This document shows positions 1-64,000 of a stretch of 64,000 nt of DNA, in pieces. The position numbers and the translations under genes were made by a program. This DNA is from a bacterium. GTDB lineage: Bacteria > Planctomycetota > Planctomycetia > Planctomycetales > Planctomycetaceae. Each line of letters starts with the position of its first letter. Within the stretch, counting starts at the first letter, position 1. The notes under the pieces are model-generated. The model saw only the letters and a program-made list of their open reading frames with translations, did no database searches and was not told the origin of the DNA. Location: the NCBI GenBank assembly GCA_016124895.1, contig WGMU01000019.1, positions 1-64,000 on the forward strand, read 5' to 3'.

Positions 1-369
1 ACGGCCTCACGCGAGTTCGTCTCCAGCCGCCTGCAACAGTTGCTGGAAGGCAGTGTCGGTCGCGTGCTCGGCGGCCTGCGGCAGACACTCACCAAACGGA
101 AGCTGCCGAAAACGGCACGTGACACCATCGCCGCGACGATCGCGTACTTCTCCAACAACCGCGACCGCATGCGTGACGACGAGTGCCTGCGTGAAGGCTA
201 CCCGATTGCCAGCGGTGTCATCGAAGGCGCCTGTCGCCACGTCGTCGGCGACCGCCTCGACCGCACCGGCACCCGCTGGACCGTGGACGGAGCCGTGGCC
301 ATGCTCGCCACCCGCACCACGTACCTGAGCGACGACTGGCACGATTACCACCAGTTCCGCATCAAATAA
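1..369 (+). CDS. ISKra4-type transposase, C-terminal part (5' end outside window)
   Basis: The reading frame is open from base 1 to the stop at 367-369, so this is the last 122 residues of a longer protein. The C-terminal signature GYPIASGVIEGACRH followed by DRLDRTGTRW is typical of ISKra4-family transposases, where this block carries the last part of the catalytic domain. The family is usually several hundred residues long, so most of the gene lies upstream. I could not define the terminal inverted repeat of the element; it should lie in 370-482, which otherwise holds no gene. Whether the transposase is intact cannot be judged from this window. Confidence 0.8.
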   Translation, partial: TASREFVSSRLQQLLEGSVGRVLGGLRQTLTKRKLPKTARDTIAATIAYFSNNRDRMRDDECLREGYPIASGVIEGACRHVVGDRLDRTGTRWTVDGAVAMLATRTTYLSDDWHDYHQFRIK

Positions 370-482
370 GAACAGACCAAACTCCACCCCAATACAAAAA
401 CCTGACCGAGGCGAGCGAGTTACGCCCGTTGCAAGTGCCCGTCACGTCGTAAGCGGCAACTCAGTGTGTTCAATCCGGTCTG

Positions 483-1643
483 TTATGGCTCTTCAAAGTA
501 GACGAGTTTGACTGGTCTGCCGGCAACGGCGAGTATCTCCCCATTGGGGGACCAAGCCATCCTTCCCGTGAGGTCAATTGTCCCAGTCTCGTTTTTTGTG
601 TTCAAATCGACGACGTGAGTTTTACCCTGATCGTCGGCATAGGCCAGCAGCTTCTTATTCGGGCACCATGCGAAGTGCGTAACCGCAGTTTGTGTACTCG
701 TCATCCACACTCCACGACGTGTCTTGACATCCCAGACACGAATCGCGCCAGTGCGTTTTTCTGTATCCGCACGTCCAACAACTATGAGTAGTTTTCCGTC
801 AGCAGAAAACTCGGCGCGTGTGCCGTAGACAAAATCGCCATTTATTGGAAAACCTCGAGCCGTTCTGGATTTCGTCAGGCTCCAGACGAACGCACCACTG
901 AGCCCTATCGCTGCAAGTGACTGTCCGTTCTCAGATGCGGTCACCGCAATGAGCGGTCCCGTTCTCTGCTGCTCAAGTCCGACAATACGTATTTTACTAC
1001 TAATGTCCCAATATCCGATCGTACCGTTGCGTCCTGCCGTTACGACTTTCTTGTCGCCTGCAAATGTCACGTCGTGAACTTCTTCCTTGAAAAAATCCGA
1101 CAGTTTTGTCCGGTCATTAAAAGACGAGAACCTCTTGGAAACGTCAGGATCAATCTCGACATCCTTTCTCAACTCTCCCGTGGTCGCGTCCCATACGCCG
1201 AGAGCAGGTTCAGCGGTCGCTCCAGAGACGATCCATTTCCCGTCTGACGAAAACAGAATCTGTCGGCAATCGTCTTCACGTTGCCTGACAATTGCTCGAA
1301 GGGTTTGAGTGGGGACATCCCAAATCGAGAATGCTGCGTCTCCGTCCGTTCCAACGAGTGTTTTTGCGTCGGGTGAAAAGATGAGCTGTTTGAAGTCTCT
1401 GAACCCACTCGATTTCAGGACGTACTGCTTAACTTGTTTCTTGACGCCCCATATCTGGACTTCCAGTGGACCTCGACTGCTGTCACAGACAGCAAGGAGA
1501 TTCGCGTCTGGTGAAAAGGCGAGCGTATCACCTCTTTGCATTCCGAGATCCCTGGTCCACGTTTGTAGTTTCTGGGCGCTAACCGGTTCTGCACCAACCA
1601 GAACAAAAGCAGTCACCAGGCAGCAAAGAACGATTCGACACAT
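483..1643 (-). CDS. secreted WD40-repeat protein
   Basis: This is a 386-residue protein with an N-terminal signal peptide (hydrophobic residues about 4-20, then an Ala-rich cleavage region) followed by about eight WD40-like blades. Each blade has an SPDxxxL-type strand and most end in a IWDV- or VWDA-like strand, consistent with one beta-propeller spanning the protein. The start at 1643 is preferred because GGAGGAG at 1659-1653 sits 9 bases upstream; an in-frame ATG at 1652 abuts that site and is less likely. WD40 propellers are scaffolds, so partner and role are unknown. GC is lower than in neighbours: the line 601-660 is about 48 percent GC against about 65 percent at 2581-2640. It lies next to a transposase remnant, which suggests acquisition by transfer. 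Confidence 0.85.
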   Translation of the reverse strand: MCRIVLCCLVTAFVLVGAEPVSAQKLQTWTRDLGMQRGDTLAFSPDANLLAVCDSSRGPLEVQIWGVKKQVKQYVLKSSGFRDFKQLIFSPDAKTLVGTDGDAAFSIWDVPTQTLRAIVRQREDDCRQILFSSDGKWIVSGATAEPALGVWDATTGELRKDVEIDPDVSKRFSSFNDRTKLSDFFKEEVHDVTFAGDKKVVTAGRNGTIGYWDISSKIRIVGLEQQRTGPLIAVTASENGQSLAAIGLSGAFVWSLTKSRTARGFPINGDFVYGTRAEFSADGKLLIVVGRADTEKRTGAIRVWDVKTRRGVWMTSTQTAVTHFAWCPNKKLLAYADDQGKTHVVDLNTKNETGTIDLTGRMAWSPNGEILAVAGRPVKLVYFEEP

Positions 1644-1782
1644 GATCGACATCTCCTCCAGACAGCTCTATTCAATGAGCCTCGACGTGTGGATGGGCGA
1701 TACTGTTGGCTTGCACAGACTGAACTGGGGCAGGAGTTACTGTCAGGCAAGCCAGCAGTGACACAGCACCAAATTGTATCGT

Positions 1783-3237
1783 TTACGTCAGGATGGCATC
1801 CACGACGTGACCATGCACGTCGGTGAGGCGGCGGTCCAGGCCGTTGTGGTGCCATGTCAATCTTGTGTGGTCGATGCCCAGCAGGTGCAGAATGGTGGCG
1901 TGCAGGTCGTAGCCGGTCGTTTCGTCGACCGCCGTCTGGTAGCCGAACTCGTCGCTCCGACCATAAGCCGATCCGCCGCGGATGCCGGCTCCGGCGAGCC
2001 AGCTTACGACGGTGCCGCCGTTGTGGTCGCGGCCGGTGGCTCCCTGAGTGAACGGCATCCGGCCGAACTCGGTTGTCCATACAATCAGCGTGTCTTCCAG
2101 CAGGCCGCGCTGTTGCATGTCCTGCAGCAGCGCAGCGATCGGCTGGTCGACCTGGCCGGCGATGAAGGGCAATTCGTTGGGGATGTCCGTGTGGTTGTCC
2201 CAGTTCTTTGAGGCGCCGCCGGTGCCGCTCCAGACCTGCACGAAGCGGACACCGCGTTCGATCAGCCGCCGCGCGATCAGGCAGTTTTTTCCGAACGGCG
2301 CGGTGGATTCCTGATCGAGCCCGTAGCTGTGCTGTGTCTGTTGCGTTTCCTGCGAGAGATCGAGCGCTTCGGGTGCGCTGCTCTGCATCTTCGCGGCTAG
2401 TTCGAACGACCGGATGCGGGCTTCCAAACGCAGATCGTCTGATCGTTGATCGCGATGCTGCTGGTTGAGCGTGCGGAGCAGTGCCAGGCCGGCGCTTTCG
2501 CTGACCGCGTTGATCTGCTGAGCTGTCGCGGGAGGACGCAGGTTCGGAATCGGTTCCGGACTGGCGGGTTTGATGATCGTTGCCGCGTTCGCCGCCGGCA
2601 GGAATCCGGCGGAAAAGTTGCCGGTGTTGTTGTACGGCAGGCCGTGCGGATCGGGCAGCACGACGAAGCTCGGCAGATTGTCTGTCAGACTGCCCAGCCC
2701 GTAACTCAGCCAGGCTCCCAGACACGGAAAGCCGGGATTCAGAAATCCGGTGTTCTGCAGGTAGCTCGCCGGGCCATGCACGTTCGACTTCGACCGCATC
2801 GCCATCAGAAAGGCGAGATCGTCGACGTGTTTCGCGACGTGCGGGAAGACGTCGCTGACCCACCGCCCGCACTCGCCGTGCTGCTTGAAGACGAAGGGTG
2901 ACTTCATCACCGCACCAGGAGTGCTCGTCGCGGCGGCCTTGAGTCCGAAGTCGACTTTCTTTCCGTGCTGGCGTTCGAGTTCCGGCTTGTAATCGAATGT
3001 GTCGACCTGACTGACGCCTCCGTTCATGAAGAGCTGGACGACGCGTTTGACCTTGGCTCGGTGGTGGAGGCCGCCGTTCAGACCGGCACGGGAGGTTTCC
3101 GCCGAGCCAGCTTCCGACCGCAGCAGCAGGTCGAGCAGTGCCAGGCCACCGAACCCCTGGCCGGTCCGCTGCAGCAGGTCGCGGCGGCTGATGGTCGTGT
3201 GGCGAGGCTCGTTCGGTGGGTGACTGATCGTCGGCAT
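1783..3237 (-). CDS. DUF1501 family protein, Tat-exported
   Basis: This 484-residue protein belongs to DUF1501, a family related to the sulfatase/alkaline phosphatase fold and very common in planctomycetes. The N-terminus carries a twin-arginine signal (SRRDLLQ followed by a Gly/Ala/Leu-rich segment, residues about 18-45), so it is probably exported folded. The conserved TEFGRMP and GRDHNGG motifs of the family are present in the C-terminal half. Its start lies 3 bases after the stop of the upstream cytochrome-like gene, so the two are almost certainly co-transcribed. DUF1501 and PSCyt1/DUF1549/DUF1553 proteins are usual partners, but the reaction they carry out is not established. Confidence 0.93.
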   Translation of the reverse strand: MPTISHPPNEPRHTTISRRDLLQRTGQGFGGLALLDLLLRSEAGSAETSRAGLNGGLHHRAKVKRVVQLFMNGGVSQVDTFDYKPELERQHGKKVDFGLKAAATSTPGAVMKSPFVFKQHGECGRWVSDVFPHVAKHVDDLAFLMAMRSKSNVHGPASYLQNTGFLNPGFPCLGAWLSYGLGSLTDNLPSFVVLPDPHGLPYNNTGNFSAGFLPAANAATIIKPASPEPIPNLRPPATAQQINAVSESAGLALLRTLNQQHRDQRSDDLRLEARIRSFELAAKMQSSAPEALDLSQETQQTQHSYGLDQESTAPFGKNCLIARRLIERGVRFVQVWSGTGGASKNWDNHTDIPNELPFIAGQVDQPIAALLQDMQQRGLLEDTLIVWTTEFGRMPFTQGATGRDHNGGTVVSWLAGAGIRGGSAYGRSDEFGYQTAVDETTGYDLHATILHLLGIDHTRLTWHHNGLDRRLTDVHGHVVDAILT

Positions 3238-3240
3238 GGC

Positions 3241-6200
3241 TCAATCCACGAACAGGAACTCGTTGGTGTTGAAGAGGAACCGGCAGGCGTTGGCGAGGCC
3301 ATACTGCTGCGCATAGGCGATGACAGGCTGGCGCTCCTCGGGACGCGGCAGGCGTCCGAACAGGTGCCGATAGGCGAGATCGATCTGGCCGTCGAGTTCC
3401 GGCTGTGCGGCGGTCAGACGTGCGGCGAACTTCTCGCTCAACCGCACGACCAGCTTGTCGTTCAGCGTTGCCAGCGCCTGCAGGGCGGTCAGCGAGACAT
3501 TGCGTTTGGGCGTCAATTGCGAACCGTCCGGGCAGTCGATCGCTTCCATGAAGGGATCGGGGACCGTGCGGAACAGGAAACGGTAGACGCTGCGGCGGTA
3601 ATTCGCCGGGTCGTCGACGTTGAAATTCTGATAATCGACGTTTGGCGTGACGTGCGCACCGGGCGACTGAATGAACTGCCGGACGGACGGGCCACCCATC
3701 GTCGGGTCGAGCGTCCCGGACACCAGGAGCAGAGCATCGCGGTATGACTCTGCATCAAGCCGTCGCCGCGTCATGCGCCACAGCAGCCGGTTGTCGGCGT
3801 CGACCTGCAGCGCTTCGGGACGAGAGGCGGACTGCTGTTGATAGACGGCGCTGCTCAGGATCAGCCGGTACAGTTCTTTGAGCGAACCGCCGCGCTGCTG
3901 CAGCGTGACGGCCAGCCAGTCGAGCAGTTCCGGATGCGACGGCGAGGCGCCCATCAGACCAAAATCGTTCGGCGTGGTGACGAGGCCGCGGCCGAAGTGG
4001 TATTGCCAGATGCGGTTGACGATCGAGCGCCAGACCAGCGGGTTGTGTTCGTCGGCGAGCCAGTTCGCTAGGGCGAGACGCCGTTCACCTTCCGGCGCCG
4101 TGACGGTTACGTCGAAGTCAGCGGGCAGGGTATCGACGCAGGACAACGCCTGCGGAGTCGCTTGCTCCTGCGGCTGTGTGACGAGTCCCCGCTGCAGAAC
4201 GTGAATGGTGCGCGGTGCAGGCGTCGGTTTGAATGAACCGTCGGGATCGAACTGACTCGTACCCGAGTAGACGAGCTGCTGAGCCGGCAGGTCGGCGAGC
4301 TGTCGCTGCAGGCGGTCGCGGAGGAACCAGTGGGCGAGTTCGATCTGCTGTGACTCGGAACGTTCGCTGACAGGGACGCCAAGGATCTGCCCGACGCTCA
4401 GCGGAATGCGCGGCGCCGTCTTCAGCAGTTCGACGGAAGAGTCGGTGACCGACAGCCGGAAGTGGCCGATGAGGTGCCCGCCACCGTGGATCTGTTGCAG
4501 CTCGATTCGCAGCCGGGTATCGCCAGCGGAAGTGGCGGGCTGCTGAAACGGAAACACAGCTTCGTGCGGCTTCGAGACGGCCGGGAAAATGCCCCAGGCG
4601 GTGTTGGGATTACCATCGACAGCAGCCGTGATCGCCCAGCCCTGCTGATTGAAGTCGGCGAAGGGCTCGACGACGCGCAGTTCGCGCGTCGTGCCGGCAT
4701 CGGGATCGAGTACCTGGAAGCAGCGGATTTCGTTGAGGTGCAGATTGCCGTTGTCCTGTCGGCCGGGCCCCTGCATCGGCAGGTCGGGGTGCGTGAGCAA
4801 TTCAAGTCGCAGCGCGGTGACCTGCTTGAGATCGACGGTGGCCGTGACGACGTAAACGTCCTTGTCGGGTCGCGGCCCGCTGGCGAGGACGGTCTGCTGA
4901 TCGTCCGGTGGCAGTGTCGCGCCACCCTGCGAGACGGCTTTCTCGACTGTCAGCGGTCGCCACCGTACGGCTTCCTTGTCGAGATTCTGCTCCCACAGCG
5001 CAATGGCCTGACGAGCCTCGTCGGTAAGCAGCTCCGTCGGCGCGGATTGAAACTGCTGTTCGAGCGCGGCCAGCGACTCGGTCAGTTCGGCGCGGCGTCG
5101 AGCAACGGTCGGATCCGGGTCATACTTGCGGTTTGCTTTATCGGTCGCGGCGAAGACGGCCTGCAGACCGTAGTACTCGTCCTGCGAGATCGGGTCGAAC
5201 TTGTGATCGTGGCACCGCGCGCAATGAACGCTGGTGCTGGCGAATGTCGACATTACCGTGGTGACAATGTCGTCGCGGTCGAGATACCGGCCGATCTCGC
5301 GGTCGAGCGAATCTTCGCGGATGTCCCGCAGCGAGCTTTCGTCCCAGGGACCGGCGGCCAGAAACCCGGTCGCAACGATCGCGTCGGGATTCAGCGGGTC
5401 AAGGATGTCGCCAGCAATCTGTTCGCGCACAAACTGAGCGTACGGCTTGTCAGCGTTGAAACTCTGAATCAGGTAGTCGCGATACGGCCAGGCGTGTTCG
5501 CGCGGGCGATCCTGATCGTGACCGTGCGTCTCGGCGAAGTGGACCAGGTCCATCCAGTGCCGCGCCCAGCGTTCTCCGTACTGCGGCGAGTCGAGCAGCC
5601 GGTCGATGCAGTCCTGCCAGGCGACGGGCGAAGGATCGTTGAGGAACGCGTCGACTTCGTCAGGAGTTGGCGGCAGGCCACGGAGATCGAATGAGGCTCG
5701 CCGCAGCAGCGTCAGGCGGTCGGCCTGAGGTGACGGTTCGAGCCCAGCGGTTTCCAGTCGCGACACAATGAAGTTGTCGATCGGTGTGCGACACCACTGG
5801 CGAAGTTTGTCGGACTGAGGCAGCGGAACGTCGGGCAGAGTCAGCGGCCGGTAAGCCCAGTGCTTCGGCCAGTTCGCTCCGGCGGTAATCCAGCGGCGCA
5901 GAATGTCGACCTCGGCGGATGAAAGTCGCTCGCCTTCGGGCGGCATCCGCAGTTCTTCATCGTCTGTTGTGACGCGTTCGAGCAGCGAGCTGACGGCGGG
6001 CAGACCTGGTTCAATGACACCGGCACCGAGTGCCGAGTCGCGACGCGTCAGGTCGAGGTCACCTTTGGGCTCGTCAGAGCCGTGACACTTCAGACAGCGC
6101 GAACTGAAGATCGGCCGCACATCCCGTTCAAAGTCGACACTGGCGGCTGCACGACTGCCGGCATCATCAGCGTCCGTGAGTTGAGCCGCCACGAAAAGCC

Positions 6201-6246
6201 ACGACAGACAGACGTAGAGCAGAGAGCGATCAGGCCGGCGCGGCAT
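3241..6246 (-). CDS. PSCyt1 / DUF1549 / DUF1553 secreted cytochrome-like protein
   Basis: This 1001-residue planctomycete protein has a signal peptide (residues about 1-26). A cytochrome-c-like PSCyt1 domain follows with the haem motif CLKCH at residues 51-55, then DUF1549 (about 150-370), a poorly conserved middle region that may bind a ligand, and DUF1553 (about 700-960). A second CxxCH, CARCH at 342-346, lies inside DUF1549 where the family conserves CxRCHDHKFDP. Two covalent haems are therefore possible in the periplasm or on the cell surface. It is the middle gene of a minus-strand operon: the sugar isomerase ends 15 bases upstream and DUF1501 begins 3 bases downstream. Substrate and electron partner are unknown. 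Confidence 0.93.
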   Translation of the reverse strand: MPRRPDRSLLYVCLSWLFVAAQLTDADDAGSRAAASVDFERDVRPIFSSRCLKCHGSDEPKGDLDLTRRDSALGAGVIEPGLPAVSSLLERVTTDDEELRMPPEGERLSSAEVDILRRWITAGANWPKHWAYRPLTLPDVPLPQSDKLRQWCRTPIDNFIVSRLETAGLEPSPQADRLTLLRRASFDLRGLPPTPDEVDAFLNDPSPVAWQDCIDRLLDSPQYGERWARHWMDLVHFAETHGHDQDRPREHAWPYRDYLIQSFNADKPYAQFVREQIAGDILDPLNPDAIVATGFLAAGPWDESSLRDIREDSLDREIGRYLDRDDIVTTVMSTFASTSVHCARCHDHKFDPISQDEYYGLQAVFAATDKANRKYDPDPTVARRRAELTESLAALEQQFQSAPTELLTDEARQAIALWEQNLDKEAVRWRPLTVEKAVSQGGATLPPDDQQTVLASGPRPDKDVYVVTATVDLKQVTALRLELLTHPDLPMQGPGRQDNGNLHLNEIRCFQVLDPDAGTTRELRVVEPFADFNQQGWAITAAVDGNPNTAWGIFPAVSKPHEAVFPFQQPATSAGDTRLRIELQQIHGGGHLIGHFRLSVTDSSVELLKTAPRIPLSVGQILGVPVSERSESQQIELAHWFLRDRLQRQLADLPAQQLVYSGTSQFDPDGSFKPTPAPRTIHVLQRGLVTQPQEQATPQALSCVDTLPADFDVTVTAPEGERRLALANWLADEHNPLVWRSIVNRIWQYHFGRGLVTTPNDFGLMGASPSHPELLDWLAVTLQQRGGSLKELYRLILSSAVYQQQSASRPEALQVDADNRLLWRMTRRRLDAESYRDALLLVSGTLDPTMGGPSVRQFIQSPGAHVTPNVDYQNFNVDDPANYRRSVYRFLFRTVPDPFMEAIDCPDGSQLTPKRNVSLTALQALATLNDKLVVRLSEKFAARLTAAQPELDGQIDLAYRHLFGRLPRPEERQPVIAYAQQYGLANACRFLFNTNEFLFVD

Positions 6247-6261
6247 GTCAGGGCCTCTCGA

Positions 6262-7209
6262 TCAGCGGCGGTCGTCGACCATCGTCCAGAGTTCGTGGAT
6301 CTTCGACCGAAACAATGGCAGAGCGATTTCCGGGTCTTCGATTTCGGGATGCCACATCTTCTCCCATTCGTAGCAGAACCAGCCAGCGTAGTCCGCATTT
6401 CGCAGCAACCACATGCACTCGGCGGCGGGAAATTCGCCGCCTCGAAACAGGACGTAGTCCGCGTGCCGATGTCCGGTCATCAGATTGTGAGCGGCGGTCG
6501 CCGCCGCGTCGTGTTCAGCTTCAGAGTTCGCAACGGACTCGCGCCGGGTGACGGAATCCTTCCAGTGCGTTGAGCGGACCCAGGGACGCAGCCGCTCGAA
6601 TGTCAGCGACAGGTTCTCATCGCAGAACCGCCAGGGATGATGAGTGTCCCAAAGCACGCCAACGGCCGGTGACTCGACAGTTTCCAACGTTTCGAGGACG
6701 ACGGCGGAATTCGAGTAGTCGCCGTGAGTTTCGACGAGCACGTCAAGACCGAGCGGCTCGGCGTACTCGCCCAGCGCCTGCAGACCTTCGGCCACTTGGG
6801 CAATCGTGGTCCGTCGCTGCTGGGGCGAGACCTCGCTCAGCGGTACGCTGCCGGAATCGGTCGGCTGCAGAACGTCGCCGAAGACGCGAATAAAGTCGGC
6901 CCCCAGAATTCTGGCCAGATCGAGATACCGCTTGCCGGTTTCAATCTGAGATGTGCGCACTCCCGAGTCCGGACTGTCGAAGCTGACGGAGGACGCCAGT
7001 CCGCTGATCCGGAAGCCGGCATCACTGAGTTCGCGACATCGAGTGTCCAACTGCGACGCCTGTAGATCGGGATGTCCGAGCAGGTCGGCCTGCCGCTGCA
7101 GCAGACGAATCTCGACGCCGTCATACCCGTACGAGGTGCCATGTTCGATGATCTGCTGAAACGACCAGTCCGGGCAACTGAGCGTCGAAAACGAGACTTT
7201 CGGTTTCAT
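6262..7209 (-). CDS. sugar phosphate isomerase/epimerase (AP endonuclease family 2 TIM barrel)
   Basis: This 315-residue cytoplasmic protein has the xylose-isomerase-like TIM barrel fold. Visible family features are the start strand KVSFSTLSCPDW, the YGYDGVEIRL block, a VETHGDYSN metal-site strand, the VGVLWDTHHPW strand and a C-terminal GWFCYEWEKMWHPE block. Members bind a divalent metal and isomerise or epimerise sugars, or act as sugar lactone or inosose enzymes; the exact substrate cannot be read here. It is the first gene of the minus-strand operon that continues into the PSCyt1 and DUF1501 genes, which hints that the secreted pair handles carbohydrate-like material. No strong ribosome binding site is visible. 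Confidence 0.87.
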   Translation of the reverse strand: MKPKVSFSTLSCPDWSFQQIIEHGTSYGYDGVEIRLLQRQADLLGHPDLQASQLDTRCRELSDAGFRISGLASSVSFDSPDSGVRTSQIETGKRYLDLARILGADFIRVFGDVLQPTDSGSVPLSEVSPQQRRTTIAQVAEGLQALGEYAEPLGLDVLVETHGDYSNSAVVLETLETVESPAVGVLWDTHHPWRFCDENLSLTFERLRPWVRSTHWKDSVTRRESVANSEAEHDAAATAAHNLMTGHRHADYVLFRGGEFPAAECMWLLRNADYAGWFCYEWEKMWHPEIEDPEIALPLFRSKIHELWTMVDDRR

Positions 7210-7346
7210 CGTCGCGGGTCTTTACAGATGCTGAGAGACGGCGTGTCGAATCAGCCATTGTGTGCGGCTCTGCCCCGAGCGGCCAGAGAATGTGACGATT
7301 TGCCGGTAGCGGTATGCACCGAGTTTGCGTTCTTATGAAGGCAGAA

Positions 7347-7586
7347 GCCACGGATGCACATGGATTGGTACGGAGATTTTGCGATGAGGTGAGCACCGGG
7401 CGTCTCTGATTCAGACGCTCGCTGTCAGAGAATCGTTTGACACCCAGACACCGTGACAGGAACGGTCGCGGGTTTTCTGGTAGCCGGTGCCTGCGGCTGG
7501 GCGTTAAACAAGTCAGGCACCAAAGCAGAAACTGCGACGCACTTCCGCACTTAGCTCCTCCGTGAAACTCTGTGTCCATCCGTGGC
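7347..7586. repeat. nested inverted repeats in intergenic region
   Basis: The gap 7210-7621 has no gene but holds two nested inverted repeats. The outer arms are 7347-7364 and 7569-7586 (15 of 18 positions pair; core CATCCGTGGC). Inside, 7435-7447 (GTTTGACACCCAG) faces 7483-7509, whose reverse complement reads GTTTAACGCCCAG followed by CCGCAGGC. That 27-base inner arm matches the arm of the repeat at 29101-29189 at 21 of 27 positions, so both belong to one dispersed family. No coding potential is seen. Confidence 0.6.
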
Positions 7587-7621
7587 GGAATTCCGACCTT
7601 CTGAACGAAGCAAACTGAGCG

Positions 7622-8992
7622 ATGTCCGAAAACGCGGAAACTCAACGGGCCGTCAGCCCCTGGCGAAGCTTTGTGCTCGTCGCCGCAGTCGCGGCAATTC
7701 TCGTCAGCGGCGCGGCATCAGACGCGGTTACTCAGCGGCGAACTCCGCAGAATCGCCTGGCGGTTGACGTTATGCGTTTGCGGTCGGGCGAGAAGTTGCT
7801 TGGAGCGGTGTTGAATGAGTCATCGGAAGGGACACTCCGCGTGGCCGTGCAGCGTGACTGGCTGCGAAAGTCGTTGCCGGACTACTACCGGTCCGTAGTC
7901 AGTGACGAAACCGCCGCTCAACAGAAGATCGCCACAGAGCTGATCGAGCGAATCGATCGCTGGGTGGCGGAGGTCAAGTCGCGACCTCCGGAGCAGACAG
8001 ACACGAAGCAACTGCTCGCGTTTCTTGACGACCAGCAAAGCCAGCTCGAACAACGGCTGAAACAATTGCAGGACGGCGCCACGAAGCTTGACGCCACAAC
8101 AATCGACGGCGGTCTCGAAACTCAATTTGTGCTGCTGGAACTGCCGCGTGGTCAAGTCTCTTCGCACTTCATTCAAGCGGCCGAGCAGCGGCGCATTGCC
8201 CTGCTTGCCTGGCGGGAACGATTTCGAGAAGTCGAAACGCTGACTGCTGACCAGCTTCGCGCGGCATTGGAATCGCGGAAGATCGATGTCGCTGACAACA
8301 CCGAACCGGTCGACCTGTCGGACCGCGTTCCGCCCGCGGCTCAGACCGACGACGAATGGGCGGCACGGCAGGCGATCGTCGAATTTCAACTGGTTCGCCC
8401 GCTTGAGTTTCAGGGGACCGGAGGCGCTCTGTTCCGGACAGACGGCGACGCAGCCCAAGTCGACCTCGCTGCCATGCTTCCGCAGCTTCTGCAGAGTCAG
8501 TTGACGAGTCAGCTTGCCGATCTGCTCGAAGAACCGGGTCTCGGTAACGCTGGCCGCGCACGAAAAACGGCGAAAGCAACAGCGTCGACTGAGTCACTCG
8601 GCCAGGCAATCCGCGAGGCCGAACAGCTCGGGCTGCGTGGTTTTCGAGTCACACAGCTTGATCTCGATCTGCCGCGCGGTCAGGCGCGAGTCACCGAGCA
8701 GTTCGTGGCTCGCATGCCTGGCAAGCAGTGGAAGATCGTCTGGTCCGAAACCGTGGCCGAGGATGCCCGACAGGCTCGCGCCGCTGCGGAAGAGCAGATT
8801 GGCAACGACCCGCAGGTCAAACAACTGTTGCAGATCGCCAAACAACTTGGCGGCGCCGGCGATCAGGTGAAAACGGCGGTCCGATTCGGAGCCGCGACGA
8901 TGGCCGCTCAGCAGAGCGCCGCCGCCCGCTTCTTCACTTTCCGCGACCGCCACACGCAACGCCTCGATGGCCCACCACTGAGAGTGAAGTGA
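7622..8992 (+). CDS. uncharacterised membrane-anchored protein
   Basis: This 456-residue protein belongs to no family I recognise. A hydrophobic segment at residues about 15-32 (SFVLVAAVAAILVSG) preceded by a polar N-terminus suggests a signal anchor, with the rest outside the cytoplasm. The body is rich in Gln, Arg, Leu and Glu and contains a likely coiled coil around residues 95-160 (several LxxQQ and QRLKQLQD heptad-like stretches). A second Ala/Gln-rich helical stretch lies near residues 370-430. It stands alone between two repeat-filled gaps, so context gives no clue. The reading frame is long with normal local codon use, so I regard it as a real gene. Confidence 0.72.
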   Translation: MSENAETQRAVSPWRSFVLVAAVAAILVSGAASDAVTQRRTPQNRLAVDVMRLRSGEKLLGAVLNESSEGTLRVAVQRDWLRKSLPDYYRSVVSDETAAQQKIATELIERIDRWVAEVKSRPPEQTDTKQLLAFLDDQQSQLEQRLKQLQDGATKLDATTIDGGLETQFVLLELPRGQVSSHFIQAAEQRRIALLAWRERFREVETLTADQLRAALESRKIDVADNTEPVDLSDRVPPAAQTDDEWAARQAIVEFQLVRPLEFQGTGGALFRTDGDAAQVDLAAMLPQLLQSQLTSQLADLLEEPGLGNAGRARKTAKATASTESLGQAIREAEQLGLRGFRVTQLDLDLPRGQARVTEQFVARMPGKQWKIVWSETVAEDARQARAAAEEQIGNDPQVKQLLQIAKQLGGAGDQVKTAVRFGAATMAAQQSAAARFFTFRDRHTQRLDGPPLRVK

Positions 8993-9000
8993 GCGAATCG

Positions 9001-9196
9001 CCGTAGGCCGGGCCGAGCGAAGCGAGTTCCGACAAGAGCTTCGAGTCTCGGTTCGGGCTGCCGGAACGGCGCTCCGCCTGGTCCGGCCTGCGAATCCTCA
9101 GCAACCGCAACTGTCAGCGATCGCACCGTCCGTTTGCACCCGCTCCACGCATCCTACTGTTCTGCCGGAACTCGCTTCGCTCGGTCCGGCCTACGG
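9001..9196. repeat. three-unit inverted repeat element
   Basis: The 31-base arm 9001-9031 and the 31-base arm 9166-9196 are inverted copies with one mismatch (core GAGCGAAGCGAG). A third, diverged copy lies at 9061-9092 (CCGGAACGGCGCTCCGCC followed by TGGTCCGGCCTGCG) in the same orientation as the right arm. The element fills most of the gap 8993-9316 before the glycosyltransferase gene and has no coding potential. It could fold as a long hairpin in RNA. Such dispersed palindromic units are common between planctomycete genes. Confidence 0.7.
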
Positions 9197-9316
9197 ATTT
9201 GCGACAGAAACGTCGCGTCCGACATTGGTCTCGGCTCCGTCGCAGCCTCCTCATAAACTCCGTGATTCTGACGGTCCGGACAGAGAGTCCGGCGGCGGTG
9301 ACCCAGGAGCGACTCG

Positions 9317-10528
9317 ATGCACATCCTGTTTTCCCATAAGAACTTTCCAGCGCAGTTCGGACACATTGCCGGCTATCTGATCAAGGATCACGGATTTCAA
9401 TGCTCGTTCGTGTCCGAGCTGCCGCCGGGGAATTTCGACGGAATCGAACGGATTCAGTACAAGATCGCGGGTGGCGCGACGAAGTCGACGCACTACTGCT
9501 CGCGCACCTTCGAGAACGCGGTCTGGCACTCGCACGCCGTCTATGAAGCCATGAAGGCCCGGCCGGACATTAAGCCGGACCTGATCGTCGGGCATAGCGG
9601 CTTCGGCTCCACGCTGTGGCTCGCGGACCTGTATCCCGACACGCCGATGATCAACTACTTTGAGTACTACTACCGCAGCAAAGGCTCGGACCTCGACTTC
9701 CGTCCCGACTTCCCGGTCAAGGAACTTGACGTCCTGCGATCCCGCACGCGAAACGCGATGATCCTCTGCGATCTGCAGGCCTGCACCCGCGGCTATTGCC
9801 CAACCGGTTATCAGCGCAGTCTGTTTCCCGACGAGTACCAGCCGAAGCTGGAAGCAATCTTCGACGGTATCGATACGTCGATCTGGCACCGCAAAGCGGA
9901 CGTCCCGCGGCAGATCGCCGGGCACGCGATCCCCGAAGGCAAGAAGATCGTCACCTACGTCTCACGCGGTTTCGAATCGATGCGCGGCTTTGACGTCTTT
10001 ATGAAGGTCGCGAAGAAGATCTGCGACGCCCGCGACGACGTCGTGTTTCTGTGCGTCGGCTCGGACCGCGTCTGTTACGGCGGCGACCTGAACCGCATCC
10101 AGGAGAAGTCGTACCGCGAGCACATCCTCAGTCAGGACAACTACGACCTGAGCCGCTTCATCTTCACCGGACGGGTCGAACCCCACGAACTGGTCAATGT
10201 CTTCAGCCTGAGTGATCTGCACATCTATCTGACGGTGCCGTTCGTCCTGAGCTGGTCGCTGATGAACTCGCTGGCCTGCGGCTGCACGGTGCTCGGTTCG
10301 GCGACGGCTCCCGTCAAGGAGATGATCAGACACGGCGAAAACGGCCTGCTGGCGGACTTCTTCGACGTCGATGGCCTGACCGGTCTCGCGCTGCAGGTCA
10401 TCGACGATCCCGAGAAGCACCGCTATCTCGGCCAGGCCGGTGCGAAGATGATTGAAGAGTCCTACAGCCTGAAAAAGATGCTCCCGAAGATGCTTGATCT
10501 TTACGAGCGAACACTGGCGAAGGGCTGA
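9317..10528 (+). CDS. glycosyltransferase family 4
   Basis: This 403-residue cytoplasmic GT-B-fold protein transfers a sugar from a nucleotide donor. The N-terminal acceptor half starts MHILFSHKNFPAQFG. The C-terminal donor half holds KIVTYVSRGFESMRG, FIFTGRVEPHELVNVFSLSD and the PFVLSWSLMNSLACG block, typical of a GT4 subgroup. In the usual LLEAMACG motif the Glu is replaced (MNSLACG), although a later Glu (PVKEMI) remains. GGAG lies 7 bases before the ATG. It may act on surface polysaccharide or glycolipid; donor and acceptor cannot be inferred. The CysQ-like gene follows 88 bases downstream. Confidence 0.9.
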   Translation: MHILFSHKNFPAQFGHIAGYLIKDHGFQCSFVSELPPGNFDGIERIQYKIAGGATKSTHYCSRTFENAVWHSHAVYEAMKARPDIKPDLIVGHSGFGSTLWLADLYPDTPMINYFEYYYRSKGSDLDFRPDFPVKELDVLRSRTRNAMILCDLQACTRGYCPTGYQRSLFPDEYQPKLEAIFDGIDTSIWHRKADVPRQIAGHAIPEGKKIVTYVSRGFESMRGFDVFMKVAKKICDARDDVVFLCVGSDRVCYGGDLNRIQEKSYREHILSQDNYDLSRFIFTGRVEPHELVNVFSLSDLHIYLTVPFVLSWSLMNSLACGCTVLGSATAPVKEMIRHGENGLLADFFDVDGLTGLALQVIDDPEKHRYLGQAGAKMIEESYSLKKMLPKMLDLYERTLAKG

Positions 10529-10616
10529 GCGCCAAGAGTTGAGAGTTCAGAGCCGCGACTCCATGGTTGACCGCTAATCGCCAACTGCCAATTGCTGACT
10601 GAGGATTCAACAACTG

Positions 10617-11612
10617 ATGTCCGACTTTGCTGCCGAACTCTCCGTCGCCGTCTCCGCTGTCCGAACTGCCGCGAAGGTCTGCCAGGCGGTGCAGAGTCAG
10701 ATCACGCGCGACGCGATAGAGAAAAAGGATCGCAGCCCGGTGACGATTGCCGACTTCGCCAGCCAGGCGGTCGTCTGTCGCGCACTGGCCGATGCGTTTC
10801 CGGACGATCCGGTCGTCGGTGAAGAGGACTCGGCCGAACTGCAGCAGACCGAGAACGCCGCCTTTCTGCAGCGGGTGCTGGAAGAACTGGGCAATATTGG
10901 TATTGAAACTGACTCGGAGACTGCCTGCCGCTGGATCGATCATGGCAACGGCGAGTCGTCGAGTCGCTTCTGGACGCTCGACCCGATCGATGGAACGAAG
11001 GGCTTTCTGCGCGGTGAGCAGTACGCGATTTCGCTCGGGCTGATCATCGACGGACAAATCTCCGTCGCGGCACTCGGCTGTCCGAACTTGCCGATCGAAG
11101 CCAGCAATGACGAGTCGGGCGGCTCGTTGTTTTTTGCCGTGCGAGGCGGCGGCGCGTTTGTGGTGCCGATCGACGGCGACTCGTTCGACCCGACTGGCGC
11201 GACATCGGTCCAGGTTTCCGGAGCAACCGAATGGGCGGACGCGCGGCTGTGTGAATCAGTCGAGTCCGGTCACAGCTCACACAGCCGCTCGGCGCAGGTT
11301 GCGCAGTCGCTGGGTATCGTCAAAGAGTCCGTACGGCTCGACAGTCAGGCGAAGTATGCCGTCGTCGCCCGCGGCGAGGCCGACATCTATCTGCGTCTGC
11401 CGACGCGCGGTGACTATCGCGAGAAAATCTGGGATCACGTCGGCGGAGTGCTCGTTGTCCAGGAAGCGGGAGGTTCGGTGACTGACGTCGCCGGTCGGCC
11501 GCTCGATTTCACGCGTGGCAAGGAGCTGCCGGAGAATCGAGGCGTTGTCGTGACGAGTGGACCGTTCCACGAGGCGATTCTGGCGGCGCTGAAAGAGGCG
11601 GGTGTCGCGTAA
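10617..11612 (+). CDS. cysQ: 3'(2'),5'-bisphosphate nucleotidase, CysQ/HAL2-like
   Basis: This 331-residue inositol-monophosphatase-fold enzyme has the metal-site motifs in order: GEEDS (about residues 70-74), LDPIDGTKGF (about 120-129) and WDHVGGVLVVQEAGG near residues 270-285. The DPIDGTKGF form and the long insertion with the KYAVVARGEAD strand fit the HAL2-like branch, which hydrolyses 3'-phosphoadenosine 5'-phosphate to AMP and so clears a by-product of sulfate assimilation and sulfation. An inositol phosphatase role is a less likely alternative. It is cytoplasmic and Mg-dependent by family. The 88-base gap before it includes a low-complexity GAGTTGAGAGTTCAGAG stretch of unknown meaning. 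Confidence 0.88.
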   Translation: MSDFAAELSVAVSAVRTAAKVCQAVQSQITRDAIEKKDRSPVTIADFASQAVVCRALADAFPDDPVVGEEDSAELQQTENAAFLQRVLEELGNIGIETDSETACRWIDHGNGESSSRFWTLDPIDGTKGFLRGEQYAISLGLIIDGQISVAALGCPNLPIEASNDESGGSLFFAVRGGGAFVVPIDGDSFDPTGATSVQVSGATEWADARLCESVESGHSSHSRSAQVAQSLGIVKESVRLDSQAKYAVVARGEADIYLRLPTRGDYREKIWDHVGGVLVVQEAGGSVTDVAGRPLDFTRGKELPENRGVVVTSGPFHEAILAALKEAGVA

Positions 11613-11981
11613 GGGACGAGTTCGTCGAAACACAGCGGTGGACTCACCACAGGACGGAATGTCGCCGTCCCTGAATTCAAAGGCGAGTCCCAGCTTCGCC
11701 CTGGAAATCGGTCTATACAGGCAGGCAGGCTCCCGTTACACCGCGTCCCCCACACGGCTGAGGCCCGGTTCTGCGGGCTCTCTCCAATTCCTCTCGAACT
11801 CGCTCCATCACGTTGGCTCGCGCGTTTCCGGTTGCCTCGGCTCTTGAAGAAAGTTTTCCAGATTCCGGTTATCCGTGTTATGGAAACCCTGAGTCCAGTC
11901 CGATAACGAGCCTGTCAGCATCTGCTCAAGTCACCACCTCACATCGTCTTCAGAGATCATCTTCCTCACAGGAATCCTGCC
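11613..11981. other. intergenic stretch, no gene seen
   Basis: No credible reading frame. A small hairpin GGACGG/CCGTCC (11652-11657 with 11665-11670) lies 40 bases after the cysQ stop; it lacks a following T-run, so termination there is only possible. AGGAA ahead of 11982 is the ribosome binding site of the next gene. Confidence 0.5.
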
Positions 11982-12605
11982 ATGACATGGACGCCCTGGC
12001 ACGGTCCGGGTTTGCCTGGCCGTCTTGCCTGTTTCGCAGGTCTGTTTGTCAGCGTTGCCGGATGCTCTGTCGGAATGCAGTTTCCGCAGACGGTATCAAC
12101 CGTCAGCTATCGAAACTCGCCCATTCAACAGACGTCAGGACGCCTTGCGCCGCTGGTTGTCGTCGACAACGTCCGGGATAATCGCGGGTCAAAGACGGTT
12201 GGTTCCGTGGCGTTTTCGAGCTTCGACGCTGACTCATCGCTGAGCGACTACATCCGCACGCGATTCGAGAATGAAGTCAGTTCTTCCGGTGCGAGCCTCG
12301 CGAGAAACCTGTCCGATGCGCAGGCGGGAGCCCAGAATGTCCGCCGCGTTTCGCTGGCGATCCGCCAGACAAATTACGGCGGTGCGAACATGTTTTATCG
12401 TACGGTCGCCGCGATCAATCTGCTGGTCGAAGTGTACGACGAATCCGGCACTCGGATTTTCGCCCAGACGTATGCTGGCTCTGCTGAAAAACGGCCGGTT
12501 CTTCCCAGCGGGAAAGAGAGCGGCAAGCTGATGTCCGACGCCGTCGACCAGGCAATTGCTCGTGCCATGAACGACGGCAACCTTCGATCCGTCCTCGGTT
12601 ACTGA
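11982..12605 (+). CDS. lipoprotein, YajG-like
   Basis: This 207-residue protein has a signal peptide ending in the lipobox SVAGC (Cys near residue 28), so it is probably a lipid-anchored envelope protein. The mature part resembles YajG-type lipoproteins: LAPLVVVDNVRDNRGSKTVG near the start, a middle segment about fibrous or filament-like exposure (SDYIRTRFENEV), and a conserved C-terminal alpha helix with SDAVDQAIARAMND. Function in that family is not settled. AGGAA precedes the ATG at a normal distance. A PEGA lipoprotein gene follows 112 bases downstream in the same direction and may be its partner. The YajG assignment is tentative; the lipoprotein call is firmer. Confidence 0.75.
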   Translation: MTWTPWHGPGLPGRLACFAGLFVSVAGCSVGMQFPQTVSTVSYRNSPIQQTSGRLAPLVVVDNVRDNRGSKTVGSVAFSSFDADSSLSDYIRTRFENEVSSSGASLARNLSDAQAGAQNVRRVSLAIRQTNYGGANMFYRTVAAINLLVEVYDESGTRIFAQTYAGSAEKRPVLPSGKESGKLMSDAVDQAIARAMNDGNLRSVLGY

Positions 12606-12717
12606 AGTTCGACGGCGAAACAGCACCACACTCCAGTTGACCGCCGGTGATCAATCGAAGTCCGGTGATCGTCCCAAAGACAGTTCCTGCTACTGAAGTC
12701 GAGTCACGGAAGCCACC

Positions 12718-13182
12718 ATGAGATTCGGGAAACCTCTGCATCAACCGATGCTCGCCGCCCTGGGAAGTCTCGCGATCGCCCTGCCGGGCTGTGCGACCAT
12801 CTTCAGTGGAACCTCGCAGTCGGTCGAAGTCCGGTCGGCTCCCGATGGAGCGAACGTCGTCGTCGATGGCCGTGCCGTTGGCATCACTCCGCTGAAGACT
12901 GAACTGAAACGAGGCACGCCGCATACCATCGAAGTGAACAAAGACGGCTATCTCAAAGAGACCGTCGTGGCGACGACGAAAACCAACAGCGTCACCGCGT
13001 TGAATCTGGTCTGGGGTGGGGCTCCCGGAATTGCAATCGACCTGCTGAGCGGATCAGCGGCGGCTGTCGCCCCTGACGCGGTCGTTGTCGATCTGGTCGA
13101 AGAAGCTCAGCCGCAGGGTGATATCCGGCTGACCGGCGGCCGCGCGACGCAATCCGCCGGGCAACCGTTCGATCTCAACTGA
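12718..13182 (+). CDS. PEGA-domain lipoprotein
   Basis: This 154-residue protein has a signal peptide ending in the lipobox ALPGC (Cys near residue 23). A PEGA domain follows: VEVRSAPDGANVVVDG, then VGITPLKTELKRG and HTIEVNKDGYL, the typical small beta-sandwich repeat. A hydrophobic segment LVWGGAPGIAIDLLSG sits near residues 100-115, and the tail is Ala/Val rich. PEGA domains are found in surface proteins and probably bind other envelope components. It lies just downstream of another lipoprotein gene, which suggests joint expression. No enzyme activity is expected. Confidence 0.87.
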   Translation: MRFGKPLHQPMLAALGSLAIALPGCATIFSGTSQSVEVRSAPDGANVVVDGRAVGITPLKTELKRGTPHTIEVNKDGYLKETVVATTKTNSVTALNLVWGGAPGIAIDLLSGSAAAVAPDAVVVDLVEEAQPQGDIRLTGGRATQSAGQPFDLN

Positions 13183-13497
13183 TGCCGCCGTTCTGCCGTC
13201 TTCCGCCGGGTCGGCAAGTCGACGCTGGGCACTGCCTGGAACGGGCAGAGTCTCCTTGCGAACTGCCGTTGCCGCGTTTCTCACGCTGACATAGCTTTCC
13301 GTACCCGGCGCGTGGAGTCGCGTCGGCACGTATTGATTTGCGGAGCTTTAAGAAAGGAGTACGAAACAACTTCCCGAATTTGAGGCATTCACGATCAACC
13401 GGCATCGGGAAATTTGTTTCGGACATGTTCTGAGGTCCGCCGTGATCGCAGCAGGAAGCTGCGTCGCTCTTTGATGGTTTTGCCAGGGACTGGCTCG
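13183..13497. other. intergenic stretch, no gene seen
   Basis: No supported gene. An in-frame ATG at 13414 would extend the methyltransferase by 28 Arg-rich residues that do not resemble the family, so I treat that part as leader. An A/G-rich AAGAAAGGAG stretch near 13350 looks like a ribosome binding site but has no good reading frame behind it. Confidence 0.5.
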
Positions 13498-14340
13498 ATG
13501 GCTCTTCACCCCTCTGTTCTTTCTCTCGGCCGCAAGACGCTGCACGCGTGGCGGCATTCGTTTCTGGCCAACGCGTTACTGCGAAATCTCGCGCCGTCCA
13601 TTACGAAGCAGCCGATCGAAAACTGCCCGGCCTGGAAGGCAAAGCTGTGCGGACTGAAGGTGCCACAGCTCGTCAAGCCGCGCGACGAGGCGGCACCGCT
13701 GGGCGCTGCGAATATCAACATCATCCTGTCGCTGCTCGACGAAGCGACGCAGGCCGACGGCGACCTGTGCGAATGCGGCGTCTTCCGTGGCGCGACACTG
13801 GTGCCGACGGGGCTCTATCTCAAGCAGCGCGGCATCGAGAAGAGCATCTTCGGTTGCGATTCGTTTGAAGGCTTCGGTGCAGCGATCGCATTTGACATCG
13901 AACTCGGCGGCATGGGCCACGAGGCCAAGCGCGTTCACGGTATGAATTCGACGTCGATGAAGTACGTTGCCGAGCGAGTGAATGCGTTCGGGCTCGACGA
14001 GATGATCACTCTGGTGCCGGGCTACTTCGAAAACACGCTGCAGCAGCTCGCCGACCGCACATTCTGCTACGTGCATCTGGACTGCGACATGTACGACTCG
14101 TACCGAACCTGCATGGAGTTCTTCTACCCGCGCATGGCTCCGGGCGGAATCATCCTGTTCGACGAGTACGACGATCCCTACTGGCCCGGCTGCAACAAGG
14201 CCGTTGACGAGTACCTGTCCGACAAGCCGGAAAAGCCGGTCCGCATCGAACGCGACAACTTCGTCAAGTCATACGTGCAGAAGGCCCGCGTCGAGGCCAC
14301 GGCAAACACCGATGCACCGGAGCTGGCCCGCGCCAGTTGA
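13498..14340 (+). CDS. TylF/MycF-type (macrocin O-methyltransferase) family protein
   Basis: This 280-residue protein resembles TylF-type SAM-dependent O-methyltransferases. Family hallmarks are DLCECGVFRGAT for the SAM-binding loop, GCDSFEGFG, FCYVHLDCDMYDSY and GGIILFDEYDDPYWPGC with the metal-binding Asp residues. These enzymes methylate sugar hydroxyls in antibiotics or, more often outside actinobacteria, in surface polysaccharides. The start at 13498 is chosen because homology begins near there; AGGGA lies about 10 bases upstream. The neighbouring glycosyltransferase at 9317 is compatible with a polysaccharide role but is 3 kb away. The gene ends at a bidirectional terminator shared with the convergent DUF1552 gene. 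Confidence 0.88.
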   Translation: MALHPSVLSLGRKTLHAWRHSFLANALLRNLAPSITKQPIENCPAWKAKLCGLKVPQLVKPRDEAAPLGAANINIILSLLDEATQADGDLCECGVFRGATLVPTGLYLKQRGIEKSIFGCDSFEGFGAAIAFDIELGGMGHEAKRVHGMNSTSMKYVAERVNAFGLDEMITLVPGYFENTLQQLADRTFCYVHLDCDMYDSYRTCMEFFYPRMAPGGIILFDEYDDPYWPGCNKAVDEYLSDKPEKPVRIERDNFVKSYVQKARVEATANTDAPELARAS

Positions 14341-14374
14341 ACTTCAGTCGCTGTAAAGCCGAGCCTCAATGAAA

Positions 14375-14403
14375 AAGGCCGGACTCGCTGTGAGCCCGGC
14401 CTT
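14375..14403. terminator. bidirectional intrinsic terminator
   Basis: The arms AAGGCCGG (14375-14382) and CCGGCCTT (14396-14403) pair perfectly and enclose a second CTC/GAG pairing. An A-run precedes and a T-rich tract (TTCTTTAATT) follows. It lies between the convergent methyltransferase and DUF1552 genes and could stop transcription from both sides. Confidence 0.8.
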
Positions 14404-14405
14404 CT

Positions 14406-15752
14406 TTAATTGATTTTGGCGAGCGTGGAGCAGACGAGCCTGTCGAACGGGCCGTCTTTGCAGAGTTCGGGTTTGCCGAAGCTCTCGACGTGGTGGCCGA
14501 AGCCGTGGGCGAGGGACATCAGCAGGCGGTTGTGCGGGACCTTGTCGTACTTCAGCGAGCGGCCCATCTTGAAATCGAGGCCGCCGCCGACCATCACGAA
14601 CGGGATGTTGTCCAGCGTGTGGTTGTTGCCCTTGCCCAGCTCATTGCCCCACACGATCAGCGTGTTGTCGAGCAGGCTGCCTTCGCCGCCGGGTTCCGGC
14701 GTTTCGTCGAGCCGCTTGACGAGCTGCGCGAGTTGCTCGGCGTACCACGTGTTAATTTTGACCAGCTTCTCCTGCGAGTCCTTGTCGTTGTCGGGCTTGT
14801 GCGAGAGTTCGTGCTGGCCTTCTTCGATGCCCAGCCACCGCATCCGCGCCTGGCCGACCGAGTTCGTGAACTGGAACGTCGCCACGCGGGCGAAGTCGTT
14901 CGTGAAGCTGTTGACCAGCAGCTCGAGCTGCATATTCGTCAATGCGGGAATGTTGTCGTTCTCTTCGACGATGCCCGGCTCGAGCTGTGGGACCGCGTGG
15001 CCGACGGACTTCTGGTCCTTCTGAGCCTGCAGTTCCCGCTCCATTTCGCGAACGAACGTCGCCTGTTCGTCGAGCAGCCGACGGTCTTCGGCACTCACAG
15101 CAGCGCTCAACTTCTTCAGGTCGTCCTGCACTTCGTCGAGGATGCTTCGCAGGCTTTCCTGGTCCTTCATCTGGCCGTACAGCTTCGCGAACATCTGGTA
15201 TGGGTTATCGACCGGAGCGATTGGCTTATTCGCGCCGGCGTAACTCATGCGCGTCCAGGTGTCAGCTCGATCGGGGACCAGGACGCCGAATTCCAGCGAT
15301 CCGAACCGCGTGCGGGTTTCGTCCTTCGACTGCAGGAAGTTCTTGATTTCCTGGTCGATCGAAATGCCACTCGCCCAGCCGGCCGGCGTGTCCGATCCGC
15401 CCTGAATATTGCCAGGGAACAGCTCGATGCCGGTCAGCAGGCAGCCCATGCCACGCATGTGCCGGTCGCCGTCGCCCTGCAGTTTGTCGCAGACGCCGTG
15501 CAGCGTGAGCATCCGGTTCTGGTACGGCTCCAGCGGCTTGAGAATTCTCTTGAGCGTGAAGTTCTCGCCTTCTTCATCCGGCCAGAAGTCCGGAGGAATG
15601 GTGCCGTCGGGGCTGAACATGACAATCAGCCGCTGCTTGCGCTGCGTCGATGCGGCGAAGCCCAGGCTGGGCAGATTCATGACGAACGGCAGCGAAGCGG
15701 CGCTTAGGCCGAAGGTCTTGAGGAATTCGCGGCGGGAGTGATGGATGGACAT
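14406..15752 (-). CDS. DUF1552 family protein, Tat-exported
   Basis: This 448-residue planctomycete protein has a twin-arginine signal ([10 protein letters not shown], then a hydrophobic stretch to about residue 33). The DUF1552 body includes a [13 protein letters not shown] segment early, [17 protein letters not shown] in the middle and [14 protein letters not shown] near residue 375. The last matches the WGNE/TEFG block that DUF1552 shares with DUF1501, implying a related phosphatase/sulfatase-like fold. It follows the cytochrome gene at 15805-18117 with a 52-base gap and is probably co-transcribed. This pairing recurs across planctomycetes; the reaction is unknown. Confidence 0.93.
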
Positions 15753-15804
15753 GGCGGGAGGCTCCGTGGGGAGATTGCTGGCTTGCGGTCAAACAAAGAT
15801 TGGT

Positions 15805-18117
15805 TCAATTCGCGGCGACCGGATATTCCGGCGGATGCGACGCAGTCGTCGCGATAGTCACCAGAAGTTCGTTGATATTGTACCCGCTGTTGCGGAAGGA
15901 TTCGCCAAGTCGTTCCGGCAGGTCAACAGCGTACGCTCGGACAGGCTGTTTGACCATGTGCTTGAAGAGCTGGTCAGCGAAGGCCGTCGAGACCTCGTCG
16001 CTGCCAGCGAAGTACGCAGCCATTTCCTGCACGCCGTTGAACTTTACTTCGTTCCCCTGACGTGTCAGGTAGAAGCCTGTCGCATCGACGGGTTTGCCGC
16101 TGTCCTTGTCCCGGAATCGGCCGATCGCGTCGAAGTGCTCCAGCGGAAAGCCGACGGCGTTGATCATCTGGTGGCACGCGTGACAGGCTTCCGGACTGGT
16201 CTGCATGACGGTGCGTTCCCGCGTAGTCAGATCGGGCTGCATCGCCGACGAGAGTGGCTCGAAGTTCGCATCCGCCGGCGGCCGAATTGAGCGTCCCAGT
16301 ATCTTCTGAAACGCGAAGACGCCGCGGTGAATCGGCGAACTGTCTTTGAAGTAAGCAAAGCCGGTCAGCAGGAACGGATGCGAAAGCACGCCGGACCGGC
16401 GGTCCGGTTCAAACGCCACTTTGCGGAAGCCGTCGCCGGGTGGCAGTTCGACGCCATAGACCTTCGCCAGCCGATCGTTGAGGAACGTCTCCTTGCCGAG
16501 CAGCAGCGCGGTCAGCGTCGGTTTGTCCGAATTGATCACGTCGTCGAGTGTCAGCTCCAGCGACGTGCGCAGGTCGGAAAGCACTTCGGGGCTGAAGTCC
16601 GGGAAGGCTTCGGCGTCCTTCGAGAGATCGCCGACGCGTTCCATCTTCAGCCAGAGCTGCAGGAACTCGCGCAGCTTCGACTTTGTGTGGAAGTTGCCGA
16701 CCATGCGCTGCGCCTGCTGAGTGATTTGCTCTGAATTCTCCAGTCGGCCTTCGGCAGCGGCACGACGGAGTTCGTCGTCGGGGATCGAATCCCAGAGTTC
16801 AAAGCTCAATCGTGAGGCGACGTCCCAGACGTCGTTGGTTGAACCGGGTTCGCGAAACAGAAACCGCGGCGACTTCAGTGTCAGCAGCACGACGCGTTTG
16901 ACGGCGGCCTTCAAGTCGGGAGCCTCTTCAAACTGCTGGTCGATGTGCAGCTTCCGCTGGTCGTCTCTGAGCGGTCGGCGGAACGCTCGTTCGACGAACG
17001 CCTGGCAGAACGATCGCAGCTTTGCACCGGCGTCGCCGGCATCGGGTTTCGTATTCGCGATTCGGAAGGCTCGGTCAGAGACAGCGGCGGCGACTTCGAT
17101 CGCGGCCAGCGTTGTCGCCTGATCCCACTCTTTCGAGACCGACGTGCCGCGGACATAACCGACACTGTTGTCGTCCGGAGGGAACGGTGTCTGTACGACG
17201 AAGGTTGACGGCACGCGCGACGGCGACAGGTAACGCTCGGCAATGACTTCTTTCGTGTGGCGCGGGCGTTTCCACAACAACCGGACGGAAGCGTCCTTCT
17301 CCTTGAATTTGAAATAGTCAAGCCGGAGCGGATAGGCCCGGCCGCCGAGCAGTCGGATCGTCTGGCTGTACTCGGTGTCGTAGCCGGACTTAACCCAGGC
17401 ATCGATGAGCGGCGTCTCGAAATCGTTGAGGTACAGCTTGGCGCCGTTTTCCGTGGAAACGGTGATCTCATAGTCGCCCGTTTCGGGCACAATCAGCGAG
17501 CCTTCCCACTGCATCGAGAACGCTTCGACTTCGAACTTGCCCTCTTCCGGCGTGCCTTCGCCGAAATCGAAATTGACAACCGGATCGACTCGTTCGATGA
17601 CGCGTTTGCCACGATTGAAGCGACGGTCGTTGAAGTATTGAGCCTTCAGCCCGCGGTTCTGGTCCGGTTGTCCGATGCCGGTAAAACTGCCGATCAGATC
17701 GGCGACGGCGTTTGCGTATTGACGATTGGTCAGCCGCTGGAGATCGACTCGTGGCGGACGTACGCGGGCGTGCGCGAGCGGCGAGTAAAACGCGTCGAAG
17801 ATGTACTTTGAGACCGCGGCCGCATCGTCACCGACGCACTTGTCGGCTTCGCCTTCCGGCATCGTGTCGATGATGACTTTCGTCAGCTCGACGAGCGACC
17901 GATCGCCAGTCAGCGGATCGGGAAAATAGTCCTTGACGCCCTGGCCGCTCGCACCATGACAGTCGGCACAGAGCTTCTGATAAATCGCCTTACCGCGTTC
18001 GGCAGTGCCAGCGTCCGGCTCGGCCGCGTGAAGCTCGACGGCCGAGGTCAGTACCAGCGCGACAACGAGGGTCAGAAACGAAGCGATCAGCCGGGACGGC
18101 GAGAAACAGGGAATCAT
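15805..18117 (-). CDS. DUF1587/PA14/DUF1595/DUF1592/DUF1588/DUF1585 secreted cytochrome-like protein
   Basis: This 770-residue protein has a signal peptide (residues about 1-32) and a cytochrome c domain with CADCH at 50-54. DUF1587 follows (VDLQRLTNRQYANAV), then a PA14-type beta domain at about 165-300, DUF1595 (FCQAFVERAFRRPL), DUF1592, DUF1588 and C-terminal DUF1585. A second CxxCH, CHACH at 645-649, lies in the DUF1588/1585 part. PA14 domains bind carbohydrates in many secreted proteins, so binding of a polymer is plausible. The start at 18117 is chosen because the signal peptide begins there; an in-frame ATG at 18168 adds 17 residues without signal character. The DUF1552 partner lies downstream. 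Confidence 0.92.
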   Translation of the reverse strand: MIPCFSPSRLIASFLTLVVALVLTSAVELHAAEPDAGTAERGKAIYQKLCADCHGASGQGVKDYFPDPLTGDRSLVELTKVIIDTMPEGEADKCVGDDAAAVSKYIFDAFYSPLAHARVRPPRVDLQRLTNRQYANAVADLIGSFTGIGQPDQNRGLKAQYFNDRRFNRGKRVIERVDPVVNFDFGEGTPEEGKFEVEAFSMQWEGSLIVPETGDYEITVSTENGAKLYLNDFETPLIDAWVKSGYDTEYSQTIRLLGGRAYPLRLDYFKFKEKDASVRLLWKRPRHTKEVIAERYLSPSRVPSTFVVQTPFPPDDNSVGYVRGTSVSKEWDQATTLAAIEVAAAVSDRAFRIANTKPDAGDAGAKLRSFCQAFVERAFRRPLRDDQRKLHIDQQFEEAPDLKAAVKRVVLLTLKSPRFLFREPGSTNDVWDVASRLSFELWDSIPDDELRRAAAEGRLENSEQITQQAQRMVGNFHTKSKLREFLQLWLKMERVGDLSKDAEAFPDFSPEVLSDLRTSLELTLDDVINSDKPTLTALLLGKETFLNDRLAKVYGVELPPGDGFRKVAFEPDRRSGVLSHPFLLTGFAYFKDSSPIHRGVFAFQKILGRSIRPPADANFEPLSSAMQPDLTTRERTVMQTSPEACHACHQMINAVGFPLEHFDAIGRFRDKDSGKPVDATGFYLTRQGNEVKFNGVQEMAAYFAGSDEVSTAFADQLFKHMVKQPVRAYAVDLPERLGESFRNSGYNINELLVTIATTASHPPEYPVAAN

Positions 18118-18445
18118 GGCGGGACCGTTACTGTTCGGAGTTCTGGTTTCCCAACCGCAGCCTGCCAAAGGTGGGATTGGCGACAGGCAGTGCGTTGGGA
18201 GGCGGGAGATTTTGCGGGGCGGGATTATAGGACCTGAGGGTCCGGAATTGCACGCGTTTCCTGCCTAGCGACTCCTGAATACGGCGAGTCGCCGGCAGTC
18301 GCTCCTGCGCGAGGGCTCATCCCGCAAGCCCATGAAACTCCTGGAGTTGAGTCTCAAACTCGGAGAGAACTTCTCACTCTGCGGAGTTTTGAGAAAGCGG
18401 CGGTGAACCGGATCTCGGGGCTAAGCGGATTTCGCGGAAGACGCT
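18118..18445. other. intergenic stretch, no gene seen
   Basis: No gene is supported. An imperfect inverted repeat CTCAAACTC (18353-18361) with GAGTTTTGAG (18384-18393) could form a hairpin near the end of the downstream minus-strand SRPBCC gene, but no T-run is obvious on that strand. Confidence 0.45.
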
Positions 18446-19453
18446 TCAGTTGCCGAGAAACTCCGCGAGCCGCGTCATGGTCCCGCTCCAACCCTGGCTC
18501 ATGGACGGATGGAAGGCAGTGAAGAAGGCCCACTGTGCCTTGGTGGCGTTGAGTGGGCGTGCTTCGATCCTGAGGAGCGTTCCTTTGCCGATCCCCGCAT
18601 GGTCAACGAGTGTGACGGTCGTCAACGTCTCCGGCGGGAAGTCATCAAGTCCTTCGAACGGCGCGGGGACGATTCCGCAACTGGGGTCCGAGAAGCTGCT
18701 GATAAATTCGAGTCTGTCTGGCTGCTCGATCGCTCGGAAGATCCAGCGTCCCCAAATCTCCATGCCATTTGGGTGGCTCATGCAGTAGTGGAACACGCCG
18801 CCGACTCGCAGGTCGAGCGTGGCGCGCGTCATCGTTGAGCCTTCCGGGCCGAACCATTGCACCAGGTGATCTCGCTGGGTCCACACCTCCCAGATGCGTT
18901 CGCGAGACGCGTTGAAGACGCGGCTGATGGTGAATGGAGCCTCGTCGGTATCCAGTGCTGACATGCCAGCAAGATAGACTTCGAGATTGGCCAAGTGCTG
19001 CTTGCCTCCTTCGACGGCGCCACAACTGTCAATGACGAAATCGCGGGCGTCGGCCGTCGGGAAGATCGATCGCATAGTGACCTGAGTCTCGCGTCCGTCT
19101 TCGCCGACGGGCTCAAACACGACCTCTGTGCGGAAGCTGACGTCGTTATCGAGGACCTCACCACCGAGCGCGTAGACGAGTCGAGATGGCTCGTCGATTT
19201 CGAGGTAGTCGATCCGATTCACGTAATCGTGACCATCGGGACCGTGCATCGTGTAACGCCATGATCCGCCCGGTCGAAAGTCCATCGAATGCGTCGTCGT
19301 GGTAAAGCCTGCTGGGCCCCACCAGTTACCGACATGATCTGCGTCGGTCCATGCCTTCCAGACGAGTCCGCGCGGGGCCGCGAAAGTTCGACAGATGACG
19401 ATCTCGACAGGGTTATCGAGATTGGCCTGGGATTTCTGAGGATCGGTGATCAT
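18446..19453 (-). CDS. SRPBCC (AHSA1-type) protein with two domains
   Basis: This 335-residue cytoplasmic protein consists of two tandem START-like AHSA1 domains. The first (about 10-155) has VICRTFAAPRGLVWKAWTD and WWGPAGFTTT; the second (about 170-335) has ISRVFNASRERIWEVWTQ and WFGPEGSTMT. Each forms a hydrophobic cavity, but ligands are unknown for the family. Most relatives have one domain per protein, so this is a fused or duplicated form. Its start overlaps the last 4 bases of the ArsR-type regulator gene (ATGA), a sign of translational coupling. ArsR-AHSA1 pairs are a common arrangement in bacteria. Confidence 0.9.
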   Translation of the reverse strand: MITDPQKSQANLDNPVEIVICRTFAAPRGLVWKAWTDADHVGNWWGPAGFTTTTHSMDFRPGGSWRYTMHGPDGHDYVNRIDYLEIDEPSRLVYALGGEVLDNDVSFRTEVVFEPVGEDGRETQVTMRSIFPTADARDFVIDSCGAVEGGKQHLANLEVYLAGMSALDTDEAPFTISRVFNASRERIWEVWTQRDHLVQWFGPEGSTMTRATLDLRVGGVFHYCMSHPNGMEIWGRWIFRAIEQPDRLEFISSFSDPSCGIVPAPFEGLDDFPPETLTTVTLVDHAGIGKGTLLRIEARPLNATKAQWAFFTAFHPSMSQGWSGTMTRLAEFLGN

Positions 19454-19824
19454 TCATTGGCTCCGTTTTCGTGTGAAGGCGGCGTCGCTTCGCCGTCCGT
19501 TTCGGATTGGAGTTCATCGAGGTAAGTGCCAAGTCGATCGAAACTTGCTTCCCAGAACGTGCGATAGCGGTCGATCCAGGAAGCTGCTTCCTGCAGCGGC
19601 TCGGTGCGTAGCTTGCACGGACGCATTTGGGCCGAACGCGACCGTTCGATGAGTCCGGCCCGCTCAAGCACTTTGAGGTGCTTGGTGATCGCGGGCAGCG
19701 TCATCTCGAATGGTTCGGCCAGCTCTTTGACGGGGGCTTCGCCCTGGGAAAGGCGCAGCAGAATGGCCCGGCGGGTCGGGTCAGCAATCGCAGCGAACGT
19801 AAGACTTAATCGGTCAGCGGACAT
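19450..19824 (-). CDS. ArsR-type winged-helix repressor
   Basis: This 124-residue protein is a small winged-helix DNA-binding regulator. The recognition region reads LAEPFEMTLPAITKHLKVLERAGLI, with a wing strand RSAQMRPCKL. The metal-sensing Cys pair of classical ArsR proteins is absent, as in the branch that accompanies SRPBCC genes, so the inducer is probably not a metal. It overlaps the SRPBCC gene by 4 bases. A 26-base palindrome and a consensus-like promoter lie directly upstream, consistent with autorepression of the pair. Confidence 0.92.
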   Translation of the reverse strand: MSADRLSLTFAAIADPTRRAILLRLSQGEAPVKELAEPFEMTLPAITKHLKVLERAGLIERSRSAQMRPCKLRTEPLQEAASWIDRYRTFWEASFDRLGTYLDELQSETDGEATPPSHENGANE

Positions 19825-19829
19825 ATTTC

Positions 19830-19855
19830 ACCGTATAGTTAAATAACTAATCGGT
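19830..19855. promoter_or_regulatory. palindromic operator, probable ArsR site
   Basis: A 26-base imperfect palindrome (10 of 13 half-site positions match) is centred on AGTTAAATAACT. It starts 6 bases upstream of the regulator's ATG and ends 2 bases short of the -10 box, so a bound repressor would block initiation and cover the ribosome binding site. The link to this regulator is inference from position and symmetry. Confidence 0.65.
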
Positions 19856-19857
19856 AA

Positions 19858-19883
19858 ATTATATCGAACCAGCGGGATGTCAA
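19858..19883 (-). promoter_or_regulatory. promoter for the ArsR-SRPBCC pair
   Basis: On the minus strand TTGACA (19883-19878) and TATAAT (19863-19858) both match the sigma-70 consensus exactly, but only 14 bases separate them instead of about 17. Either the spacing is unusual and helps control, or one hexamer is fortuitous. The palindromic operator starts 2 bases downstream. Confidence 0.5.
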
Positions 19884-20065
19884 GTGGTCGGCCACAAATC
19901 TGCACTCCAGGGCAGCTCGTAACTTGCTGTGCGAAAGGCCTGCGGGTGGCTCTGGTGTCGTTGATTCCAGTCCATGACCAGGTCACAGCGGATTTTTGCG
20001 GCGATGTTCCTCGTAGAGCTGTAGCGAATATGCGGTCGAGCTGATCCTGGTCGAAGGCAGGGCTC

Positions 20066-20854
20066 GTGAATCCTTGTCTGCGGCTTGCCGATGCGAGCGG
20101 AACTCGGTACGAACTTCAGCGAAGTTCAACTCCTTTCGAGCAGCATTCTGTGGACGATCAGGAACGACAGCGACTGGTGGACCTGTATTCGGAGATCGCC
20201 GCTCTGGCCGGCGGTCTGGCGCACGAGATCCGCAACCCGCTGTCGACTATGAGCCTCAACCTGGATCTGCTCGGTGAGGAACTCGAAGAGAGCGACAATC
20301 CGCGCGATCAGAAAATGCTCAAGCGGATTCACAAGGTGCAAAGCGAGTGTCAGCACCTCAACGAGATCCTGAACGCGTTTCTGCAGTTTGCCCGCGTCGG
20401 CGAACTGGAGCTGGTCGAGGCGGACCTCAACGCGGTCGTGCGGGACTTTGTCGACTTTTATCAGCCAACGGCGCGCGAGCACGGGATCGAGATCAGCCCG
20501 CATCTGGAATCGAATTTGCCAACGGTGAAGCTTGACCAGTCGCTGATGCGGCAGGTGCTGATGAATCTCGCCCAGAACGCTCAGCAGGCGATGCCCGGCG
20601 GCGGGCTGCTCGAACTGCAGACGTTTGCTCGCGACGGCAGAGTACGACTCGAATTTATCGACACCGGCGAGGGCATGGACGAGGCAACGCGGTCGAAGCT
20701 GTTCGACGTCTTCTTTTCGACGAAGCAGGACGGCAGCGGACTCGGTCTGCCGACGGTTCGCAAGATCGTGCAGGCGCATCGCGGGACGATTTCCTGCGAG
20801 AGCGAACGCGGCAAGGGGACACGGTTTTCGATCGCGTTGCCAGCGGCGGAGTGA
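20066..20854 (+). CDS. soluble sensor histidine kinase (HisKA + HATPase_c)
   Basis: This protein of up to 262 residues carries only the kinase core. The phospho-acceptor box is LAHEIRNPLSTMSLN (His near residue 53), the N-box NLAQNAQQAM, the G1 box DTGEGMDEA and the G2 box GSGLGLPTVRKIV. There is no membrane segment and no recognisable sensor domain, so it probably receives its signal through a partner. No response regulator gene is adjacent, making it an orphan kinase. The GTG start at 20066 is uncertain; a GTG at 20150 would give a shorter protein that still holds the whole kinase core. The H-box resembles NtrB- or ZraS-like kinases. Confidence 0.88.
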   Translation: MNPCLRLADASGTRYELQRSSTPFEQHSVDDQERQRLVDLYSEIAALAGGLAHEIRNPLSTMSLNLDLLGEELEESDNPRDQKMLKRIHKVQSECQHLNEILNAFLQFARVGELELVEADLNAVVRDFVDFYQPTAREHGIEISPHLESNLPTVKLDQSLMRQVLMNLAQNAQQAMPGGGLLELQTFARDGRVRLEFIDTGEGMDEATRSKLFDVFFSTKQDGSGLGLPTVRKIVQAHRGTISCESERGKGTRFSIALPAAE

Positions 20855-20986
20855 GGGGCGCTGCTGGCATGAAATCGGTTTGAAAAAACAGAGTGGCACG
20901 CGACTCCGTCGCGTCAGCCCGGTCAGGGACGTCTGCACGGAATGCGGAGCCACTCGATGGCATCAATTCAGTATCTGAGGTGCGGC

Positions 20987-22180
20987 ATGATTCAGCTTCG
21001 TGGACGGCGGTACGACACGAGTGAGCCGGTGGCGATTTCGATCGAGGGAGATCGGATTGCGTCGGTCGAGGCGGCGACTCCGGTTGGGTCGATCGACGAC
21101 TGGCCGTGGGTCGCACCGGGGCTTGTCGATCTGCAGATCAACGGATATGGCGGTGTCTGGTTCTGCAAGCCAGGACTGACCGCGGACGAGGTGCTGCGGA
21201 CCCTGGAACCGCATTTCTCCTACGGCATCACGCGGATGCTGCCGACGCTGGTGACGGCGTCACACGAAGCGCTGCGGGATGGCTTCTCCGCGATCCGCCA
21301 GGCTTATGAACGGGAACCCTGGGTGCGTGATCTGGTTGCGGGCTGCCATCTCGAAGGGCCGTTTATCTCGAAAGAGGACGGGCCGCGCGGGGCGCATCCG
21401 CTGCAGCATGTCCGACCAGCCGACTGGGACGAGTTTCAGAAACTGCAGGAAGCGGCGGGCGGACTGATCCGGCTGGTGACTCTGGCAGCCGAAGCGGACG
21501 GCGCGGTCGAGTTCATTCGCAAGGCCGTTGACGCGGGGATCACGATCGCGATCGGTCACACCGCGGCGAATTCGGAGCAGATCACGGCAGCGGTCGATGC
21601 CGGAGCGAGGCTGAGCACACACCTGGGTAACGGAGCGCATGGGCAGATTCGGCGGCATCCGAACTACATCTGGGATCAGCTCGGCGAGCCGCGACTGATG
21701 GCGAGCATCATTACGGACGGTCACCACCTGCCACCGGCCGTCATCCGGTCGATGATTGCCGCCAAAGGTCGCGAGAATATCGTGATCACCTGCGACGCGG
21801 CGGGGCTCGCCGGTTGCCCGCCCGGCGAGTACGAACTGCCGGACAAGGCGAAGGTGGAGATCCTCGACAGCGGAGCAATCGTCCTGGCCGGTCAGCGGCA
21901 GTTGCTGGCGGGTTCGGGCAGCGAGACCGACGCCTGCGTCGCGCACGCGATCGGCGTTGCCGGACTGTCGCTTAAAGACGCGTTTGATATGGCCGGGAAG
22001 AATCCGTGCCGGCTGCTGGGACTGGAACAGGTTCGCCTGCGCCGCGGCTCGCGCGCGGATCTGGTGATCTTTCGTCGTGTGCAGAGCGGTAACGGATGCG
22101 ACGGCACCAGACTCGACTGGCTGACGACGGTCGCCGCCGGGCAGATTCGGTATGGCGAGGTGCCGATCGGCGTCGAGTGA
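20987..22180 (+). CDS. nagA: N-acetylglucosamine-6-phosphate deacetylase
   Basis: This 397-residue amidohydrolase-fold enzyme removes acetate from GlcNAc-6-phosphate to give glucosamine-6-phosphate, an early step in amino-sugar use and cell-wall recycling. Family motifs are present in order: GLVDLQINGYGG, CHLEGPFI (metal-binding Glu), IGHTAANSEQI (metal His), THLGNGAHG (metal His), ITDGHHLPP and CDAAGLAG (catalytic Asp region). The start at 20987 is chosen for GAGGTG at 20977-20982, 4 bases upstream; an ATG at 20942 would add 15 residues. No nagB gene or amino-sugar transporter lies beside it. Confidence 0.9.
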   Translation: MIQLRGRRYDTSEPVAISIEGDRIASVEAATPVGSIDDWPWVAPGLVDLQINGYGGVWFCKPGLTADEVLRTLEPHFSYGITRMLPTLVTASHEALRDGFSAIRQAYEREPWVRDLVAGCHLEGPFISKEDGPRGAHPLQHVRPADWDEFQKLQEAAGGLIRLVTLAAEADGAVEFIRKAVDAGITIAIGHTAANSEQITAAVDAGARLSTHLGNGAHGQIRRHPNYIWDQLGEPRLMASIITDGHHLPPAVIRSMIAAKGRENIVITCDAAGLAGCPPGEYELPDKAKVEILDSGAIVLAGQRQLLAGSGSETDACVAHAIGVAGLSLKDAFDMAGKNPCRLLGLEQVRLRRGSRADLVIFRRVQSGNGCDGTRLDWLTTVAAGQIRYGEVPIGVE

Positions 22181-22610
22181 CCGAGGCTCGGCAGATTGTC
22201 AAGTGATCACTGACCGTGACAACTGCACTCGAAACGCGAGGCTGCTCAGGCGGGTACACCGTCGACGGGACAGATTGGTCTGAAGTGCTGCGAAATGCCG
22301 CAGAGAATCACGAAATCTGAATCCGATCACTCGCCCACAGCGAATTGCAGTTCTATACTCGCCGCCCTGCCGATGGTCGACGTGAAAATCTGCGGTCAAG
22401 AGTGAACCTGGGCGGACGCGAAAGTCTGTCATCCGACGGTCGTTTCTTTCTGGCATGAGATTGGCATCGGATGCCGGATTGGGCCATCCTGACACGACTG
22501 CCGGAAGCTTCAGCCTTCACCCGTGACCGCAATGGCGAGCGGGTATCACCGAACGGTGGTCCAGCCGATTCCGACAAGAGCAGCTTCTGAGATAACGAAT
22601 CGTCCTCGCG
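22181..22610. other. intergenic stretch, no gene seen
   Basis: No gene is supported in 430 bases. A perfect 10-base palindrome AGTGATCACT sits at 22202-22211, just after nagA. A -10-like TATACT occurs near 22355 without a fitting -35. The promoter of the kinase gene should lie here but I cannot place it. Confidence 0.45.
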
Positions 22611-24035
22611 ATGAAGTTTACTTCGACAGACGACCTTGCTCGCCAGCTCGTCCAGATGAAACTGGTGACCGCTGCCGAACTGGCGGCGTGTCAGCAGCAG
22701 CGAGAGGTCACGTCGGATCCGAATTCGCTGATTGACGCGCTGGAAGCTCAGCACGTGCTGACCAATTACCAGGCGACGAAGATTAAATCCGGCGAAGACG
22801 CGCCGCTGGTACTCGGTAATTACAAGCTGCTGTATCAGAATGCGTCCGGCAGCTTTGCTCGTGTGTTCCGCGGTTGTGCGCTGGACACGGGCGACATGAT
22901 CGGCATCAAAGTGCTGCGGCAACGCTATCTCGACGATGCGAAGAGCGTTGCCCATTTTCATCGCGAAGCTGAGCTGTGCATGAAGCTGCGGCACCGCAAC
23001 ATCGTGCCGATTTACGATGTCGGTACCGACGGCGAGTGGCACTTCTTCACGATGGAATTTGTCGAAGGCGGCAACCTGCGGCAGCTCATGAATATCCGTC
23101 AGAAGATGGAGCCGGCCGAGTTGCTGCGTGCCTCGTGCGACATGGCAGAGGGACTCGAATACGCGCTCAGTCAGGGCATGACGCATCGCGACTTCAAAAT
23201 GACCAACGTGCTGATGAGCAGCCGCGGAGTGGCCAAGCTCGTTGACTTTGGACTGGCGGGCGACGAAGGCGACAGCGAGGACGAAAATGTTCAGGCCGTC
23301 GAATATGCCACGCTCGAAAAACACACGGGAGCCCCGAAAAACGATCCGCGCAGCGATCTCTTTTTTCTGGGCGCCGTGATGTACGAACTGGCCGCCGGAC
23401 TGCCACCATACCCCTCATCGCGGAATCGAGACGAACGTAAGCAGTTCTCGCGATATTCGGGCATCCGACCGATTCGTCAGACGAATCCCAGCGTGCCGCT
23501 GAAACTGGCTGAGATCATTGACCGACTTGTCCGTATCAACCCGTACGAGCGTTATCAGAGTGCCACGGAACTGCTGAAGGACCTGCGCCCCGCACTGGCG
23601 GAGTACGGGACGGCTGACGACAAGGCCCGTGCCGAAATGAAGCAGACACCGCGATTGTCGACGGTGCTGTGTGTCGAGTACCGGGTCAAGCAGCAGGACC
23701 TGCTCCGCGACTATCTGACGAAGCACGGCTTTCGCGTTCTGATGCTGAGTACCTGGGAGCGGGCTCTGACGCGCATCAGGAACAATCCCCCGGACGCAAT
23801 TGTCGTCATGGGCGACGCGCTCGATGGTGACGCGTCGACGGCGTACGACGAAGCGATTCGCTGGTGCCATACGAAAAGCGTCGGCTGCGTGCTTGTGCTG
23901 CCGGCCAGCGAGCGTGATTCGCTGGAGACCCTGCACCTGAGCCCCTCTGCGCGAGCCCTCGTCCAGCCGGTCAAACTTCGCGATCTGCGGAATAATCTGA
24001 TCGAGTCGCTTCAAGCGCTGATGAATCGCGAATAG
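22611..24035 (+). CDS. Ser/Thr protein kinase with degenerate receiver domain
   Basis: This 474-residue protein has three parts. Residues 1-68 form the helical leader common in planctomycete kinases (LTNYQATKIKSG). Residues 70-330 are a Hanks-type kinase with Lys100 (IGIKVL), the catalytic THRDFKMTNV block (Asp194, Asn199) and DFG at 212-214. The glycine loop is poor (NASGSFARV, one Gly), so activity may be weak. Residues about 350-470 look like a response-regulator receiver (VLCVEY, then PDAIVVMGD), but the phosphorylatable Asp is replaced by Met400 and the conserved Lys before Pro is Gln (VQPVK). It is therefore a pseudo-receiver. There is no membrane segment. Confidence 0.88.
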   Translation: MKFTSTDDLARQLVQMKLVTAAELAACQQQREVTSDPNSLIDALEAQHVLTNYQATKIKSGEDAPLVLGNYKLLYQNASGSFARVFRGCALDTGDMIGIKVLRQRYLDDAKSVAHFHREAELCMKLRHRNIVPIYDVGTDGEWHFFTMEFVEGGNLRQLMNIRQKMEPAELLRASCDMAEGLEYALSQGMTHRDFKMTNVLMSSRGVAKLVDFGLAGDEGDSEDENVQAVEYATLEKHTGAPKNDPRSDLFFLGAVMYELAAGLPPYPSSRNRDERKQFSRYSGIRPIRQTNPSVPLKLAEIIDRLVRINPYERYQSATELLKDLRPALAEYGTADDKARAEMKQTPRLSTVLCVEYRVKQQDLLRDYLTKHGFRVLMLSTWERALTRIRNNPPDAIVVMGDALDGDASTAYDEAIRWCHTKSVGCVLVLPASERDSLETLHLSPSARALVQPVKLRDLRNNLIESLQALMNRE

Positions 24036-24100
24036 CGTTCGCAGCTCAAGCGACTGCGTTTCTCTCAGCGCACGCAGCCCCCCAGCAGGAGCGTCGCAAC

Positions 24101-24580
24101 ATGGACTTTCATCCCGCCGATCAGCGAAAGATTCTCGGCAGCTTTGCGACAGGCGTCACCGTCGTCACCACTAACAGCGAACCTCCCACCGGACTGACTG
24201 CGAATTCGGTCACGTCGCTGTCACTTGATCCGCCGCTGGTCTTATTCGCCGTCGACAAACGCGCGAGTTCAATGCAGGCGTTCAAAGAGGCTGGCTGCTT
24301 CGCGATCAATATCCTGACGGTCGAACAGCAGGACATATCGAACCGGTTCGCCGCTCCGGGACCAAAGGACTTTTCAGATCTCGATGCACGCACGGCCGAA
24401 ACCGGAGCCCCGGTGCTCAACGGCTGCCTGGGCTGGGTCGATTGCCGGTTGCAGTACATCCTGCCGGGCGGTGACCACGACATCTTTGTCGGGCAGATCG
24501 TTGCTGGTGAGTTTCACGGTGGAGAGCCGCTGCTCTACTTCGCGGGCAAATACCGGACGATTGCTCCGCTGAGCGAATAA
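24101..24580 (+). CDS. flavin reductase family protein
   Basis: This 159-residue protein matches the FMN-binding split-barrel flavin reductases that supply reduced flavin to two-component monooxygenases. Visible features are LGSFATGVTVVTT near residue 12, GLTANSVTSLSLDPPLVLFAV (flavin-binding turn), FAINILTVEQQDISNRFA and a C-terminal GDHDIFVGQI block followed by PLLYFAGKYR. AGGAG stands 9 bases before the ATG. No monooxygenase is adjacent, so the partner is unknown. A weak GCAGC/GCTGC hairpin just after the stop may separate it from the convergent PilZ-like gene. Confidence 0.9.
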   Translation: MDFHPADQRKILGSFATGVTVVTTNSEPPTGLTANSVTSLSLDPPLVLFAVDKRASSMQAFKEAGCFAINILTVEQQDISNRFAAPGPKDFSDLDARTAETGAPVLNGCLGWVDCRLQYILPGGDHDIFVGQIVAGEFHGGEPLLYFAGKYRTIAPLSE

Positions 24581-24606
24581 AATGCAGCGTTTGTCCATAA
24601 GCTGCT

Positions 24607-25005
24607 CTAGTGCTCGATACGATGCAGGAAGACGGCTCCATATTCATAGAAGTCGTTCTGCAGTTTCCGGCTGCGGATGATGATTGCTGAGTAGCTGTGC
24701 TGAGCGCCGGAATCGGGGTCGAGGCAGACGACGATTTTTCTGGAATCGATCTTTCCACGGTGTAGAAATCCAACTCCCGAAGGGGAGAGGTTCCTGGCCC
24801 AGACGCGCAGGTGCGTCTGGTCATGCGGCACATTGGCCAATTCAGCCAGTTCGGCCAGTGTGACCAGAATCTGCGAACGAAACAGCGAACGCTGGTTCTC
24901 ACGCTTCTGATTCTGATGCCCGTTAAATCGCGCATCCCAGCGGTCGAGCATTTTCATGATCTCGGCAACTTGATCTGCTTCATGTTTCTGTATCAACAGT
25001 GCCAT
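24607..25005 (-). CDS. PilZ-like domain protein
   Basis: This 132-residue protein has a helical N-terminal part (residues about 1-65), then a segment resembling a PilZ beta-barrel: RVWARNLSPSGVGFLHRG, a KIVVCLDP strand and a YGAVFLH ending. PilZ domains bind cyclic di-GMP. The RxxxR arginines that normally grip the nucleotide are not clear, while the SxxGxGFLH block fits well, so the call is moderate. The start at 25005 is preferred because GGAAGGTGG lies about 6 bases upstream; an ATG at 25029 has no such site. It lies 51 bases downstream of the HD-GYP gene on the same strand, which supports a c-di-GMP role. Confidence 0.65.
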   Translation of the reverse strand: MALLIQKHEADQVAEIMKMLDRWDARFNGHQNQKRENQRSLFRSQILVTLAELAELANVPHDQTHLRVWARNLSPSGVGFLHRGKIDSRKIVVCLDPDSGAQHSYSAIIIRSRKLQNDFYEYGAVFLHRIEH

Positions 25006-25056
25006 TGGGGCCACCTTCCAGAGAGTCATGCTGAGCGTTCAGGTTGCTGATCTCAA

Positions 25057-26403
25057 TCAGTTCGCTTTGCCCCGTTGCTTACGTTCCTCCAGTGCCGCAC
25101 TAAGTGTCAGTTCCTGACGGCCAGGTGTTGGCAGCGCCTGTTCTACACTTAACTCTGATTTCTGCAGATCAATGATGTTCTCGAAGGCGATCGGATCGAC
25201 CTGGTCGCCGTTTGAGTCCTGCAGCCGTTGCACGATGGGGCTGTTGTAAGCGTTTCCATTGCGGCGCATAACGCGAGCCACTGAGCCGTCGCTGAGAGTC
25301 ACCAGACTGCCGATTGGGAAAAGCGAGAGCACACACAGCAAGGCCCGGACGGCGGCTGAATCGACACGTCGCTGCTGAGCGTCGCGCAGCAGGCATTCGA
25401 CGGCGGCATAGGGCATGTACGGTGTCTTCCAGGGTCGAGCGGTTGTCAGTGCGACATACGCATCAGCGACGGCGACAATCCGGGCGAATGGATGAATGGC
25501 ACTTCCCTCTCTCCCGCGCGGATAGCCGGTCCCATTGGGCCGTTCGTGAATCTGATAGCTGACGAGCGAGACCAGCCCCGGCATCGACGTCGCCTTTTCC
25601 AGCATCTCCAGGGAATAGATCGGGTGTTTCTTGATTTCGTAGAACTCGCTGGGAGTCAGGCCATTGGTTGATTCGCGGATTTCCTTCGGGACTCGCATCA
25701 TGCCCCAGTCATGGACCATTCCGATCAGTCCCAGCATTCGCACATTCTTCGCATCGAATTCCATCTCAACGCCAATTGCCATGGCCAGCAGAGACGTCTG
25801 CAGTGCCTGGGTCGACATCTCGTTTTCGTCGAGCTGTTGGAAAGTAGAAGTCAGTACGCTGTCGACGTCTGCCTGCATCTCGGTGAGATAGGAGCCGGCC
25901 ATTTTTGACATGGTAGCGCCGTTTGCCGATCCTCCATGCAGTGCTGCTTTCATCACTCCGGAAAGCGCGGCGGTCGAATCACTGTTCTGTCTTGAGAGCC
26001 GGCTGCGCTGGCCAACGTCGTAAGCCTGTGTTCCCCGCGAAACGAGGCCGTCTTTGACCGCAGCACCCTCGTTCTGCACCGACATCATGCCGCTGTCGAT
26101 GATCTGATCGAGTCGTTGCGTCAGATCATTATCAAAGCTGAATGTCTGGTTTGACTGCAGGTCAGCGTTCAGTGTGATTCGGCTGAGGTCGCGCTGGTCG
26201 ATCTGCACCGAATCGATCCCGCGGTTACGGAGGAGCCGTTTGAAGTCGCTGGAAATCACGGCGCCTTCGGCCAGCAGCAGCACACCACGGGCATCGTAAA
26301 TTGGAAAGCCGATTGGACGACCGAGAATCAGGTGATCCAGCGCGACGTCGACCTTCTTCGAGGTCTCGGCACTTTTGTCGAGATGCTCAGTAACGGCGGT
26401 CAT
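25057..26403 (-). CDS. HD-GYP domain protein, probable c-di-GMP phosphodiesterase
   Basis: This 448-residue protein has an N-terminal regulatory part (about 1-190) and an HD-GYP domain (about 195-380). The HD pair is at 231-232 (MVHDWG), a metal His at 260 (KKHPIYS), the GYP block HERPNGTGYP at 286-295 and ADAYVALT near 314. HD-GYP proteins hydrolyse cyclic di-GMP. Two positions deviate: the early His that opens the HD motif seems to be Leu or Gln (QTSLLAMAIG), and the Lys of HDxGK is Met (HDWGMM), so activity could be altered. An in-frame GTG at 26415 would add four residues. The PilZ-like gene follows. Confidence 0.87.
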   Translation of the reverse strand: MTAVTEHLDKSAETSKKVDVALDHLILGRPIGFPIYDARGVLLLAEGAVISSDFKRLLRNRGIDSVQIDQRDLSRITLNADLQSNQTFSFDNDLTQRLDQIIDSGMMSVQNEGAAVKDGLVSRGTQAYDVGQRSRLSRQNSDSTAALSGVMKAALHGGSANGATMSKMAGSYLTEMQADVDSVLTSTFQQLDENEMSTQALQTSLLAMAIGVEMEFDAKNVRMLGLIGMVHDWGMMRVPKEIRESTNGLTPSEFYEIKKHPIYSLEMLEKATSMPGLVSLVSYQIHERPNGTGYPRGREGSAIHPFARIVAVADAYVALTTARPWKTPYMPYAAVECLLRDAQQRRVDSAAVRALLCVLSLFPIGSLVTLSDGSVARVMRRNGNAYNSPIVQRLQDSNGDQVDPIAFENIIDLQKSELSVEQALPTPGRQELTLSAALEERKQRGKAN

Positions 26404-26656
26404 AACGGGATCCACAGGCGGACGAGAGAAACTGGTCTCCGGTCAATTTAGGCTCCGTGATTGCCACGTGTTGCCGGCAGGCGACAGATCGTCAGCGAAG
26501 CAGTGAGATTGTCGCTCCTCGACGGTGAGATCCCTCCCGGCTGCGTGGTGCCTTTCTGATCGACAACGGCACGAACATGCCTGTGTTGCGGGACGACTGC
26601 GTGGAGGAAACACTGTCTCAACCGCTTCTGTCCGGCGGCCTTTTCAGGAGTTCCCG

Positions 26657-27769
26657 ATGTCTCGATCGTCTTCCCATCGTTCGCACCGTCCGGCCCTGTT
26701 TCGACGCCGAACGGCCCCTGGCGCCGTACCTGGAACAGTCGATACCGACCCGGCAGCGCAGCGACCCGTGATTCACGTCTTCAGTTACGGAGCGAAGGAA
26801 GCCGTCGAAGAACCAGTACCGGGAGCGTCCCGTCTCAAGCCCCTGCTGGGCCGTCGGCCGATCACCTGGATCAACGTCATGGGGCTCGGCGATGCTGAAA
26901 CGATTCACGAGATCGGGCGCACGTTCCGACTTCATCCGCTCGCCATGGAAGACGTTGTGAACACACATCAGTAGCCGAAAGTCGAGCTGTACGGAGACCG
27001 GCTGTTTCTCGTGATGCGGATCCCTCATCAGCGCGATCGTGTCCTCACTGAACAGATCAGTGTGTTTGCCAGTCCCGGACTGGTCATCACCTTTCAGGAA
27101 ACACCGGGAGACTGCTTCGACCCGGTCCGGGAGCGCATCCGGTCAAACCGGGGACGCATCCGCACATCCAACAGTGACTATCTGACATACTCGCTGCTCG
27201 ATGCCTGCATCGACTCCTGGTTTCCAATCATTGAGGAATTCGGCGTTCAGTTTGACGAGATGGACTCGCTGATCACGTCGGGACACAGCGGCAAGGTTGT
27301 CGGGCAGATTCACGCGATGCGTCACGAACTGAATGCGTTCCGGCGAACGATGCTGCGGCAGCGGGAAGCCATTGGCAGCATTGTCCGCGGAGATGACGAT
27401 TTCGAATTCTTCTCCGACGAGACACGGCTGTATCTGCGGGACTGTCAGGATCACACCGGGCAACTGATCCATGCGATTGATTCGCTGCGGGAAATGAGTG
27501 CCGACCTGCGGGAGTTTCATCACTCCCTGGCTGCGGAACGTTCGAACGAGACCGCTCAGTTTCTGACCGTAATCGCGACGATCTTCATCCCGCTGTCGTT
27601 TATCGCGAGCGTGTACGGCATGAACTTCAACTCCCGGGTCTCACCGTGGAACATGCCGGAACTCGACTGGTTTCTGGGCTATCCATTCGCACTCGGGATG
27701 ATGGCCGCCGTCGCGACTCTCATGATGTTTTACTTCTGGCGAAAAGGCTGGTTCGGCCGCCATTCGTGA
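26657..27769 (+). pseudogene. corA: corA magnesium/cobalt transporter, interrupted by an in-frame TAG
   Basis: Frame and homology run from the ATG at 26657 (AGGAG six bases upstream) to the stop at 27767-27769, 370 codons, a normal CorA length. The codon at 26972-26974 is TAG, breaking the frame after VVNTHQ; directly afterwards it continues PKVELYGDRLFLVMR, as intact relatives do. The C-terminal half has the expected FIPLSFIASVYGMNF segment with the GMN signature, then a second transmembrane helix. One base change separates this from an open gene. TAG ends other genes here (24033-24035, 44520-44522, 61752-61754), so recoding is unlikely. It may be a pseudogene, a sequencing error or a readthrough case; a reinitiating ATG at 27014 could yield a partial protein. 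Confidence 0.88.
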
Positions 27770-27874
27770 GACTCGCCTGCGCGACGCAATCACAGTAGCG
27801 TGCGAGCATGTCGTTCCGTTTGCTGCCGAAACTCTGGACGCTCAACACTCGACTCTCAACTCTGGACTTCCCCC

Positions 27875-28687
27875 ATGAAAATTATCCGCTTTCTGAATGA
27901 CGCTGGTGAAGTCTGCCTCGGCAGCCAGCATGACGATGGCACAGCAACACTGCTCGAAGGCGACCTGTTCGGCGACTTTCGTGATACAGGAACGCCCGCC
28001 ACCGTGCAGAAACTGCTGGCACCGGTGGCTCCAGCAGACATCCTCTGCATCGGTCTGAACTATCGGAAACACGCCGAAGAAGGCGGTCAGGCGATCCCGG
28101 AGTACCCAGTACTGTTCATGAAGACGAGCAGTGCCCTGCAGAACCCCGGCGATCCGATCGTGCTGCCGCGGAAACTGGCCAGCGACGCCGTCGATTACGA
28201 ATGCGAACTGGTCGTCATCATCGGCCGCGAATGCCACAACGTGTCGCGCGAGAACGCACTCGACTACGTGCTGGGTTACACCTGCGGCAACGACGTCAGT
28301 GCCCGCGACTGGCAACTGAAGAAGGGTGGCAGTCAGTGGTGCCGCGGGAAAACGTTCGCGACATTCGCGCCACTGGGGCCTTGTCTCGTTACCGCCGACG
28401 AGATTCCCAATCCCAATTCGCTCGGCATCCGCACCGTACTCAATGGTCAGATGATGCAGGACTGGAACACGGACGACATGATCTTTGACGTGCCGGCACT
28501 GATTGAATTCCTCAGTGGCAGCACTGTACTACCTCCAGGAACGGCGATCTTCACCGGCACGCCGCACGGTGTCGGCGGGGCTCGCAAGCCGCCGGTCTTC
28601 CTGCAGGACGGTGACACGATCACAATCGAAATCGACGGAATCGGTAAGTTGACGAATCCGGTCGTCAACGAGGCCATCGCTGGCTGA
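27875..28687 (+). CDS. fumarylacetoacetate hydrolase family protein
   Basis: This 270-residue enzyme belongs to the FAH fold. Family features are ILCIGLNYRKHAEE, EYPVLFMKTSSAL, VDYECELVVIIGRE (metal-binding Glu residues), GYTCGNDVSARDWQ and GTAIFTGTPHGVGG. Members are Mg-dependent hydrolases, decarboxylases or isomerases acting on beta-diketone-like or 2-oxo acids, such as ureidoglycolate lyase or 2-hydroxyhepta-diene-dioate isomerase. The substrate cannot be read from sequence. The start at 27875 is where homology begins (MKIIRFL); the region upstream to 27800 carries a CAACACTCGACTCTCAACTC low-complexity tract and is not coding. Confidence 0.9.
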   Translation: MKIIRFLNDAGEVCLGSQHDDGTATLLEGDLFGDFRDTGTPATVQKLLAPVAPADILCIGLNYRKHAEEGGQAIPEYPVLFMKTSSALQNPGDPIVLPRKLASDAVDYECELVVIIGRECHNVSRENALDYVLGYTCGNDVSARDWQLKKGGSQWCRGKTFATFAPLGPCLVTADEIPNPNSLGIRTVLNGQMMQDWNTDDMIFDVPALIEFLSGSTVLPPGTAIFTGTPHGVGGARKPPVFLQDGDTITIEIDGIGKLTNPVVNEAIAG

Positions 28688-28788
28688 CCGAGAGTCAGAT
28701 CGGCGCGAATCCGTGTCTGTTTAACATCCAGCCACAGGCGTCGGCTGATGCGCGACGGTCTGCTTGTACAAGATCAAAGGGTCGAACA

Positions 28789-29082
28789 ATGCCTCTCTAC
28801 ATTTATCAGATCATTCGCGCCGACGGTCAGCCCGTCGAAGAGTTCGAGGTTGTGCAGAGTATCCACGACAAGCCGCTGACCCAGCATCCGGAAACGGGTG
28901 AGCCTGTCAGACGCAAAATCGTCGCCCCGTTCGTTGCCGGTTCGCACTCGCAGATGGCAATCGAAGGTAAGCTCAAGGATCCGAAGAAGCTCGAAGACCT
29001 GGGTTTCACACGCTACGAAAAGCAGGGCAGTTCGTACGTCAAGACAGCCGGCAAGGGTCCGGACCTGATCAACCGGGACTGA
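28789..29082 (+). CDS. FmdB-like small protein lacking all zinc cysteines
   Basis: This 97-residue protein follows the FmdB/zinc-ribbon pattern from end to end. It starts MPLYIYQI where FmdB has MPIYEYRC, continues with EEFEVVQSIHDKPLTQHPETGEPVRR where FmdB has FEVxQSxxDxPLTxCPxCGGxVRK, and has a longer tail. Both CxxC pairs that bind zinc are absent; the gene has no Cys at all. The scaffold is therefore conserved without the metal site. An AAAGGG site stands about 7 bases before the ATG. FmdB proteins are poorly understood regulators. The gene lies between a FAH enzyme and a hairpin that may end transcription. Confidence 0.72.
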   Translation: MPLYIYQIIRADGQPVEEFEVVQSIHDKPLTQHPETGEPVRRKIVAPFVAGSHSQMAIEGKLKDPKKLEDLGFTRYEKQGSSYVKTAGKGPDLINRD

Positions 29083-29100
29083 TTTTGTGAGAGAAAGATC

Positions 29101-29189
29101 GTTTGACCCGAAGCCGCAGGCGACGGCGACGGCGTTTCATCTGATTGCACTGTTGCCAGAACACCGTCGCCTGGGGCTTCGGGTCAAAC
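29101..29189. repeat. near-perfect inverted repeat (hairpin)
   Basis: The 26-base arms 29101-29126 and 29164-29189 pair with one mismatch around a 37-base loop (core GTTTGACCCGAAGCC). The element lies between the convergent FmdB-like and phosphotransferase genes. One arm matches the inner repeat at 7483-7509 at 21 of 27 positions, so it belongs to a dispersed family. It could serve as a bidirectional transcription stop. Confidence 0.75.
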
Positions 29190-29209
29190 AATAGTGGCGT
29201 CGGGCAGTT

Positions 29210-30223
29210 TCAAAACAGCGCAAGCTGACTAACAATTCTCCCGAGTCTCGCGATGACACGCGGCATCTGTTCGGCGTCGATCTGCTGATCGGCGCGGCGC
29301 TGCAGCCAGGACATTCCGCTCAGCAGAAGACCGGAGCGATTGAGCGGTCGCAGAAGCTGGTGCTCGGCTGTTGTCAGCGGCCGCTGCTGTTCGTAGGCAT
29401 CGAGCGCCCGTTGCCAGTCGGCCGCGCTGTCGCCGAACAGACTGCCGAGCAGTCGCGACAGATCGCAGGCGACGGAGTCTGTTTTGACGGCTCCGAAGTC
29501 GACGATTCCAGTCAACCGGTCGTCGCTGAACAGCAGATGGTCATGCCAGATGTCGCGGATGCAGGGTTGCTGGCGGACAGGCAGCGACGCGACCTGCTGC
29601 AGTTCGCGACCGATCGAATCGCTCAGCAGCCGAAACAGCGTCGTCAGTTTCTGACCGAGACTGCGAAACTGCGGATCCGCGTCGAGCAGCAGTCGACGTT
29701 CGGTTGCCGGCAGATCGACGCGCCACTGCGCGAAACGCCGCAGACGACTCGATACGGTTGGCGAAACGTCTTCGTGGACTGGCGACAGCCAGTTCGTCTC
29801 GCGGGCCGAGGGTGCAAACAGTGCGGCAACACGATGCCATGCAGCGAGGCCACTCATCGCAGCATGAAGCCGGGATTCCGTCGGGGAGTCATCGAAGTCT
29901 GCCGTTCCCGGAAGCCACGGTTCAACCTGCCACAGACGGCCCTGATATTCGGTCACTGTCCGACCGTCCGCCGACAGCAGTGGGACAGCAATCGGAACCT
30001 GGCTCGACTGTTCGACGTGACTCAGCAATCGGTGAATGGCAAGCAATCGCTCGCCTGACGCCCCGACTGGCCACTGTCGGACGCAGTACGCTGCCGATTC
30101 AATCGCGACACGATGGACGCGAGCCCCGCTGAATCCCGGCGTCGCTGCAGTGACGAAGGCCGGCTGACCGCGTTCTTTGAGCGTCGGATAAAAAACGTCA
30201 AGGAACTCGGCGGGAGCAGACAT
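29210..30223 (-). CDS. aminoglycoside/choline kinase-like phosphotransferase
   Basis: This 337-residue protein has the phosphotransferase-family (APH/choline kinase) fold, distant from eukaryotic-like kinases. The catalytic loop is IRDIWHDHLLFSDD (the HxDxxxxNxL variant) and the metal-binding segment is LTGIVDFGAVKTDSVACDLSRLLGSL. The N-terminal half carries the glycine-poor nucleotide lobe (VHRVAIESAAYCVRQWP). Such proteins phosphorylate small molecules such as homoserine, fructosamine, choline or aminoglycosides. Sequence alone does not choose a substrate and resistance is not implied. No signal peptide. It is flanked by a repeat and a pair of lipoprotein genes, which tell nothing about the substrate. 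Confidence 0.82.
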   Translation of the reverse strand: MSAPAEFLDVFYPTLKERGQPAFVTAATPGFSGARVHRVAIESAAYCVRQWPVGASGERLLAIHRLLSHVEQSSQVPIAVPLLSADGRTVTEYQGRLWQVEPWLPGTADFDDSPTESRLHAAMSGLAAWHRVAALFAPSARETNWLSPVHEDVSPTVSSRLRRFAQWRVDLPATERRLLLDADPQFRSLGQKLTTLFRLLSDSIGRELQQVASLPVRQQPCIRDIWHDHLLFSDDRLTGIVDFGAVKTDSVACDLSRLLGSLFGDSAADWQRALDAYEQQRPLTTAEHQLLRPLNRSGLLLSGMSWLQRRADQQIDAEQMPRVIARLGRIVSQLALF

Positions 30224-30260
30224 CGGCGGTCAGAACCCCTGTTCCTGTCGAATCGTTGCG

Positions 30261-30914
30261 CTAGGTCGCGTCGGCAATATCGTCGCCGTTGAAGTGTTCG
30301 TAAAACAGGCGGCCGATCTCTTCACTCAGACGCGACAGATACAGCATCTGAAACTGCGGACGGCTGACTTCGCTGGTGTCTTTGGGAGCGGCCAGGGGAT
30401 AACGCGAGACGATATCCTTGCTGTAGATCGGCTCGCCATTGCCCTCGTCGTCGAGTTCGTACACCGTGACGACTCCCTCGGACCGGCCGCGATACAGCTC
30501 GTGACTGTTTTCCTCAAACAACGTGAACTCGGTCAGATCGATATAGACAACGTGAGTCGCCCCGACGCCGCGACCGATTTCATCTGGATTGTCCCAGTGT
30601 GGATTTTCATCGAGCCACTGCTGCACGCGGTCGGGATTGATCGTTTTGATTTTGTGCTCGTGCATCCGGTACGCAACGTATTTCGTAATTTCGCGATCGA
30701 CGTGCGAGAAGTTGTAGAGCACTTCTTTCGGCGCGAAGCACGCGACAGCGACAACAACATCCCTGTCCGTCATTGAGTTACCGCTCAACGCTTCGTAGTC
30801 AGGCTGAATCGCCGGCGGACCGCCGATCAGATAACCGAGCAGGATGATGTAGTTGCAGCCGCTGGTCGTTGTCAGCAGCAGCAGACTCAGCAGCAGCGAC
30901 AGCCGGAATCGCAT
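30261..30914 (-). CDS. lipoprotein, first of a related tandem pair
   Basis: This 217-residue protein has a Leu/Thr-rich signal peptide ending in the lipobox TTSGC (Cys near residue 20), so it is probably a membrane-anchored lipoprotein. The mature domain is shared with the gene at 30993-31673: both have a VVVAVACF or TILIVCRT strand near the start, an INPDRVQQWLDENP or VSPDAVADWLDDNG helix, a THVVYIDLTEF or DYIAVIDVESLEF strand, and a LYRGRSEG or MYRGKAQG motif. The family is uncharacterised. The fold may resemble penicillin-binding-protein activator or CsgG-like periplasmic alpha/beta domains, but that is a guess. The two genes are 78 bases apart and probably one transcript. Confidence 0.8.
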   Translation of the reverse strand: MRFRLSLLLSLLLLTTTSGCNYIILLGYLIGGPPAIQPDYEALSGNSMTDRDVVVAVACFAPKEVLYNFSHVDREITKYVAYRMHEHKIKTINPDRVQQWLDENPHWDNPDEIGRGVGATHVVYIDLTEFTLFEENSHELYRGRSEGVVTVYELDDEGNGEPIYSKDIVSRYPLAAPKDTSEVSRPQFQMLYLSRLSEEIGRLFYEHFNGDDIADAT

Positions 30915-30992
30915 GTCGAAATCCTTCGGATGATGGCGGGCGAGAGGTTCGCTCCGATGATTGGTTTCGGTCGTCGTGAGTGAATCGAGTGG

Positions 30993-31673
30993 TCAGAACT
31001 CGTCGCCCATCCGGTAGTCATAAAACTGTCGAGCCAGATCCTGGCTGAGGTGGTCAACAAACTGCTTCTGAAAGACACGTTCTGAAATACTGTGAGCAGG
31101 AACCGGACTGAACCGCGGATACTCGGTGTTGAACCCGCCGGAGAAGACCTGGAGAGCACCGCGCCGCCCGCCACGTTTTTCGACGCGATAAGCCCGAACC
31201 GCTCCCTGCGCTTTGCCACGGTACATTTCCGGACTGTTTGGCTCGAAGAATTCGAGAGACTCGACATCGATCACCGCGATGTAGTCGGTGTCGAAGTCGG
31301 CCGCGAGTTCCGCGACGTTGTCAAATTCGCCGCCGTTGTCATCAAGCCAGTCGGCAACCGCATCCGGCGAGACGATTCTGATCCCCTGCTGCTTCAGCCG
31401 GCGCAGAATGCCGTCTGACAGGTCATGCTGCAGTGTCGGCAACTGATTCTGCATCAGCGACGGCGTGCGGCAGACGATCAGAATGGTCTGCTCACCATCC
31501 ATCAGGTCGACGCCGGTCTGAGCGTTGAAGACGGATTTGATCTTCGGATCGCCGAAGAACATTTTCCCGGCCATGACAAACAGCGAGCAGCCACCCGCCT
31601 GAGCTGGCAGCAGCGCAGCAAGGCACAGCAGCAACAGGCGGCGCACGATCGGACGTGCCTGAGAGTGTCTCAT
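30993..31673 (-). CDS. lipoprotein, second of a related tandem pair
   Basis: This 226-residue lipoprotein has a signal peptide with the lipobox QAGGC (Cys near residue 29). It shares the overall plan of the gene at 30261-30914, including the SPDAVADWLDD helix, the DYIAVIDVESLEF strand and the YRGKAQGAVRAY motif, and differs at the C-terminus, where it has a TEYPRFSPVP loop. The similarity looks like an old tandem duplication. It is the upstream gene on the minus strand and probably leads the transcript. Function is unknown. A role in envelope maintenance is possible because both carry lipid anchors and no catalytic motif is evident. Confidence 0.8.
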   Translation of the reverse strand: MRHSQARPIVRRLLLLCLAALLPAQAGGCSLFVMAGKMFFGDPKIKSVFNAQTGVDLMDGEQTILIVCRTPSLMQNQLPTLQHDLSDGILRRLKQQGIRIVSPDAVADWLDDNGGEFDNVAELAADFDTDYIAVIDVESLEFFEPNSPEMYRGKAQGAVRAYRVEKRGGRRGALQVFSGGFNTEYPRFSPVPAHSISERVFQKQFVDHLSQDLARQFYDYRMGDEF

Positions 31674-31821
31674 CGAGAAGCTCGGTGTGAGGAATGTCGT
31701 CCCGAAGCGGACAGGAAGTGACTCGGTGCGAGTACGGCTGGGCAGGATGTCAGCCGGAAGGGAGCGGAGTCATAGTCCCAATCAAACAAATGCGGCAAGA
31801 CGAGTTGCTGCCCGAGTGATC

Positions 31822-31850
31822 TTGACCCGTTCTTTGCGGCACTGTTATTC
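31822..31850 (+). promoter_or_regulatory. candidate sigma-70-like promoter
   Basis: TTGACC at 31822-31827 and TTATTC at 31845-31850 are separated by exactly 17 bases, and the -10 box lies 60 bases before the GTG start at 31910. The -35 box differs from TTGACA at one base and the -10 from TATAAT at three, so it is plausible but unproven. Confidence 0.5.
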
Positions 31851-31909
31851 CACCGCCCCCTTCCCGACGGTGTTCTCCGTCAGCCGGACCCTCTTTTCCT
31901 GCCTGGCCG

Positions 31910-33637
31910 GTGAAACAATCCCTGCTCATTCTCCTGATTGCTGCGGCAACGCTGCCTGACGCTCCGACTGCGTTCGCTCAGTCGTCCTCAGCCAGTGGGG
32001 GTGAGCGTGCGTCCGGAATCGTGACGAGTGATGGCGTTCCGCCCCTGCCCGGTGAAAACCGCTTCCCCGGCGTTTCGTCGGCTGCAAATTCGCCGTTCGG
32101 ACCGCCGTTGTCTGCTGCGCCACGAGACCCGCTGCCGAGTCGGCCTTATGTCACTCCTGACGGCGTTCCTCCGGCCGGTGGCAACCGCGGGAATCCGGAT
32201 CGCAACGGGCGGTTTCCTCAGCCAGGAATGCCGGGCAGTTATGCGCCGGATCCCACAGGATTGTCAGGGCCGACTGGCGTACTGGATTCGCCGGGTTCGT
32301 TGACCGCGCCAAACTCTTCATTGGCACCGCGTGACTCCGCCACGGGCTCAGCCGGACCCGCCAGCCTGAGCGACCCGATCGACCCGTTGACCGGACTGCC
32401 GCTGCGGATGACGTCGCTCTGGCCGAGCCGCAACGGCGAGCTGCAACCGCTGCCTCCACCAATGGTGGAATCTCCGATTCCGTCGCCCATCCCGCACGCA
32501 CGGATCAAAGCCTCGCCGGGCTACTACCCGGACCGGCCGCTTGACCAGATTCCGCCGAGTGATCTGCTGCCGACGCCTGATCTACCGCATCTGCCCGGCA
32601 TACCCGGACCGTCGTATTCGGGGCCGGTCCTGTTCGACGGCCGCGTTGATGGTCTCATCGGCGCTCCGTTGACCCGCGACCCGGACGCACTTCCGCTCGA
32701 CACGCCCCCGAATCCGAACATCGATTTCCCGCAGGACACGCTGCTCGATCCGACGCCGTTTGATTCCGGCAACCGCGACGGGCAGCTTGACTGGATCGAC
32801 CTGATCGAAGAGTACGCCGGACGAATGACCCGCAGCGACATTCCTGACGAGCCGCATAACACGCCGAAGGAAGAACGAAGCTGGCTGCGGATCGAACACT
32901 GGCGCGCAGACGCGACCTGGTTCCCGACGACCGGCGACAGTCTCGGCTGGCTGACTGGATACGGCGACGTGACGATCGGTCTGGCAAAAATTCGCGGGCT
33001 GACAATCACGCCTGGCTACGCGATTCATATGCTGCAGGGTCCGGCGCGAACGGACTTGCCGAACACACTGCACGACCTGCGGGCTGAGGTCGCCTGGATG
33101 CGGCGCTTCGATGCCCGCTGGCGGCTGCGTCTCGCGGGTACAGCTGGCTTCTACAGCGATCATCTGAATCTGAGCAACGGGCTGCGTTTCAGCGGTCAGA
33201 CACTGGTCACGTACGAGTGCAACCCCGACCTGCAGCTTGTGTTCGGATCCTCCTGGCTGAATCTCGAAAACCGCCGCGTGCTGCCGATCGGTGGTCTCGT
33301 CTGGTTCATCAACGACCGACACCGACTCGACCTGATCTTCCCCGAATGGAAGTTCGCCTTTGTCGCGCAGGAAACACTGCTGTGGACCAAATGGGCGTAC
33401 GCGACCGGTGGCTTCTGGGGCCGAACCTGGCAGATCGATCGAACGTCCGGCGCGAGCGACGACGTCACTTATTCCGACTGGCGTGTCGCTCTGGGTATGG
33501 AGAAGAAAACGGAGTCAGACATTTACTCGTTCCTCGAAGTCGGCATCGCCTTCAACCGCAAGCTGGATTACGTGTCGAACGTCGGCGACTACCGCCCCGA
33601 CCCATTCGTCTTCGTCCGCGGCGGCTTCCACTTCTGA
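31910..33637 (+). CDS. secreted proline-rich protein with C-terminal beta-rich domain
   Basis: This 575-residue protein starts with GTG and a signal peptide (MKQSLLILLIAAATLPD, cleavage near residue 24). Residues about 25-245 are rich in Pro, Gly, Ser and Asp and hold two copies of a DGVPP motif followed by GENR or GGNR. Residues about 320-575 look like an outer-membrane beta-barrel or beta-sandwich: alternating aromatic strands with FGSSWLNLENRRVLPIGG and a C-terminal FVFVRGGFHF ending in Phe, as outer-membrane barrels often do. No family was recognised with confidence. A promoter-like pair lies upstream. It is convergent with the squalene-repeat gene across a cruciform-like sequence. Confidence 0.78.
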   Translation: MKQSLLILLIAAATLPDAPTAFAQSSSASGGERASGIVTSDGVPPLPGENRFPGVSSAANSPFGPPLSAAPRDPLPSRPYVTPDGVPPAGGNRGNPDRNGRFPQPGMPGSYAPDPTGLSGPTGVLDSPGSLTAPNSSLAPRDSATGSAGPASLSDPIDPLTGLPLRMTSLWPSRNGELQPLPPPMVESPIPSPIPHARIKASPGYYPDRPLDQIPPSDLLPTPDLPHLPGIPGPSYSGPVLFDGRVDGLIGAPLTRDPDALPLDTPPNPNIDFPQDTLLDPTPFDSGNRDGQLDWIDLIEEYAGRMTRSDIPDEPHNTPKEERSWLRIEHWRADATWFPTTGDSLGWLTGYGDVTIGLAKIRGLTITPGYAIHMLQGPARTDLPNTLHDLRAEVAWMRRFDARWRLRLAGTAGFYSDHLNLSNGLRFSGQTLVTYECNPDLQLVFGSSWLNLENRRVLPIGGLVWFINDRHRLDLIFPEWKFAFVAQETLLWTKWAYATGGFWGRTWQIDRTSGASDDVTYSDWRVALGMEKKTESDIYSFLEVGIAFNRKLDYVSNVGDYRPDPFVFVRGGFHF

Positions 33638-33695
33638 CGACTTGAGAATGTGCGTGAAATAAGTTCCCGGCTCTGAACGTTGCTGCTCGACGCTG

Positions 33696-33753
33696 TGCAT
33701 TGGAGAACCACAGCGGGTCGAGACCGGCCACACAACACCGGGTTCTCAATGCA
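33696..33753. terminator. cruciform-like inverted repeat between convergent genes
   Basis: The arms 33696-33709 (TGCATTGGAGAACC) and 33741-33753 (GGTTCTCAATGCA) pair with one bulged base, and GGGTC/GACC pairs inside the loop. It lies between the convergent genes ending at 33637 and 33764. A T-run is lacking, so termination is likely by position rather than shown. Confidence 0.45.
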
Positions 33754-33763
33754 GACTGGTCCC

Positions 33764-34795
33764 CTATCGCTGATAGATCGGCAGATAGCGGTACTCGACG
33801 GCCAGCGCGAGGACGGACATCGCGGTTGCGTAGACGCGCCCATAAGCACTTTCCCGGCCCTGATTCGGCCAGCTTCCGTCGGGAAGCTGCATGGGTAGCA
33901 GTAGATTCGCCATCTGCGTCCGGGTTGTCTCCCAGTGCCGATCTCCGACCTGAAACATACCGACTGTGCAGTAATAGACTCCGTAATAAAAAAAGCTGTC
34001 GTTTGGTCGCAGCGGCTGCCGGAGCAGATACTCGGCTGCCCGCATTGTCTCGTCCGCGTGATGCTCGCCGCAGATTTCCAGACACAGAATTCCCGTACCT
34101 GCCCGCGTCGGCGAGGTCCCGTGGCCGGGCTGATAGCCAAAACCGCCCTGCGGAGTCGCACACTGCCGGACGTAGGCCACTGCCAGTTCGATCGCCTCGG
34201 CGGGAACATCGCAACCAATGTCTTTCGCAGCGCGCAACGCGAGCAACTGCCAGCCGGTGACGCTCAGATCGCTGTCGTTCGCTCCCGGTTGATATCGCCA
34301 GCCGCCCAGGTGTCTGGGCCCTTTGGGGACAGCCTGCGCAACAAGGATCAGGCGGACCGCCCGTTCGAGCCCCTGCCGCACGCGGAGAGCCAGGTCTCCG
34401 CGGACCATGCCGGACACTTCTGCGAGCATCAGCGTGCAGATCCCGTGTGTGTACATCGGCCCGGAACCGGCGACATGTCTAAACAGACCGGTATCGTCCT
34501 GATGATCGAGCACCCAGCGGATCCCGTTTTCAATCCGCGCCCCGTACGGACCGTCTCCGGGAGTATGTCCGACGGCCAGAAACGCCATGATCGCAAGCGA
34601 CGTTACGGACGGCGCGTCGCGGTTATTTGCCCGCCAGGCTCCGGAACCCTGCTGCTCAGACGCCAGAAACTGCAGCGCCCGAACAACGGCCTGGTCCGTT
34701 TCGCGCGACCGGTCTCCCGGCTGTGCGACGGCCTCAAACCGGGGCACAGCCAGCAACAGCAACAGCAACGCGGAGCAGTGGCAACGACGATTCAC
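33764..34795 (-). CDS. secreted prenyltransferase/squalene oxidase repeat protein
   Basis: This 343-residue protein has a signal peptide (Leu-rich, residues about 9-20, cleavage near VAQ) and several prenyltransferase/squalene-oxidase repeats. They start AVVRALQFLASEQQGSGAW, with similar blocks GIRWVLDHQDDTGLF, VRLILVAQAVPKG-GGW and AVAYVRQCATPQGGFGY. These repeats form an alpha/alpha barrel. In planctomycetes such exported proteins are common and are not true cyclases: the DXDD catalytic motif of squalene-hopene cyclase is not seen. Function is unknown, perhaps binding. A DUF1571 gene lies upstream on the same strand with a 140-base gap. Confidence 0.85.
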   Translation of the reverse strand: MNRRCHCSALLLLLLAVPRFEAVAQPGDRSRETDQAVVRALQFLASEQQGSGAWRANNRDAPSVTSLAIMAFLAVGHTPGDGPYGARIENGIRWVLDHQDDTGLFRHVAGSGPMYTHGICTLMLAEVSGMVRGDLALRVRQGLERAVRLILVAQAVPKGPRHLGGWRYQPGANDSDLSVTGWQLLALRAAKDIGCDVPAEAIELAVAYVRQCATPQGGFGYQPGHGTSPTRAGTGILCLEICGEHHADETMRAAEYLLRQPLRPNDSFFYYGVYYCTVGMFQVGDRHWETTRTQMANLLLPMQLPDGSWPNQGRESAYGRVYATAMSVLALAVEYRYLPIYQR

Positions 34796-34935
34796 GGTGT
34801 GGCTCTCAACGGACAGGAGCCGCTTACAATCGCGCAGCGTTCGACATCGAACAACTCTCGGCGCATAAATAACGGCAACGCGAACTGCATGCGTCCGCGT
34901 TGCCGGTTGAGATTTCGCCGCCAGTTCGCCGACGA

Positions 34936-35772
34936 TCAGAACTCGTACGCCGGGTTCTTGACGTCGAAGTCGATGTCTTTCAGGCCAACGTTTGTTTTGA
35001 CGTTGAGGTACGTGTACTGCTCGACGATGGCCGGCTGTGCTCCGGTCTTCGCCGGGAAGTCAAACTGCTCGACGCGCACCGGCAGCTTGTTGTCCTTCTC
35101 CACGTACAGCCGCGTCATGTGGAACTTGACGCCGCGCGCCGGCTCGGCGTGCGACGATTCAAAGACGCGACATTCGACGTTGTCGACTTTGGCGTTCGGG
35201 AAGTAACGCACTTTGGTATCAGTGATCGCGATCTCGGACTGCCACTGAGCAATCACCTGATTGAGCATCGTCCGCATTCCGATCATCGTGACCGGATAGC
35301 GGGCTTCTTCCATGGCCTTGTTGCCTTTGGGATCCAGGCCAATGGTCCCGATCAGGCTGGTCAGGCCGGTCTCGTGAACGAGCAGATCGCCGTCGTTCTG
35401 ACCGTCGATGTAAATGACTTCGCGGCCTTCGGCGGGGGCTTCAAACCGCAGATAGACACTGAAGGGCTTCTCGCGCAGCTTCAGCGACATCCGCTGAGCG
35501 ATCCGCTTTTTGCCCACCATCTCGTTCTTATGAAATGTCGCCGTGTAGTCCTCGATGGAATCCAGCGCGTCCAGACTGTCGGCCGCCATGTGCAGCCCGG
35601 CAGCCAGCGGATGCGACTTGCTGACTTTGGACGTAATGGCCGCAATTCGCGGCGTTTCGGCGAGCAGTGCCTGCGGCAGGGCTCCCAGCGCAAACGCGCC
35701 GGCGGCCAGAGTCTTCAGCGACTGGCGGCGGCTGATTGAAGCAGCCTGATCATGGGAGAGCAGTTGAGTCAT
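34936..35772 (-). CDS. DUF1571 family protein, Tat-exported
   Basis: This 278-residue protein carries a twin-arginine signal (SRRQSLKTLAAGAF, residues about 14-40) and the DUF1571 domain typical of planctomycetes. Conserved pieces are SIEDYTATFHKNEMVGKK, SVYLRFEAPAEGREVIYIDGQN, a TMIGMRTMLNQ helix and the C-terminal IVEQYTYLNVKTNVGL. The fold is thought to resemble lipoprotein-binding LolA-like beta domains, but no function is established. Export of a folded protein is likely. No ribosome binding site is striking. Upstream sequence to 36226 is noncoding. Confidence 0.88.
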   Translation of the reverse strand: MTQLLSHDQAASISRRQSLKTLAAGAFALGALPQALLAETPRIAAITSKVSKSHPLAAGLHMAADSLDALDSIEDYTATFHKNEMVGKKRIAQRMSLKLREKPFSVYLRFEAPAEGREVIYIDGQNDGDLLVHETGLTSLIGTIGLDPKGNKAMEEARYPVTMIGMRTMLNQVIAQWQSEIAITDTKVRYFPNAKVDNVECRVFESSHAEPARGVKFHMTRLYVEKDNKLPVRVEQFDFPAKTGAQPAIVEQYTYLNVKTNVGLKDIDFDVKNPAYEF

Positions 35773-36106
35773 AGCTTCCTCGTGTTTGGTCGCGACACGA
35801 GCATCCGTGCGAAGTGATCGCGGTTGAGTTCCAGAATTGCGGCGTACCTGCGGCGGCGTGTTTCAACGCTCCGACCATGAGCTGCGCTGGTCAGTGCCCT
35901 GTCCTCCTGAGGCATGTTGAGGTATCGACTCGGGCCGCCGGCACGATCGACCATTTGGATTCGCTCCGTCACATGGAACGGAGGCCCGCAACCCGCTGCT
36001 TGCATATTCGGATCAGTCCGGCGACTCACTCAGTGCCGACACTCAGGCAGGTATCACTGACGGTGCGGTCTCTGTCACTCAAACGCCGAAACTCCAGGGG
36101 AATTCC

Positions 36107-36171
36107 TGACGGGAAAATCCGCAATCCTCCATGACGGGAAAATTGTTTGGCGCATTTTCTGACGGCGCAAA
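36107..36171. repeat. three spaced direct repeats TGACGG
   Basis: TGACGGGAAAAT occurs at 36107-36118 and 36132-36143, with a weaker TGACGGCGCAAA at 36160-36171. Start-to-start distances are 25 and 28 bases. They sit about 335 bases upstream of the DUF1571 start and could be protein-binding sites or chance. Confidence 0.35.
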
Positions 36172-36197
36172 AAAAAGAGCGACGAATGAATCGTCGC
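36169..36197 (-). terminator. intrinsic terminator of the 36227-36802 gene
   Basis: On the minus strand the arm GCGACGA (36197-36191) pairs with TCGTCGC (36185-36179) across a 5-base loop and is followed by eight T residues (36176-36169). It ends the gene that stops at 36227. Confidence 0.85.
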
Positions 36198-36226
36198 CCT
36201 GAAAAGTGACTGATCGGCCGCGGAAA

Positions 36227-36802
36227 TTAAGGGCTGACATCCGGGTTGTCGTTGTTAGTGGCTTCCACGATAGCGATCGTTCCACCGGCAATCACTCCAG
36301 CGCCGATCGCAAGTGTCGTCAGCGACGCTCCTCCACCAAAACCACCGAGCCCCAGAAATCCACCGGGCTGGGCTCGCACGACCGGGTCATCGTTCACAAC
36401 AAGGGCCAGCCGTGAAGCCTGCTTCGGAGCGGTTCCGTTCTTCCAGATACGGAACAGGCTCGAACCCTTCGACGACGACACCTGATAGACGCCGCCCTTC
36501 AGCCCTCGAACTTCAAAATGGCCGCGAGCGTTCGTCTTCGCCACCGCGATCTGCTTACGGCCCTGATGAATCTGAATCGGCGACTCAGCTTCTGGCTTAC
36601 CCTGAGCATCGACGAGGTAGCCCGACAGCACGCCGCCGGCATCCAGTGAGACATCGCGGATCTGAACGGCTGGTCCGCGGGCCTCTTTTTCACGGGCCTC
36701 TTCGCCAGACGGAGCCTGACCGGCCATGACAGGACCCGGCAGGGCGACGGCAATTCCCGTCAGGATTACCAGCGTGCTCTTCCAGAGGCGTTGAATTCTC
36801 AT
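36227..36802 (-). CDS. secreted carboxypeptidase-regulatory-like domain protein
   Basis: This 191-residue protein has a signal peptide (MRIQRLWKSTLVILTGIAVA, cleavage near VMAG) and one CarboxypepD_reg-like beta-sandwich (about residues 50-120: LSGYLVDAQGKPEAESPIQI, then GHFEVRGLKGGVYQV). The C-terminus has a Gly-rich hydrophobic stretch (about 145-180, LTTLAIGAGVIAGGTIAIV) that could cross a membrane, followed by NNDNPDVSP. Such exported planctomycete proteins often end this way. The start at 36802 is chosen for its signal peptide; extension to 37018 adds non-homologous residues. A good terminator follows. Confidence 0.78.
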   Translation of the reverse strand: MRIQRLWKSTLVILTGIAVALPGPVMAGQAPSGEEAREKEARGPAVQIRDVSLDAGGVLSGYLVDAQGKPEAESPIQIHQGRKQIAVAKTNARGHFEVRGLKGGVYQVSSSKGSSLFRIWKNGTAPKQASRLALVVNDDPVVRAQPGGFLGLGGFGGGASLTTLAIGAGVIAGGTIAIVEATNNDNPDVSP

Positions 36803-37300
36803 CCTGATCCAATCCTTGTCGCTGATTCGGCGCAGTTTGCGCTGTGAGTACCGACTGCTTGAAGCGGACACATTCCCCAGGAGCGACCGGCAATTCAGCG
36901 CGCCCACCCCGATGGCAGTCACACTCGAACTGCTGCCCAGTGTCCGCAGAGACGACACACTGCCTGCAGTATCGGGATACGGTGATTGACGCCTCGAAAG
37001 AATCGGCCCAACAGTCACAGGCTGCTGACGAATTCGAGCGGTTGCCCCCGCAAAGCTTCACAGGCTTACTTAACGCGGCCCCTCATAAGGGCATGACAGA
37101 GACCTCAACCGACAGAACCGACGACCGAACCTGTTGAGAAGGAACGGGTTGTTGAGATCGCACTCGACCGGCTCGACCTCTGCTGGATTGGACGGATCCG
37201 ACGCGGCGACTACGCTTGCCGGACGCGCATCCCGCGGTCTTGACGAGCCGGCCGACGCCGACTCCGGATTCCCGCAACGCTTCAGCAGTCGGGCTGGCCG
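36803..37300. other. intergenic stretch between divergent genes, no gene seen
   Basis: No gene is supported across 498 bases. The region should hold promoters for the secreted protein (minus) and the EboE-like gene (plus), but I could not identify reliable -35 and -10 boxes. Confidence 0.45.
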
Positions 37301-38467
37301 ATGACTTTCAGTACGCATCCACTGAGCTATTGCAGCAACGTTCACCCAGGGCTGAGCGTTGACGAAGTCCAGCGCGGCTTGACCGAGTTCACTCGGCCGG
37401 TCAGGGAAAATGCAGGCGATCTGGCGGCGGGACTGTGGCTCGCTCAGCCCGTCATCGAGGAACTGCTGACGACCGCCGGGCGGCTCGACCAGTTTGTCGG
37501 ATTTCTGCAGGACAGCGGCCTGACGTGCTACACGTTCAACGCGTTTCCGTATGGCAACTTTCACGATACCCGCGTCAAAGAGAACGTTTACCTGCCCGAC
37601 TGGACTCGCGATTCGCGCTGGCGGTACACGCTCGACTGCGCCCGCGTACTCGCCCGTCTGCTTCCGCCCGAGATCGACTGGGGCAGCCTGTCGACCGTGC
37701 CGCTGGGCTTCAAGGAGTTCCCACAGCCGGTCGACTTTCAGGATCAGTGTGCGCAGCGACTGATTGATCTCGCGCAGAACCTGTCAAAACTTCGAGATGA
37801 GACCGGCCGGACTATCCGCCTGGCGATCGAACCGGAACCGTTCTGCGTGCTGGAGACGACCGACGAAACGCTCGACTTCTTTCAACGATTGCGGAAGCTG
37901 GCCGCCGACCGCAACTCGCTCGACGAGGTCTATGACTTCATCGGTGTCTGTTACGACGTCTGTCATCAGTCGGTCGAGTTTGAAGATGTCGCCGATTCGC
38001 TGCGTCGGCTGGAAGCGGCAGACATCGCCATCAACAAAGTTCATATCTCGTGCGCAATTCGTGTCGAGCACCCGGCCGAAAACGAGGACACCCGTCGGGC
38101 GCTCGCACGCTACGCCGAGCCACGTTACCTGCACCAGATGCTGGGCCGCACGGCTGACGGGACGATTCACCGGCTCGTCGATCTGACCGAAGAAAACGCT
38201 CTGCATCCGAATGCGGACTTCGCCTCCGCCGATGAATGGCGGATCCACTTTCACGTCCCGGTCAACGCCGAATCACTCGGTCCACTGCAGACGACACGTC
38301 CCGACCTGCGTACCGCGCTGGCGACCGTGAAAGATCTCGCCGACTGCCCGCATCTGGAAGTCGAGACCTACACCTGGGAAGTTCTGCCGGGCGCTGAGAA
38401 GCCATCGCTTGTCGACGGCCTGTCAGAAGAACTCCGCGCAACACAGCAACTGCTCGACGAACTCTGA
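37301..38467 (+). CDS. eboE: EboE-like metabolite traffic protein (TIM barrel)
   Basis: This 388-residue protein has the xylose-isomerase-like TIM barrel of EboE. It opens LSYCSNVHPGLSVDEVQRGL and contains CYTFNAFPYGNFHDTRVKENVY, LAIEPEPFCVLETTDETLDF, GVCYDVCHQSVEFED and HFHVPVNAESLGPLQTT near residue 318. EboE belongs to a conserved cluster (eboA-F) linked to transport of terpenoid-like or scytonemin-related precursors to the periplasm. None of the other ebo genes lies beside it; the neighbours are an envelope protein and lpxI. The call rests on motif resemblance; a general sugar isomerase is the alternative. Confidence 0.78.
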   Translation: MTFSTHPLSYCSNVHPGLSVDEVQRGLTEFTRPVRENAGDLAAGLWLAQPVIEELLTTAGRLDQFVGFLQDSGLTCYTFNAFPYGNFHDTRVKENVYLPDWTRDSRWRYTLDCARVLARLLPPEIDWGSLSTVPLGFKEFPQPVDFQDQCAQRLIDLAQNLSKLRDETGRTIRLAIEPEPFCVLETTDETLDFFQRLRKLAADRNSLDEVYDFIGVCYDVCHQSVEFEDVADSLRRLEAADIAINKVHISCAIRVEHPAENEDTRRALARYAEPRYLHQMLGRTADGTIHRLVDLTEENALHPNADFASADEWRIHFHVPVNAESLGPLQTTRPDLRTALATVKDLADCPHLEVETYTWEVLPGAEKPSLVDGLSEELRATQQLLDEL

Positions 38468-38492
38468 AACACGGCGGCATTGAACGGCAGTA

Positions 38493-39389
38493 TCACGCCG
38501 CTGAGCTGAGCTGCAGTTCGTCGGCGTTCAGCGAGACAACCGCAATGCCAAGCTTGTCGGCGAGGTCCAGCACTTCCTGCTGATCAAGCATGATGGTCAT
38601 GCCGGCTTCAATCGCCAGACAGCGGGCACCAGCCTGGTGCATAGTCTGAATTGTTTTGACACCAACCGCCGGCACGTCAAACCGCATGTCCTGCTGCGGC
38701 TTCGCAACCTTGACGACCGTCATATTGCCGCGGCGGCAAAGCTGGCCGGCACGTTCGATGCAGCGATCGGTGCCTTCGATCGCTTCGACGGCGATCACCG
38801 CCAGATCGTTGACGACGATCGACTGGCCAATATCGAGGCCGCCCATGCTGCGGGCGATGTCCCAGCCGAACCGGATGTCGCGCCACTGCGCGGCTGTCGG
38901 CTTGCGGTTCGTCAGAAATCCATGTTCCACGAGAAGCTCCGGACAGTATTGAAGTGCTGAGTCGAACGTGATCCGGTCGCGTTCGAACTCGCTGATCACC
39001 GCAAGTAACAGCGTGTCGTCCTTGCGGTCCTTTTTGAAGACGTAGGAAAACAGTAGATGCCACGCACGCAGATCCGGCATGAACTGCCACCAGCCGCGCC
39101 GCTGCCACAGAATGACCTTTTCGATCTTACCCGCCATCACTGCGTGCCGAACGTTGTGACGTCTGAAGGCTCGAATCGCTCGCCCCACCTTACTGATGGG
39201 AACGGTCTCGAATGATGCGCAGCAGTCGCGGAGTTCCTCTGGAGCCATCCCCTGCACACCGACGGCGTGAACGGCGTATCCCTGCTGTCTGGCCGCTTCA
39301 GCAAACAGCACTGGAAACCGGCCGGCACCGGCCAGCAGGCCGATCGGCTCATCGATATCGGGAGTCGCGTCGAGATCGAGAATCTGCAT
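38493..39389 (-). CDS. lpxI: UDP-2,3-diacylglucosamine diphosphatase LpxI
   Basis: This 298-residue enzyme cleaves UDP-2,3-diacylglucosamine to lipid X and UMP, a step of lipid A synthesis carried out by LpxI in bacteria that lack LpxH. It opens IGLLAGAGRFPVLFAEAA and has VMAGKIEKVILW, WDIARSMGGLDIGQSIVV, AVEAIEGTDRCIERAG and GAGARCLAIEAG-like segments (here QAGARCLAIEAGMTIMLD). It is a peripheral cytoplasmic-membrane enzyme by family. The start is the ATG at 39389; a TTG two codons earlier is less likely. lpxD lies just upstream on the same strand, 123 bases away. Confidence 0.92.
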   Translation of the reverse strand: MQILDLDATPDIDEPIGLLAGAGRFPVLFAEAARQQGYAVHAVGVQGMAPEELRDCCASFETVPISKVGRAIRAFRRHNVRHAVMAGKIEKVILWQRRGWWQFMPDLRAWHLLFSYVFKKDRKDDTLLLAVISEFERDRITFDSALQYCPELLVEHGFLTNRKPTAAQWRDIRFGWDIARSMGGLDIGQSIVVNDLAVIAVEAIEGTDRCIERAGQLCRRGNMTVVKVAKPQQDMRFDVPAVGVKTIQTMHQAGARCLAIEAGMTIMLDQQEVLDLADKLGIAVVSLNADELQLSSAA

Positions 39390-39512
39390 GTTCAATTCCG
39401 GCTGTGGTTGACGATCCTTCGTCGCCGGTGAGTTCTGGTTGCCTGTGATTTCTGAGAGAGAACTCAGCCCCGGATCCTTCCGGAAGACTGCTGACTTTGT
39501 TTCAACGACTGA

Positions 39513-40598
39513 TCAGGCGGCATCCGCAGTGGCGTGTGACTTCAGTTCGTCGAGTTGTTCGGTCAGTTGAGCGACCTGCTTTTCGAGGCTCTTCACCGTC
39601 GAACGCATCTCCGGCAGCTTGTTCTGGACCATCAGAACGCGTGAGGCTTCTTCCATCGGTCGAGCCGGATAGCCGGCCCACGTCTCGCCCGCTGGAACGT
39701 CCTTATGGAACCCCGACCCGGCAGCGAGCGACGCACCCGTACCGATATTGATGTGATCGCCAACGCCAACCTGACCGCCCGCGCGAACGTAGTCGCCTGT
39801 CGAACAGGACCCCGCGATGCCGACCTGCGAGGCAAACGCATTGTGTTTTCCGATCTGACAGTTGTGCGCCACCATGACCAGGTTGTCGATCTTCGTCCCC
39901 TGACCGACGACCGTTGCGTCGATCGCCGCGCGGTCAATCGTCGCATTGGCCCCAACCTCGACATCGTCTTCGATGCGCACGGTCCCGAGTTGCGGCACTT
40001 TCTCGAACCGGCCGTTGCGGAAGCGGTATCCGAAACCGTCCGCCCCGATGACCGCACCGGCGTGCAGAATGACGCGATTGCCGATTTCGACGTCTGAGTA
40101 CAGGACCACGCGCGGGTGCAGCGTCACACCGTCGCCGATCCGGCAACCCGCTCCGATCACCACGCCGGGGTGAATATCACAGTTCTCGCCGATGACGACG
40201 TCGTCGCCGATCACTGCCGTCGGAAAAACATTGGTGCCAGTGCCAATCGACGCCGATTCGGCAATCACTGCGGCGGGCGAACAGCCGAAGTCAGGCCGGG
40301 ACCGCTGCGGCCGGGTTTCCGCCAGCAGCGAGAGAAACGCGTCCTGAGCATCGTCGACGACAATCAGCGTCAGGCTCTCACGCTGCGAATCGGACAGTTC
40401 GGACTCGCGCGCCGTGCTGATCAGAACAGCCGCCGCAGAGCAGTTCGCCAGCTCGCGGAGCTTCGTATCTTCGCCGAGAAACGTCAGGTCGCCGGGCACG
40501 GAATCGCTCAGCGGAGCCAGTCCGGTAACCGTCGTCTCCACATTGCCGACGACGCGACCGTTGAGTCGTTCAGCCAGTGCGCCCACTGTCGCTTCCAT
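39513..40598 (-). CDS. lpxD: UDP-3-O-acylglucosamine N-acyltransferase LpxD
   Basis: This 361-residue protein adds the N-linked acyl chain in the third step of lipid A synthesis, using acyl-ACP. The N-terminal part (residues 1-100) is the uridine-binding domain; residues about 105-310 form a left-handed beta-helix of hexapeptide repeats (IGTGTNVFPTAVIGDDV and similar); the catalytic His is in MVAHNCQIG. The C-terminal helix, about 315-361, forms a coiled-coil trimer element (MRSTVKSLEKQVAQLTEQL). The start at 40598 has AAGGA seven bases upstream; an ATG at 40646 adds 16 residues without similarity. It precedes lpxI. Confidence 0.94.
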   Translation of the reverse strand: MEATVGALAERLNGRVVGNVETTVTGLAPLSDSVPGDLTFLGEDTKLRELANCSAAAVLISTARESELSDSQRESLTLIVVDDAQDAFLSLLAETRPQRSRPDFGCSPAAVIAESASIGTGTNVFPTAVIGDDVVIGENCDIHPGVVIGAGCRIGDGVTLHPRVVLYSDVEIGNRVILHAGAVIGADGFGYRFRNGRFEKVPQLGTVRIEDDVEVGANATIDRAAIDATVVGQGTKIDNLVMVAHNCQIGKHNAFASQVGIAGSCSTGDYVRAGGQVGVGDHINIGTGASLAAGSGFHKDVPAGETWAGYPARPMEEASRVLMVQNKLPEMRSTVKSLEKQVAQLTEQLDELKSHATADAA

Positions 40599-40934
40599 GC
40601 AGAAGTCCTTCTCCGGATGCCGTGTCGTTTTCGGAAGCGAATCCACCGGGCGCAGTCATCGAGACACTGTGCGTCTCGACCGGCCCGCGGACTCGGTCGG
40701 TCGCGACTGCTGCTGTCTCCACCGCAAAACGGCGCAGCCACGCAGCCTCATCACCACCAGCCGCGAGTTGTAAGCCAATCCCAAAAAACCCGACAAGACG
40801 AGCTTTAACCGCTGACACATCCCTTCCGCTCCTCACCTCAGCCGCCCTGCGTCCGACATTGACACAACAGTCCTGTCTGAGAACATCCACGCGGCCGAAC
40901 AAGCCGCAACTCTGACCGGTGAGGAGAAACCGCC
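40599..40934. other. divergent intergenic stretch, no gene seen
   Basis: No gene. A TTGACA at 40859-40864 could be a -35 box for the thiolase gene, but the hexamer 17 bases on (AACATC) is a poor -10. GGTGAGGAG just before 40935 is the thiolase ribosome binding site. Confidence 0.45.
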
Positions 40935-42092
40935 ATGCGACAGGCTGTCGTTGTTGATGCCGTCCGGACCCCGATTGCGAAAGCTCACCCCGAAACGGGA
41001 AACTTTCGCGACGTCCGCGCTGACGAACTTTCCGCCGGTCTGATGGCGGCACTCGTCGAACGCACCGGAATCGATCCGCAGCTCATCGACGACGTCCGCT
41101 GGGGCTGCGTCCAGCAGCAGGGCGAGCAGGGCTTCGACGTCGCACGTATAGCCGCGCTGATGGCCGGCCTGCCAATCGAAACCGGCGGTGTCACGATCAA
41201 CCGCAACTGCGCGTCGAGTCTGCAGGCCATCAATGACTGCGCGATGAGCATCGCGGCCGGCTGCGAAGACGTGCAGATCGCCGGCGGCATCGAGCACATG
41301 CACCACATCCCGGCGAGCAAGGATTACAACCCCGCGCCCGGCCTCTTCTTCCGGCACAGCGAAGCCATCATGAACATGGGGCTGACTGCCGAGTACCTCG
41401 CGATGAAGTATCAGATTCCGCGCGCGGCGCAGGACGAGTTCGCCGCTCGGAGCAACCAGCTCGCTGCCGAAGCAACAAACAGCGGCGCATTCGGCAGAGA
41501 GATCATGCCGACCTGGGGCCGCAGCGCCGAGGGTCGCAAGGAACTGATTACTGCCGATCAGGGCGTCCGAGGCGACACAACTCCGGAGGTGCTCAGCAAA
41601 CTGCCGCCCGTCTTCAACCCCGCTGGTGGAAGTGTCACGGCGGGCAACAGCTCGCAGCTCAGTGTCGGAGCGTCCGCGCTCCTGATCATGTCCGAAGAAC
41701 GGGCCAGCGAACTCGGCTTCAAACCGCTGGCCCGGATCAGGTCGATGGCGGTCGCTGGCGTCGCTCCCGAAGAGATGGGCATCGGACCGGTCCCGGCTGT
41801 CCATAAGGTGCTGCAGCGCGCCGGACTGACGCTCGACCAGATCGACTGTATCGAGATCAACGAAGCCTTCGCGGTGCAGGTGTTGAGCGTCCTTAAACTA
41901 CTGGGCATCAGTGAGGAGAAAGTCAACACCCGCGGCGGCGCCGTCGCGATGGGACATCCACTCGGAGCCAGCGGCGCCCGTATCGCCGTCACACTGCTGC
42001 ACCGCATGCGCGACTCCGGCGCAAAATACGGTCTGGCCACTCTCTGTGTCGGTCAGGGCCAGGGCGTCGCGACGGTGTTCGAGACTGTCTGA
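40935..42092 (+). CDS. acetyl-CoA C-acyltransferase (thiolase)
   Basis: This 385-residue thiolase either makes acetoacetyl-CoA or cleaves 3-ketoacyl-CoA in fatty acid beta-oxidation. The nucleophilic Cys sits in NRNCASSLQA (about residue 93). The catalytic block is INEAFAVQ, then GGAVAMGHPLGASGARI with its His, and CVGQGQGVA near the end, where the usual Gly-Gly-Gly is GQG. It has no signal peptide and should be cytoplasmic. The best ribosome binding site in the region, GTGAGGAG, precedes the ATG. No other beta-oxidation gene is adjacent, so direction and pathway are undecided. Confidence 0.93.
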   Translation: MRQAVVVDAVRTPIAKAHPETGNFRDVRADELSAGLMAALVERTGIDPQLIDDVRWGCVQQQGEQGFDVARIAALMAGLPIETGGVTINRNCASSLQAINDCAMSIAAGCEDVQIAGGIEHMHHIPASKDYNPAPGLFFRHSEAIMNMGLTAEYLAMKYQIPRAAQDEFAARSNQLAAEATNSGAFGREIMPTWGRSAEGRKELITADQGVRGDTTPEVLSKLPPVFNPAGGSVTAGNSSQLSVGASALLIMSEERASELGFKPLARIRSMAVAGVAPEEMGIGPVPAVHKVLQRAGLTLDQIDCIEINEAFAVQVLSVLKLLGISEEKVNTRGGAVAMGHPLGASGARIAVTLLHRMRDSGAKYGLATLCVGQGQGVATVFETV

Positions 42093-42446
42093 CCGTCGCG
42101 TCTGCCAAACGCGAGACTCGTCGCGTTGAAAGCAGCCGCCAGCAATGCCATCGCCAGGTTTCTCCGAAACCTGTGTCAACGGAGCAGCAGTCGTCATCCC
42201 GCGAACTGGCTCGTTCGACACGCAGGCTCGCTCGTCTGACGTTCTGAGAAACTCGACTGCTGTTGAACATCGACTGTTCACAGTGCCTCACCGCGTGTGT
42301 CAGATCGTTGCGACCGACTCATCGATCGATCACGATGCCTTCGCCTGATCGGCCGTTCGGCCGCGCTGGCTGATTTCCGGTGGCGTTTCCGACGTTTTCC
42401 CGAAATCCAGCCCGCTCTTCACTGCATCTTCAGAAAGGACATCCCA
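42093..42446. other. intergenic stretch, no gene seen
   Basis: No gene. A hairpin AACGCGA/TCGCGTT (42108-42114 with 42121-42127) lies just after the thiolase stop but has no T-run. An in-frame ATG at 42297 would extend the EF-G-like gene by 50 residues with no similarity, so it is treated as leader. Confidence 0.45.
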
Positions 42447-44522
42447 GTGGCTCGCTACTCGACTGAAGACATCCGCAACATTGCTCTCGTTGGTCACGGA
42501 CACGCAGGCAAGACGACGCTCGCCGATCTGATCCTGTTCAGGACGGGTGGCAACAATCGAGCGGGTTCAGTGGATGACGGGTCGAGCCTTTTTGACACTG
42601 ACGACGACGAAAAAGAACGCAAGTCGTCGATCACGTCTTCGGTCGGGCACGCGACGCATAACGGCAAGCGGATCAATATCATTGATACGCCTGGCTTTCC
42701 GGATTTCCTGGGCCAGGTGCCAGGGTCACTGCGAGCTGTCGAAACAGCCGCCATTGTCATCAACGCGGCGCACGGCATCGAAGTCAACACGCGCCGCGTC
42801 TTTCAGATGGCGGGTGATGCCGGCGTCGGCCGGATCATCATCCTGACGAAGCTCGACAGCGAGAACATCGATTTCGCGAAGATCGTACAGAGTCTGCGCG
42901 AGACGTTCGGAATGCAGTGCATCCCGATCAACGTGCCGGACGAAGTCGGTCACAGTTTCTCGCGCGTCTTCGGCACGCTGAAGCCGGAGGTTGGCGGCGT
43001 TGTCGCCTCGACGATCTACCACGAACCGCTGGTCGATGCGATCGTCGAAGCCGATGACGCGCTGATGGAAAAGTACATGGAGACAATGGACCTGTCGCTC
43101 GACGAGGCGACGGCCGGCGTCACCAAAGCCATCGTCGCCGGCACGTTGATCCCAATCTTCTGCGTGAGCGGCAAGCAGGATATCGGAGTGACGGAGCTGC
43201 TCGACCGGATTGCCACAATGCTGCCGTCGCCCAAAGACGTCGAGCGCACGGACGCCAGCGGTAATCCTGTTGTCGCGGACTCGAACGGCCCGCTTGTCGC
43301 TCAGGTCTTCAAAACGCGCATCGACCCGTTCGTTGCGAAGATGAACTTCATCCGCCTGTTCTCCGGTTCTCTGAAGAAGGACGCGTCGGTCACGAATCGG
43401 ACGACTGATAAGGACATCAAAGTCGGCACACTGAACGAAGCGCAGGGCAGCCATCTAGCGGCGATCGACGAAGCCGTTGCGGGCGATATTGCCGCACTGG
43501 TCAAGATCGACGGTCTGCACACGTCAGACTCGCTGGGCAAGGCCACAATGCCGGCGCTGGAATTCCTGCAGCCAATGGTTGGACTGGCGATTGAACCGAA
43601 GACAACCGCCGACCAGCAGAAGATCTCCGGCGCTGTCAGCAAAGTCGTCGAAGAAGATCCCACGATTCAGGTCGTCCGCGATGAGCAGACGCACGAGATG
43701 GTCCTTTATGGAATGAGTGATCTGCACCTGTCGCTGACGATTGATCGCATCGGGAAACGCGACAAGGTCGGCATCAATACACACACGCCGCGGATTCCCT
43801 ATCGCGAAACATGTACCGGGTCGGCCGAAGGCAGTTACCGGCACAAGAAACAGTCCGGCGGATCAGGCCAGTTCGCCGAAGTCCACTTCAAAGTCTCTTC
43901 GCTGCCGCGTGACATCAATCCCGAGGAGTATTTCACGAAGGCCCGCTTCGAGAGTATGCGGGAATTCCACTACGACCCCGAGCGGAATTATGCCTTCGTT
44001 GACCGCGTCACCGGCGGTTCAGTCCCGAACCAGTTCATCCCGGCCGTTGAAAAGGGCATCATCGAACGCATGACGAAAGGCGTCCTCGCTGGCTATCAGG
44101 TGCAGGACTGTGTGTGCGAACTGTTCTTCGGGAAAGATCACCCGGTCGACAGTAATGAAACCGCCTTCAAGACTGCTGGCAGCATGTGCTTCCGCGACAT
44201 GTTTCTGAAGGCGAAGCCGGTGCTGCTGGAACCGATCGTCCATATCGAAATCACAGTCCCGGCCGACAAGATGGGTGACATCACCGCGGACCTGACGACT
44301 CGCCGCGGACGCATGGAAGGCATGGACGCAGCTCCTGGCGGCTATACGGTCGTGAAAGGTCTTGTCCCACTGTCCGAAGTGCAGGAGTACGCTCGCGGCC
44401 TGCTCAGCATGACCGGCGGCCAGGGTTCCTACATGCTCACTCCCAGTCACTACGAAGTGGTTCCGGCACACGAACAGCAGAAGATCATCGCCGCGGCGAA
44501 ACACTCGGACGAAGACGAGTAG
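42447..44522 (+). CDS. elongation factor G-like GTPase (EF-G2 type)
   Basis: This 691-residue protein has the whole five-domain EF-G plan. The P-loop is GHGHAGKT at 16-23, switch region STSSVG-like near 60-66, G3 is DTPGFPDF at 80-87, G4 is TKLD at 134-137 and the C-terminal domain includes a GSYRHKKQSGGSGQFAEV block. In canonical EF-G the G3 motif is DTPGHVDF, whose His is catalytic; here Phe84 replaces it, and NKxD is TKLD. It fits the EF-G-like (FusA2) branch that is not the main translocase. The GTG start at 42447 is supported by AAAGGA eight bases upstream. No rps genes surround it, unlike main fusA. Confidence 0.92.
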   Translation: MARYSTEDIRNIALVGHGHAGKTTLADLILFRTGGNNRAGSVDDGSSLFDTDDDEKERKSSITSSVGHATHNGKRINIIDTPGFPDFLGQVPGSLRAVETAAIVINAAHGIEVNTRRVFQMAGDAGVGRIIILTKLDSENIDFAKIVQSLRETFGMQCIPINVPDEVGHSFSRVFGTLKPEVGGVVASTIYHEPLVDAIVEADDALMEKYMETMDLSLDEATAGVTKAIVAGTLIPIFCVSGKQDIGVTELLDRIATMLPSPKDVERTDASGNPVVADSNGPLVAQVFKTRIDPFVAKMNFIRLFSGSLKKDASVTNRTTDKDIKVGTLNEAQGSHLAAIDEAVAGDIAALVKIDGLHTSDSLGKATMPALEFLQPMVGLAIEPKTTADQQKISGAVSKVVEEDPTIQVVRDEQTHEMVLYGMSDLHLSLTIDRIGKRDKVGINTHTPRIPYRETCTGSAEGSYRHKKQSGGSGQFAEVHFKVSSLPRDINPEEYFTKARFESMREFHYDPERNYAFVDRVTGGSVPNQFIPAVEKGIIERMTKGVLAGYQVQDCVCELFFGKDHPVDSNETAFKTAGSMCFRDMFLKAKPVLLEPIVHIEITVPADKMGDITADLTTRRGRMEGMDAAPGGYTVVKGLVPLSEVQEYARGLLSMTGGQGSYMLTPSHYEVVPAHEQQKIIAAAKHSDEDE

Positions 44523-44629
44523 TCGGCATCGCTTCCCCGGTTGACCGTAATCCGAAGGCGTGCGTCTGCGACGCGTTTGTCTCAGGCTGACGGTCCACGA
44601 ATTGTCGAGTCGTCAGTGAGACACCTCAG

Positions 44630-45106
44630 ATGGATTACGAAATCGGCGTTGCTCGACCGGATGAGTTTCTGGATGTCGCGGCGCTCGACCGCATCGCCTG
44701 GCCGGAATCGCGAGACACATTCATCCCCGATGGTGAACACATCTGGCGGGTTTGGTGCGATCAGGCCGTGCTGCTGGTCGCTCGCGTCACGTCGCGTGGC
44801 CCGCTGACCGCATCGAATCAGATCGCCGGCGCGCTCGTCATGTTTCCGACAGTTGGCCACGAACTCTTCCTGCACAAGATCATGGTCCACCCGATCTGCC
44901 GTGGACTCGGCATCGGATCGGCTCTGATGCGACGGGCACTTGAGCGGGCTGATGCGCCGGTACTGCTGACCGTTGACCCCCACAACGGACCGGCGATCAA
45001 ACTGTACGAGAACTTTGGCTTCCACCAGCGCGAACGTATCGACGGCTACTACCGCCCGCACGAGCACCGTCTGATCATGGCGTATGACCCCCCACTCGGG
45101 TCGTGA
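44630..45106 (+). CDS. GNAT family N-acetyltransferase
   Basis: This 158-residue cytoplasmic protein has the GNAT fold that transfers acetyl from acetyl-CoA to an amine. The CoA-binding loop is VHPICRGLGIGSALMRRAL (R/QxxGxG/A pattern at about residues 88-105), preceded by the LFLHKIMV strand and followed by PAIKLYENFGF. The substrate cannot be inferred. It begins 107 bases after the EF-G-like gene. A small hairpin GCGTC/GACGC (44562-44574) with a short T-rich tail separates them but is weak as a terminator. Confidence 0.87.
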   Translation: MDYEIGVARPDEFLDVAALDRIAWPESRDTFIPDGEHIWRVWCDQAVLLVARVTSRGPLTASNQIAGALVMFPTVGHELFLHKIMVHPICRGLGIGSALMRRALERADAPVLLTVDPHNGPAIKLYENFGFHQRERIDGYYRPHEHRLIMAYDPPLGS

Positions 45107-45234
45107 TCCGGCAATTCGCCTGACGCTGAGTTCCACGAACTCGCCACAGTTATTCGATTCCTGCTCAGCAACGAATCGAGCTTCGTGACCTGCCAGACCG
45201 TCGTCGCCAGCAGCAGCCCCGTAAGGCAACCCGG

Positions 45235-46770
45235 TTAATCGTCTGTCAAACGAGATGGCTGACCGTTTGCGGAGGAAGTCTGCTGCGCGAGTCGCTCGCG
45301 CATCTGTGTTTTGACCTGTTTGAGATCTGCAGCTTCCGGCGCGTCCTTGTAGTGGGCGTCGAGCGGGTAGCAGCCGGAGATGATGCCGTTTCTCGGCGCC
45401 GTCGTGCAGTCACTGAAGGTTCGACAGACCTGCTTCGTGCGCAGTGGCCTGCCCTCGAACACGTCAGCGGGCAAGTCCCAGTAACTCAGCACCAGCCGGC
45501 CGATACCCACGAAGTCGCACCAGCCATCGCGAACAACCGCCTGGGCAACGTTTGGCAGGAACTCCTGGAAGTACGACCAGGCAGAGCCGACAATCGGAAT
45601 ACCAGGCAACTGCCGCTTGAGATCGCGCACGGCTTTGATCTGCCGAACGCAGCCGAGCAGCGGATCCTCGGGCGGCTGGTATCCGTCCGAGGGCGGGTAG
45701 AACGCGGGCCGCTGAATATGCGGGTTGTAATACGGCGAGCCTGCCGACAGGTTGAAGATCGCAACGCCCAGATCATCGTACAGCAGCCGGATCAGTTTCA
45801 CTGGTTCCGTCAGATCCATTTCGAGTGGGTTGTCGCGGTTGCAGCCGAAACCGGGATAGTCGTGCGCCGGGTGATCATCAGGGATGCCAGGACCCAGCTT
45901 GCCGCTTGACGCGCGATCCGGATCGGGATGAAACGGCGGCTGATCGAAGCACGATAACCGGACACCGATCATCAGGCCGGGACATTCGGCACGAATGCCG
46001 GTAATGATCTCGCGAATGAAACGAGTGCGGCCGTCGAAGTCGCCGCCATACGGACCGGGGCGCGTGAACGCGGACAGGAACTCGTGCCCCAGGTAACCGT
46101 GGCAGTGCTTCACGTCGACAAACTGAAAGCCGACGCTATGCGCGAGCTTTGCCGCCGCGACATACGAGTCGATCAGCCGCTTGATGTCGTCGTCGGTGAG
46201 CACGACCGAATCGTCATCCGGCGCGATGCCGAACTTCGGATCCAGCGACGGGTGGTGATAAACGATTCGCGGTTCGAGTTTGTCCTTGCGGTTCGGGCGA
46301 CAGAAACGACCCGAGTGAGTCAACTGCAGGCCGACGAGCAGATCGTCGGTTGCGCCGGCACCGAAGCGTTCCGCGTGAGCGCTGCGCAGCGTCGTAAGCA
46401 GCTCGCGCATGGGCTCGGTATTTTCGGGACGGTTGAGCAACTGATTCGGATTCGCGCGACCGTCAGCCTGCACCGCGAACGCTTCACCACCCCAGATCAG
46501 CTTGCAGCCGGACGCTCCGAAGTTGTGCCAGCGGCGAATCGTATGCTCGCTCGGCCGCCCGTTGCTCGTCCCGTCCCAGCCTTCCATCGGATGCACGCAC
46601 CAGCGATTACCGACGGTAAACCCACCGACGTCAATTGGAGCCGCCAGGGGCGAGCCTTCCGCAGCAGACAGTGGCACATCGTCGACCGGCAGATCAGCGA
46701 TGCCAGCCTGGGCGAGACAGACGCGAAAGTCGTCGGCAGTTTTCAGTGCGCCAATACGCTGCCAGTTCAT
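45235..46770 (-). CDS. NADH:flavin oxidoreductase (old yellow enzyme family)
   Basis: This 511-residue protein has the FMN-binding TIM barrel of the OYE family. Features are WCVHPMEGWDGTSNGRPSE near the start, LQLTHSGRFCRP, VDVKHCHGYLGHEFLSAF and YGGDFDGRTRFIREII, and a later VGIGRLVLSYWDLPAD barrel-closing segment. It lacks the C-terminal Fe-S/FAD domains of 2,4-dienoyl-CoA reductase types, but an extra C-terminal part has several Cys residues (QVCRTFSDCTTAPRN, SGCYPLDAHYK). It reduces an activated double bond by family; the substrate is unknown. The start at 46770 is chosen because homology begins there, with GGAG about 10 bases upstream. Confidence 0.88.
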   Translation of the reverse strand: MNWQRIGALKTADDFRVCLAQAGIADLPVDDVPLSAAEGSPLAAPIDVGGFTVGNRWCVHPMEGWDGTSNGRPSEHTIRRWHNFGASGCKLIWGGEAFAVQADGRANPNQLLNRPENTEPMRELLTTLRSAHAERFGAGATDDLLVGLQLTHSGRFCRPNRKDKLEPRIVYHHPSLDPKFGIAPDDDSVVLTDDDIKRLIDSYVAAAKLAHSVGFQFVDVKHCHGYLGHEFLSAFTRPGPYGGDFDGRTRFIREIITGIRAECPGLMIGVRLSCFDQPPFHPDPDRASSGKLGPGIPDDHPAHDYPGFGCNRDNPLEMDLTEPVKLIRLLYDDLGVAIFNLSAGSPYYNPHIQRPAFYPPSDGYQPPEDPLLGCVRQIKAVRDLKRQLPGIPIVGSAWSYFQEFLPNVAQAVVRDGWCDFVGIGRLVLSYWDLPADVFEGRPLRTKQVCRTFSDCTTAPRNGIISGCYPLDAHYKDAPEAADLKQVKTQMRERLAQQTSSANGQPSRLTDD

Positions 46771-47066
46771 GGCGGGTTTACTCCAGACTGAGATGTACGG
46801 CCACAGATCCGACACGGATGTATAAGCGACTGGCCCAAGTGTACCACTGGCTCTGCCAAAGCCGGTCCAAACTTTCTTGAGCACCGGCAGAACACGCGGC
46901 ACACAGTTCCGAAGGCAGGTCAGCCGCGCGGAGCTGGATCGTAATCCGTGTTCATTCCGTGTTTCACCCGTTGCTCGCTTTGCTGAGTCGGCTGCCGGCG
47001 TCAGACTGCAGGACCAGTTTCACATCGAATTGTGCCTATTCGACTTCGCAAGACAGGAGCCGTCCG

Positions 47067-48419
47067 ATGTCTCATCCGTCGCCCGTCAGCCGCCGTGATT
47101 TTCTGGCCGCGTCGGCATTGTCGGCAGGTTTGTTTGCTGCCGGGTCGTCGACTCTGCGAGCGGCCGGGCCGAATGACAAACTCAATGTCGCCTTCATCGG
47201 AGTTGGCGGGCGCGGCGGGGCGAACCTCAAAACGATCTCCGGAGCAGGCTCGGTCAACGTCGTCTCGCTGTGTGATGTCAACACGGTTAACCTCGGAAAA
47301 GCTTCCGAGCAGCACTCTAAGGCGCGAACGTACGAAGACTTCCGACAGTTGTATGAGAAGACAAACGACATCGACGCCGTCGTTGTCAGCACGACCGAAC
47401 ATACGCATGCGTTCGCGACACTCCCCGCTTTGCAGCTTGGCAAGCACGTCTACTGCGAGAAGCCGCTGACACACAACGTGCTCGAAGCCCGCATCATTAC
47501 TCAGGCTGCCGCGAAGGCTGGCGTCGCGACGCAGATGGGCACTCAGATTCATTCAATGCCGAATTACCATCGCGTCGTCGAACTGATTCAGTCCGGGGCG
47601 ATTGGTCACGTACGGGAAGCTCACGTCTGGGTCTCGCGCGCCTGGGGGCGGCAGAGTCCCGAAGACGCGAAGAAGAACGGCGACATCGTCACAGTGCTCG
47701 AAAGGCCGGAAGAAGAGATGACTCCGCCCGAGACACTCGACTGGAACCTGTGGATCGGCCCTGCTCCGTACCGGCCGTACAACGACGTCTACTTCCCCGG
47801 CCCGAAGTGGTATCGCTGGTGGGACTTCGGCAATGGCACGATGTCGGACCTCGGCAGCCACTGGATCGATCTGCCGTTCTGGGCGCTGAAGCTCGATGCG
47901 CCAAAGACGATCGAAGCGTTCGGTCCGGAACCTCATCCCGAAATCGCACCCGCGACGATGAAAGTCACTTATGAATACGGAACGCGAGGTGACCTGCCAG
48001 CCTGCACCGTCCACTGGTACCAGGGAGCGATGAAGCCGGACATCTGGACGCGCGGCGAAATTCCACAGTGGAACAACGGCGTGCTGTTTATCGGCGACAA
48101 GGGGATGGTCCTGTCCGATTACGGCAAGCACGTGCTGCTGCCCGAGGACCAGTTCAAGGACTTCAAGCGACCCGAGCCCTTCGTACCGGACTCGCCGGGC
48201 CAGCATCAGGAATGGGTCAACGCCTGCCGCACGGGCTCGCAAACTGGCAGTCCCTTCAGCTACGCCGGGCCGTTGACCGAAGCGAACCATCTGGGGAATG
48301 TTGCCTTCCGGGCTGGAAAGAAGCTCGAATGGGACGCGGCGAATCTCAAAGTGACGAACTGCCCGGAAGCTGAGCAGTTCCTCGGTCGAAAGCCTCGCGC
48401 CGGGTGGTCGCTCAGCTAA
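47067..48419 (+). CDS. Gfo/Idh/MocA oxidoreductase, Tat-exported
   Basis: This 450-residue protein has a twin-arginine signal ([17 protein letters not shown], residues about 8-32) and a Rossmann dinucleotide-binding domain opening [12 protein letters not shown]. The family EKP motif is in CEKPLTHN, and the C-terminal domain contains [25 protein letters not shown]. It is an NAD(P)-dependent sugar dehydrogenase-like enzyme, exported through Tat as many planctomycete members are, so it acts outside the cytoplasm with a tightly bound cofactor. The start at 47067 has AGGAG seven bases upstream. The substrate is unknown; the C-terminal domain resembles those acting on sugar derivatives. Confidence 0.9.
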
Positions 48420-48469
48420 CGCTGTCGCGAAATTGTGGACGTCATTTCACTCGACCCACCCTGCCCTGA

Positions 48470-49735
48470 TCAAACCTCGGGAGCGTAGAGGACTTCGTGT
48501 TCGGTGCTGCCGGGTGAGTAGAGCACCAGGCCGCCATCGACGCCGTTGACTCGGACAACGCAGTCCGGCTGTCCGGCGGCGGCGCGTTCGAGGATCGCTT
48601 CAAGAGCCTGCACCGTCGCAACAGTCTGGCGGTCCGCGCTCAGATCGTTGTAGTTGAGCCGCCGCATTTCGCTCAGACGGTCAGCGCGGCCGGACTCATC
48701 GCCGCCAAACTCGACATAGGCGACTTCGCGGACGAACCGCTCAATCACCTCGACACCGTAGCCACGCTCGGCTCGCTCGCCCCAGGGTTCAAGGCACGGC
48801 GCGTTGTAGTGGTTGTTGAGGGAATTCTTGATCGAGAACGGCGTCTTATCCTCGACGGTGCATTCGACGCCGCGTTTCCGCGAGTGGCCGTTCCACAGAC
48901 CGTTGTCAAAGCGGAACTGAACTTCCTGTTCGACATAACCGGGAAAGTTGTCCGGCGTGACCCAGGAGGTGTGGATGTCGAACGCGGCCTCGCGGCCATC
49001 GTCGTATTCGTAAACCATCCGAAGCTGCGTACTGTCCCAGGTGTTGCCGTCCTGAGGCCCGACAATGCCACGCTGTCCGGTCGCGGTCACCGTCTTGAGT
49101 TTTCCGCCGAAGCTGAAATCGATCAACTTGATGTAGTGGCAGGCGACGTACGTGCCGGGGTTGCGACCCGTGATCCACTGAGCGAACTGAGCGCCGGAAA
49201 TCTGCTTGGGCTCCAGCAGCGAACAGTATCCACTGTTGACGTGCTGCAGGACATCGTCCTGATAAAACGTCCGCATCCGCTTGTGATCGGGATCGAGCAG
49301 CTTGTGGTAGACGACTTTGGCGAGCAGACCTTTCTGCTCAGCAAGTTCAACCAGCGCATCCAGTTCCTGCAGCTTCAGCACGGACGGTTTTTCGACGATC
49401 AGATGCTTGCCGGCTGCGAGCGTCGCCTGAGCGGATTCAAAGTGGCGATCATCTGGCGTCGCGACGCAGCAGAAGTTGACGTCAGATTGAACGAGATCGG
49501 CACCCGAATTATCGCCGACGAAACTCTCGAACGGGAAGATTCGGTCGCCGGCAGCCTTTCGATACGCCTCAGCACGGGAACCTGTTCGTGAAGCCACGGC
49601 AGCGAGTTGTACGTCGACCTCGCCGAACCGACGATCGAAGAGCCCCTTCACCCGGGCCTGCTCGAAAAACGGCCGGTACGTCTCCTCGAAAATCATCCCC
49701 ATACCGACCATACCCGCGCGAAGCTGCCTGCTCAC
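48470..49735 (-). CDS. Gfo/Idh/MocA oxidoreductase, cytoplasmic
   Basis: This 421-residue protein starts with the Rossmann motif MVGMGMIFEETYRPFF, has EKPSVLKL for the family EKP motif, and a longer substrate-binding C-terminal domain with QRGIVGPQDGNTWDSTQ and FDIHTSWVTPDNFPGYVEQE. There is no signal peptide, unlike the paralog at 47067. It should catalyse NAD(P)-dependent oxidation or reduction of a sugar or polyol. It lies beside KDG kinase, so a sugar-acid pathway is possible. The 5' region upstream is unusually structured, with a candidate minus-strand RNA and a strong intrinsic terminator 161 bases before the start. Confidence 0.9.
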   Translation of the reverse strand: MSRQLRAGMVGMGMIFEETYRPFFEQARVKGLFDRRFGEVDVQLAAVASRTGSRAEAYRKAAGDRIFPFESFVGDNSGADLVQSDVNFCCVATPDDRHFESAQATLAAGKHLIVEKPSVLKLQELDALVELAEQKGLLAKVVYHKLLDPDHKRMRTFYQDDVLQHVNSGYCSLLEPKQISGAQFAQWITGRNPGTYVACHYIKLIDFSFGGKLKTVTATGQRGIVGPQDGNTWDSTQLRMVYEYDDGREAAFDIHTSWVTPDNFPGYVEQEVQFRFDNGLWNGHSRKRGVECTVEDKTPFSIKNSLNNHYNAPCLEPWGERAERGYGVEVIERFVREVAYVEFGGDESGRADRLSEMRRLNYNDLSADRQTVATVQALEAILERAAAGQPDCVVRVNGVDGGLVLYSPGSTEHEVLYAPEV

Positions 49736-49889
49736 AATGCGTCCCCCTGTCGCCGAAATTCGAGATATCCAAGCGGGAGGCAGTCTGATCGATGGCCGCA
49801 GATGGGAAAAGCGAGCGGAATGGTGAAAGCGGAATCAGCAAAGCACCGATCATTGCAGCGAACAACTTCTCGCCAGCAGCCACCCGCGC

Positions 49890-50090
49890 ATAAGAAAACC
49901 CCCCGGCGTCTGGCCCGACCGCCGGGGGGTTCCCGAGGATTATCAAATTAAGCAGGACGAACTGGCGGCTGCCATCCCGGACGTTGCAAAGTTCCTGTGA
50001 AGGACTTTTCTGACCGATTGGCAAAGTCCGGGAAGCAGCACAGACCAGTTGCTGAAATCCAGAGATGGGCAGCCCGGATTTCAGCATCGT
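49890..50090 (-). ncRNA. candidate structured RNA or leader ending in an intrinsic terminator
   Basis: Read on the minus strand, three structures follow each other. First is an 11-base perfect hairpin TGCTGAAATCC (50050-50060 with 50076-50086). Second is a stem of 13 pairs with one mismatch (49975-49987 with 50021-50033) enclosing a smaller AAAG(T)TCC/GGACTTT hairpin (49988-49995 with 50002-50008). Last is a perfect 12-base terminator stem followed by TTTTCTT. This matches a short noncoding RNA or a long regulated leader of the Gfo/Idh gene starting at 49735. The 5' end is undefined. No match to a known RNA family is recognised. Confidence 0.45.
49897..49931 (-). terminator. strong intrinsic terminator, minus strand
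   Basis: The 12-base arms 49897-49908 (AACCCCCCGGCG) and 49920-49931 pair perfectly across 11 bases. On the minus strand the stem is followed by TTTTCTT; on the plus strand it is followed by CCCG, so it works leftwards. No annotated gene ends here, which is why an unannotated minus-strand RNA or leader attenuation is proposed. Confidence 0.85.
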
Positions 50091-50306
50091 GACGTCGGCA
50101 ACCTGATGGAGTGTGAAATTGCTGACGCCTGCTATCTTGGGATCGTATTCCCGGCCTTTTCCGGAAGCAGATTCTGTCGTTTTTTTCTGATCGCTGTAAG
50201 TTACTGCTCTGCTTCGGGTTGCAAGAGCTGCAGATCCCGAAAACTGCTGAACAAAAACCCGCGTCTCCGGTCGTCCGAACCGGCGGACATTCCACTGGAG
50301 ATGAAC

Positions 50307-51398
50307 ATGCGAGTTGTCACATTTGGCGAAGTCATGCTGAGACTGGCTCCGGAAGAGTTCCTTCGCGTGCGTCAGGTCATCCCCGGTCGGCTCGAAGCGA
50401 CGTTCGGCGGAGGTGAACTGAATGTCGCTGTTTCAGTCGCGTTTCAGGGAGGAGCGTCTGCATTTCTGACAACGTCACCGAACAACCCGCTGACCGACTG
50501 TCTGGTCCAGGAGATGCGGAAGCTGGGTGTCGATGACTCACTGATTCAGCGCGTTCCGTACGGACGGTTCGGTATCTACTTCGTCGAGACGGGGGCGAAT
50601 CAGCGCGGTGGGACGGTGATCTACGACCGGGCTGAATCGGCGATCGCGCTGACCGGAGCGGATGGCTACAACTGGCCGGCATCGCTTCAGGGAGCCACCT
50701 GGTTCCACATTACGGGAATCACACCGGCGATCAGCGGCAAGGCCGCACAGGCAGCGATGGCCTCGGTTCAAGCCGCGCGTTCAGCAGGAATTCCCGTGTC
50801 CTGCGACCTGAACTATCGCAAGAAGCTGTGGAAGTGGGACCCTCAGACGCAGCCGGTCGAACTGGCTCGACGGACGATGCGGGAACTCGTGCAGTCCGTC
50901 GATGTCGTCATTGCCAACGAAGAAGACGCTGACCTCGCGCTGGGCATTTCGGCGCCGGACTCTGACGTCGAGTCCGGTCAGATCAACACAGCCGGGTACG
51001 TGGCCGTCGCGCGGGAAATCGTCCAGCAGTTTCCGAACGTCTCTCAGGTCGCCATCACGCTGCGGGAGAGTTACTCGGCCAGCCACAACAACTGGGGAGC
51101 CATGCTGTATCACGCGGCCTCTGACGCAGCCCACTTTGCACCGCTGAACAGCGCTGGTGATTACTCACCGTACGAAATCCGCAACATCGTCGATCGCGTC
51201 GGCGCGGGAGATTCGTTCGCAGGCGGACTGATCTTTGCGCTGAACACGCCCGAACTGGCGGCTCCGGAAACTGCGATTCGGTATGCGGTCGCGGCGAGCT
51301 GCCTGAAACACAGCATCAAGGGCGACTTCAACTACTCGACGCGCTCTGAGATTGAGGCCCTGATGGGCGGCAGCGGCTCGGGACGCGTGCAGCGCTGA
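50307..51398 (+). CDS. kdgK: 2-keto-3-deoxygluconate kinase (PfkB family)
   Basis: This 363-residue PfkB-family sugar kinase phosphorylates KDG to KDPG. It opens VVTFGEVMLRLAPEEFLR, has the ATFGGGELNVAV substrate strand and the second PfkB signature DRVGAGDSFAGGL with its catalytic Asp near residue 301. The long FGIYFVETGANQRGGTVIYDR strand fits KDG kinases. GGAG lies 6 bases before the ATG at 50307; an ATG at 50301 overlaps that spacing and is less likely. The matching aldolase (53361) is 2 kb downstream on the same strand, so KDG can be carried through to pyruvate and glyceraldehyde-3-phosphate. Confidence 0.9.
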   Translation: MRVVTFGEVMLRLAPEEFLRVRQVIPGRLEATFGGGELNVAVSVAFQGGASAFLTTSPNNPLTDCLVQEMRKLGVDDSLIQRVPYGRFGIYFVETGANQRGGTVIYDRAESAIALTGADGYNWPASLQGATWFHITGITPAISGKAAQAAMASVQAARSAGIPVSCDLNYRKKLWKWDPQTQPVELARRTMRELVQSVDVVIANEEDADLALGISAPDSDVESGQINTAGYVAVAREIVQQFPNVSQVAITLRESYSASHNNWGAMLYHAASDAAHFAPLNSAGDYSPYEIRNIVDRVGAGDSFAGGLIFALNTPELAAPETAIRYAVAASCLKHSIKGDFNYSTRSEIEALMGGSGSGRVQR

Positions 51399-51636
51399 GC
51401 AAAGTCCTCCTGATCAGCCGCGCCCGGAACTCGCATCGACACGGCGTCAGAACATCTCCTTCATTCCGCAAAATCGGCATATTTTCACAAGTTGCCTGGC
51501 CCCGGCGTTCGATAAGAACTTCAACGGACTCTGCCCGGCAAGCGCTGGCGCAGAGACATTTTCCAGCGGTGCTCCGACAGGACCTTCCGGGTCAGTTCGG
51601 CTCCCGCAGGCACCGGACTCGTCCAGGATGGAACCG

Positions 51637-52206
51637 ATGAAACGGATGTCTCTCTACGCGGTTGTCGCCACGCTCGCCATTTCTACGACCGGTTGCGAAC
51701 TCACCTTCGGGGCTCTCAAAACCGCCTTTGCGTTCTCACGATTCTGGGGCACAACCCCGCTGATTCCCGTGAGCCCGTATTACAGCCAGAAAATCGAAGA
51801 CACCTATCACGAGGAAGAACGCTACGGCAAGGTGCCGGTCCTCGACCCCGTTGAAGGCGACAACGCTCCGCTGTACTGCCTCGACCCGCCGTCTCCGGAT
51901 GAGGTTTACCGGGCTCTGCCGGAACCAGTCACCGGCTCCGGCGGCTTCGCGTTCATCGCTGAAAAGAACATGAACAACGTGCGGATCGTCGTCGAACCGA
52001 TCGTCGATCGCGTCGACGAATGCCGCTTCTTCCCGCTGGTTGGACCAGCCAGGTTGCACCACTGTCACTACAAGTGCACGGTGTATTTTGACAAAACCAT
52101 CCGTTCGGACTGGCCAGTCCCCTTCACGCATTCCGACCAGAGCCAGGAAGTGGTGTACATTGACCACGACCACCTGATCCGCTGTGCCGGACCACAGACG
52201 AATTAG
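51637..52206 (+). CDS. uncharacterised lipoprotein
   Basis: This 189-residue protein has a signal peptide with the lipobox ISTTGC (Cys near residue 20), so it should be lipid-anchored. The mature part shows no known domain. It has a FGALKTAFAFSRFWG segment near the N-terminus, several His/Cys-rich positions in PARLHHCHYKCTVYF that might bind a metal, and a YIDHDHLIRCAG ending. The start at 51637 has AGGA upstream at a normal distance; an ATG at 51628 adds three residues. A strong terminator follows. It lies between kdgK and a small membrane protein gene, so no functional inference is made. Confidence 0.72.
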   Translation: MKRMSLYAVVATLAISTTGCELTFGALKTAFAFSRFWGTTPLIPVSPYYSQKIEDTYHEEERYGKVPVLDPVEGDNAPLYCLDPPSPDEVYRALPEPVTGSGGFAFIAEKNMNNVRIVVEPIVDRVDECRFFPLVGPARLHHCHYKCTVYFDKTIRSDWPVPFTHSDQSQEVVYIDHDHLIRCAGPQTN

Positions 52207-52567
52207 ACATCGCAACGTGTCAATTCGCTGATGAATCACCAGAACCCTGTGGCGGACCATGAGTTCCGTCACAGGGTTTTTGCTGCGCCAGCACCAAAAG
52301 CGGGACTGCCCGCCCAATGAGCTGGTGGAAATCGCTCGGCAGTTCGATCTGACGTCCCCTTTACTGCTCGAATGACAAATCTGACCGAGCTGGCCGGCGG
52401 TGCTGCAATCAATGCGTCGCCAGTCTGATTTCTGCTCGCGCCACGTGTTTGTGAGGCAGTTTTCAGCGGGAACCAGCTTACCGGCGGGCCACAAACTCAC
52501 GGATCCGCTGCAACTCAGTTCCTCGAAGCTGCGTCGTCACCCGTAATCTGATCTCAGGATTGTCTCG
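52207..52567. other. intergenic stretch with terminator, no other gene seen
   Basis: Apart from the terminator at 52243-52281 no gene is supported. AGGA near 52555 is the ribosome binding site of the 55-residue gene that begins at 52568. Confidence 0.5.
52243..52281 (+). terminator. intrinsic terminator of the 51637-52206 lipoprotein gene
   Basis: AACCCTGTG (52243-52251) pairs perfectly with CACAGGGTT (52270-52278), with further CGGA/TCCG pairing inside, followed by a T-run. It lies 37 bases after the stop. Confidence 0.88.
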
Positions 52568-52735
52568 ATGATTGCCCATCTTTCCCGATCTGCCAGCAAA
52601 TGGCTCGACTTCTACGTCGACTACGTGGCGAACTGGTGGCATCACATTTCATACACAGAGTACATGGTGCTGATGCTGCTGAGTCTGGCGGGTGGCTGGC
52701 TGCTCCTGAAAAGCTGCGTCAAAAGTGCGAGCTGA
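52568..52735 (+). CDS. 55-residue small membrane protein
   Basis: This short open frame reads from ATG at 52568 to TGA at 52733-52735. AGGA stands 8 bases upstream. The N-terminal half is amphipathic with several aromatic residues (KWLDFYVDYVANWWHH) and the C-terminal half is one hydrophobic helix (MVLMLLSLAGGWLLL). Small size, a clear ribosome binding site and segregated hydrophobicity support a real membrane protein, but function is unknown. It lies between two unrelated genes of unknown function and the KDPG aldolase operon. Confidence 0.55.
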   Translation: MIAHLSRSASKWLDFYVDYVANWWHHISYTEYMVLMLLSLAGGWLLLKSCVKSAS

Positions 52736-52857
52736 TCTGCCGAGAGTTCTTCTGACCTGAGACCCGGAAATCCCGCTCAGCTCGCTGCAAAGCTGACCAT
52801 TGACTACTAGAATCCGCCGCGGAAATCAGACGTGTGAACCTTCCACGAGGCGGAGCG

Positions 52858-53355
52858 ATGGACTTTGAGAGTCGCCTGTCCCAGGCAATTCAGCGGGGCG
52901 AACAGACGCGAGACGCACGCCAGTACGCTCGCGAACAGAAGGCGCTCAGTGAAGAAGAGCTGAAAAACCTGCACTCGGCGATTCGGCTGGAACTCTCTGA
53001 GCATATCGAATCCGGCCTGCGGCAACTGGCCGAACATTTCCCCGGTTTCCGCTTCGAGACTGTAGTTTCTGAAGATGGCTGGGGCGCCAGGATTTCGCGC
53101 GACGACCTGAGCCTCTCGCGTTCGCGGAGCAGCCGACGATCCGAGACCTTGTACAGTCGCTTTCAGATTCTCGTCAGGCCGTTCTCTCAGCAGGCGAAAA
53201 TCATCGAAGCACACGGAAAAGGGACAATCCGTAATCGCGAAATCCTGAACCGCAACAGCTTTCAGTTTCTGGCCGAATGTGACCGCGAGCGATTTCTCGA
53301 AGTCATCGACCAGTGGATTCTTGAGTACGCTGAGAAGTTTGCCGCCGGAGAATAA
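52858..53355 (+). CDS. conserved protein of unknown function, upstream of eda
   Basis: This 165-residue soluble protein starts at ATG 52858 with a GAGG/GGAG site upstream; an extension to 52834 adds eight residues. It is charged and mostly helical at first (QRGEQTRDARQYAREQKALS) then has a mixed alpha/beta part: FRFETVVSEDGWGARISRDDL, LYSRFQILVRPFS and a C-terminal ERFLEVIDQWILEYAEKFA helix. No family is recognised. Its stop lies 5 bases before the start of the KDPG aldolase gene, so the two are one transcriptional unit and it may serve the same pathway. Confidence 0.75.
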   Translation: MDFESRLSQAIQRGEQTRDARQYAREQKALSEEELKNLHSAIRLELSEHIESGLRQLAEHFPGFRFETVVSEDGWGARISRDDLSLSRSRSSRRSETLYSRFQILVRPFSQQAKIIEAHGKGTIRNREILNRNSFQFLAECDRERFLEVIDQWILEYAEKFAAGE

Positions 53356-53360
53356 CCTGA

Positions 53361-54014
53361 ATGGACCGCCTGGAAGCTCTGCAGAAAACGCTTGATACCG
53401 GCATCGTCTCGATCATCCGCGCGAAGTCCGGCGAGCAGCTTGTCGAGGTCGCCAAAGCGCTTTACGACGGTGGAATTGACGTGATTGAGGTCACGTTTAC
53501 CGTCCCCGGAGTCCTGGACATTATCGCGGCCGTCAAACGCGAACTCGGCGACCGGATTCTGCTCGGTGCCGGAACGGTGCTCGACACGGAAAGTGCCCGC
53601 GCGGCCATCCTCGCCGGCGCGGAATTCATCGTCACGCCGACCGTCAAACCGGACGTCATTCAGCTCTGTAATCGCTACAGCAAAGCGGTGATGCCGGGAG
53701 CGTTTACGCCTACGGAGATTCTGACTGCCTGGGAAGCCGGGGCCGACTTTGTCAAGGTTTTCCCCGCAGATATCGGCGGCCCAAGCTATCTGAAAGCGGT
53801 TCACGGGCCGCTGCCTCAGGTCCGACTGCTGCCGACTGGTGGCGTTGACCTGCAGACGCTTCCCGCCTTCATCAAAGCTGGTGCCAGCGCCGTCGGTCTC
53901 GGTTCGGCACTGGTCGAGAAATCGGCGGTTGAATCCGGCGATATGGACCGCATCCGGTCGCTCGCTGAGCAGTACGTCGCGCTGCTGAAAAAATCGCGTG
54001 CGGAACTCGGCTGA
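53361..54014 (+). CDS. eda: KDPG/KHG aldolase
   Basis: This 217-residue class I aldolase splits 2-keto-3-deoxy-6-phosphogluconate into pyruvate and glyceraldehyde-3-phosphate, or 4-hydroxy-2-oxoglutarate into pyruvate and glyoxylate. Motifs are IEVTFTVPG (Glu), GAGTVLD, a TPTVKPDVI strand, MPGAFTPTEI, and FVKVFPADIGG, which holds the Schiff-base Lys (near residue 132). LPTGGVDLQT closes the barrel. It lies 5 bases after the unknown 165-residue gene and about 2 kb from kdgK, completing a KDG-degrading route. GGAG sits 10 bases before the ATG. Confidence 0.95.
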   Translation: MDRLEALQKTLDTGIVSIIRAKSGEQLVEVAKALYDGGIDVIEVTFTVPGVLDIIAAVKRELGDRILLGAGTVLDTESARAAILAGAEFIVTPTVKPDVIQLCNRYSKAVMPGAFTPTEILTAWEAGADFVKVFPADIGGPSYLKAVHGPLPQVRLLPTGGVDLQTLPAFIKAGASAVGLGSALVEKSAVESGDMDRIRSLAEQYVALLKKSRAELG

Positions 54015-54335
54015 CGTCAAACTGCAGAAGCGTAATAAACAAGTAAAGGTGTCAGCGCCCGCTCAGTCCTCGTTACCGCGTCGCTGCAACTTCCTGTTTG
54101 CTCACAGGTTGAGGCGATTTCAGGACAATTCGACAGCGGGTGGCTACAGAAGCGGTTGACCGAAGGCTGCGGCAGGTTGCCTCACATTCGACAGAACCCG
54201 GAAATTCGGCACAGTCGGAATAATCGCTACAGCTTACCAGTCGCCCAGGACGATAAGTCCGGCAGTGTCATGCTCTGGCGCGGATTGTCGCGTCCGAGTA
54301 CCGGTCACAGCCTTCTGATAGTCAGGGACTGACTG
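54015..54335. other. intergenic stretch, no gene seen
   Basis: No gene is supported in 321 bases and no clear terminator follows eda. TTGACC near 54157 might be a -35 box for the next gene but no fitting -10 is visible. Confidence 0.4.
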
Positions 54336-56081
54336 ATGCGGCGACATCGTTGGCTCGCACAGATTCTTATCACGCTGATTTCGATCGGCGTCCTGCCGCA
54401 GACCCGCGCTCAGGATCAAGCACCTCCCGGCTTCGGAGGGTCACAGGTTCCGTCCTACGGACTTGACCCCTCGATGTTTCATGGAGGGCAGGCTCCGCTG
54501 TATTACCAGTCATGGCCGGGCACGAACCCGTACATGGGGGCGGGCCAGCAGCTCTCGAACGAACACGGTCTGTGGGAATATGAAAACCTGTCAGACTTGA
54601 AGGGCAGGCGGCGCTACCGTTTGCGCGCCGAGTATGTTCGGTCACGTACCGAGCGTGGCCGAGATCGGATCGGTAACCCGAATGCGCCGACCTACAAGCA
54701 GGAAATCATTCCGGTCCTGCAGGCTGCCGGCGGGACCGGCGGTGGCGGCGGTCAGGCGAATCTGAGTTCCTATGCTGACGAACTGGCTGGCACGACTGGA
54801 CACGGCTCGTTCAATCTCTTCGATCCGGTTTCCGGCGGCGAAATCGAACAGCCGACTCTGAACGGAGTTCGTCTGACGCTCGAAGGAGAGAACCTGGACG
54901 GCAGTGGATTCGAGGTCTGGGGCCTGTGGGCGAATGATGACCACACGGATTTCAACGCTCGCGATTACGTCCATCCGAGCCGTGGCGGCGACCCAGGAGC
55001 GGTGCTGTTCTTTCTCGATCCGACCAACGCCACGTTCGGCATGAATCCCGCTCAGGATCCAACCGGCACTCCAGACCCGAACGAAGTCTTCCAGCGTGAA
55101 CTTCTCAACCTGCGCGGCATCCCGCTCGACGACGGCTCGTTTGTCCAGATCGGCAATACGCTCGCGGGGGGAGCCAGTGCGGTCTACGACCTTGATTTCC
55201 GGATTGCGACCCATCTCGAGATGTACGGGACCGGACTTCGCTGGAAAGGCTTTAAAATCATGGAACGGGGCAACTTCATCATTCGCCCCATGGGTGGAAT
55301 TCGCCTGAACGTCTTCCGCGATACGTTCAGTTTTTACGGTCGCGACAGCGGACTGCTCTACGACGGCCAGACAACCGGGACCACTCCACCGTTGCCTGAC
55401 GTCAAAATTCACTCCATTCCCAACGGGTACGACGACAACCAGGATGGCATTATCGACAACGCCGGACTCATCGAAGACTCACTCGGCGGGCAGGGTGGCG
55501 GTAACAACGCGAACAATACGACCGCGACCTTTACGACCGCGGTCAACGATTTCAATCTGACTTTCCCGATCACGTCGATACTCAAGAACCAGGTCCGGTC
55601 TTATCTGGCCGGTCCGGAAGTCGGCCTGAATTATCTGATCGGTGAAGGCAAGGCATTCCGGCTCGGCGGCAGTACGGTGGTCGGTCTGCTGGCGAATCAT
55701 CAGCGGATCAACCTCTCTGGCGATAACATCTTCGTCACCACGCGTCCGGCTGATTTGAATCCGCAAACGCCCGACAACGCCACTCCAAACGTCTTCGCAT
55801 CGCGGCACAGTAACACCAGCGTCTCTCCGCTGCTCGAACAGGAAATCTTCGTCGAAGGCCCAGTGCTCGCCTACGTCCCTCTGCTTCGCCGGTCGCCTCT
55901 CCTGCGGAAGGCTAACCTGAGAGCGTCCTATACCTACACCTGGATTGGCGAACTGACTCGGGCTGCCGACAGCATTTACTGGCAGGGCAACCCGTCGATG
56001 GACCTGTACCCGCAGATCCAGGTCGACCGATCAACCTGGCGTGCCAACACGTGGAACTTCGGTATTTCCTGGGCCTGGTAA
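54336..56081 (+). CDS. probable outer-membrane beta-barrel protein
   Basis: This 581-residue protein has a signal peptide (residues about 1-25, MRRHRWLAQILITLISIGV) and a long beta-rich body. Pieces recall planctomycete BBP7-type outer-membrane proteins: AVYDLDFRIATHLEMYGTGL, a RPMGGIRLNVFRDTFSFYGR strand and a C-terminal FGISWAW ending in an aromatic residue. A Gly-rich insertion GGTGGGGGQ lies near residues 130-140, and a calcium-like acidic stretch NGYDDNQDGIIDNAG near 366. BBP7 membership is my impression, not proven. A very stable terminator follows. Confidence 0.72.
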   Translation: MRRHRWLAQILITLISIGVLPQTRAQDQAPPGFGGSQVPSYGLDPSMFHGGQAPLYYQSWPGTNPYMGAGQQLSNEHGLWEYENLSDLKGRRRYRLRAEYVRSRTERGRDRIGNPNAPTYKQEIIPVLQAAGGTGGGGGQANLSSYADELAGTTGHGSFNLFDPVSGGEIEQPTLNGVRLTLEGENLDGSGFEVWGLWANDDHTDFNARDYVHPSRGGDPGAVLFFLDPTNATFGMNPAQDPTGTPDPNEVFQRELLNLRGIPLDDGSFVQIGNTLAGGASAVYDLDFRIATHLEMYGTGLRWKGFKIMERGNFIIRPMGGIRLNVFRDTFSFYGRDSGLLYDGQTTGTTPPLPDVKIHSIPNGYDDNQDGIIDNAGLIEDSLGGQGGGNNANNTTATFTTAVNDFNLTFPITSILKNQVRSYLAGPEVGLNYLIGEGKAFRLGGSTVVGLLANHQRINLSGDNIFVTTRPADLNPQTPDNATPNVFASRHSNTSVSPLLEQEIFVEGPVLAYVPLLRRSPLLRKANLRASYTYTWIGELTRAADSIYWQGNPSMDLYPQIQVDRSTWRANTWNFGISWAW

Positions 56082-56115
56082 CCAGCCGGGCAGGCTCCGG
56101 CCGCAAATCATTCCA

Positions 56116-56155
56116 CAGCCCGTCGAGCTGCTGCCACTCGATGGGCTGCTTTGTT
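56116..56155 (+). terminator. intrinsic terminator of the beta-barrel gene
   Basis: A 12-pair stem (56116-56127 with 56137-56148, one G-T pair) around a 9-base loop is followed by a CTTTGTTT tail, 35 bases after the stop at 56081. Confidence 0.88.
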
Positions 56156-56239
56156 TGAGTCTGGGCAATCGAATCCTTCCTCAGCAGGAAGCCAGCATTC
56201 GATGACTCAGTCGAATGTGCTTCGCGGAAAAATCGTCAG

Positions 56240-57034
56240 TCAAACCCAGCTCAACGGGTCGGATTCGGCTTCGCTGGCCCAGACGGTGAGCGACGGAAAC
56301 TCGGACTTCAGCCGCGTCGCAAGGTTCTCCATTGCGGGGCGTTCGGTGGCGTAGTGGCCGGGGAGAATCAGCGCGATGTCCAGCGTGCGGGCTTCCAGAC
56401 AGGCGTGAAAGCGGGCCTCGCCGATCAGCAGGACATCGCAGCAGAACGCTGCGGCATCGCGGAGAAACTCGGCCGCCGAACCGCAGGCAATGCCGACGCG
56501 GTTGATCGTTCGCGAGAGGCTGCCGACGAACCAGGTTTGTTCGACACCGACAATCGGTTTGATACGGTTAATCAGTTCGCCAAGCGTTGTCGGCTCGGGC
56601 AGGTCACCGTAGCGCCCGGAGCCGATCGCCGGTTCGGTTTTGCACTCGGCAAGCGGGCGCAGCGGTTTGATGTCAGACAGGCCGAGCGATTCAGCGAGTT
56701 GCTGATTGATGCCGTCGGGGGCGCTGTCGTAACTGGTATGCGGCGAGTAGACCGCGATGCCGGCGCAGATCAGGTCGAGCAGCATCCGGCCTTCGCTGCT
56801 GCGGCCGGTGATCTGTTGCACGCCACGAAACAGGATCGGGTGGTGCGTGATGATCAGGCTGGCCTGCTTCGCGATCGCTTCAGCCGCGACGTCCGGTGTC
56901 AGCGTCAGGCAGGTCATGATCGACGAGACCTCGTCACCATCTGCCCCAACAAGTAGACCTGTATTATCCCAGTCCTCAGCGAGTTCCGGCGGAGCGAAAC
57001 CTTCGAGGAAGTTGACGATGTCGGAAACGGTCAT
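56240..57034 (-). CDS. Nif3-like dinuclear metal centre protein
   Basis: This 264-residue protein belongs to the NIF3/YbgI family, toroidal hexamers with two metal ions per subunit. Conserved parts are LAEDWDNTGLLVG, a LIITHHPILFRG metal-binding block (two His), VYSPHTSYDSAP (His) and a C-terminal HYATERPAMENLATRL with the remaining metal ligands. The family is universal but its substrate is uncertain; GTP cyclohydrolase-like or hydrolase roles have been proposed. It is cytoplasmic. The gene is transcribed leftwards, convergent with the beta-barrel gene. Confidence 0.93.
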   Translation of the reverse strand: MTVSDIVNFLEGFAPPELAEDWDNTGLLVGADGDEVSSIMTCLTLTPDVAAEAIAKQASLIITHHPILFRGVQQITGRSSEGRMLLDLICAGIAVYSPHTSYDSAPDGINQQLAESLGLSDIKPLRPLAECKTEPAIGSGRYGDLPEPTTLGELINRIKPIVGVEQTWFVGSLSRTINRVGIACGSAAEFLRDAAAFCCDVLLIGEARFHACLEARTLDIALILPGHYATERPAMENLATRLKSEFPSLTVWASEAESDPLSWV

Positions 57035-57071
57035 GGCTGTTCTCGTTGGAGGTCACGGGACGGTCGTTGCT

Positions 57072-57154
57072 GCGCAAAGACGCTGAGACGCGAAGGAACG
57101 CAAAGTTTTCGAGTCGATGTCTTCGCGATTCTCTGCTGCTTCGCGACTTTGCGC
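57072..57154. repeat. inverted repeat units GCGCAAAG...CGCGAAG
   Basis: GCGCAAAG at 57072-57079 with CGCGAAG soon after faces the inverted unit CTTCGCGACTTTGCGC at 57139-57154. Parts pair with small gaps. It occupies the short gap between the Nif3-like and beta-helix genes. It looks like a dispersed intergenic repeat of the type common in GC-rich genomes. Confidence 0.45.
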
Positions 57155-57164
57155 TGCAGTCAGA

Positions 57165-58529
57165 TCAGGTTTCCGCAACGGCGTTGCTGTCTGGTAATTC
57201 CGTCTGCCCATTGATTGAAAACAGAGCCCGCGTTGCTCCACCAACCAGGTTGTTGCGGACGATGACTGTCCCGGCCAAGTCGCGGACACGGATGGCTTCA
57301 CACATCGTCGGCTGCTCGCGACGGTCGATGACGGTGTTATCGGTGACTCGGCAATTACGGCAGGTGGTCAGTTCAATGCCTCGATGACGGGGATCGAGAA
57401 CCTGACAGCCAGTGACGCTGCTTTCGCGGCAACGGAGCAGTTCGATGGCGGCGCCCGTATCTTCGCTGCCGGAGCACAGTCGCTCGGTCACGAGGTTATG
57501 CAGCGACACGTTACTGCTGTCTTCAACGCGGATGCCGTCGCGTTCGGGCAGGCTGTCATCGGCGCGCCAGACGATCGTGTTGCTGCCGACGCTGATGCCC
57601 GAGCACTTCTGGATAAGCAGCGAAAGATCATCGGAGTCGTAAATCGTGTTGCCGGTGATCGACAACCGATTGACGTTCCGCAGTTCGATCGCTCGCGTCT
57701 GGCTGCCGATCACGTTGCCACTGATGGCGATCAGCGGGCTTTTGTTCGGCGAGTCGGTTTCCTCGCCGTGAATGCGGATGTTCGCGCCGTTGGGCGTCAC
57801 GGTGGCCTGGATTGTATTGCTGGCAATCGAGACTTCGCTGATCCGGCCGGCAGGAGCCTCGAACCAGATGTCGGCGGCGGGCTCGTCTGTGCCGGGCCGG
57901 TTGTTGTACTCGATGTCGTTGCCGGTGATGTGCAGATTGTGGACGTCGCCGTTGAGCGACTTGATGCCGGCTCGCTTGTTGTAGCTGATGTGGCAGGCGG
58001 AAATGATCGTCTGGTGCAGGTTGCACTCGTCAAAAAAAATGCCGTACTCGTCGTTGTCAAAAATGTGGCAGTGCGAGATCAGCACGTTCCGGTTCCGCTC
58101 GACCAGATGCACTCCGTACCAGCAGTTGCGGATCAGGACACCGGTCACCGTCGGCTGTATCGTTCGCGTGAGTTCGATGCCGACCGCCTGCGGATGAGCC
58201 CCGAGGATTTCGAGACCGCTGACAGTCGGCATTCGCTCGTTCTGCCAGACAAGTGGCTTGATCGACGGTGGAGACGCTGTGCCCTGGTGCGTTCCGACAA
58301 TGCGGATCGCCGGGCCGGGGCCGTCCATCACGATCCGCGTCGCGCCGCCGGTTCCCTGCACGGCGGCGTATCCGGTCTTTGTCAGGTCAAAGAGCAACGG
58401 CTTTGTGATGCGGAAGCTGCCCTTACCGAACTGCAGCGTGCCGTTGCCGTCGGCAATCGCATGCTGGAGAGCTTCGGTATCGTCGGTCTGGCCGTCGCCG
58501 GCGGCTCCAAAGTCGTAAACGCTGGCCAT
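57165..58529 (-). CDS. right-handed parallel beta-helix protein (pectate lyase 3-like)
   Basis: This 454-residue protein opens ASVYDFGAAGDGQTDDTEAL, the hallmark of the pectate-lyase-3 superfamily, then runs as about ten coils of a parallel beta-helix with many ITGN, ISHCHIFDN and VSLHN turns and stacked Asn residues. Members include polysaccharide lyases, epimerases and phage-like tail spikes. No catalytic residues can be assigned. Unusually, no signal peptide is seen at the start MASVYDF, so it may act in the cytoplasm or leave by another route. It ends a minus-strand run behind the M50 protease and esterase genes. Confidence 0.85.
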   Translation of the reverse strand: MASVYDFGAAGDGQTDDTEALQHAIADGNGTLQFGKGSFRITKPLLFDLTKTGYAAVQGTGGATRIVMDGPGPAIRIVGTHQGTASPPSIKPLVWQNERMPTVSGLEILGAHPQAVGIELTRTIQPTVTGVLIRNCWYGVHLVERNRNVLISHCHIFDNDEYGIFFDECNLHQTIISACHISYNKRAGIKSLNGDVHNLHITGNDIEYNNRPGTDEPAADIWFEAPAGRISEVSIASNTIQATVTPNGANIRIHGEETDSPNKSPLIAISGNVIGSQTRAIELRNVNRLSITGNTIYDSDDLSLLIQKCSGISVGSNTIVWRADDSLPERDGIRVEDSSNVSLHNLVTERLCSGSEDTGAAIELLRCRESSVTGCQVLDPRHRGIELTTCRNCRVTDNTVIDRREQPTMCEAIRVRDLAGTVIVRNNLVGGATRALFSINGQTELPDSNAVAET

Positions 58530-58565
58530 CAGAAACTCCTGCCTCGAACTGACTGCGTCGAGCAG

Positions 58566-59276
58566 TCAGAAGCCTCGGCGAATCAATGTCAATTGCCGAT
58601 AGTTCTCATAAGCCAAGCTGCCGAAAAGCAAGCCGATATACCACTGCCCGATGTCGAGAGAATATGCAGCGACCGCCACGCCGGTAACGAGGCCAACTAT
58701 GTGCATCCGACTACGCCCCTGGATGCTGGACCTCGCGTCAAAAACTTCTCGGCAGATATTGCCACCGTCCAGTGGGTGAACCGGGAGAAGATTCATCAGC
58801 CCCCAGAACAGATTGATGTATTCCAGGCGTTGGAAGGTAAACACAACTGTTTGCCCCATTCTGCCAGTCCGCAGGCGGACGGCCCATTCCTGGCCTGCCT
58901 GGACTGCAGAATCCACCGTCACGTCCAAGGTGAAGACAATTCCAAAGAGAACAAACCCAGCAAGCGGGCCTGCAAACGAAATCCAGACGGATCGACGCCG
59001 GGTGAAGCCATGAGTGGGCTGGAAGAAAGCAAGGCCGCCGAACACATAAAGTAAGATGTGCGGCGACCAGCCATAGCTTCGAGAAGCGAACGCGTGTCCG
59101 AGTTCATGAACAAGGATCGAGACGAACACGCAAGCAACCCAGACTCCCGTCAGCCGGAGATTGCCCGGCTGAAAGCCCATCATGACCGCCATTAACCAGA
59201 ATAGAGGATGAACCCGTACCGGAATGCCAAAGGCCCGAAAGTTCAGGTCGTACTCGGTGGTTGCAACAGGGAGCAT
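58566..59276 (-). CDS. site-2 protease family (M50) membrane metalloprotease
   Basis: This 236-residue integral membrane protein has the M50 zinc site HELGHAFA within a hydrophobic segment (VFVSILVHELGHAFA) and the second metal motif PLDGGN in place of the usual NPDG (NLLPVHPLDGGNICREV). Several transmembrane helices flank them. Site-2 proteases cut substrates inside the membrane, often anti-sigma factors or signal peptides. No PDZ domain is visible, which places it with short rhomboid-like or SpoIVFB-type members. The substrate is unknown. It shares a strand with the esterase upstream, with a 33-base gap. Confidence 0.9.
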   Translation of the reverse strand: MLPVATTEYDLNFRAFGIPVRVHPLFWLMAVMMGFQPGNLRLTGVWVACVFVSILVHELGHAFASRSYGWSPHILLYVFGGLAFFQPTHGFTRRRSVWISFAGPLAGFVLFGIVFTLDVTVDSAVQAGQEWAVRLRTGRMGQTVVFTFQRLEYINLFWGLMNLLPVHPLDGGNICREVFDARSSIQGRSRMHIVGLVTGVAVAAYSLDIGQWYIGLLFGSLAYENYRQLTLIRRGF

Positions 59277-59309
59277 GCACTCAGGCTTTCACTCGTCTCT
59301 GAATTGTCA

Positions 59310-60290
59310 CTACTCGCCGACAGCCAGCGGAGCGTGCGGGATTTCGACTTCCGTGCCGAGCAGGTGTTTCTCGAAAAACAGTCGTGTGCGGCGGTCGAGT
59401 TCGGGGCTGCGGAAGCCGCCGTGTTCGCCGTCTGTGATTGTCTGCAGCGTGACGCTGACACCGGCTTTTTTCAGCGCGGCTTCGAGAACTTCCGACTGGT
59501 TGTACGGCACCAGAGGATCTTTCGTGCCGTGAACGATCAGAAACGGCGGGTCGTCTTTCGAGACACAGGTCAGTGGCGACGCGTGCCGGACTTTGTCCTT
59601 GTGCTCGGTGATCGGGCCACCGATCAGCAGCGACTCGGGCGAGGTCGGCGAGAGGTGATCGATGCGGCTCGGGAAGTCGTTCATCGTGAGAAAGTTCGTC
59701 GGACCGTACTCGTCGACGACGCAGGCGACTCGACTGCTGACATCGGTGTGACTGCCAAGCGAGCCGTCAAGGTCTTTGACGTCGCCACTGGTGCCGAGCA
59801 TCGCCACGAGGTGTCCGCCGGCGGAGGATCCCATCACGCCGATCCGGTCCGGATCAATGCCCAGCGAGTCGGCATGCGCTTTCAGCCAGCGAATCGCCGC
59901 TTTGCAGTCATGAATCTGCGCTGGCCAGGTCGCTTCATCACTCAGGCGGTAGCCGATGGAGACACCGACGAACTGCCCCGAGGCAACATAAGGAGCGACT
60001 CGACGCCGACCGCCAGCCTTATCGCCGTTTCTCCAGCCGCCACCGTGAATAAACGCGACGACCGGCAATGCTTTGTCCGAAGCCCGCTGCTTCGGCAGCA
60101 GCAGGTCAAGTTTCTGTCGCGGATTGTCGCTGTCCGCATATGGCTGATCGAAACGGGCCTCGATCGCGTCCGGCAGCCGGCGGTTCTGCGCGGTCAGCTT
60201 TTGAGGGATCGCAAGAATGCTGGCAATCAACACTGCGCAGCACAGCCTGAAACAGTCCCGACAGACAATTCGATCAGCGGGTTGCTTCAC
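59310..60290 (-). CDS. secreted alpha/beta hydrolase (carboxylesterase type)
   Basis: This 326-residue protein has a signal peptide (residues about 15-35, AVLIASILAIPQKLTAQ) and an alpha/beta-hydrolase fold of the BD-FAE/HSL-like kind. The oxyanion strand is VVAFIHGGGWRNGDK, the nucleophile elbow GSSAGGHLVAML with the Ser, the acid is in HGTKDPLVPY and the catalytic His is in TDGEHGGF. These enzymes split acyl esters from sugars or small molecules. Export suggests action on extracellular acetylated polymers, but the substrate is not proven. The gene is followed on the same strand by the M50 gene. Confidence 0.9.
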   Translation of the reverse strand: MKQPADRIVCRDCFRLCCAVLIASILAIPQKLTAQNRRLPDAIEARFDQPYADSDNPRQKLDLLLPKQRASDKALPVVAFIHGGGWRNGDKAGGRRRVAPYVASGQFVGVSIGYRLSDEATWPAQIHDCKAAIRWLKAHADSLGIDPDRIGVMGSSAGGHLVAMLGTSGDVKDLDGSLGSHTDVSSRVACVVDEYGPTNFLTMNDFPSRIDHLSPTSPESLLIGGPITEHKDKVRHASPLTCVSKDDPPFLIVHGTKDPLVPYNQSEVLEAALKKAGVSVTLQTITDGEHGGFRSPELDRRTRLFFEKHLLGTEVEIPHAPLAVGE

Positions 60291-60575
60291 GATATGACCT
60301 CGTTGTGATTTCCGGTTGCTGGTTACTGAACGATCTGACCCGAGGAAACTCGCGCAGAGTCTCGCTGCGGGAAACTGGACGCCAACCGGCGGAACTTTAC
60401 GCGGTTGGATCTCGGGAGGTCGACCGTCCCGATTCCTGGTCGCCTGTTGCGTTTGTCATGTTTTTCGCAGTTCCCGTCGCTTGCTGGCGTCTGCAGGGAT
60501 TGACACTATGCGTTCACGTTTCGTGACCAGGCTCGAAACGAGTAACCACAGGGGAAGTTTTCGCGGTGTGGGTCC

Positions 60576-62878
<2,303 letters not shown>

Positions 62879-63180
62879 GATGCCGCGCTTCATTTCGGCG
62901 GAATCGGCGGAAAGTCGTGCTTGGCGCGGCTGCGAACGGTCCTGATCGAAGCGTGTGAGCGGCGAAACTCAGTCGGCGATTGTGACGGCTGCGTGGCTGG
63001 CTGCGAGCTTCGCCGGCCCTCGCCCGTCCCGCAGAATGCCCTCGCTTGGCGAGGGTGTTTGCTTTTCTGCGGAACGGAAAGAATCGACGAGAACTCCACC
63101 GAACCGGTCTATCGAGAGCAAACGGACTGATCGGAAACTGCCCGTCCGCACCGCTCAACGAACCTGTAAAGCGATCGCTG
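62879..63180. other. intergenic stretch before yajC, terminator only
   Basis: No gene is supported in the 302 bases. It holds the tgt terminator at 63039-63067. An in-frame ATG at 63046 could add 45 residues to YajC, but those lie over the hairpin and have no similarity. Confidence 0.5.
63039..63067 (+). terminator. intrinsic terminator after tgt
   Basis: CCCTCGC (63039-63045) pairs with GCGAGGG (63049-63055) across a TTG loop and is followed by TGTTTGCTTTT. It sits about 160 bases after the tgt stop. Confidence 0.85.
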
Positions 63181-63546
63181 ATGAATTCGTTGCTTGCCAG
63201 TCTGACCCTGCTCGCGGAAGAGCCCGTGCCTGACGCTGCCGACCAGCCGCCGCCAATGGGCCAGATGTTTATCCCGCTGATACTGATGGCCGTCGTCTTC
63301 TACTTCCTGATCCTGCGTCCGCAGACGAAGGAGCGGAAGAAGCACGATCAGATGGTTCGCGAACTGAAGAAAAACGACCGTGTGGTCACGGCGGGCGGAA
63401 TCGTTGGCACCGTTGCCAACGTCACGCCGGACTCGAATGAGATCACGATCAAGATTGACGACAACACTCGGATTCGCGTGCTGAAGTCACACATCAGCGT
63501 GGCGGCACCCGAACCGAAAGATTCCAAAGATTCGAAGGAGTCGTAG
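63181..63546 (+). CDS. yajC: preprotein translocase subunit YajC
   Basis: This 121-residue single-span membrane protein joins SecD and SecF at the SecYEG channel. A short N-terminal part with a DAADQPPPMG linker leads into one transmembrane helix (MFIPLILMAVVFYFLILRP, about residues 28-46) ending in the family signature RPQTKERKKH. A small beta domain follows (NDRVVTAGGIVGTV, then EITIKIDDNTRIRVLKSHIS). The tail is Lys/Asp/Ser rich. The start at 63181 fits the usual length of about 110 residues. secD begins 85 bases downstream. Confidence 0.93.
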   Translation: MNSLLASLTLLAEEPVPDAADQPPPMGQMFIPLILMAVVFYFLILRPQTKERKKHDQMVRELKKNDRVVTAGGIVGTVANVTPDSNEITIKIDDNTRIRVLKSHISVAAPEPKDSKDSKES

Positions 63547-63591
63547 GCTGCCTCCCAATGCGCCGCGGTTCCCATCCTGAATGACTCAAAA

Positions 63592-63609
63592 GGTGCGTCA
63601 GGACGCACC
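63592..63609. repeat. short perfect palindrome between yajC and secD
   Basis: GGTGCGTC (63592-63599) and GACGCACC (63602-63609) pair perfectly around two bases. The sequence between the genes resembles a common dispersed unit. It could form a small hairpin but lacks a T-run, so read-through into secD is likely. Confidence 0.5.
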
Positions 63610-63631
63610 CTACTCAGTTAAGGATTCATCA

Positions 63632-64000
63632 ATGCTCTGGCTTCTGGCACAGCAGGTGGAGCAGTCCGCTCAGGCACAGCCGCAGACTCAGTCAGCTTCC
63701 GGCTGGCTGATTTTCTGGCTGATTCTGGCCGTCATTTTCCTGCCGTACATCCTGGGATCAGTCCTTGCCAGCGTGCTGAAACTCAAGCAGTTCAGCAACC
63801 GTTTCGGGACAATCCTGTTCGCGCTGGCTGCGACACTGGTTCCCGTCGGTTATCAGCTCGGTAGCGGCAAGGAGTTCAAGGACTGCTTCCGTCTGGGCAT
63901 CGATCTGAAGGGCGGCACCAATCTCGTCTATCAGGTTGACCACGATCGTCTGAAGAAGCAGGAAGCGAAAGAGGGCGAAGCGAAAGACCTCGGTCGGTCG
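63632..64000 (+). CDS. secD: protein translocase subunit SecD (or SecDF), N-terminal part
   Basis: The frame opens at ATG 63632 and remains open to the window edge (123 residues). A Gln-rich start is followed by two hydrophobic segments: LIFWLILAVIFLPYILG near residues 26-42 and a second at about 56-75 (FGTILFALAATLVPVGY). Then comes LGIDLKGGTNLVYQV, the conserved SecD signature that begins the first periplasmic domain. An extra N-terminal helix before the usual first one fits planctomycete SecD/SecDF. Whether SecF is fused cannot be seen. YajC precedes it in the same direction. Confidence 0.93.
   Translation, partial: MLWLLAQQVEQSAQAQPQTQSASGWLIFWLILAVIFLPYILGSVLASVLKLKQFSNRFGTILFALAATLVPVGYQLGSGKEFKDCFRLGIDLKGGTNLVYQVDHDRLKKQEAKEGEAKDLGRS

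Follow-up and report, generated by a model that had tools for sequence, protein, structure and literature searches.

The locus and its predicted structures

The element analyzed here lies in a 64-kb stretch of a Planctomycetaceae contig (hereafter, the window), within an intergenic gap of 571 bases (49736-50306) that separates a minus-strand Gfo/Idh gene from a plus-strand gene for a PfkB/KDG-type kinase. Its features, in window coordinates, are the following:

48470..49735, minus strand: Gfo/Idh/MocA oxidoreductase gene, with a GTG start at 49735, about 160 nt beyond the terminator
49890..50164, minus strand: proposed free-standing small RNA (sRNA) gene, with its 3′ end at the terminator and its 5′ end between about 50090 and about 50164, the outer limit being inferred from the promoter-like block
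49890..49931, minus strand: intrinsic terminator, with a 12-bp G+C-rich stem, CGGGCC in the loop and the tail TTCTTAT
49960..50049, minus strand: hairpin 2, a long interrupted stem enclosing a nested hairpin, aligned to hairpin 2 of relatives by the covariance model R1 described below
50050..50086, minus strand: hairpin 1, with a perfect 11-bp stem and the loop GGGCTGCCCATCTCT
50171..50200, minus strand: conserved promoter-like block CTTACAG-N17-CAGAAT, a candidate shared divergent promoter region
50307..51398, plus strand: divergent gene for a PfkB-family kinase (KDG kinase-like), with an ATG start at 50307 and a match to Pfam PF00294 (E = 3.5e-26)

A preliminary, sequence-only reading of the window had described an 11-base hairpin, a stem holding a nested hairpin and a 12-pair terminator inside the 571-base gap, and the fold analysis bears this description out. 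The arms of hairpin 1 form a perfect 11-nt inverted repeat (50050-50060 / 50076-50086), and its loop contains a UGCCC motif (CTGCCC at 50072-50067). The long stem of hairpin 2 joins 49975-49990 to 50018-50033 (16 nt, 88%) and extends outward to about 49960 and about 50049. The terminator arms (49897-49908 / 49920-49931; 12 nt) are 100% complementary, and TTCTTAT follows them on the minus strand. A dedicated scan ranks this stem among the longest perfect ones of the window; a generic terminator scan missed the site at 49890-49931, since it limited loops to 8 nt and the actual loop has 11. The predicted fold of minus-strand 49885-50095 reaches −96.2 kcal/mol, compared with −71.5 ± 4.7 for shuffled sequences (z = −5.25, 0 of 200 shuffles), and on a 200-nt grid across the window z falls below −4 in only 4 of the 319 minus-strand tiles. 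Folding is good on the plus strand too (z = −4.8), as would be expected for any inverted repeats; the T-rich tail after the terminator stem is found on the minus strand only.

Stable folding is also seen elsewhere in the window. An intergenic inverted repeat at 9003-9198, with arms like GTAGGCCGGGCCGAGCGAAGCGAGTTCCG / CCGGAACTCGCTTCGCTCGGTCCGGCCTAC, is very stable (z = −7.3) and resembles palindromic elements of the REP type; at the related locus L071, a palindrome of similar kind (GTAGCCGGACTC...GGTCCGGCTCC) is found immediately past the RNA's terminator. Another well-folding stretch, on the minus strand at 59000-59210 (z = −4.2), overlaps long ORFs.

The element in related genomes

The kinases closest to that of the window (78-80% identity) have a minus-strand RNA upstream whose parts come in the same order. 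In five species of genus g45, this divergent RNA lies beside the kinase gene and consists of a hairpin, a second hairpin and a terminator, with 370-392 nt from terminator start to kinase start, versus 375 nt in the window. The window thus shows the synteny used to define the group, with an RNA divergent from the kinase gene and a terminator approximately 330-430 nt from the kinase start. Terminator position and the CGGGCC loop are common to the window and loci L070-L072, L074, L075 and L081. UGCCC occurs in a hairpin loop at all 8 of the 8 intact loci, although so short a motif (5-6 nt) has an appreciable chance frequency.

The five g45 sequences were aligned by sequence only with MAFFT (alignment A1), with no fitting to structure. 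Hairpin 2 is conserved at 95-100%, the linker before the terminator at 16-48%, and conservation decays past the terminator. Across the 66 named pairs of A1, standard pairs fill 96.3% of cells, and both sides have changed in 8 pairs, against 2.5 in shuffled alignments, with none of 500 shuffles reaching 8. Most hairpin-2 pairs in g45 are invariant and covariation is limited to these 8 pairs. The sequence-only reading had proposed searching the same gap in relatives for compensatory changes, and in g45 both conservation and such changes are present.

These patterns also bear on coding. On the minus strand of the window, a 115-aa and a 172-aa ORF run through the region, and one might suppose that either encodes a small protein, represented in g45 by the VVTVGPVLSVSSSG frame. 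All five g45 species have an open frame across hairpin 2, and the 115-aa ORF of the window stops just before the terminator. Yet the three codon positions share the variable columns evenly, with no codon-position bias, the hairpin-1 ATG does not keep to one frame, the C-termini differ and it is base pairs that are kept by the changes. Neither ORF matches a Pfam family. With no such match and no coding pattern of codon positions, we rejected the small protein, which we deem extremely improbable.

The RNA extends beyond g45. At the syntenic locus of G042 (L081), R1 finds a match with E = 1.3e-7. In G007 (L076), the interval approximately 240-365 nt upstream of the kinase gene holds a single minus-strand hairpin of about 105 nt (z = −5.7), whose loop ACTGCCCTCGCTGG is identical to the 14-nt loop of g45 and whose closing stem doubles as terminator; it is a condensed, one-hairpin form of the same RNA. 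Among 170 genomes, g45 and G007 are the only ones in which this 14-mer loop motif is linked to the kinase, and its other occurrences are about as frequent as those of the reversed control. A further genome of genus g45, G047, has naturally lost most of hairpin 2 and the terminator through a deletion (L073, 4509-4659), which provides a natural knock-out for comparison. In the kinase tree, RNA-bearing kinases form one clade (support 100/99) that includes one RNA-less kinase (L077). Since this is the single exception, one gain and one loss suffice to explain the distribution. Family- and class-wide searches have so far located the RNA in four genera of one family.

Gene order past the terminator discriminates between two readings of the element. 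The sequence-only reading had offered, as one option, an attenuated, riboswitch-like leader ahead of the Gfo/Idh gene at 49735, in which the terminator would be conditional and the upstream hairpins would sense a metabolite; in the window, that gene indeed lies about 160 nt past the terminator and in the same direction. The relatives do not fit this option. The gene past the terminator encodes a FabA-like dehydratase in g45 (plus strand), a C92 peptidase in G007 and another Gfo/Idh protein in G042, all convergent with the RNA, and only in the window is the next gene co-directional. Because that gene points the opposite way, the RNA cannot be a leader in these relatives, where it stays with the kinase. 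Gfo/Idh orthologues at about 60-75% identity exist in many relatives, but the 800 nt upstream of 28 of them contain only a few scattered terminator-like sites, none resembling that of the window. Together with the lack of an Rfam match, these results leave the leader very unlikely. The informative comparison is therefore with the divergent neighbour and not with the downstream gene. The divergent KDG kinase, a link absent from the sequence-only reading, is the conserved neighbour of the RNA. That reading had also noted the sugar-acid context and entertained a metabolite sensor; the sugar-acid association holds, while no evidence for a sensor emerged.

Membership of the RNA and known families

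Whether the RNA of the window belongs with those of its relatives was evaluated with R1, a covariance model derived from the five g45 sequences only, with the window left out. R1 matches the window at full length on the minus strand (49894-50089; 29.7 bits, E = 2.1e-6 in 64 kb), and in the 8.1-Mb genome to which the window belongs this site is the sole match at E ≤ 1 (E = 2.6e-4). Under stricter filters in 170 genomes of the family, the best RNA-less locus scores 22.7 bits, against 29.7 in the window. The terminator carries most of this score: with R1 stripped of its terminator, the best score in the window is 3.5 bits. In G044, R1 gives 24.7 bits to an ordinary terminator that follows a PEP-CTERM-like gene. 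A second model, R2, includes the window and is not counted as evidence of its membership; we rejected its matches in G044, as an ordinary gene terminator, and in G002 and G076, which look like terminator or repeat hairpins. Plain DNA searches of relatives returned short chance matches only, and the best from one of these searches, in G006, was rejected for lying inside a coding frame (acyl-CoA ligase-like).

Pairwise similarity between the window and g45 is concentrated in the terminator (z of 4-6) and the 5′ flank (z of 0.8-3.4), with the hairpin bodies at z of 0.6-1.8 and control kinase loci mostly below z = 1.7. Terminator, 5′ flank and position make the orthology of the window and g45 loci well supported at the level of sequence and synteny. 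The hairpin bodies of the window, as compared by sequence, are diverged and match g45 in architecture only, so homology in the window resides mainly in terminator, 5′ flank and synteny.

This uneven conservation might also fit a different role, that of a terminator-only insulator stopping divergent transcription from the kinase promoter, with the intervening RNA decayed or idle and functionless in this genome. The terminator is the best-conserved part of the window element, hairpin bodies differ from those of g45, and the deletion at L073 demonstrates that the RNA can be lost. Strong, stable hairpins nevertheless persist in the window (z = −5.25), one of them with a UGCCC loop, and an insulator would have no need of a hairpin 2 that is near-invariant in five g45 species. 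We consider a pure insulator unlikely.

We conclude that the element is probably a free-standing minus-strand small RNA gene (probability of roughly 0.78). The sequence-only reading had named a small RNA as its other option, and conserved architecture, position and terminator, compensatory changes and the lack of a co-directional downstream gene in relatives all speak for it. The small RNA is a member of a clade-specific Planctomycetaceae RNA family encoded head-to-head with the KDG kinase.

That no known RNA family could be recognized from sequence agrees with the covariance search that had been suggested as a check. None of the 4227 Rfam families gives a gathering-level match in the window, relaxed thresholds yield only sub-threshold scores at chance level in the region (E ≥ 0.28), and the five relatives have no match at E ≤ 0.5. 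The best weak score in the region belongs to the histidine operon leader (RF00514; 22.2 bits, E = 0.28, gathering score 49). Like this and other attenuators, the element presents a hairpin followed by a G+C-rich terminator; in contrast to them, its relatives have no co-directional downstream gene and no leader peptide was seen. 6S RNA (RF00013) is similarly free-standing, of comparable length and built of long stems, but the RNA of the window has no single long stem bearing a central bubble. We rejected an identity with 6S RNA because 6S candidates lie elsewhere in these genomes: above the Rfam cut-off in G007 and G099, and outside the window on contig C62 of its own genome (G000:C62:32067-32249; 45.3 bits, E = 2.1e-7, cut-off 46.4). 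The nearest likeness in kind is to the actinobacterial (mycobacterial) 6C / B11 RNA, another free-standing sRNA having two loops with C-rich stretches. The present RNA has UGCCC(U/A)C as its loop motif instead of a run of C, belongs to a different phylum and adjoins a KDG kinase gene; the 6C / B11 model is absent among Rfam matches in the region at E ≤ 10. Our literature search found no sRNA adjoining a KDG kinase and no study of planctomycete sRNAs with a matching element. The RNA is thus a new, uncatalogued family of a known kind, the intergenic, self-terminated sRNA.

Proposed expression, mode of action and significance

Both the window and g45 have the CTTACAG-N17/18-CAGAAT block, whose CRGAAT part, together with the CC-containing stretch that follows, also occurs in G007 and G042. 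The TTACAG-AGAAT arrangement was not found in the RNA-less kinase loci that were checked. From this sequence conservation we infer that the block is a promoter region shared divergently by sRNA and kinase gene. Transcribed from this region, an sRNA of approximately 200-275 nt would end at its own intrinsic terminator (49897-49931), and, as a consequence of the shared promoter region, would presumably be made under conditions related to those of the kinase.

Once made, the sRNA may act in trans, with its UGCCC-bearing, C-rich hairpin loops pairing with G-rich (GAGGGCA-like) sites, for instance the ribosome-binding sites of mRNAs. Such loop pairing would proceed without Hfq. Hfq was not found in five of these genomes, using a search that gave a positive signal in control genomes. 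The C-rich loops of mycobacterial B11 pair with ribosome-binding sites (PMC10470900), and, according to the title of a paper cited therein, this pairing is independent of RNA chaperones. The analogy with 6C / B11 and the failure to find Hfq lead us to favour Hfq-free pairing through UGCCC loops as a working hypothesis, to which we assign slightly less than even odds. The conserved CGGGCC loop of the terminator might in turn kiss the GCCC of the UGCCC loops, and the terminator hairpin may thereby switch the RNA between closed and target-binding forms. The full picture of a fast-evolving, uncatalogued, Hfq-less sRNA family that is co-regulated with KDG metabolism, exerts translational control through UGCCC loops and is switched by its terminator loop is, taken jointly, doubtful.

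A 2022 survey lists 8 distinct annotated sRNAs for the PVC group (PMC9029176). With so few PVC sRNAs catalogued and Hfq not found in the five genomes, an sRNA that is conserved, syntenic and linked to KDG metabolism would provide a concrete and testable start for the study of RNA regulation in Planctomycetota.
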